From a virus, in the IMG/VR virus record IMGVR_UViG_3300025401_000111, positions 1 through 21,702 of that record: DNA of 21,702 nucleotides; one strand, given 5' to 3'. The notes beneath the pieces were generated by a model, which ran no database searches, was not told where the DNA came from, and saw nothing but the letters and a program-made list of their open reading frames with translations. The position numbers and the translations under genes were made by a program. Position 1 is the first letter of the stretch, and each line of letters opens with the position of its first letter. Below, one piece after another: positions 1 through 21,702 of this stretch.

Positions 1-130
1 GGTATCGCTCTGCCTCTTGGTCAGTAGCTCCCTGCATTCCTCGGTTGATAAAGAACTCGTACACCTTGCGGCGTATAGATCCGAGTGCTGGCTCGATTTT
101 CTCGCGGGCTTCCAGAGATGTAGTCCTCAT
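1..130 (-). CDS. HTH-like protein, partial (3' end off window)
   Basis: The first 43 codons of a minus-strand gene that leaves the window at base 1. The ATG at 130-128 overlaps the TGA of the upstream gene (ATGA), the usual coupling of co-transcribed phage genes. The visible protein begins MRTTSLEAREKIEPALGSIR and continues with a helix-rich stretch and acidic positions (GATDQEAERY). This resembles small phage DNA-binding proteins in which a first helix precedes a winged or helix-turn-helix domain. Only the N-terminus is visible, so the fold is inferred. It probably belongs to the same operon as the gene at 127-666. Confidence 0.6.
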   Translation of the reverse strand, partial: MRTTSLEAREKIEPALGSIRRKVYEFFINRGMQGATDQEAERY

Positions 131-666
131 GACAGCTCCGTTACTCGCTTGTTGAGGGCATCCTTAATCGTTGTCCCTCTCACGGGAAAATCCAAATTAT
201 CTTTCTCATCCTGCCAAATCTTGCGTAGGGCATCCACCTCGTTAATTTCTTGAATCATGTCGAGGATTTTTTCTAGGCGCTCGGTCTGCTCTGGGGTTAA
301 GGTGCGAACTGCATAGGGAGTTTTTACCTTGCTATATCGCTCGACCTTTTCCATCTCCTCACGGCTAGGGCGCTTATTGCCCGAGAAAGTGAAGTTAGCT
401 AAAGCGCGACCGATGGCTGAGGTTTCGCATACTTCCAGAGCCGATGTCTTGGTGACCATAGATGAGCCAACGATTTCCTCTGCCATGCCGGAGGTCACGC
501 AGCGCTCGTCTTCACGATCCGTATAAACGAAAGCCTGAACAATGAATCGGTTATCGTCATTGTGCAGTATTTGTGTGTGGATTCTTCCGCTGGGATATTG
601 CTCCCAGAACTTCTTAACGCGGGATTCGACTGTGTCGTAATCCTCTAGGTTGAACTTGCCTGCCAT
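127..666 (-). CDS. Probable recombination/ssDNA-associated phage protein
   Basis: A protein of 179 residues. The ATG at 666 is chosen because AGGAAGG lies just upstream (about 676-670); an upstream in-frame start at 744 would read through the promoter region. The central part carries the block KTSALEVCETSAIGRALANF (residues about 73-92), preceded by an alpha/beta section with FIVQAFVYTD (41-50). The C-terminal half is charged and helical (LTPEQTERLEKILDMI). Proteins with this ETSAIGRALA signature are common in actinophage early regions near recombination or SSB-like genes, and ERF-family annealing proteins carry a loosely similar motif. I place it as a recombination-associated protein on recall of the family only; no catalytic residues can be assigned. 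It is the first gene after the promoter at 716-744 and overlaps the next gene by four bases. Confidence 0.6.
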   Translation of the reverse strand: MAGKFNLEDYDTVESRVKKFWEQYPSGRIHTQILHNDDNRFIVQAFVYTDREDERCVTSGMAEEIVGSSMVTKTSALEVCETSAIGRALANFTFSGNKRPSREEMEKVERYSKVKTPYAVRTLTPEQTERLEKILDMIQEINEVDALRKIWQDEKDNLDFPVRGTTIKDALNKRVTELS

Positions 667-715
667 GATTCGCCTTCCTGTAGGGGATTCCTTCTCTGAA
701 ATCCTGTTGAGGCAG

Positions 716-744
716 ACAGTACGCGATAGATTACGGTAATTCAA
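716..744 (-). promoter_or_regulatory. Sigma-70-type promoter for the leftward operon
   Basis: On the minus strand, TTGAAT (744-739) and TACTGT (721-716) are separated by exactly 17 bases. This is a good match to a housekeeping -35/-10 pair. Transcription would start near 709, giving a leader of about 43 bases before the ATG at 666. It sits in the only divergent intergenic region of the window, as expected for the promoter of the left-end genes. Confidence 0.55.
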
Positions 745-770
745 GCATCCCGTATCGGCGCGCCGCGGGC

Positions 771-776
771 TACGAT
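771..776 (+). promoter_or_regulatory. -10 element, probable leaderless start
   Basis: TACGAT at 771-776 matches the actinobacterial -10 pattern TAnnnT. The A of the ATG at 783 lies exactly seven bases after its last base, the position of a transcription start. No purine-rich ribosome-binding site is present before the ATG (AGGTGC only). The mRNA is therefore probably leaderless, as is frequent in actinobacteria. No convincing -35 is visible. Confidence 0.4.
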
Positions 777-782
777 AGGTGC

Positions 783-968
783 ATGATTCGAGTCCAAATA
801 AGCCTGTGGAGTCTTGCCGTTGTGGTCGAGGCTGAGCTGAAATACCCTGACCAGATAGACGATATATGCAACAGGGCTAACAGCTTATTTGTGACGGGCT
901 TAATGGCCGCTAAAAATCAGGGCATAGATATCGTCCAGCCTGAGCTGATAGACGAGGACGAAGATTAG
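783..968 (+). CDS. Small acidic-tailed protein, the only plus-strand gene
   Basis: A protein of 61 residues of unknown function. The sequence looks like a real protein: an N-terminal beta/hydrophobic stretch (VQISLWSLAVVVEAEL), a helical middle (IDDICNRANSLFVTGLMAA) and an acidic tail (ELIDEDED). Its TAG (966-968) overlaps the TAA of the opposing gene (967-965) by two bases, a tight convergent junction more typical of selected gene ends than of chance. The start is placed at 783 because a -10 element lies at the right distance for a leaderless transcript. It faces the whole leftward structural operon, so it could be expressed at a different time. Similar short proteins occur in actinophages, but I cannot assign a role. 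Confidence 0.6.
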   Translation: MIRVQISLWSLAVVVEAELKYPDQIDDICNRANSLFVTGLMAAKNQGIDIVQPELIDEDED

Positions 969-1495
969 GGCTTAGCCTGCTCCATGAAGTAAAAGGGCGC
1001 GGCTGTATATGGGTCGTGAATGCTTGCAATTTCTAGGGCTTTGCTTATACTCGCCCCCGCCTCTAGCGCTCCAATGGCTAAGGACGAGCCAGAGCCTACG
1101 GCGTAGAAACCGGTGCTACTCATGCTGACGGCAAAGTCATCGGCAATATCAAAGACCTCACCGGCAACGGCAATAAGAAACGCGAACTTAGTCTCCTCAT
1201 CGGTCTCCTGCCATTTGTATTCCTGATCCTTAAAACTGTTTTTCAGGCTTGGCACGACTTTGGCAATGATGAAGTGATAGATGTCCTTTTTATCTGCCGC
1301 CGTAGGGGTGGGCGGTGTCCAAATATGTTGAGCAATATCGCAGGCCGCGCTCTCACCACTTCCGGCAATGATGAAAGCGCCCCGCCGCGTTATCTTGGTC
1401 ATTCGTGGATGGCTGTATTTGCGCGTTGCAGTTACAAGTGAGTCAGCGCCAAAATATACGCCGTCATCTTTCTGTATCGCAACGATTGTAGTCAT
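965..1495 (-). CDS. HslV/proteasome-beta-like Ntn hydrolase (threonine peptidase)
   Basis: A protein of 176 residues starting MTTIVAIQ. Removal of the initiator Met exposes a threonine, which would be the nucleophile. Counting from that threonine, Asp lies at 17 (GADS), Lys at 33 (TKI), a glycine-rich AGSGES at about 43-48, GSGSS at 133-137 and a D-x-x-T pair at 160/163. The order and spacing match the Thr1/Asp17/Lys33 and distal Asp-x-x-Ser set of HslV and 20S beta subunits, and the length is close to HslV (about 175). No propeptide is visible, as in HslV. The reaction would be processive or limited peptide hydrolysis in the cytoplasm. No HslU-type ATPase is seen in the window, so it would act alone, with a host ATPase, or as a specialised self-compartment. 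The ATG overlaps the upstream stop (TAATG). Confidence 0.8.
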   Translation of the reverse strand: MTTIVAIQKDDGVYFGADSLVTATRKYSHPRMTKITRRGAFIIAGSGESAACDIAQHIWTPPTPTAADKKDIYHFIIAKVVPSLKNSFKDQEYKWQETDEETKFAFLIAVAGEVFDIADDFAVSMSSTGFYAVGSGSSLAIGALEAGASISKALEIASIHDPYTAAPFYFMEQAKP

Positions 1496-2367
1496 TAGCC
1501 AAAAACTTCCAACCCATAAGAAGATTCATCACCATTGCAAGAAAACGGCGAACAAGTAAAGAGTTCCTGCTGATCTTCCGCAATTTCTTTTCGTGAACGA
1601 ATTGAAAGATCTGCTTCATTAAGAGGCACGAACGATTTATGAAGAAAAAATAAGTTGTTTTTAGTTCGAGGCTGATCAGCGTGAAATTCTCTCATTCGCT
1701 TATCAAATTCAATCGCATCCAAAAATTCTTCCGGAGCGTTATCCCTCATATCTCGCCATTGTTCGTTAGTTCTAAACGGGCAAGCAATACACGCAGATTT
1801 TGGCGTTTGACCAAATCCATATTTTTCTAATACCGCCAAGCAATCTTTGCGAGTCATTCTTTTATCTAAAAGAGGAAAAACATTTTTGATGTAATTTACA
1901 TCCGAATCTTTAGCCCGATGCAATTCGTCAAGGCTAATTCCAATCCATTGTTCAACCTGTTCGCCTTTTTTTACGCGACTAACAGATCCATTTTCCAAAA
2001 CTTCCGCCCCAAGTAATTCACGAATTTTTCTTTTGATAGGTGCAACTTTGTATTCGCTAGTGCATTGTCTTCTTGCCATCCCCTTTGATCCATCGGGTTT
2101 GCGAACGAATAAAGGCATCGAAGCAAATCCGTGATCAACGCTTAACGCATCTTCACGGATATTTCCGGCTGATACTCGATAAATTGGAATACCGGCTGGT
2201 TCGGCAATTTCTTTTTCAATCTTATCAAGATGATCATAAACGGCTTGCGGTTCGTATCCCGTATCGGCAAAAATAGCGGCATCCAACTGATGCTCGAACA
2301 TATTTTCTGCCGCCATCAGTAATAGCGTTGTAGATTGAACTCCCGCACCTAAAGATAAAATTCTCAT
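1495..2367 (-). CDS. PP-loop ATPase, PAPS-reductase-like superfamily
   Basis: A protein of 290 residues. The N-terminal SLGAGVQST (5-13) is the pyrophosphate-binding loop of adenine-nucleotide alpha hydrolases, followed by AAIFADTGYEP (30-40). ARRQC (98-102), C176 and SACIACPF (191-198) supply C102, C176, C193 and C196, which could hold an Fe-S cluster or metal; two more cysteines lie near the C-terminus (272, 277). The family is widespread in actinophages and bacteria and is often annotated as phosphoadenosine phosphosulfate reductase, but sulfate reduction is not shown. Nucleotide or tRNA thiolation-type chemistry is equally possible. The ATG at 2367 overlaps the upstream TAA; another in-frame start at 2379 lies inside the previous gene. 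The gene is AT-richer than its neighbours (24 of 60 G+C at 1561-1620, against 34 of 60 at 3001-3060), suggesting recent acquisition. Confidence 0.75.
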   Translation of the reverse strand: MRILSLGAGVQSTTLLLMAAENMFEHQLDAAIFADTGYEPQAVYDHLDKIEKEIAEPAGIPIYRVSAGNIREDALSVDHGFASMPLFVRKPDGSKGMARRQCTSEYKVAPIKRKIRELLGAEVLENGSVSRVKKGEQVEQWIGISLDELHRAKDSDVNYIKNVFPLLDKRMTRKDCLAVLEKYGFGQTPKSACIACPFRTNEQWRDMRDNAPEEFLDAIEFDKRMREFHADQPRTKNNLFFLHKSFVPLNEADLSIRSRKEIAEDQQELFTCSPFSCNGDESSYGLEVFG

Positions 2368-3401
2368 TAGTCCAGCCACACCTTGTAAGCCGCTGTGACG
2401 CGACCCTTTACTGGATCAACAAAGTGGAGTCGCTGGGATGGGGTTGCTGATGCTGCGAGCATGACTCCGGCGTAGCGGTTGTCTGACTCTGTAGAACCTG
2501 TTTGATAGACACTACCCTGACCGTTTGCCATCGCCCATTCTGCGTGCGTGTGGTAGTGGCCGATATAGACATCTCTAAACTCCCATGGATACGCTCCGCT
2601 TCGCCAACGATTTGCGTGCTGAACGATTGCTCCCGGACTTGCAAATCCATTTCTGCCAACCTCGTCTCCGTGAATAAGGAGTGCCTTGTAGTTGCCAATC
2701 TCCACGCGCTGAATGTCCTCGGGACACTCTTGCCATGTAAGTCGCTTTTCTCCCGCGAGAAGCTGTCGGGCTAACTCGTAGCACATACGGTCAAAGTTAT
2801 CTGAGCGCGGGACATTATCGCGCTTAGAGCCGATGCGACCATGATTGCCCCACTCGGGGACAACGGTCACCTTAGAATAATTGGCAAGCGCATATCGAAC
2901 AACATCTACGCAGAGTCGAGAAACATTGACATACTGCTCAAAGAGCGTGGCATCAACCTCGAACGCTTGGCTTGGGAAATTAAAAAGTCCCTCAACCATG
3001 TCACCGCCGAACATAATCACGCACTCATTGACGGGATGATCCGCGCGCATGATGTCGGTGATGGTCACGGCCTTCTCTGCAAAGCTGAGAACGCGAGTCC
3101 TCATTACTTCCGAGTTATAGGTTGTCGTTCTTTTAGCGCCTTGCCAATCGGTCATGTGCCAGAGCGCCACTTCCGATTTCTTCTTTCCCGCAGGTAGTTT
3201 TCGTTCTTTAACTGGTTCGATTGGGCCCATTCCCAAAACAGCGTCGTGCGCCGCTTGGTGCGTGACCTCGACCAATTCATCCGTGCGTTGCTTCGCCTGC
3301 AACAGTTGTTTCTGCACGCGCATGAGCGCCTTGCGAAGCTCAATGACATCATCTGACTCAATACCTTCTGGAAGCGCATTTAATCTATCCTCTAAGCTCA
3401 T
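2367..3401 (-). CDS. Calcineurin-like metallophosphoesterase
   Basis: A protein of 344 residues. Residues about 16-55 form a charged coiled coil. The phosphoesterase domain follows with its metal-binding blocks in order: HMTDWQ (82-87), GGDMVEG (132-138), GNHGR (185-189), LLIHGD (241-246) and GHYHTH (281-286). The first block has Asp-Trp-Gln where most relatives have Asp-x-His, a variation I recall from other phage members of the family. The overall architecture recalls SbcD/Mre11-type nucleases, so DNA cleavage during replication or recombination is a fair guess, but a cyclic-nucleotide or other phosphodiester substrate is not excluded. The ATG at 3401 has AGGA five bases upstream and overlaps the end of the preceding gene by 17 bases. 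Confidence 0.8.
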   Translation of the reverse strand: MSLEDRLNALPEGIESDDVIELRKALMRVQKQLLQAKQRTDELVEVTHQAAHDAVLGMGPIEPVKERKLPAGKKKSEVALWHMTDWQGAKRTTTYNSEVMRTRVLSFAEKAVTITDIMRADHPVNECVIMFGGDMVEGLFNFPSQAFEVDATLFEQYVNVSRLCVDVVRYALANYSKVTVVPEWGNHGRIGSKRDNVPRSDNFDRMCYELARQLLAGEKRLTWQECPEDIQRVEIGNYKALLIHGDEVGRNGFASPGAIVQHANRWRSGAYPWEFRDVYIGHYHTHAEWAMANGQGSVYQTGSTESDNRYAGVMLAASATPSQRLHFVDPVKGRVTAAYKVWLD

Positions 3402-3657
3402 CTATTCCTACAATCGTTTGACCGTGCTGGGTGTAGCCGGATTTGTCGAACCATGAGTCCTCATGGAATGGGTTGTGGAATAGTCGAACGGACTTTAACG
3501 CATCCATCATAAGCGCTACTTGGTAGGCAGGGATGTCATCTTCTAGTTTGAGAAATCCCGCCCAGACGCGACCGATAGCGGTGAACTCGGTATAGGGATC
3601 GCCGTATTCGCCTAAGCGCTCATCTAGGATTTTCTTTACTCGGTCGGACATTTGCAT
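3385..3657 (-). CDS. DUF6378-like protein
   Basis: A protein of 90 residues. Its conserved look is given by RLGEYGDPYTEF (14-25), YQVALMMDALKSVRL (45-59) and HEDSWFDKSGYTQHG (65-79). I recall this pattern from the phage family DUF6378, small helical proteins of unknown function found near nucleotide-metabolism genes. The GDP and H-x-D-x-W-x-D positions look suited to metal or nucleotide binding, but that is a guess. The gene overlaps the previous one by 22 bases and has no clear ribosome-binding site, so it is probably translated by coupling. Starts at 3657 and 3651 are both possible. Confidence 0.65.
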   Translation of the reverse strand: MQMSDRVKKILDERLGEYGDPYTEFTAIGRVWAGFLKLEDDIPAYQVALMMDALKSVRLFHNPFHEDSWFDKSGYTQHGQTIVGIDELRG

Positions 3658-3869
3658 TTGCCATTTCTGTGATTAGTGAAAGTGGCCTCTGCAATTTGAT
3701 AACCCTCAGAGCGAAGTGCTGCTACGAGAGTGCTGGTAGGTAAGCCTTTAAGGATGGACTCCTGCAAGACCTTTCTATCGGACTCCGGCAACATATCCAT
3801 AATGATTTGTAGGGTGCATTTGTTCTGTGATTTAACAAGATGTTTTTCGATGGAATCGGCAAGTGCCAT
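3636..3869 (-). CDS. Small HTH-like protein with Cys/His C-terminus
   Basis: A protein of 77 residues. An N-terminal helix with one cysteine (C18) is followed by a segment that reads as helix-turn-helix (LPTSTLVAALRSEGYQI, then EATFTNHRNG), ending in KCKC (71-74). C18, H67, C72 and C74 could form a small metal site. Similar proteins with a terminal HR-x-G-x-C-x-C pattern recur as unnamed small genes in actinophages. DNA binding is plausible but not demonstrated. GGGAGG is the ribosome-binding site, nine bases before the ATG, and it lies in the downstream arm of a hairpin (3878-3892). That may limit translation. Confidence 0.55.
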   Translation of the reverse strand: MALADSIEKHLVKSQNKCTLQIIMDMLPESDRKVLQESILKGLPTSTLVAALRSEGYQIAEATFTNHRNGKCKCPTE

Positions 3870-3877
3870 AGGTACGC

Positions 3878-3892
3878 CTCCCTTTCAGGGAG
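3878..3892 (-). promoter_or_regulatory. Hairpin over a ribosome-binding site
   Basis: On the minus strand CTCCCT and AGGGAG form a perfect 6-bp stem with a 3-base loop. The right arm contains most of the GGGAGG ribosome-binding site of the gene starting at 3869, so the fold would hide it. The gene is the first of the left-end set after the lysis cassette. Confidence 0.4.
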
Positions 3893-3911
3893 AAGACTAC
3901 CGAGAATCTTG

Positions 3912-3939
3912 CACAGAAGCGTTTAGACACGCCTCTGCG
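3912..3939 (-). terminator. Hairpin after the lysis cassette
   Basis: In the minus-strand RNA, bases 3939-3929 and 3922-3912 pair over 11 positions including two G-U pairs (core CAGAGGCGU / ACGCUUCUG) with a 6-base loop. It starts three bases after the TAA of the holin-like gene (3944-3942). There is no U-run behind it, so it may be a weak terminator, an RNA-stability element or a processing site. Confidence 0.35.
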
Positions 3940-3941
3940 GA

Positions 3942-4262
3942 TTATTTGACAATTCCGCTGTTTATCTGGATGACCCGCTTTACATCTGTGCCTTCTGGCT
4001 TGTAGGGGTCTTGCGGAATGACAATCGGTTTGAGGGTTGATCCTCCGTCATCCATGTTCGGCTGATAGGGAGTCTGGATATGAGAGTCGGGGCTGACATT
4101 GGGATTATGCGAAACTAACCCGCCGGTGATAAAGCCCACAAGAATGTAGCCAAGGTGCGCGAGGTCGTGCTGAAAGCCTGTAGCCGCCCATGTGCTAAAC
4201 GCGCCCGTGAGGGCTATCGTGAGCTGTTTGGCATCGAATATATGAAACTTTATATGCTTCAC
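3942..4262 (-). CDS. Holin candidate downstream of endolysin
   Basis: A protein of 106 residues. Two hydrophobic segments (about 14-30 and 36-52) are separated by a short polar turn (FQHD), followed by a hydrophilic proline-rich tail of about 50 residues (HIQTPYQPNMDDGG). Small size, two membrane spans and position next to the endolysin fit a class II holin or another lysis membrane protein. The start is a GTG that overlaps the endolysin TGA (GTGA), with AAAGGGG six bases upstream, so it is translationally coupled to the endolysin. The alternative holin genes are at 5165-5467 and 5888-6142; sequence alone does not decide which forms the lesion. Confidence 0.55.
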   Translation of the reverse strand: MKHIKFHIFDAKQLTIALTGAFSTWAATGFQHDLAHLGYILVGFITGGLVSHNPNVSPDSHIQTPYQPNMDDGGSTLKPIVIPQDPYKPEGTDVKRVIQINSGIVK

Positions 4263-5107
4263 AACGACCCCTTTAGCTCGTCATAGATAATCTGGGGCAG
4301 AGCGCCCGTGACTTTAATGCCCTGTTTTGCCTCGTATTTTATTAACGCGCTCTGGGTCTGGGTGTTCATTATCCCCGTGACATATTGAGTCGGCAGAAGC
4401 CCAGCCTTTAATAACGCCTTTTCTACAGCCACGACTGCATCGCTTTTTTGTCCGAGATTAAACGCCGTTGGGTCTGCGGGAAATGGGGGAGCGATGAAGA
4501 CTGTTGGCGTTTTAGTCGGTGTTGGCGTTGAAGTCATTCCGTTATGAATCATCCCCGTTGCGCCAGCGATAGCTGTGCCTGTGCCACCAACAACCGCTGT
4601 GGCCTTCTTGCTAGCCATGCCCTTAGAAGCGGGCTTGAGTGCCACGGGATACCGAGGTCGAACAATCGCCGCAATAAAGAGATACGGCCGATGGACTCGG
4701 AAGCATCCGCTTTCATGGATGGAGTCGTTAGGGTTGCCTGTATTAAATCCGATGGTCGTGATTCCGTCAGGCGATGCCGCTTCTAATATCTCAACATGAT
4801 CCACAACGCCATCAGAGTTCCAGTCATAGAAAACTAAATCGCCGGGCTGTCCTTGGTATTTATTTACAACAAGTCCTTGGCGCTGAAACCATGGGAGAGC
4901 TGCGGGGTTATAGGCAAATCCTTTAGGGGTTTGAGCAGCGATGAGATTAGAGAGCCCGACTTGCGCGAAACACCACGAAACTCCCATAGCGCAATAGGGA
5001 GCGTTAGGGATTCCGTACCAAATCCCGTATGGATTTTCTTCTTCTGCCCCAGCGTGAAACCCAATCTGGCTGCGCGCCACATTGAGAACATCAAGACCAG
5101 TAGACAT
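4259..5107 (-). CDS. Endolysin: CHAP amidase/endopeptidase with peptidoglycan-binding domain
   Basis: A protein of 282 residues. The N-terminal domain (about 5-150) is of CHAP type: NAPYCAMGVSWC (35-46) carries the catalytic Cys39, and VVDHVEIL (101-108) the catalytic His104. It would cut peptide or amide bonds of peptidoglycan. A linker follows with a Gly/Ala-rich hydrophobic patch (169-186) and Thr-Pro repeats (TPTPTKTPT, 194-202). The C-terminal 65 residues (NLGQKSDAVVAVEKAL to the end) form a PG_binding_1-like three-helix cell-wall binding domain. There is no signal peptide, so release should depend on a holin. The ATG at 5107 follows GGGGGA. A terminator hairpin lies just upstream at 5123-5153, so the gene may need readthrough or its own promoter. 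Confidence 0.9.
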   Translation of the reverse strand: MSTGLDVLNVARSQIGFHAGAEEENPYGIWYGIPNAPYCAMGVSWCFAQVGLSNLIAAQTPKGFAYNPAALPWFQRQGLVVNKYQGQPGDLVFYDWNSDGVVDHVEILEAASPDGITTIGFNTGNPNDSIHESGCFRVHRPYLFIAAIVRPRYPVALKPASKGMASKKATAVVGGTGTAIAGATGMIHNGMTSTPTPTKTPTVFIAPPFPADPTAFNLGQKSDAVVAVEKALLKAGLLPTQYVTGIMNTQTQSALIKYEAKQGIKVTGALPQIIYDELKGSL

Positions 5108-5122
5108 TTATCCCCCGAAAGT

Positions 5123-5153
5123 CAGAAACCCCGCCCACAAGGAGCGGGGTCTG
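5123..5153 (-). terminator. GC-rich hairpin before the endolysin gene
   Basis: ACCCCGC (5128-5134) and GCGGGGT (5144-5150) pair perfectly around a 9-base loop. CAG (5123-5125) and CTG (5151-5153) extend the stem past a 2-base bulge. On the minus strand the stem is followed by a moderately T-rich stretch with TTTC repeats. It lies between the holin candidate and the endolysin and probably reduces transcription into the endolysin. Confidence 0.6.
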
Positions 5154-5164
5154 ATTTCATTTTA

Positions 5165-5467
5165 CTATTTAGCGGTATCGGCCTTCACGACCTTATCGGC
5201 CTCGGCAATCGCCGCGTTCACGGCAGGCGCAACGATAGTTTCCGGCGCTCCTGTCGTTGCAACGATGGTATTGACCAAAGACTTAGGGTTGATACGAGCC
5301 AAAATAGGCGCGAGCAATCCTGCGACTAGCGCCTCGGTAACTAGCTTCTTAACGGAAGCGTGCGGATCAAGTTGATACGCACCGTATCCCGCGGCGATGA
5401 TGCCGTAGATATAGTGCTCGCCTAACGCCTTTTCTTTTGCGGTGATTTTAAGATTCAGTTTTGCCAT
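5165..5467 (-). CDS. Holin-like small membrane protein candidate
   Basis: A protein of 100 residues. Apolar stretches near HYIYGIIAAGYGAYQL and KLVTEALVAGLLAPILARI could span or sit in the membrane, separated by a polar region; a charged tail closes the protein (ADKVVKADTAK). The ATG at 5467 is preferred over the one at 5473 because AAGGA is six bases upstream of it, whereas it would abut the other. The start lies inside the 3' end of the HNH gene (20-base overlap). Its place immediately before the endolysin suggests a lysis role; the hydrophobicity is modest, so a structural or accessory role remains possible. Confidence 0.5.
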   Translation of the reverse strand: MAKLNLKITAKEKALGEHYIYGIIAAGYGAYQLDPHASVKKLVTEALVAGLLAPILARINPKSLVNTIVATTGAPETIVAPAVNAAIAEADKVVKADTAK

Positions 5468-5888
5468 GTGCATCCTTCTTTCCGATTAGGTTGCGAACAT
5501 ACTTTTCGGCCTCGAAATCACTCGCGGTGGCGTGATGAATGCCCCCGACCCCTCGGTGGTGTTTTTCGCAGAGCCATAGCAGGTTCTCCGCTGATTCTAT
5601 CCACTTTCCGACTTCATCGGGGTTAGAAACTCCGGGGTAATCAGCTTCTAGCCATTTCAAGTCCACGCCGTTTTGCAGGCTAAATTCAATGTGTGCGTGA
5701 TGAAGCTCTAGTCCTCCAGCGCAATCGGAGAAATCGGCTCGATGGCTTCCGACTGAGCATTGAGCCGTATCTTTTGTGGCGTTGCGGTAAGCGTTAAAAT
5801 CTTTGTAATTGGGGTCGCTTTCGCGCGGCTCGTGCGGTGGGTAATGAACAATGTAACTATTCGTAACCACTTGGTCATGTGCATCCAT
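5448..5888 (-). CDS. HNH-family endonuclease
   Basis: A protein of 146 residues. Zinc-ligand candidates are C44 and C56, then C107 with H110. The HNH core is read as LELHHAHI (60-67), the Asn in ESAENLLWLC (98-107) and EKHHRG (108-113), with a further GGIHH (115-119). This beta-beta-alpha-metal pattern is that of phage HNH nucleases. Such genes either assist DNA packaging or are free-standing homing nucleases. Here it sits in the lysis region, not beside a terminase, so the homing or accessory type seems likelier. The ATG at 5888 overlaps the upstream TGA (TGATG); a TTG at 5891 is a less likely start. Confidence 0.7.
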   Translation of the reverse strand: MDAHDQVVTNSYIVHYPPHEPRESDPNYKDFNAYRNATKDTAQCSVGSHRADFSDCAGGLELHHAHIEFSLQNGVDLKWLEADYPGVSNPDEVGKWIESAENLLWLCEKHHRGVGGIHHATASDFEAEKYVRNLIGKKDAHGKTES

Positions 5889-6142
5889 CAAATTTCCAGC
5901 TTGGTCTTAATAACTGCCTGATTTATCTGCAGCTCGTGCAGTGCGGTATCTTGTCGGTTTAGCTGGTCTTTCATAGACCCGCCGCCGTTCTCGTATAGCT
6001 GATATTCAATGCGCGATAAGCGCTTATCCATTTTCTTAAAATTACGGTTTAGCCAAAACAAAGGTGCGCCGATTATTACCAGACTTTCCAAGATAGCCCA
6101 GATTGCGTTACTAACGGTTGAGGCGTTGCTCCAAAATACCAT
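5888..6142 (-). CDS. Membrane protein with coiled coil, lysis or tail-associated
   Basis: A protein of 84 residues. One membrane span (about 12-32, AIWAILESLVIIGAPLFWL) is followed by a basic patch (NRNFKKMDKR) and an amphipathic coiled coil (LSRIEYQLYENGG, then LNRQDTALHELQI). This layout is frequent in actinophage genes between the tail genes and the endolysin, where it is named holin or DUF2746-like. AAGGTG precedes the ATG at 6142. A one-span holin or pinholin-like function is possible. Confidence 0.6.
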   Translation of the reverse strand: MVFWSNASTVSNAIWAILESLVIIGAPLFWLNRNFKKMDKRLSRIEYQLYENGGGSMKDQLNRQDTALHELQINQAVIKTKLEI

Positions 6143-6165
6143 GATTGCACCTTACGGATGAGTTG

Positions 6166-6381
6166 TTATGTCCAGTTGATTGTTCTAATTGTACCGTTTT
6201 TATCTACGGTCTTAAGAGTGTTAGAAGTTGTATTCAGCCAGATGTCACCAATGCGAGGGTTGGTCGGATCAGCGGTCACGCTAGGCGCGGTGAACCGTTG
6301 TGCTGTTTCTAACTTACGCAGGCGAGCTTTTAAGTCCTCAATAATTTCGCGGATGTCTGGCGCGTGGTTGATATATCCCAT
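6166..6381 (-). CDS. Short minor tail protein
   Basis: A protein of 71 residues. The N-terminus (IREIIEDLKARLRKLETA, 10-27) is a short coiled coil that could trimerise. The C-terminus reads PRIGDIWLNTTSNTLKTVD, a pattern typical of phage tail-fibre or collar segments with a G-D-I-W-x-N motif, ending in a beta strand. The ATG overlaps the stop of the upstream minor tail gene (TAATG), so the two are coupled and probably assemble together at the tail tip. Confidence 0.6.
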   Translation of the reverse strand: MGYINHAPDIREIIEDLKARLRKLETAQRFTAPSVTADPTNPRIGDIWLNTTSNTLKTVDKNGTIRTINWT

Positions 6382-7508
6382 TAGTAAGTTCCTGTCGTAA
6401 CTGTCAGCGTAATTCTTTCAGGGCCGTCCTCGCCGGGCGCAACGGATAGTCCGATAATGCGGAAGATGGCATCGTAGCCCGACGGGAAGAACGCGTCAGT
6501 GATGCGAACGCGAACCTCATCTCCCACTTCATAAGTGCCGAATGTTGGATTTACATACGGAGGAGCAACAACTTTGAGGGTAATCGGAGGATAAGAAACG
6601 GCGTTGATTTGGCCCGTGGCAAGGCCCGAGAGAACGGTGGGGTCGGTAATGTCAGAATAGTTGGCCTGATCCTCCAGCAACGCCCAGCCAGAGGAGAGCT
6701 TGGAAGCGCTGTTGGCGATGCTGATGAGTTTGCCCTCGTTTGAGCCAGCGCCCAGCGCGTAGATTTGATTGACGGCCTTTGAGCCATCTTCAAGATATGT
6801 GTACTCCGAAATGTTACCGCCCAGCTCGAACACGGGAGCATTAGGGTTTGTCGCGCTATACATAACGCCTGCGCGCGGATAGTAAGTATTAAAGGATTTT
6901 GCAGGGTTGCCGCCGCCGTCATAATAGACAGAAATCTCAAAATCGAAACCATTTGTTTGTTTAGATAAATCTGAAACGGCGTTGAAAACTGTCTTTACTT
7001 CGTAGTTGTAATAAACTCGAGACAGCGTGATACCCGATGTGCTAGTTGAGAGCGGGTCTTGGTTATAGAGCAGGCCGATGTTTCCAGACGGCGCGCTCTG
7101 TGCGTTAGAGATGAGCGATTGCGCGATTTGCAGCTGGTCAATTCCTGTGTACGCCAATGCGCCGTATGCCGTGCCCGAACCAGTTGTGATGCGCCGGCGC
7201 TCAAAATAGGAAAGAAACTCGCGGGCCGTGAGCTTGATGCTCTGGTCTGTTGAGCCATACTCGCGCTGCCATAGAACGCCGCCCCAGACCAAGATGCCGT
7301 TGCGATCCACATAAATCGCCGTGCGGCCCGGAATCGAGCCGTTGAGGACATTCAGCCCAGCGGTATTCACGCCAGAGACCAGCAAGTGCGCCGTCATCGT
7401 GCCAGCGGCGTTTAATTGCTGGCCGAAATTGACCCCCGTTAAAGGTAGCTCTGCGAGAACCTGATTAGTAACGAGATCCGCGAAGAGATACCGATAGGAA
7501 GTAGCCAT
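6381..7508 (-). CDS. Minor tail protein, Gp37-like (tail hub / Tal region)
   Basis: A protein of 375 residues. The N-terminus YRYLFADLVTNQVLAELPLT is the usual opening of actinophage minor tail proteins related to ReqiPepy6 Gp37. Landmarks that follow are IPGRTAIYVDRNGILVWGG (59-77) and SIKLTAREFLSYFERRRI. The rest is beta-rich and ends with a domain containing YEVGDEVRVRI. The family sits at the tail tip, below the distal tail protein, and takes part in host contact or hub formation. No peptidase motif is evident. It lies after the fibre-like paralogues and overlaps the following small tail gene. Confidence 0.75.
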   Translation of the reverse strand: MATSYRYLFADLVTNQVLAELPLTGVNFGQQLNAAGTMTAHLLVSGVNTAGLNVLNGSIPGRTAIYVDRNGILVWGGVLWQREYGSTDQSIKLTAREFLSYFERRRITTGSGTAYGALAYTGIDQLQIAQSLISNAQSAPSGNIGLLYNQDPLSTSTSGITLSRVYYNYEVKTVFNAVSDLSKQTNGFDFEISVYYDGGGNPAKSFNTYYPRAGVMYSATNPNAPVFELGGNISEYTYLEDGSKAVNQIYALGAGSNEGKLISIANSASKLSSGWALLEDQANYSDITDPTVLSGLATGQINAVSYPPITLKVVAPPYVNPTFGTYEVGDEVRVRITDAFFPSGYDAIFRIIGLSVAPGEDGPERITLTVTTGTY

Positions 7509-7512
7509 TTGC

Positions 7513-7737
7513 TTATCCTACTAGAGCGGCGACCTCATCAGCCGTTAGACCGAGAGCGGCTAACTTAGCCTGAGCCGAAGCCTTAGCTTTAGCGATAGCG
7601 GCGTCAGCGTCAGCCTTAGCCTTAGCGTCTGCCTCAGCTTGTGCGGCGGCGGCTTTAGCAGCGGCGATTTCTTCGTCTGTTTGAGGACGGGTAGTAACTT
7701 CGCCAGTCTCGCAATTTACTTCGATTACATCTGCCAT
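7513..7737 (-). CDS. Ala-rich coiled-coil protein following the fibre genes
   Basis: A protein of 74 residues. It begins MADVIEVNCETGEVTTRP, followed by a long alanine/lysine helix with DAKAKADADAAIAKAKASAQ, and ends LAALGLTADEVAALVG. The pairing of an E-T-G-E-V opening with an LGLT-x-(D/E)-E terminus recurs in small phage proteins coded next to tail-fibre genes, where a chaperone or fibre-attachment role is suspected. AAGGAG lies six bases before the ATG. Function is not proven. Confidence 0.6.
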   Translation of the reverse strand: MADVIEVNCETGEVTTRPQTDEEIAAAKAAAAQAEADAKAKADADAAIAKAKASAQAKLAALGLTADEVAALVG

Positions 7738-7750
7738 TATGTCTCCTTAG

Positions 7751-8269
7751 TTATGAGTTTTTAATGCCGTAGAGATAGAAGGTTGAATACTGTGCAAAAG
7801 AACCTGTGCCAATTGTAAAAGTAATAGTAGAAATAGCTGATGTTCCTGACCAGTAATACCCTACTAATCTCATTTGAAAGTTTGTTGAGGCTGTATTATT
7901 TTCGGCTGTAGCATCTGTAAAAATTGCTTTTCCACTACTGCTAGTATAATTTGAAATATAAATATCTGCATTAGAAAAAGTATTTGCAGTAGCGTCACTA
8001 CCAACAGTCATAAAGTGACAATTTGTTGTAGTATAAGAATTCACACTGACGCCAGAACCATTACCTACTAATTCTTCTGCTTGGTAATTACTACCCGTAT
8101 CGCTATTAAAAGTAAATTGAGTATCAGGCAAGCCTGTTGTTGTTCCACGAGCAGATAATTTAATTAACAAATCAGTATAGGTATTAGGTATAGAAGTAAA
8201 ACTGAACGAAGAAACTCCGCCAGAACCTACAATGTATGAGTTGATAAGTGTTGGACCAAAACTTGCCAT
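7751..8269 (-). CDS. Fibre-like tail protein, paralogue 3
   Basis: A protein of 172 residues, the third of three tandem paralogues. Shared blocks are SFTSIPNTYTDLLIKL near the N-terminus, FNSDTGSNY in the middle, WSGTSAISTITF near the end and a final LYGI. The protein is beta-rich and Ser/Thr/Asn/Gly-rich with no charged core, as in receptor-binding or adhesin domains. It is AT-rich compared with the tape measure and capsid genes (20 of 60 G+C at 7981-8040). It follows paralogue 2 with two spacer bases and has no strong ribosome-binding site, implying coupling. A host-surface binding role is inferred. Confidence 0.6.
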   Translation of the reverse strand: MASFGPTLINSYIVGSGGVSSFSFTSIPNTYTDLLIKLSARGTTTGLPDTQFTFNSDTGSNYQAEELVGNGSGVSVNSYTTTNCHFMTVGSDATANTFSNADIYISNYTSSSGKAIFTDATAENNTASTNFQMRLVGYYWSGTSAISTITFTIGTGSFAQYSTFYLYGIKNS

Positions 8270-8271
8270 AT

Positions 8272-8763
8272 TTATGCCGCCGCAATTCCATAGAGAGTAA
8301 ATGTTGAACCAGTATTAAAGTTTCCATTACCGTTAGTAATTGCCATAGAAGTAATTGCAGAGGTACTGCGCCATAAACCTACTGTTGCCATAACAAAATA
8401 TGACAAATCATTGGCTCTTCCAATAGCGGTTTTATAAGTTGTAGTATTGGAATAATTCATAAAATGAATTACGGATATTGATTGCGAAACACCCGTTCTT
8501 CCTATTTGCATAAAAGTTTGAGCACTCTGTCGATTAGAACCAGTAGTTGTTCCGTTAACTCCATAAGTGTTTGTAACGCTATAATTAGAACCTGTATCGC
8601 CGTTTAATACAATAAAGTTTCCATTTTCCGTTGATCCAACGGTTCCTGATGTAACTAAAATTAAATCTGTATAGGTTTGTGGAATAGATGAAAAAGTAAT
8701 GGTTCCAGTTGATGACCCAAGCGTCTGCGTCGCAATAGGTATATAAGTTAATGCGCTAGCCAT
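8272..8763 (-). CDS. Fibre-like tail protein, paralogue 2
   Basis: A protein of 163 residues. It has the same plan as its neighbours: YIPIATQTLGS, then ITFSSIPQTYTDLIL, LNGDTGSNY, WRSTSAITSMAI and GSTFTLYGI. Its middle section differs strongly from the other two copies, while the two ends are conserved. That is the pattern expected where a fixed scaffold presents a variable binding surface. The start ATG lies one base after the TAA of the upstream copy. Confidence 0.6.
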   Translation of the reverse strand: MASALTYIPIATQTLGSSTGTITFSSIPQTYTDLILVTSGTVGSTENGNFIVLNGDTGSNYSVTNTYGVNGTTTGSNRQSAQTFMQIGRTGVSQSISVIHFMNYSNTTTYKTAIGRANDLSYFVMATVGLWRSTSAITSMAITNGNGNFNTGSTFTLYGIAAA

Positions 8764-8764
8764 A

Positions 8765-9358
8765 TTATTTCACCCCGTAAAGTGCCATTTGAGTACCCGT
8801 CACAAGATTTGCGCTAACAGAAGTTGCGCCGAACATACCGATAGAAGTAATTGCTGAGGTACTATTCCATAGATTGCTCATAAACGAAAGAGAACCTGAA
8901 CCGTTTGCATCAAATCCAGAAAGCATACGAACAGTTTTTAATTTATTGGTATTTGTATAATCAAGAATATCTATGACAAAAGCACCAAAAATTCCGGAAG
9001 TTGAACCAGCCGAGGGACAATAAGCGGCAAAGTTACTATAAGCGCCAAAAATTCCACCATCGCTAAGAATCGAAGAACCGTTGCCGTAAAGCTCGTGATA
9101 AGTATAATTACTACTCGAATCTCCATTAAATTGAAACCAAGCAGAATCTTGTGCAGCTGAACGAGTATCTCGAACAATTCCACGAAGTTGTAAATGCGTA
9201 TAAGTTTGCGGAATAGACGAAATAGTTAAACTTGCAACATTGCTTCCGGCGGTAGCCGTTGCGATTGAATAGTAATTACCGCCAGCTATCGCAGTAGGAG
9301 AAAAGAATCCGTACCCCTGCGCGGAGGCGCTCGCTTTAGTAGTAATTAACGGGGACAT
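8765..9358 (-). CDS. Fibre-like tail protein, paralogue 1
   Basis: A protein of 197 residues. It is the longest copy, with an extra N-terminal segment of about 25 residues (ITTKASASAQGYGFFSP) that may anchor it to the tail. Shared blocks: YYSIATATAGS, LTISSIPQTYTHLQL, FNGDSSSNY, WNSTSAITSIG and a final ALYGVK. The ATG at 9358 has AAGG upstream. It is the first of three tandem copies behind a large minor tail gene, so it may be the attachment subunit. Confidence 0.6.
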   Translation of the reverse strand: MSPLITTKASASAQGYGFFSPTAIAGGNYYSIATATAGSNVASLTISSIPQTYTHLQLRGIVRDTRSAAQDSAWFQFNGDSSSNYTYHELYGNGSSILSDGGIFGAYSNFAAYCPSAGSTSGIFGAFVIDILDYTNTNKLKTVRMLSGFDANGSGSLSFMSNLWNSTSAITSIGMFGATSVSANLVTGTQMALYGVK

Positions 9359-9368
9359 AAGCTAGACC

Positions 9369-10277
9369 TTACGCGAATTTAGTCGCGGAGGCAAGAACGG
9401 TATAAGTAGCCGAAGCGGTCTTTAGGATAGTAAAGACATAAGCGTCAATAGCCGAAGCGTCTCCGGCGCTAGGAGCGGTTCCGCCTTGCCACTTAGGGGT
9501 TACCGAAGTACCGTCAATAGTAAAAGCCGTAGGGTAATAAGCCGTAGATCCGTTCGTATTAGCTACGGCGATAGTTACGGTCTGCCCCGTAGCAAGAACC
9601 GAGTTAAGAGTAGTCGAGGAGTTTCCGCGGAAGTTAAGCGCAAAGTTAGCCGTAGCCGCGGTATTAAACCACCATGCGGTCGAGGTAACGATATCTATAT
9701 TCTGCGAGCTAGCAATAGCCGAACCTGCGACATAAGCAGTTTCGAGGAGTCCCGTTACGGCGTAGTTAGTAGCTACTCCGGCGATAGGCGAAGTAGATTT
9801 AACGCGGTTATCAGTAATGTTTGCGTTTACGATAGAAGTAACGCCAGCTCCTACAGCAATAGTCGCAAGGAGAAGCGAGTTAGCGGGAGTCGAAGGAGCT
9901 ACCGGAGAGGCGGCAGGGGTTCCCGCGATTACCTGAAAAGTAACATTGTTCAGCGATCCCGTGTAGTAAGCATCATTGACGGTCACAACCACAATGTCAA
10001 TGCGTGGGTTTGATGCGTTGGCCGTGGAAACGGTGAGAGTTGTCGTGGCATCGTTATAGGCCATGTATGTGCCCATGTTGGACTGCGTTGTTCCAACGAT
10101 TGCAGCCCAGCCAGAAGCGACAAGAACGGACATACCGGCAGGAGAGTTTTGAGTAACGGCTAAGTCAGTGGCGTTAATGATTCCAGAGGTTTTCCAGATT
10201 GTCTGGGTAGTTAGGCGGTCGTTTTCCGCAGGATGGCTTCCGTTTTGCAGCCAACTTGGGGGTGTGCGTAATGCCAT
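9369..10277 (-). CDS. Minor tail / baseplate protein, mosaic
   Basis: A protein of 302 residues. The N-terminal part (LRTPPSWLQNGSHPAENDRL, then IVVVTVNDAYYTGS near 95-108) resembles actinophage minor tail proteins that open with a short structural motif and a beta-sandwich. The C-terminal part is another Thr/Ala-rich beta domain ending DAYVFTILKTASATYTVLAS, a type of carbohydrate-binding or fibre tip domain seen in environmental phages. Base and codon style change near 9950: the C-terminal coding part uses more NCG and CTA codons than the N-terminal part. AAGGAG stands six bases before the ATG at 10277. It is likely a tail-tip or receptor-binding protein. Confidence 0.6.
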   Translation of the reverse strand: MALRTPPSWLQNGSHPAENDRLTTQTIWKTSGIINATDLAVTQNSPAGMSVLVASGWAAIVGTTQSNMGTYMAYNDATTTLTVSTANASNPRIDIVVVTVNDAYYTGSLNNVTFQVIAGTPAASPVAPSTPANSLLLATIAVGAGVTSIVNANITDNRVKSTSPIAGVATNYAVTGLLETAYVAGSAIASSQNIDIVTSTAWWFNTAATANFALNFRGNSSTTLNSVLATGQTVTIAVANTNGSTAYYPTAFTIDGTSVTPKWQGGTAPSAGDASAIDAYVFTILKTASATYTVLASATKFA

Positions 10278-10286
10278 TGCTTCTCC

Positions 10287-11153
10287 TTAGATGTACGCGT
10301 TGCGCCAAGTAATGGTCGCAGCCGTAGTGCCGATAAGTGTACCTGTTCCAGATAGGAAGAAAGAGTTATTACTCGGTGGAGCAGAGAACCAGTTTGAGCC
10401 GCCGTTAATCAAATTGCGGGCAGGGCTTCCGTTGAGGGTGATGAGTTTCTGATCTAGGTCAATGACGATGGTGTCGGTGTTTGTGTAAGTTCCTTGAATC
10501 GTAATGTAAGTGCCTTGCGTGTTATTACCAAGGGTCGGGTTGGTGATAGGGCCGTTGAGGGTTATGACAGGGTATGTGGTTGCCCATCCTGCGTTATTGA
10601 CGGTCGTTGTAAGGGTCGAGGAGCCGCCGCCATAGGAGAGGTTGTAGGTGCGGTTATATTGGCGACCGAGAGGGTTACCAACGGCGAGGGTTGCGGTCTG
10701 TAGCGTGTCATCGTAATAACGAGGATCGGCGCAAAAGAATGTGTATTGCGAGGTGATGTAGCCGTAGGTGTAATTCGGATCAACAACGGTCTTGTTGGTG
10801 CGAACGCGGGCATTGAGGCGCTGTAATCCATCGGCGGGAGAGAGCTGAAATTGCAAAGGCGTCGTTCCGCTAGTCTGAGGCAGAAGCGCGGCTTGTAGAA
10901 GGTTAAAGTTAGTCTGGGCCGAGTTTCCGTTACCAGCGAAAGTGTTGAGAGTAATGGTGACGGTGCGACCCGAAAGAAAGTCGTTGCCCGTGAACATACC
11001 GTCTGCATAACCTCGGTTGTCATCCTGATTACGGATATTAGGCAGGGACTCTAAGCCATCCACGGAAAGGATTTGATAGGGCGAGCCAGCTCCACCAAAG
11101 ACGAAACCGTTAAAAGCGAAGGAATAATAATTAAGCGAGGTGACCGTAGCCAT
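10287..11153 (-). CDS. Distal tail protein (Dit-like)
   Basis: A protein of 288 residues, directly after the tape measure gene, the usual place of Dit. The N-terminal half has the Dit-type SFAFNGFVFGGAGSPYQIL (11-29), RTVTITLNTFAGN (63-75) and PQTSGTTPLQFQL. The second half is a beta domain starting near YGGGSSTLTTTVNN and containing IDLDQKLITLNGS, the galectin-like part common to siphovirus tail components. It would form the ring joining tube and tail tip. The ATG overlaps the tape measure TAA (TAATG). Confidence 0.75.
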   Translation of the reverse strand: MATVTSLNYYSFAFNGFVFGGAGSPYQILSVDGLESLPNIRNQDDNRGYADGMFTGNDFLSGRTVTITLNTFAGNGNSAQTNFNLLQAALLPQTSGTTPLQFQLSPADGLQRLNARVRTNKTVVDPNYTYGYITSQYTFFCADPRYYDDTLQTATLAVGNPLGRQYNRTYNLSYGGGSSTLTTTVNNAGWATTYPVITLNGPITNPTLGNNTQGTYITIQGTYTNTDTIVIDLDQKLITLNGSPARNLINGGSNWFSAPPSNNSFFLSGTGTLIGTTAATITWRNAYI

Positions 11154-13504
11154 TAGCCAACCTTTCCGGCGTTAATCTTGGCGGTGATGCCCTGAGCTTG
11201 TCCATAGGTAAGCGCGCCATAAGTTGCCGCCGTAATGTCTGCAACCTGAACAGGCGTGTTTATGTAGTTCTGTTGATTGACAGTAATTCCCGAGCCTGTT
11301 TGTGTTGTCGGCAAAGCAGCAGCTCCCGAAAGATATGGGGTCGCAACCGATCCAGCGAGCGCCATACTGCCCATAGATATTCCAGCGCCATTGACCTTAG
11401 CCATAGAAGCAGCGACTTCTTCTAGCTTTGTCTGTAGGTCGCTGAGCTTTGTCATTGTGGCATCATGGAGAGCTGTTGCAGCTTGGTCGAATGACTGCTG
11501 TGAGGCATCGAGAGCGTCTTGCAGAGTCTGCTGAGCGCGAGCTACGGCATCATCATAGGACAATTTATTCTTAGCCAATACATCATTAAACGAATCTGCT
11601 TGAGCAGCAAGAGAAGCGTTAAGGTCTGTGGTTACTTGTTTGTACTGATCCACAAGAGCCTGAGTAGCCAGATTGCCGCCTTGATTCATTTGCTCTGCTA
11701 AACCATTTAATCCAGTCGTTGATACATCTTGCACTTGTGAAAATAAGTTTTGGATTTGTGCCGTTGTTTCAGGTTGAGCCTTAATAAGAGTCTGAGCCAT
11801 TTGGTCACCCATGAGCGGGCCTTGTGCGACAACCTGCTGAATAAAGTTTTGTGAGTAACCCATACCAGCGAGCTTGGAAGCATCGGCGGCAAGAGTCTTC
11901 ATCGCATCTAATTGGTGCTGGAATGAGTCAATAAGCCCGCTGGTTGTACCCGAGCTGAAAAATGACTTGCCAAGGTCTATCTTCGTGGCATTTGCAAATT
12001 CATTGGTGAGCAGGGCCTCTGATTGCTGAACAATAGCCAGTTGCTTGTCTGCGGCATCTTGCTGCAGTTTGGCGATAGCGTCATTGTTCGCCGCAGCTGC
12101 CGCGAGGTTGGCCTGATCTAAAGTCTGTTGTGCTGCAGCCTGTGCCTGATTAAAAGTCAGGTTTGCCTTGGCTATTGCATCGTTGTGAGTCTGAACCAAC
12201 TTTTCGTATTGTGTTTGATAATCGCGCAAGTCCACATTCATTTGGTCGTAGATAGACTTGACTTGCTTTTGCTCGTTCATCAACTCTGTGGTTTGTTTCT
12301 TTATTTCAGCAATAACGGCAGCGGCAGATTTCTTAGCTGCGGCTACTGCGGCTTTGCTAACATCTCCGCCAGCTACTTGACCGGCAACTCCTGTATCTCC
12401 GCCAGCGCTCGAAACCCCAGCCGTTGAGAGCTGATCCGCTAAAGACTTGCCACCAATAGAAATCTTTTTGTTGGCAAGGTCATCTAACCCTTGGCCAAAC
12501 TTGCCGACAGATACAGCTGCTTCATCAACGCTTTTGCCCATTGCCTTAAAAGGAGCGCCGAGGACAGGAATCTTTGCCACGGTGTCAATAACTTTTGCAA
12601 TCGCTCCGAGGAGATAGCCAAATCCTTCAACAACAACTTTGAGAACATCAACGACTACTTTGCGGAATCCCTCGTGTGTATTCCACAAGCTGATGAGCTG
12701 GCGCTCCCAGTAGGTCATGTATTTGATGATGTCCGTGATGGCCGGAATAATAAACTTGGTAATAATCTCCAAGAATTTTGTCAGGATTGGCATAACAACA
12801 GCGCCGACCTTGACTGCTATGTCATCAAACTTAGCCTTTAAGACTTCCATCTCGCCGGCAAATGTGTGCGTATATCCAACAGCCTGCCCGCCGATTTTTC
12901 CATTTAACTCATCGAACGCCTTGGCGATTGCCTGATTTTTAGGCAGAGATGTATCAAGCGTGATGCCCAGCTCGCGAAACGCTTTAGCTGAGCCCGTTGT
13001 TCCTCGGGCCAAGGTAGCTGCAGCGGTTGCCAAATCCTCGTGCTTGTATCGCGCAAGGTCGGCAGCCATGCTCATCAGCTTTGTGGACTCTGTTGCGGAT
13101 CCTGTTGCTGTGATTAAAGTGCCATAGGCCGACTCTGTTTGCGCGGTAGAGAAACCAAGTGTGGACATCTTTTCAGATGTTTTCTGGATTTCTTCGCGGT
13201 TAGCGGCTGTGTTTTGTTTTGCGTTATTAAGCGCGGTAGATAAACGCTCGGTCGCTACCTGTGTGTCTTGGATTGCTTTGATAGCATCCCGCAGCCCATC
13301 CTCAACAACCTGCATTCCCTGAGTCAAAAGGTTGCCACCAAAGACTCCAGCCATGACTGTCTTTAATGAAGAAAACTTGCTTTCCTGCGCCTTGGCAGCA
13401 TCGCCAATTTTTGCCATGCCCTCGGTGGCTTGGGTAACAGCTGTAGTCAGATTAGCAAGCTGAACAAGAATCTCTACATTTAACGGTGGGACTTCACCTG
13501 CCAT
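11153..13504 (-). CDS. Tape measure protein
   Basis: A protein of 783 residues, the longest gene here. The N-terminal third is helical with KTVMAGVFGGNLLTQGM (48-64), typical of actinophage tape measures. A hydrophobic middle (FLEIITKFIIPAITDIIKYM, then VVVDVLKVVVEGFGYLLGAI) may help membrane passage of DNA. The C-terminal half holds long coiled coils with two similar Gln/Ala-rich stretches (AQAAAQQTLDQANLAAAAAN and ARAQQTLQDALDASQQSFDQ). At about 0.15 nm per residue the tail would be near 115-120 nm. It sets tail length and is ejected with the DNA. No muramidase or peptidase motif was noticed. Confidence 0.9.
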   Translation of the reverse strand: MAGEVPPLNVEILVQLANLTTAVTQATEGMAKIGDAAKAQESKFSSLKTVMAGVFGGNLLTQGMQVVEDGLRDAIKAIQDTQVATERLSTALNNAKQNTAANREEIQKTSEKMSTLGFSTAQTESAYGTLITATGSATESTKLMSMAADLARYKHEDLATAAATLARGTTGSAKAFRELGITLDTSLPKNQAIAKAFDELNGKIGGQAVGYTHTFAGEMEVLKAKFDDIAVKVGAVVMPILTKFLEIITKFIIPAITDIIKYMTYWERQLISLWNTHEGFRKVVVDVLKVVVEGFGYLLGAIAKVIDTVAKIPVLGAPFKAMGKSVDEAAVSVGKFGQGLDDLANKKISIGGKSLADQLSTAGVSSAGGDTGVAGQVAGGDVSKAAVAAAKKSAAAVIAEIKKQTTELMNEQKQVKSIYDQMNVDLRDYQTQYEKLVQTHNDAIAKANLTFNQAQAAAQQTLDQANLAAAAANNDAIAKLQQDAADKQLAIVQQSEALLTNEFANATKIDLGKSFFSSGTTSGLIDSFQHQLDAMKTLAADASKLAGMGYSQNFIQQVVAQGPLMGDQMAQTLIKAQPETTAQIQNLFSQVQDVSTTGLNGLAEQMNQGGNLATQALVDQYKQVTTDLNASLAAQADSFNDVLAKNKLSYDDAVARAQQTLQDALDASQQSFDQAATALHDATMTKLSDLQTKLEEVAASMAKVNGAGISMGSMALAGSVATPYLSGAAALPTTQTGSGITVNQQNYINTPVQVADITAATYGALTYGQAQGITAKINAGKVG

Positions 13505-13960
13505 TTAAGCTCCCATCGCTTTTCTGAGGTATCCATAAACGATTTGTGAGGCCTTACCAGAGTTGATAAGTTCATCACGAGCTGGATACATATATGGGTA
13601 TTTTACCCCACTTGTCCATAGTGATGATCCGAGTTCGACTGCTCGCGCATACTTCGCACCCGACTGAGCGCTTGCTACATAAGTCGCAAAACCTTGTCGC
13701 GTAACAGGGTTGGCGATAATGTTTAGATAAAGAGTACCTGTTGCATAGTTAGGGCCTTCGCCCGCGCCGGGGCCGATGTGTCGGTTATACCGAAGGCGGC
13801 CATTAACGGTACGCGGTGGATTTGTAGTCTCATGGGCGTTTTTGCGCGCCTGCGTAACTAGCTCTCTTGTGATAGCGCGAGTTGCTTGTTGAGCCGCTTT
13901 ATCCATGCGGTTTTGCCATGCGTTAAGCGCCGCAAATACTTCGTTGCGGTTGTCGCTCAT
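13505..13960 (-). CDS. HK97-gp10-like tail completion protein
   Basis: A protein of 151 residues. An N-terminal helix (NEVFAALNAWQNRMDKAA) leads into a helix with ITRELVTQARKNAHE, a loop with NGRLRYNRH, a strand region and YARAVELGSS, closing with KYPYMYPARDE. The Y-A-x-x-V-E-x-G and P-x-M-x-P-A pattern is that of HK97 gp10-like head-tail/tail completion proteins. These normally sit before the tail tube gene; here the gene lies between the tail chaperone and the tape measure. The ATG overlaps the TGA of the frameshifted chaperone frame by four bases, which supports translation of that frame up to this point. GGAGAAG is the ribosome-binding site. Confidence 0.65.
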   Translation of the reverse strand: MSDNRNEVFAALNAWQNRMDKAAQQATRAITRELVTQARKNAHETTNPPRTVNGRLRYNRHIGPGAGEGPNYATGTLYLNIIANPVTRQGFATYVASAQSGAKYARAVELGSSLWTSGVKYPYMYPARDELINSGKASQIVYGYLRKAMGA

Positions 13961-14504
13961 CGCTTCTCCATCTGCTCTATTTTGACTTCTTCGATGGTAT
14001 CAGCAATCGCTAACAGCCAGTCTGCTCTCCCAGCAGGCAGGTTATCTACCTGCTCAGGAGTCCAGCCGAATCGGTCTGCAAACTTGAAGTAAAACCACTC
14101 AATGTCTGGATACGGCACGCCTTCTGCGCGCTGAAATCCTTTGAGCCGATCCTTTAAGCGTTGGAGCTGTCTAAAGGGCTATCGGGGTTCTGGCGGTTTT
14201 TATCTGTGTCTGCCAACTCTGGGAACAAGTCAGTTGTAACGCTTGTGGTCTCGTCCATAAGTGCTACATAATCTTTAATAGGTAGCTCGTCAATAGAATC
14301 GGCCTTAACCGATGGGATGAGCAAGTCAAATGACCAATCTTCAATAATTGCAGCAAGCAGAGCGTTTGCAATAGCTATGCCTTTTTCTGCATCACCTTTA
14401 TGGTCTCCAGCAATCATAATCCGATTGCGGTCTTTTACCTTTAGGTCTGACGCTTCTTTAATGGTAACTGTTGCCCCTGATGGCAGGGTAATCTTTTTTG
14501 ACAT
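13957..14504 (-). CDS. Tail assembly chaperone GT (-1 frameshift product)
   Basis: The frameshifted form of the chaperone at 14154-14504. Ribosomes read 111 codons to the TTA of the slippery site CCCTTTA (14178-14172), slip back one base, and continue for 71 codons in the -1 frame to the TGA at 13959-13957, giving about 182 residues. The -1 extension contains EGVPYPDIEWFYFKFADRFG and WTPEQVDNLPAGRADWLL, followed by KIEQMEKR. Acidic/aromatic segments with W-x-P-x-x-V-D-x-L-P are typical of the T part of lambda G/GT analogues. The T part has no ribosome-binding site or start of its own and would otherwise be unexplained open frame. GT recruits the tail tube and tape measure protein during assembly. 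Confidence 0.85.
14154..14504 (-). CDS. Tail assembly chaperone G (unshifted product)
   Basis: A protein of 116 residues, starting MSKKITLPSGATVTIKEA, with GDHKGDAEKGIAIANALLAA (33-52) and IIEDWSFDLLIP. This is the usual make-up of actinophage tail assembly chaperones: a small beta N-terminus followed by helices. A strong AAGGAGG stands just before the ATG at 14504. The gene lies between the tail tube and tape measure genes, as in nearly all siphoviruses. Most ribosomes would stop at the TAA at 14156-14154, a minority making GT. Confidence 0.85.
   Translation of the reverse strand: MSKKITLPSGATVTIKEASDLKVKDRNRIMIAGDHKGDAEKGIAIANALLAAIIEDWSFDLLIPSVKADSIDELPIKDYVALMDETTSVTTDLFPELADTDKNRQNPDSPLDSSNA
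14172..14178 (-). promoter_or_regulatory. -1 ribosomal frameshift site CCCTTTA
   Basis: On the minus strand the zero-frame codons are agC-CCT-TTA, a perfect X-XXY-YYZ heptamer (X=C, Y=T, Z=A). The -1 frame is open from just before the heptamer (after a TAG) to the TGA overlapping the next gene. I could not see a convincing downstream stem or an internal Shine-Dalgarno stimulator. Confidence 0.8.
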
Positions 14505-14547
14505 TGTGCCTCCTTGGTAGCCTTAGTGGGCATCCTATCAAAACTAG

Positions 14548-14604
14548 GCAGTAGCGGTGCGGGATTTCGGAAGGCGAACCAAATCAACCTGCCACCGCTA
14601 CTGC
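14548..14604 (-). terminator. Long inverted repeat after the tail tube gene
   Basis: GCAGTAGCGGTG (14548-14559) and CACCGCTACTGC (14593-14604) are a perfect 12-bp inverted repeat separated by 33 bases. It starts nine bases after the stop codon of the tail tube gene. On the minus strand it is followed by TAGTTTTGAT, a short T-tract. It probably trims transcription after the highly expressed tube gene, or protects its mRNA end; the large loop makes a classic terminator less certain. Confidence 0.55.
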
Positions 14605-14612
14605 GTTCTAGG

Positions 14613-15593
14613 TTAAGCGACCGAGGTAGTTACCGCGTTCTTTACGACCCACTTGATAGGTGAGTAGCCCACAGTTCCGGCATCGGTCAGATTGCCTTGT
14701 GCATTGAAATCAACAACAACCTCAACGAAATCCTTGGAGCGCTCAATAACAGCGAGTGTGTAAGCACCCTTTGTCATGGTCGCTTGGATAGATGTCTGAG
14801 ATGCGCCCGAGCCTGTTGTCCAGTTAAAGACAAGCGCTGGCTGGGTATTGCTCAGATAGTTGGTGAGCTGGGTGTCGTTTTCCATGAGGAAGGTGGCCTT
14901 GCCCGTTACTTCGAGAGCGCCAACGAATACAGAGTAGGGAGTCTGCACATTGGAGATACCGTAGATAGGGGTGACAGGGCGCTTCATGTCAATGTTGCCC
15001 ATGGTGTTGTTAGAGATAGCTGTGCCACCAACGCTCACAGTTCCATACCAGACTGCGGTAGGCAAAACGGTGGAGAAGCTAGGGGTCGGGGTTGTGGTGG
15101 TGGCTGATTGCCATCCGGTGGACTTTGCATCGTATTCGAGCAAGCCGTCTGCGTTCCACTTGAGCGAGAAGTCGTGGAATTGGTGGCCTGTCCATGTGCG
15201 AACATTTGCGCCATAGAAATCGAGCATGGTGTACGCAGAAGGCTGTGAGTCTGCCGCTGCTGTAGCTGAGTTCTTTACTGCGAGGGTATGGATATAAGGA
15301 GCTGATCCTGAAACAACATCCTCACCGAGAACACCGGCAAGAGGGTAGATGATGGTGTCAGCGAATACTGCGCCGCCGAAGTCAAAAGTTGAGTGGACGC
15401 GACCCTGAATATAGTTGTAGTTTTTAACAAGCGATCCGTGCAAGCCCTCATCGTAGAGAGGTGCGTAGAGGTCTTGTGGCTTTAGAGTGTTAGCAATAAC
15501 GGGGATATAAGCGGTCGGAGTAGTGACTGCTGTTCCCTTTGTTGTTTCCTTGGCGATTCCCACATACGAACGGTGGGTATTTTGTACTGCCAC
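14613..15593 (-). CDS. Major tail (tube) protein
   Basis: A protein of 326 residues. It opens with AVQNTHRSYVGIAKETTKGT, the standard start of actinophage tail tube proteins, followed by a beta-rich body with LYAPLYDEGLHGSLV, FDFGGAVFADTIIYPLAG and FHDFSLKWNADGLLEYDAKS. The C-terminal section contains SKDFVEVVVDFNAQGN, the closing strand set of the tube fold. It forms the stacked rings of the non-contractile tail. The start is a GTG at 15593 with GGAGCGTG before it, so the first residue is Met although the codon is GTG. A strong inverted repeat follows the gene. Confidence 0.88.
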   Translation of the reverse strand: MAVQNTHRSYVGIAKETTKGTAVTTPTAYIPVIANTLKPQDLYAPLYDEGLHGSLVKNYNYIQGRVHSTFDFGGAVFADTIIYPLAGVLGEDVVSGSAPYIHTLAVKNSATAAADSQPSAYTMLDFYGANVRTWTGHQFHDFSLKWNADGLLEYDAKSTGWQSATTTTPTPSFSTVLPTAVWYGTVSVGGTAISNNTMGNIDMKRPVTPIYGISNVQTPYSVFVGALEVTGKATFLMENDTQLTNYLSNTQPALVFNWTTGSGASQTSIQATMTKGAYTLAVIERSKDFVEVVVDFNAQGNLTDAGTVGYSPIKWVVKNAVTTSVA

Positions 15594-15597
15594 TATT

Positions 15598-15780
15598 TCA
15601 CGCTCCTACGGTTGAGTCAGACGGGGCTGACGGTGTTGTTATTTTCTTTGGTGCAGAAGCGAGAGAGACATCGGCTGAAATAATGTCATCCTTAGACTCG
15701 AATGTGTCTCCGGGCTTGACTGTAAGTCCGAGAGTTGGAAACTCGCGCACTTCATCGCCGTTGTATTGGTATGTGGCCAT
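15598..15780 (-). CDS. Small accessory protein before the tail tube
   Basis: A protein of 60 residues with YNGDEVREFPTLGLTVKPGD (6-25) and a flexible Ser/Pro tail. Short proteins with an R-x-F-P-x-L-G-(L/V)-T-V-x-P-G-D motif are common between the head-tail and tube genes of actinophages. They look like a single small beta barrel and may decorate the connector or tube; the function is unknown. AAGGAG is five bases from the ATG at 15780. Confidence 0.65.
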   Translation of the reverse strand: MATYQYNGDEVREFPTLGLTVKPGDTFESKDDIISADVSLASAPKKITTPSAPSDSTVGA

Positions 15781-15788
15781 CGTTCTCC

Positions 15789-16280
15789 TTATGCCTGAAT
15801 CATTTGGGTAACATCGAATCGAATCTCTGCAAAGGTTTCCGTTGCCCCGTTATCCGAGGTAATCGGCTCTCCGTACAGACAGTCAATTACAGGTTCTGCG
15901 CCTTGCCAGACATTGACTTGCGATGTATCACCGAAGTTATGGCTTGCTCGGAGCGTGTTCTTGATGTTGTCCACTAGTGTATCAAAATCTGCCATTGCAT
16001 CTTCGGCGTTACTTTGTACCGAGTGATGGAAGATTTGCAAAATTACGGTGAAATCCACGCGCTTCCAGCCACTTGTTGCACCACCGATTGCAAGACGAGT
16101 TTCGCGCTCGCTCTGGATAAAAATTACGGCCGCTGCTCGACTGAGCTGTCCGGGCAAAGCATTAACCTGATAGTTGATGCGTTTTGGAAACGAGGTGAAA
16201 ACCTGATTAAGTGAGTCAATACCAGCGCCAACAAGATATGAGTAAAGCGTGGAGCGAAGTTGGACGCGACCAACTGCCAT
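15789..16280 (-). CDS. Tail terminator / head-tail completion candidate
   Basis: A protein of 163 residues. Helix-strand order with LRSTLYSYLVGAGI (8-21), a strand with AAAVIFIQSERETRLAIGG, WKRVDFTVILQIFHHS and a helix EDAMADFDTLVDNIKNTLRA, ending in a beta strand (ETFAEIRFDVTQM). This alpha/beta pattern with strand-helix-strand ends and its place just before the tube gene fit a tail terminator (lambda gpU-like) or neck protein. The ATG follows the TAA of the upstream gene with no gap, so it is coupled. Confidence 0.6.
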   Translation of the reverse strand: MAVGRVQLRSTLYSYLVGAGIDSLNQVFTSFPKRINYQVNALPGQLSRAAAVIFIQSERETRLAIGGATSGWKRVDFTVILQIFHHSVQSNAEDAMADFDTLVDNIKNTLRASHNFGDTSQVNVWQGAEPVIDCLYGEPITSDNGATETFAEIRFDVTQMIQA

Positions 16281-17177
16281 TTAGCGCATCCTTCGGAATG
16301 GCGAGAGGAGTTGCTTCGCCAGCTCGATATCTGATCCCACGATGGACTGAACGCTTGGCCCAGACGATGCGCGGGTTGTGACTGCCATGGTCAGAGAGTT
16401 ATCTCCACGGACTTTGAGGAAGTCGGTCGTAATGAGGATGGCGGCTTGCTTAACTGCCTGCGGCATATTGCCCACCGCTACGCCTGATGCGTGGGTGTAT
16501 TTGAGGGTGCTTGTGATATTGACCGTAGTTGATCCGTAAGTATAGGAAGGCGAAACAACAACCTGCTCGGTGCTCGCGCCATCATAAATAGTCACAACCG
16601 TTCCGGCGGTCAAACCAATGGGGTCAATCATGGTGAAGGATGAAGCACCGGCTGTAGCTGAGGATATGAGGCCATTACAGTAGCCTGCCGTGTAGTTATA
16701 TGCGGCGTAAATGCGCGAGCGCGAGGCTGGCGGGAAGCCGAAGGATAGTGGGCCTTGTGAGGAGTAGGTCGTACCTAGCTGGCTCAGCGGGTAGATAATT
16801 TGCGACTTCTCGAACCAGCAGTTTTGTAGGGATGTCGAGCTTACTGTGACAAGGTTTGTCGGGGTAGCGCCATAGGCTAAAGAGTTGAGCGCGACCACAT
16901 TGTTGTAGTCCGGGGAGATAACGAGAAATCCCTCTTGCGTCATGCGGGTACGAGATTGCTCGGTGAAGTTTTGAGCAATAAGCGGCTGATTGACATAGAT
17001 GTCAATAAAGGACGAAGCGCGCTGGATAACTGATGCTAATTCCGCGTCTTGCTGGGCAGAAGTACCGCCTACTACCAGATTGTTGATGTCAATCGCTGTC
17101 GGAGCGTTTTTGTATTCAGCAATCGTCAGATATGAGCCTGACTGAAATTGGGTGATAGGCGATACTGCTGATGTCAT
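16281..17177 (-). CDS. Head-tail adaptor (connector) protein
   Basis: A protein of 298 residues. The N-terminal helical part contains TIAEYKNAPTAIDINNL and AELASVIQRASSFIDIYVNQ, and the C-terminal helix contains PQAVKQAAILITTDFLKVRG, as in gp6-like adaptors that extend the portal. Between them a beta-rich insert of about 70 residues (SSFTMIDPIGLTAGTVVTIY to YTHASGVAVG) is present, which I recall as a recurrent insertion in actinophage connectors. GGAG lies eight bases before the ATG at 17177. It is one gene before the terminator-like protein, consistent with a head-completion role. Confidence 0.7.
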   Translation of the reverse strand: MTSAVSPITQFQSGSYLTIAEYKNAPTAIDINNLVVGGTSAQQDAELASVIQRASSFIDIYVNQPLIAQNFTEQSRTRMTQEGFLVISPDYNNVVALNSLAYGATPTNLVTVSSTSLQNCWFEKSQIIYPLSQLGTTYSSQGPLSFGFPPASRSRIYAAYNYTAGYCNGLISSATAGASSFTMIDPIGLTAGTVVTIYDGASTEQVVVSPSYTYGSTTVNITSTLKYTHASGVAVGNMPQAVKQAAILITTDFLKVRGDNSLTMAVTTRASSGPSVQSIVGSDIELAKQLLSPFRRMR

Positions 17178-17179
17178 TC

Positions 17180-17470
17180 TTAATCTCCGTCTGTTTTAGG
17201 CGTGGAGTCGTATTCATGCCCGCAACGAGAACATAGTCTGAACCATGATCCGAAACCGCATTGAGTGCAAGTGTACCCGCGTTGAGCATCGCCTTGCTCA
17301 TAGCGTGCAAGATTTTCCTCTGTGAAGCCTTCTGCTTTTAGCGCCTTAATGTGCTTGGGGTTTTCTACGGAATACAGGCCCGAGCGGTCTGCGCGATACC
17401 GAGTGCGCCCTGATTGCGATTTGATGTCGGTTTCTTTGACGAATCCATCTCGCGGTGTGAGTCGTGCCAT
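17180..17470 (-). CDS. Zinc-ribbon protein after the capsid gene
   Basis: A protein of 96 residues. The C-terminus has two CxxC pairs: C68/C71 (YTCTQCG) and C80/C83 (LCSRCGHEYD), separated by eight residues, a zinc ribbon. The N-terminus is basic and contains KHIKALKAEGFTEENLARYE. Small proteins of this type sit between the major capsid and connector genes in many actinophages; a role in capsid interior or DNA contact is possible but not known. AAGGAAGG precedes the ATG at 17470. Confidence 0.7.
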   Translation of the reverse strand: MARLTPRDGFVKETDIKSQSGRTRYRADRSGLYSVENPKHIKALKAEGFTEENLARYEQGDAQRGYTCTQCGFGSWFRLCSRCGHEYDSTPKTDGD

Positions 17471-17494
17471 GTGTGCCTTCCTTGTTAATAAATA

Positions 17495-17520
17495 GGGAGA
17501 GAGCCAATTAAGACTCTCCC
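17495..17520 (-). terminator. Terminator behind the major capsid gene
   Basis: GGGAGAG (17495-17501) and CTCTCCC (17514-17520) pair as a 7-bp stem with a 12-base loop. On the minus strand they are followed by TATTTATT. It lies 20 bases after the capsid stop and before the zinc-ribbon gene, so it should lower transcription of downstream genes relative to the capsid gene. Confidence 0.65.
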
Positions 17521-17540
17521 CCCATTTAGTTTGTTATGGG

Positions 17541-19223
17541 TTACGCAGAGACGATTCCTGATACTACGCCGTTCCAAGCTGGAGCTACGCAGAAGAATGT
17601 GCCACGGAAGTAGGTTGAGAACTCATAAGCGAACTGAGTCACAGGCCATTGAATACCCATGTAGTCCTGCACCATGTAGTTAGACCAGACATCAGAAACC
17701 TCTGTGTCAGGAATTGGCAAGGTGTAAGACAAGACAGGAGCAACGCCCTGTGGCAACCATGGGTGAACAGTCAAAGGTACTGACTTTCCTGTGGTTTCGT
17801 TAACGATACCGTTGACAACAGAACCGTAAGTAACGCCAGAGGTTTCATCCTGTGAAATCTGCAAGCGGTAGTTAGCGTTTGCTGAACCCTTGATTGCATC
17901 TGAGAGTTGCTTGCGGTCTGAACCGTTAAGCAGAACCTCATCTGGATCAGCCTTTACTGAGTTGTAAAGGTTAGCGAATACGGTCTGGAACTCTGTGCCC
18001 GGATTTGTATTCGAGAAGGTTGCGTTGATGTTGTTGTTGTAGCCGGTGTTAGCGCCAAGAACGGTGGTCAAGATACCGTCATAACCTGTTGCATAGGCTG
18101 AGGTATCTGCTGCTGCGCGGCTTGCGACAACCGTGGTGGTTGTGTTCAACGGAGCTTGGTTTCCGATTGTTGGTGTACCTGAACCGCCGAGTGTGAAGGT
18201 CAAGGATGTGGTGCGGCCTTGGAACTTCGCGTTAGCTGCGCCTGTGGTTGTACCAACATAGATGTTGTAACCGAGCGCACCGGTGATAGCGGTTGGAATT
18301 GTTACGGTAAGCATCTGACCAGAAGTGGTTGTTGCTGAACCGACTGCTGAAACGATTGACTCACCAAAACCAGTTGATGAGATACCGGCATCAGCGGTGT
18401 AGTAAACATAATATGTGTTTGCTGCGATAGCTGTTACTGAACCTGCGGCGGTTGCACCTGCAACTGTTGGAAGTGTAGGAGCTGAGCCTGCGTTAAGCGC
18501 GCCAGCATAACCTGATGCAGTACCACGAGCCATAAGCATCATGCGTTCTTCCATCAACATTGTTGCATAAAGTGTTGAGGTTGATGACAACTGACGAAGG
18601 TCTTGGTATCCGAGGCCTGAAAAATTAGCATCGAATGAAACGCTGTCAGATAGTGAGTAAGAGTTGTAAGGCAGGATTAAGTCATCTGAGGTGTACGAAA
18701 TCTTTGAACCGCGCTCGAAGTTGATTGAACCGAAAGCGGTGGTTGTTGATTCTGTAACGCCTGGCCAGATTTGTCCTTGTCCGCCAGTACCTGTACCCGT
18801 ATAACCGGTGATGCGCTTGACACGGTGTGATGTGCCAACGCCCTTCTTGCGAGGGATACGGTTACGAAGTGGTGTTGGGCGTGGGGTCAAAAGCTTTGCT
18901 GGTGCTTCCAAGTCAAACGCAGCGAAGCTGGTTGAGAGTGGAGAGGTCAGCGTGATGTCCTTCTGCATATCCTGCAATGCAAGGCGCTGTGAAGCGATTG
19001 CGTTGTTAAGACCTGCGAGTGCATCTGGAGCGAGTGACTTTGTTGCAGCTAGTGCTTCGAGAGCAGCAGTTGGATCTGCTACAGGCGAAACGCCGGGTGT
19101 TGTTGATGGATTGCCGAGTGACTTACCGAGAACCTCGGTGTACTCATCCATGCGCTTTGCAGCCTTCTTAGCGGAATCTACATCGCCAAAGAGGTCAGCT
19201 GCTTTAGGGGCAGTTAGAGCCAA
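17541..19223 (-). CDS. Major capsid protein (HK97 fold) with inserted Ig/FN3-like domain
   Basis: A protein of 560 residues. Residues 1 to about 105 are a helical delta-like segment probably removed by the prohead protease. The core starts around LLTPRPTPLRNRIPR (111-125), with GQGQIWPGVTE (148-158), LMEERMMLMARG (223-234) and DPDEVLLNGSDRKQLSDAIK (426-445), all usual for actinophage HK97-type capsids. Residues about 247-363 form an inserted domain with YYVYYTADAG, SIVSAVGSATTTSGQMLTV and GYNIYVGTTTG, matching an FN3/Ig-like fold that could project from the shell. The start is a TTG at 19223 with AAAGGAAA just upstream; the first in-frame ATG is 24 codons later. A terminator follows. Confidence 0.88.
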   Translation of the reverse strand: MALTAPKAADLFGDVDSAKKAAKRMDEYTEVLGKSLGNPSTTPGVSPVADPTAALEALAATKSLAPDALAGLNNAIASQRLALQDMQKDITLTSPLSTSFAAFDLEAPAKLLTPRPTPLRNRIPRKKGVGTSHRVKRITGYTGTGTGGQGQIWPGVTESTTTAFGSINFERGSKISYTSDDLILPYNSYSLSDSVSFDANFSGLGYQDLRQLSSTSTLYATMLMEERMMLMARGTASGYAGALNAGSAPTLPTVAGATAAGSVTAIAANTYYVYYTADAGISSTGFGESIVSAVGSATTTSGQMLTVTIPTAITGALGYNIYVGTTTGAANAKFQGRTTSLTFTLGGSGTPTIGNQAPLNTTTTVVASRAAADTSAYATGYDGILTTVLGANTGYNNNINATFSNTNPGTEFQTVFANLYNSVKADPDEVLLNGSDRKQLSDAIKGSANANYRLQISQDETSGVTYGSVVNGIVNETTGKSVPLTVHPWLPQGVAPVLSYTLPIPDTEVSDVWSNYMVQDYMGIQWPVTQFAYEFSTYFRGTFFCVAPAWNGVVSGIVSA

Positions 19224-19250
19224 TTTATTTCCTTTCGAGTGCTGTGTGGG

Positions 19251-20204
19251 TTATTCCTCGTCAGAGATTTTTCCGGCTTTGGCTAGGTATTCCTTTTCCA
19301 ATGCCTTGTATCCCTTGGCGAGAATTTGGTCTGAGGTCGCTGTCGCCTTGAGGCGGTATTCAGCGGCTTTGAGCAGGAGCTCGTTTTCATTTGTGACAGC
19401 TACGCGTCCGGTGCGCTTTGGGCCACCTGATGCAGCTGCCGATTTTGCCGTTACGAGTTCTGATTCAAGAGCTACCGCCTTCTCCTCAGCCGCCTTATGT
19501 GCAGCTTGAAGTTCCGCGATCTCAGCCTTGACTGATTCAGTCGCACTCTTTACAGCTTTCTCGATGATGGCCGAAACGGACTTCTCATCAAGAATCTCAT
19601 CTTCTTTATCCTCAGCAGGGGCTTCCTCAGAAACCTCATCTGCTGGCTTATCTTCAACAACTGCCTCATCGCCTTCGGCTGACTTAATGCTTCCAGCATT
19701 TTGCTCTGGAGTCATAATGGTCGCGGTTGAGACATTTGCAACTTCGTTAGTTGGAGTCGCGCCGGTGACAACTACTTGGCTGAGGCCGTGAGTTGAGTTA
19801 GGGATATGGCATCCGCACTCTAGGCACTTGCTGATGTCAGCGGACTTTGCGGACATCTTGGTGCAGCCCTTACAGACATCATCGTCGCATCCGCCGTCAG
19901 CTTGGCAGGCAGCGCAACCATCGCAGTCGCAATCCTTTGAGGTCATATCAGCGGCAAGGTTAATCATGCCGGGGGTCATGCTTGCTTCGTTGTCCTCATC
20001 CAATTCGCCATCGCGGAAGTTAAAGAGGTGCTTGAGAGCCGATAGCAAGGTGTCAATATCATCGCGCTCGTCTGAGTCTGTGGCTGCGATTTCGCTGGCC
20101 TCAGAGATGATGAGCTGTGCGATTCCCTTGCGGGCTGCATCGTATGAAGCCTGATCGAACTTAGCAGAATCAGCATGGATTTCTTTAATGATGTCAGCGA
20201 GCAT
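19251..20204 (-). CDS. Nested scaffold protein from internal in-frame start
   Basis: The ATG at 20204 (residue 285 of the long protein, context KEKSMLADIIKE) is preceded by GAAGGAAAAATCT, a Shine-Dalgarno similar to those of the neighbouring genes (AAAGGAAA before the capsid, AAAAGGAAA before the gene at 21347). It begins 20 residues after the protease domain ends, so the product of 317 residues would be scaffold only. Lambda C/Nu3 uses the same nested arrangement. The nested product is inferred from the start signals and the domain boundary. Confidence 0.5.
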   Translation of the reverse strand: MLADIIKEIHADSAKFDQASYDAARKGIAQLIISEASEIAATDSDERDDIDTLLSALKHLFNFRDGELDEDNEASMTPGMINLAADMTSKDCDCDGCAACQADGGCDDDVCKGCTKMSAKSADISKCLECGCHIPNSTHGLSQVVVTGATPTNEVANVSTATIMTPEQNAGSIKSAEGDEAVVEDKPADEVSEEAPAEDKEDEILDEKSVSAIIEKAVKSATESVKAEIAELQAAHKAAEEKAVALESELVTAKSAAASGGPKRTGRVAVTNENELLLKAAEYRLKATATSDQILAKGYKALEKEYLAKAGKISDEE

Positions 20205-21056
20205 AGATTTTTCCTTCGTTGTAGTTGTAAATTCTTCGACCTTCACAAGATTAGGTTCGCCCTCTACGCTCTTGGCGAGCATGAGCTTGGCATTTGGGTT
20301 AGCTGGACGATCCACAAGAGAAATCTCCACGATTTGTCCGTCAATGATGCGGCCGTTAGCAGCCTTCTGGTCACGGACAACGCGTGGGGACTTGATGCCT
20401 ATTGAGAATCCCTTAAGAACGCCTGATTCCACTTTCTTAACGCTAATAGGGTCAACGACAAGAGCAGAAATATAATGACCATCCGCTTTCGCTTCATATT
20501 CTTTCGCTACTCCTGCCGCAATAGATGAGTGTTGTTCGCGGATGTTACCGCCGGACTTAAACCACTCTGGCATAGCAGAGGAGAGCCAAGCGTCATCGCA
20601 AATCTGCTGGTCAATATCAAGAGAGTCATCGGTTGCTTTGCCATAGACAAGCAGCGAGCCATCTTCTTGCTTTTCTTGCTTAACGATAGCCGCGTATGAA
20701 TTAGCGAAGTCATTGACCATAAGTGATTTCTCCTTGTTAAGTTTCGCGGCAACGCTTTCAGCCCAAGACTTTCCAGCGTCTCCACCCCATGCATCCCAAG
20801 CCACTCGGCCCGGTGATGGGAATCCTTTTTCTCCCTGATTAAATCCTTCTGCTTTTTTGTCCACTTCGTGACGGGCAAAGAAGCTGACCATTCGCATAAT
20901 GGTATCGCGTGATAATCCTTCGCGCCGTGAGAGTTGTCCAGCTCTGTTGCGTCCTGCACCTGTAAAACCATCGCCGGCATGACCATCGCTGATCCAGCCG
21001 AGTGCGCGCTTTGCTGCTGCCGCTGCCCCAGCGGGCGGGACAAAGGTTTCTGACAT
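19251..21056 (-). CDS. Prohead protease fused to scaffold-like domain
   Basis: A protein of 601 residues in three parts. Residues 1-112: Ala-rich helix, then SRDTIMRMVSFFARHEVD (49-66) and GRVAWDAWGGDAG (83-95), a recurrent actinophage extension. Residues about 113-265: an S78-type protease with LLVYGKATDDSLDID, H176 (IREQHSS) and S218 (KGFSIGIKS) as likely catalytic residues and the closing EISLVDRPANPNAKL. Residues 280-601: acidic, helical, ending in a coiled coil (VKAEIAELQAAHKAAEEKAV), as in scaffolds. Between about 376 and 416 ten cysteines occur. The ATG at 21056 has no Shine-Dalgarno but follows the upstream stop closely, whereas ATGs at 20720 (AAGGAG) and 20204 (AAGGAAA) do have them. 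It processes the capsid shell and its own scaffold. Confidence 0.85.
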   Translation of the reverse strand: MSETFVPPAGAAAAAKRALGWISDGHAGDGFTGAGRNRAGQLSRREGLSRDTIMRMVSFFARHEVDKKAEGFNQGEKGFPSPGRVAWDAWGGDAGKSWAESVAAKLNKEKSLMVNDFANSYAAIVKQEKQEDGSLLVYGKATDDSLDIDQQICDDAWLSSAMPEWFKSGGNIREQHSSIAAGVAKEYEAKADGHYISALVVDPISVKKVESGVLKGFSIGIKSPRVVRDQKAANGRIIDGQIVEISLVDRPANPNAKLMLAKSVEGEPNLVKVEEFTTTTKEKSMLADIIKEIHADSAKFDQASYDAARKGIAQLIISEASEIAATDSDERDDIDTLLSALKHLFNFRDGELDEDNEASMTPGMINLAADMTSKDCDCDGCAACQADGGCDDDVCKGCTKMSAKSADISKCLECGCHIPNSTHGLSQVVVTGATPTNEVANVSTATIMTPEQNAGSIKSAEGDEAVVEDKPADEVSEEAPAEDKEDEILDEKSVSAIIEKAVKSATESVKAEIAELQAAHKAAEEKAVALESELVTAKSAAASGGPKRTGRVAVTNENELLLKAAEYRLKATATSDQILAKGYKALEKEYLAKAGKISDEE

Positions 21057-21065
21057 ATTGAGTTG

Positions 21066-21347
21066 TTAGGCTGAGTAAATAACCGAGACTGCGCCTGTTG
21101 CTGTGCCGGAGGCTGATACTGCGTAAAGGGTGTCGTTGCCATGCATCCAGATTTGTACGCTTGCGCTTGCAGCAAGGTTCTGTCCACCGTTGATTCCTAC
21201 GGTATTGGTGACTGCGTTATCACCAAGAAATATCGCTGCGCTATCGCGATTGTTTACCTGAACAGCTACATATCCAACGCCGTTAGGAATTGTGACGAGA
21301 GGAGTTGGTGTTGTTCCAACTGTGATATTTGTATGATTGAGCGCCAT
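21066..21347 (-). CDS. Small beta-rich structural protein
   Basis: A protein of 93 residues. It is a single beta domain without charged helices: NITVGTTPTPLVTIPNG (6-22), YVAVQVNNRDSAAIFLGD and ASVQIWMHGNDTLYAVSASG. The pattern of a short beta-sandwich with a W-x-x-G-x-D-x-L-Y-A motif is common to small phage head decoration or fibre-like proteins. Its position before the protease suggests a minor head component, but no function can be fixed. AAAAGGAAA precedes the ATG. Confidence 0.6.
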   Translation of the reverse strand: MALNHTNITVGTTPTPLVTIPNGVGYVAVQVNNRDSAAIFLGDNAVTNTVGINGGQNLAASASVQIWMHGNDTLYAVSASGTATGAVSVIYSA

Positions 21348-21392
21348 AGATTTCCTTTTCTCGGATTATCGTTTAATTGTAATGGTTATTAG

Positions 21393-21702
21393 TTAATCTT
21401 GCGCGAGCGCCTCATCTAGCGAAGCCCCAAAGTCAAAAGTGTCCCAGTTGATTTCCGCAGGCGTTGTTGTGCATCGGCAGTTAGGATGGACAGGGATGTC
21501 ATCAGCCGTCAGGCCGTTAGAAAATGAATCGCCGACATTGACCGTCTCCCCGCCGATATCGCAGTCCTCATCATCTGGCTCAGCGCTGACCCACTCGATT
21601 TGCTCCACGCCAAGGGCTTGAAAGGAGTCGGTTGCAGCCTGATTAGCGGCGCGTGAACCCTCAGTCAGAGCAATAGTCAGAGCGCGCTCGGGTGAGGAGA
21701 GT
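21393..21702 (-). CDS. Head morphogenesis protein, Mu gpF-like, C-terminal part
   Basis: The reading frame is open to the right edge, so only the last 102 residues are visible; a GTG at 21608 is not the true start. The visible end reads ALTEGSRAANQAATDSFQALG, then GVEQIEWVSAEPDDEDCDIG and DDIPVHPNCRCTTTP. The sequence of an E-x-x-R-A-A helix, a W-x-x-A-x-x-D-x-x-C segment and the final HPNCRC is the signature of phage Mu gpF/SPP1 gp7-like minor head proteins. The Cys residues and the His may hold a metal. A portal protein gene would be expected just upstream, outside the window. Confidence 0.82.
   Translation of the reverse strand, partial: LSSPERALTIALTEGSRAANQAATDSFQALGVEQIEWVSAEPDDEDCDIGGETVNVGDSFSNGLTADDIPVHPNCRCTTTPAEINWDTFDFGASLDEALAQD

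Follow-up and report, generated by a model that had tools for sequence, protein, structure and literature searches.

A gene in the window, the 21,702-nucleotide stretch of viral DNA analyzed here (IMGVR_UViG_3300025401_000111), encodes a protein that is well supported, by its predicted fold, its active-site residues and its conservation, as a phage threonine peptidase of the proteasome superfamily:

965..1495, minus strand: proteasome-like (group I, BPH/HslV-like) N-terminal threonine peptidase, 176 aa, no propeptide

The open reading frame begins ATG ACT ACA on the minus strand, and the plus strand of the same interval yields stops; a preliminary description of this DNA had placed the gene correctly without stating its strand. 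With the initiator methionine removed, the protein carries Thr1, Asp17 and Lys33 in the register of the proteasome, as had been read earlier from the translation, and the two distal motifs named at that time were both located, a G-S-G at residues 133-135 and a D160-x-x-T163 with the spacing of proteasome Asp166/Ser169. The match to the Pfam family PF00227 (Proteasome) is a narrow pass (23.3 bits, gathering score 22.4), and PHROG 1040 ('peptidase HslV family') matches over almost the full length (E 2.2e-27). These two matches, together with the invariance of the residues in 62 sequences, argue that the active-site pattern is not due to chance.

A search of IMG/VR recovered 141 relatives of the peptidase, of which 80 loci with 62 distinct sequences were retained. 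T1, D17, K33, G44, G46, G133, G135 and T163 were invariant in all 62 distinct viral homologues, and D160 was kept in 61 of them. Loss of Thr2, Asp18 or Lys34 (as counted with the methionine) in close homologues, raised in the preliminary description as evidence that would speak against the assignment, did not occur. The codon following the initiator encoded Thr at all 80 loci, and an oxyanion-hole glycine (near position 47) is present, with G44 of the peptidase aligning with G45 of HslV. Comparison of the window gene with those of L002 and L005-L007 gave a dN/dS of 0.04-0.06, and with synonymous change so far above amino-acid change the gene is maintained by purifying selection. One sub-lineage (L074, 4502-5056, and L078, 8001-8555) carries two extra residues between Asp17 and Lys33, which move the Lys by two in sequence, yet this Lys is still aligned.

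Beyond the metagenomic records, tblastn found relatives in 101 phage records, among them Microbacterium and Arthrobacter phages and an actinobacterial lake phage, where the annotation reads 'protease' or 'ATP-dependent protease subunit'. A relative was also present on 24 plasmids, which come from Rhizobium, Sinorhizobium, Mesorhizobium, Paraburkholderia, Bacillus and Streptomyces. Conserved-peptide patterns found none in 84,980 bacterial and archaeal genomes; these patterns are narrow, consisting of two short peptides, and the scan speaks only to the absence of close relatives there.

An AlphaFold (AF2) model of the peptidase, built on 29 sequences, reached a mean pLDDT of 90.1 and a pTM of 0.87. 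In a Foldseek search of the PDB, the top match was the betaproteobacterial proteasome homologue (BPH) of Thiobacillus denitrificans (E 4.7e-11), followed by HslV and 20S beta subunits, so that a structure search lacking any Ntn fold, the other outcome that the preliminary description had named as adverse, was not what was found. VIA alignments of the model gave a Z of 18.2 for BPH 5ovt (rmsd 2.8 over 162 residues), 17-18 for HslV and about 17 for 20S beta, and 1000 PDB chains scored Z >= 8, the best at 18.2. Because Z differences under 1 were counted as ties, the fold class is certain, but structure does not by itself settle which member is nearest. Sequence searches of the PDB again put BPH first (5ovu, E 3.4e-6 with the single sequence and 5e-7 with a profile). 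The model has helices at 49-58 and 72-90, the latter long; it shows the two helix pairs known from ring-forming members, and its strands 35-38 and 41-47 are connected by a short turn. Many related proteins, mostly without names, were also found among predicted viral structures.

The peptidase shares with HslV (ClpQ) the fold, the Thr1/Asp17/Lys33 residues and the length, but it falls far short of the cut-offs of both HslV equivalog models (21.6 and 21.9 bits, with cut-offs of 157.75 and 137). In an alignment-based comparison, every one of the 62 sequences had a presumed pore loop, between helix 72-90 and strand 104-110, of 14-17 residues with a net charge of -3 to -5, whereas the corresponding loop of Escherichia coli HslV has 7 residues and a net charge of +2. 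A long acidic pore loop is what sets BPH, which has no known unfoldase, apart from HslV (PMC5777263; PMC8665760). HslV in the strict sense was therefore rejected on the basis of the equivalog scores and the BPH-like loop; of the earlier label 'HslV/proteasome-like threonine peptidase', the proteasome-superfamily part is upheld by fold, active site and conservation, and the HslV part is not. HslV has HslU as its partner. Genes of the AAA_2 (HslU/ClpX) type were not seen in 37 related virus records, nor was an AAA domain seen in 19 records, one of them the window, in searches whose positive controls were found in 14 of 14 reference genomes. This extends to the related viruses the earlier remark that no HslU-like ATPase was visible, although the missing unfoldase is suggestive only, since most of these virus records are partial and an HslU of the host might fill the role.

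Phage-borne members of this superfamily have been described before. Fuchs, Alva and Lupas reported in 2021 22 new proteasome homologues, among them PPH, a protein of about 140 aa that lacks helix H2 and occurs both in phages and in the hosts of these, and AAH, which many phages carry as well; neither AAA+ partners nor a function were found for these homologues, and the authors were unable to find an AAH phage specific to Actinobacteria (PMC8665760). BPH (PDB 5ovs/5ovt/5ovu) is the closest solved relative in both fold and sequence, and has in common with the peptidase the Thr1/Asp17/Lys33 residues, the long acidic pore loop, the lack of a propeptide and the lack of a known AAA+ partner. The two differ in that they share only about 25% identity, the peptidase is phage-borne, and BPH is a homo-tetradecameric double ring, whereas the peptidase is known here from its sequence and an AlphaFold model. 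In standard assays BPH was inactive and bound epoxomicin only (PMC5777263).

For comparison with AAH and PPH we used proteins whose labels are themselves inferred: 'AAH-like' for Rhizobium, Streptomyces, Bacillus plasmid and Psychrobacter/Moorella phage proteins (the plasmid proteins by taxonomy and length), and 'PPH-like' for phAPEC8 gp175 and phiM5 gp03. AAH-type proteins resemble the peptidase in being full-length group I members of 170-200 aa with both helix regions and in their phage and alphaproteobacterial/actinobacterial spread, but the AAH-like set is only about 24-32% identical to it and lacks the D-x-x-T motif. PPH is likewise phage-borne, with the catalytic Thr/Asp and a distal D-x-F-S/T that resembles the D-P-Y-T of the peptidase; PPH as defined was nevertheless excluded, since the peptidase has 176 aa and both H1 and H2 in the model. 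In a 25-sequence tree with long branches, the plasmid-type (AAH-like) proteins were set off from the window lineage on a branch of their own (99/97); the window lineage itself joined ct2KA10 and three actinophage proteins loosely (81/85). AU tests did not reject a joining of the window lineage with AAH-like (p 0.108), PPH-like (p 0.33) or HslV (p 0.07) sequences. The peptidase may belong to AAH or to an unnamed subfamily.

With moderate confidence, we favor a role of the peptidase as a group I proteasome homologue that carries out ATP-independent, self-compartmentalized proteolysis early in infection. The fold, the active-site residues, purifying selection and the Met-Thr N-terminus without a propeptide are each shown or strongly supported; from there on the mechanism is inferred. 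Host methionine aminopeptidase would expose Thr1, and the subunits would build a closed homo-oligomeric double ring, a 12- or 14-mer, in which the O-gamma of Thr1 would act as nucleophile aided by Lys33/Asp17. Entry past the long, acidic pore loop would be open to unfolded or flexible polypeptides with no AAA+ unfoldase dedicated to the task, a mode already proposed for BPH, and the likeliest role would be to eliminate a restricted group of proteins, either host or early phage ones, early in infection.

Several other readings were weighed. If unfolding is required, the lack of an unfoldase in the phage records means that one would have to come from the host, and a chamber of HslV type working with a host AAA+ ATPase (HslU/ClpX or an actinobacterial proteasomal ATPase) would agree with a fold that matches HslV as well (Z 17-18); the low equivalog scores, a pore loop that is long and acidic where that of HslV is short, and the absence of a co-occurring AAA+ partner in the 2021 survey (PMC8665760) make this unlikely. 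The peptidase might instead be a specialized Ntn enzyme, such as a sequence-specific protease, an amidase or a connectase-like ligase, and not a general chamber protease. Connectase shows that the fold can give a monomeric ligase (PMC8665760), and Anbu, like BPH, was inactive on standard substrates (PMC5777263). In the AF2 model, however, the short turn joining strands 35-38 and 41-47 gives no sign of the insertion that connectase has between strands 3 and 4, and the model has both helix pairs typical of ring-forming members; we regard this reading as rather doubtful. A low probability is also given to the more specific proposal that the window lineage, together with ct2KA10 and the DSL-LC01, Microbacterium and Arthrobacter proteins, forms a group I subfamily of its own, so far unnamed, whose members break down an actinobacterial host or defence protein selectively and with no need for ATP.

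A phage-encoded protease could also serve in capsid or scaffold maturation, and the short homologue of Sinorhizobium phage phiM5 does lie between terminase and portal. The window, however, contains a separate candidate for this function, beside a large gene taken as the major capsid gene by gene order:

19251..21056, minus strand: head-maturation-protease-like gene (PHROG 3270, E 1.3e-5; HK97 proheadase, E 0.026)

Because of this candidate, and with the peptidase gene located beyond the lysis genes and adjoining nuclease-type genes, and with a separate annotated capsid maturation protease in Microbacterium phage WaterT, a capsid role for the threonine peptidase is very improbable. In the 601-aa product of 19251-21056, an N-terminal stretch of PHROG 2859 type and a stretch resembling head-maturation proteases are joined to a long acidic tail that contains cysteine; the protein is possibly a protease-scaffold fusion.

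The genes around the peptidase, preceded directly upstream by an endolysin (CHAP and peptidoglycan-binding), are as follows:

127..744, minus strand: PHROG 11717 protein, downstream neighbour (PHROG match)
1495..2379, minus strand: PAPS-reductase-like PP-loop protein (PHROG 424, E 1.8e-51)
2367..3401, minus strand: phosphoesterase/exonuclease-like protein (PHROG 284, E 2.5e-38)

The phosphoesterase gene was found at 39 of the 80 loci, mostly directly upstream of the peptidase, with an offset of 1022-1058 bases, about the length of the gene, in 27 of the 39; its stop overlaps the peptidase start in L007, and the two genes abut in close relatives. The window has the PP-loop gene at precisely this junction, with a TAATG stop/start overlap at each end. 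Among the 80 loci this gene is limited to 5, with 2 copies at the junction and 3 about 2 kb downstream of the peptidase, and it is absent from the L007 junction; the gene thus moves between sites and, being rare and missing where the two flanking genes abut, is best read as an inserted passenger. For the same reasons the PP-loop protein was rejected as a functional partner. The PHROG 11717 gene lies just downstream of the peptidase in 34 of the 38 loci that carry it, and its product contains an ETSAIGRALA motif that may hint at ERF-type annealing proteins; Pfam provided no name for this protein or for the phosphoesterase. At 40 of 80 loci, the phosphoesterase is preceded upstream by a conserved DUF6378 protein (3385-3657, 90 aa). 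In L001 and L007, the downstream order is the PHROG 11717 protein, a winged-helix-like ORF, a RecB-like nuclease ORF (both named by eye) and WhiB. Neighbours differ in the distant relatives L042, L071 and L076, so no neighbour accompanies the peptidase in every relative as a conserved partner, and no specific target is indicated. As for the early-type cluster with a PP-loop ATPase and a phosphoesterase that had been proposed, an early or recombination setting is plausible from the conserved phosphoesterase upstream and, in L001, the RecB-like nuclease and WhiB downstream; the locally inserted PP-loop gene is uninformative.

Of 38 related records, 26 encode WhiB, an actinobacterial marker (PMC10202952, PMC6802176). 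The window, a 21.7-kb fragment, has no WhiB gene; in L001, whose peptidase is identical to that of the window, WhiB lies about 2.9 kb downstream of the peptidase start, a distance that would fall past the left end of the window. Since related records including L001 carry WhiB, the host is probably an actinobacterium, and the virus probably infects lake Actinobacteria. In the actinophage DSL-LC01 from Dishui Lake (L083, 6001-6954), a proteasome-like gene directly precedes a whiB gene.

Because proteasome homologues from phages have been in the literature since 2021 (PMC8665760) and are catalogued as PHROG 1040, the novelty is below what the preliminary description implied, and the addition made here, a conserved freshwater actinophage lineage of such homologues, is modest. 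In the literature searched, we found neither an experimentally tested phage proteasome homologue nor this peptidase gene in freshwater actinophages; in the literature examined, these proteins are catalogued without an assigned function. The present analysis records such genes from phages that probably infect Actinobacteria, a group for which the 2021 survey had no specific AAH phage. The window lineage occurs frequently in virus metagenomes from lakes and is strongly conserved, compact and propeptide-free; it is therefore a convenient test case for asking whether phages encode ATP-independent compartment proteases and what their substrates may be.
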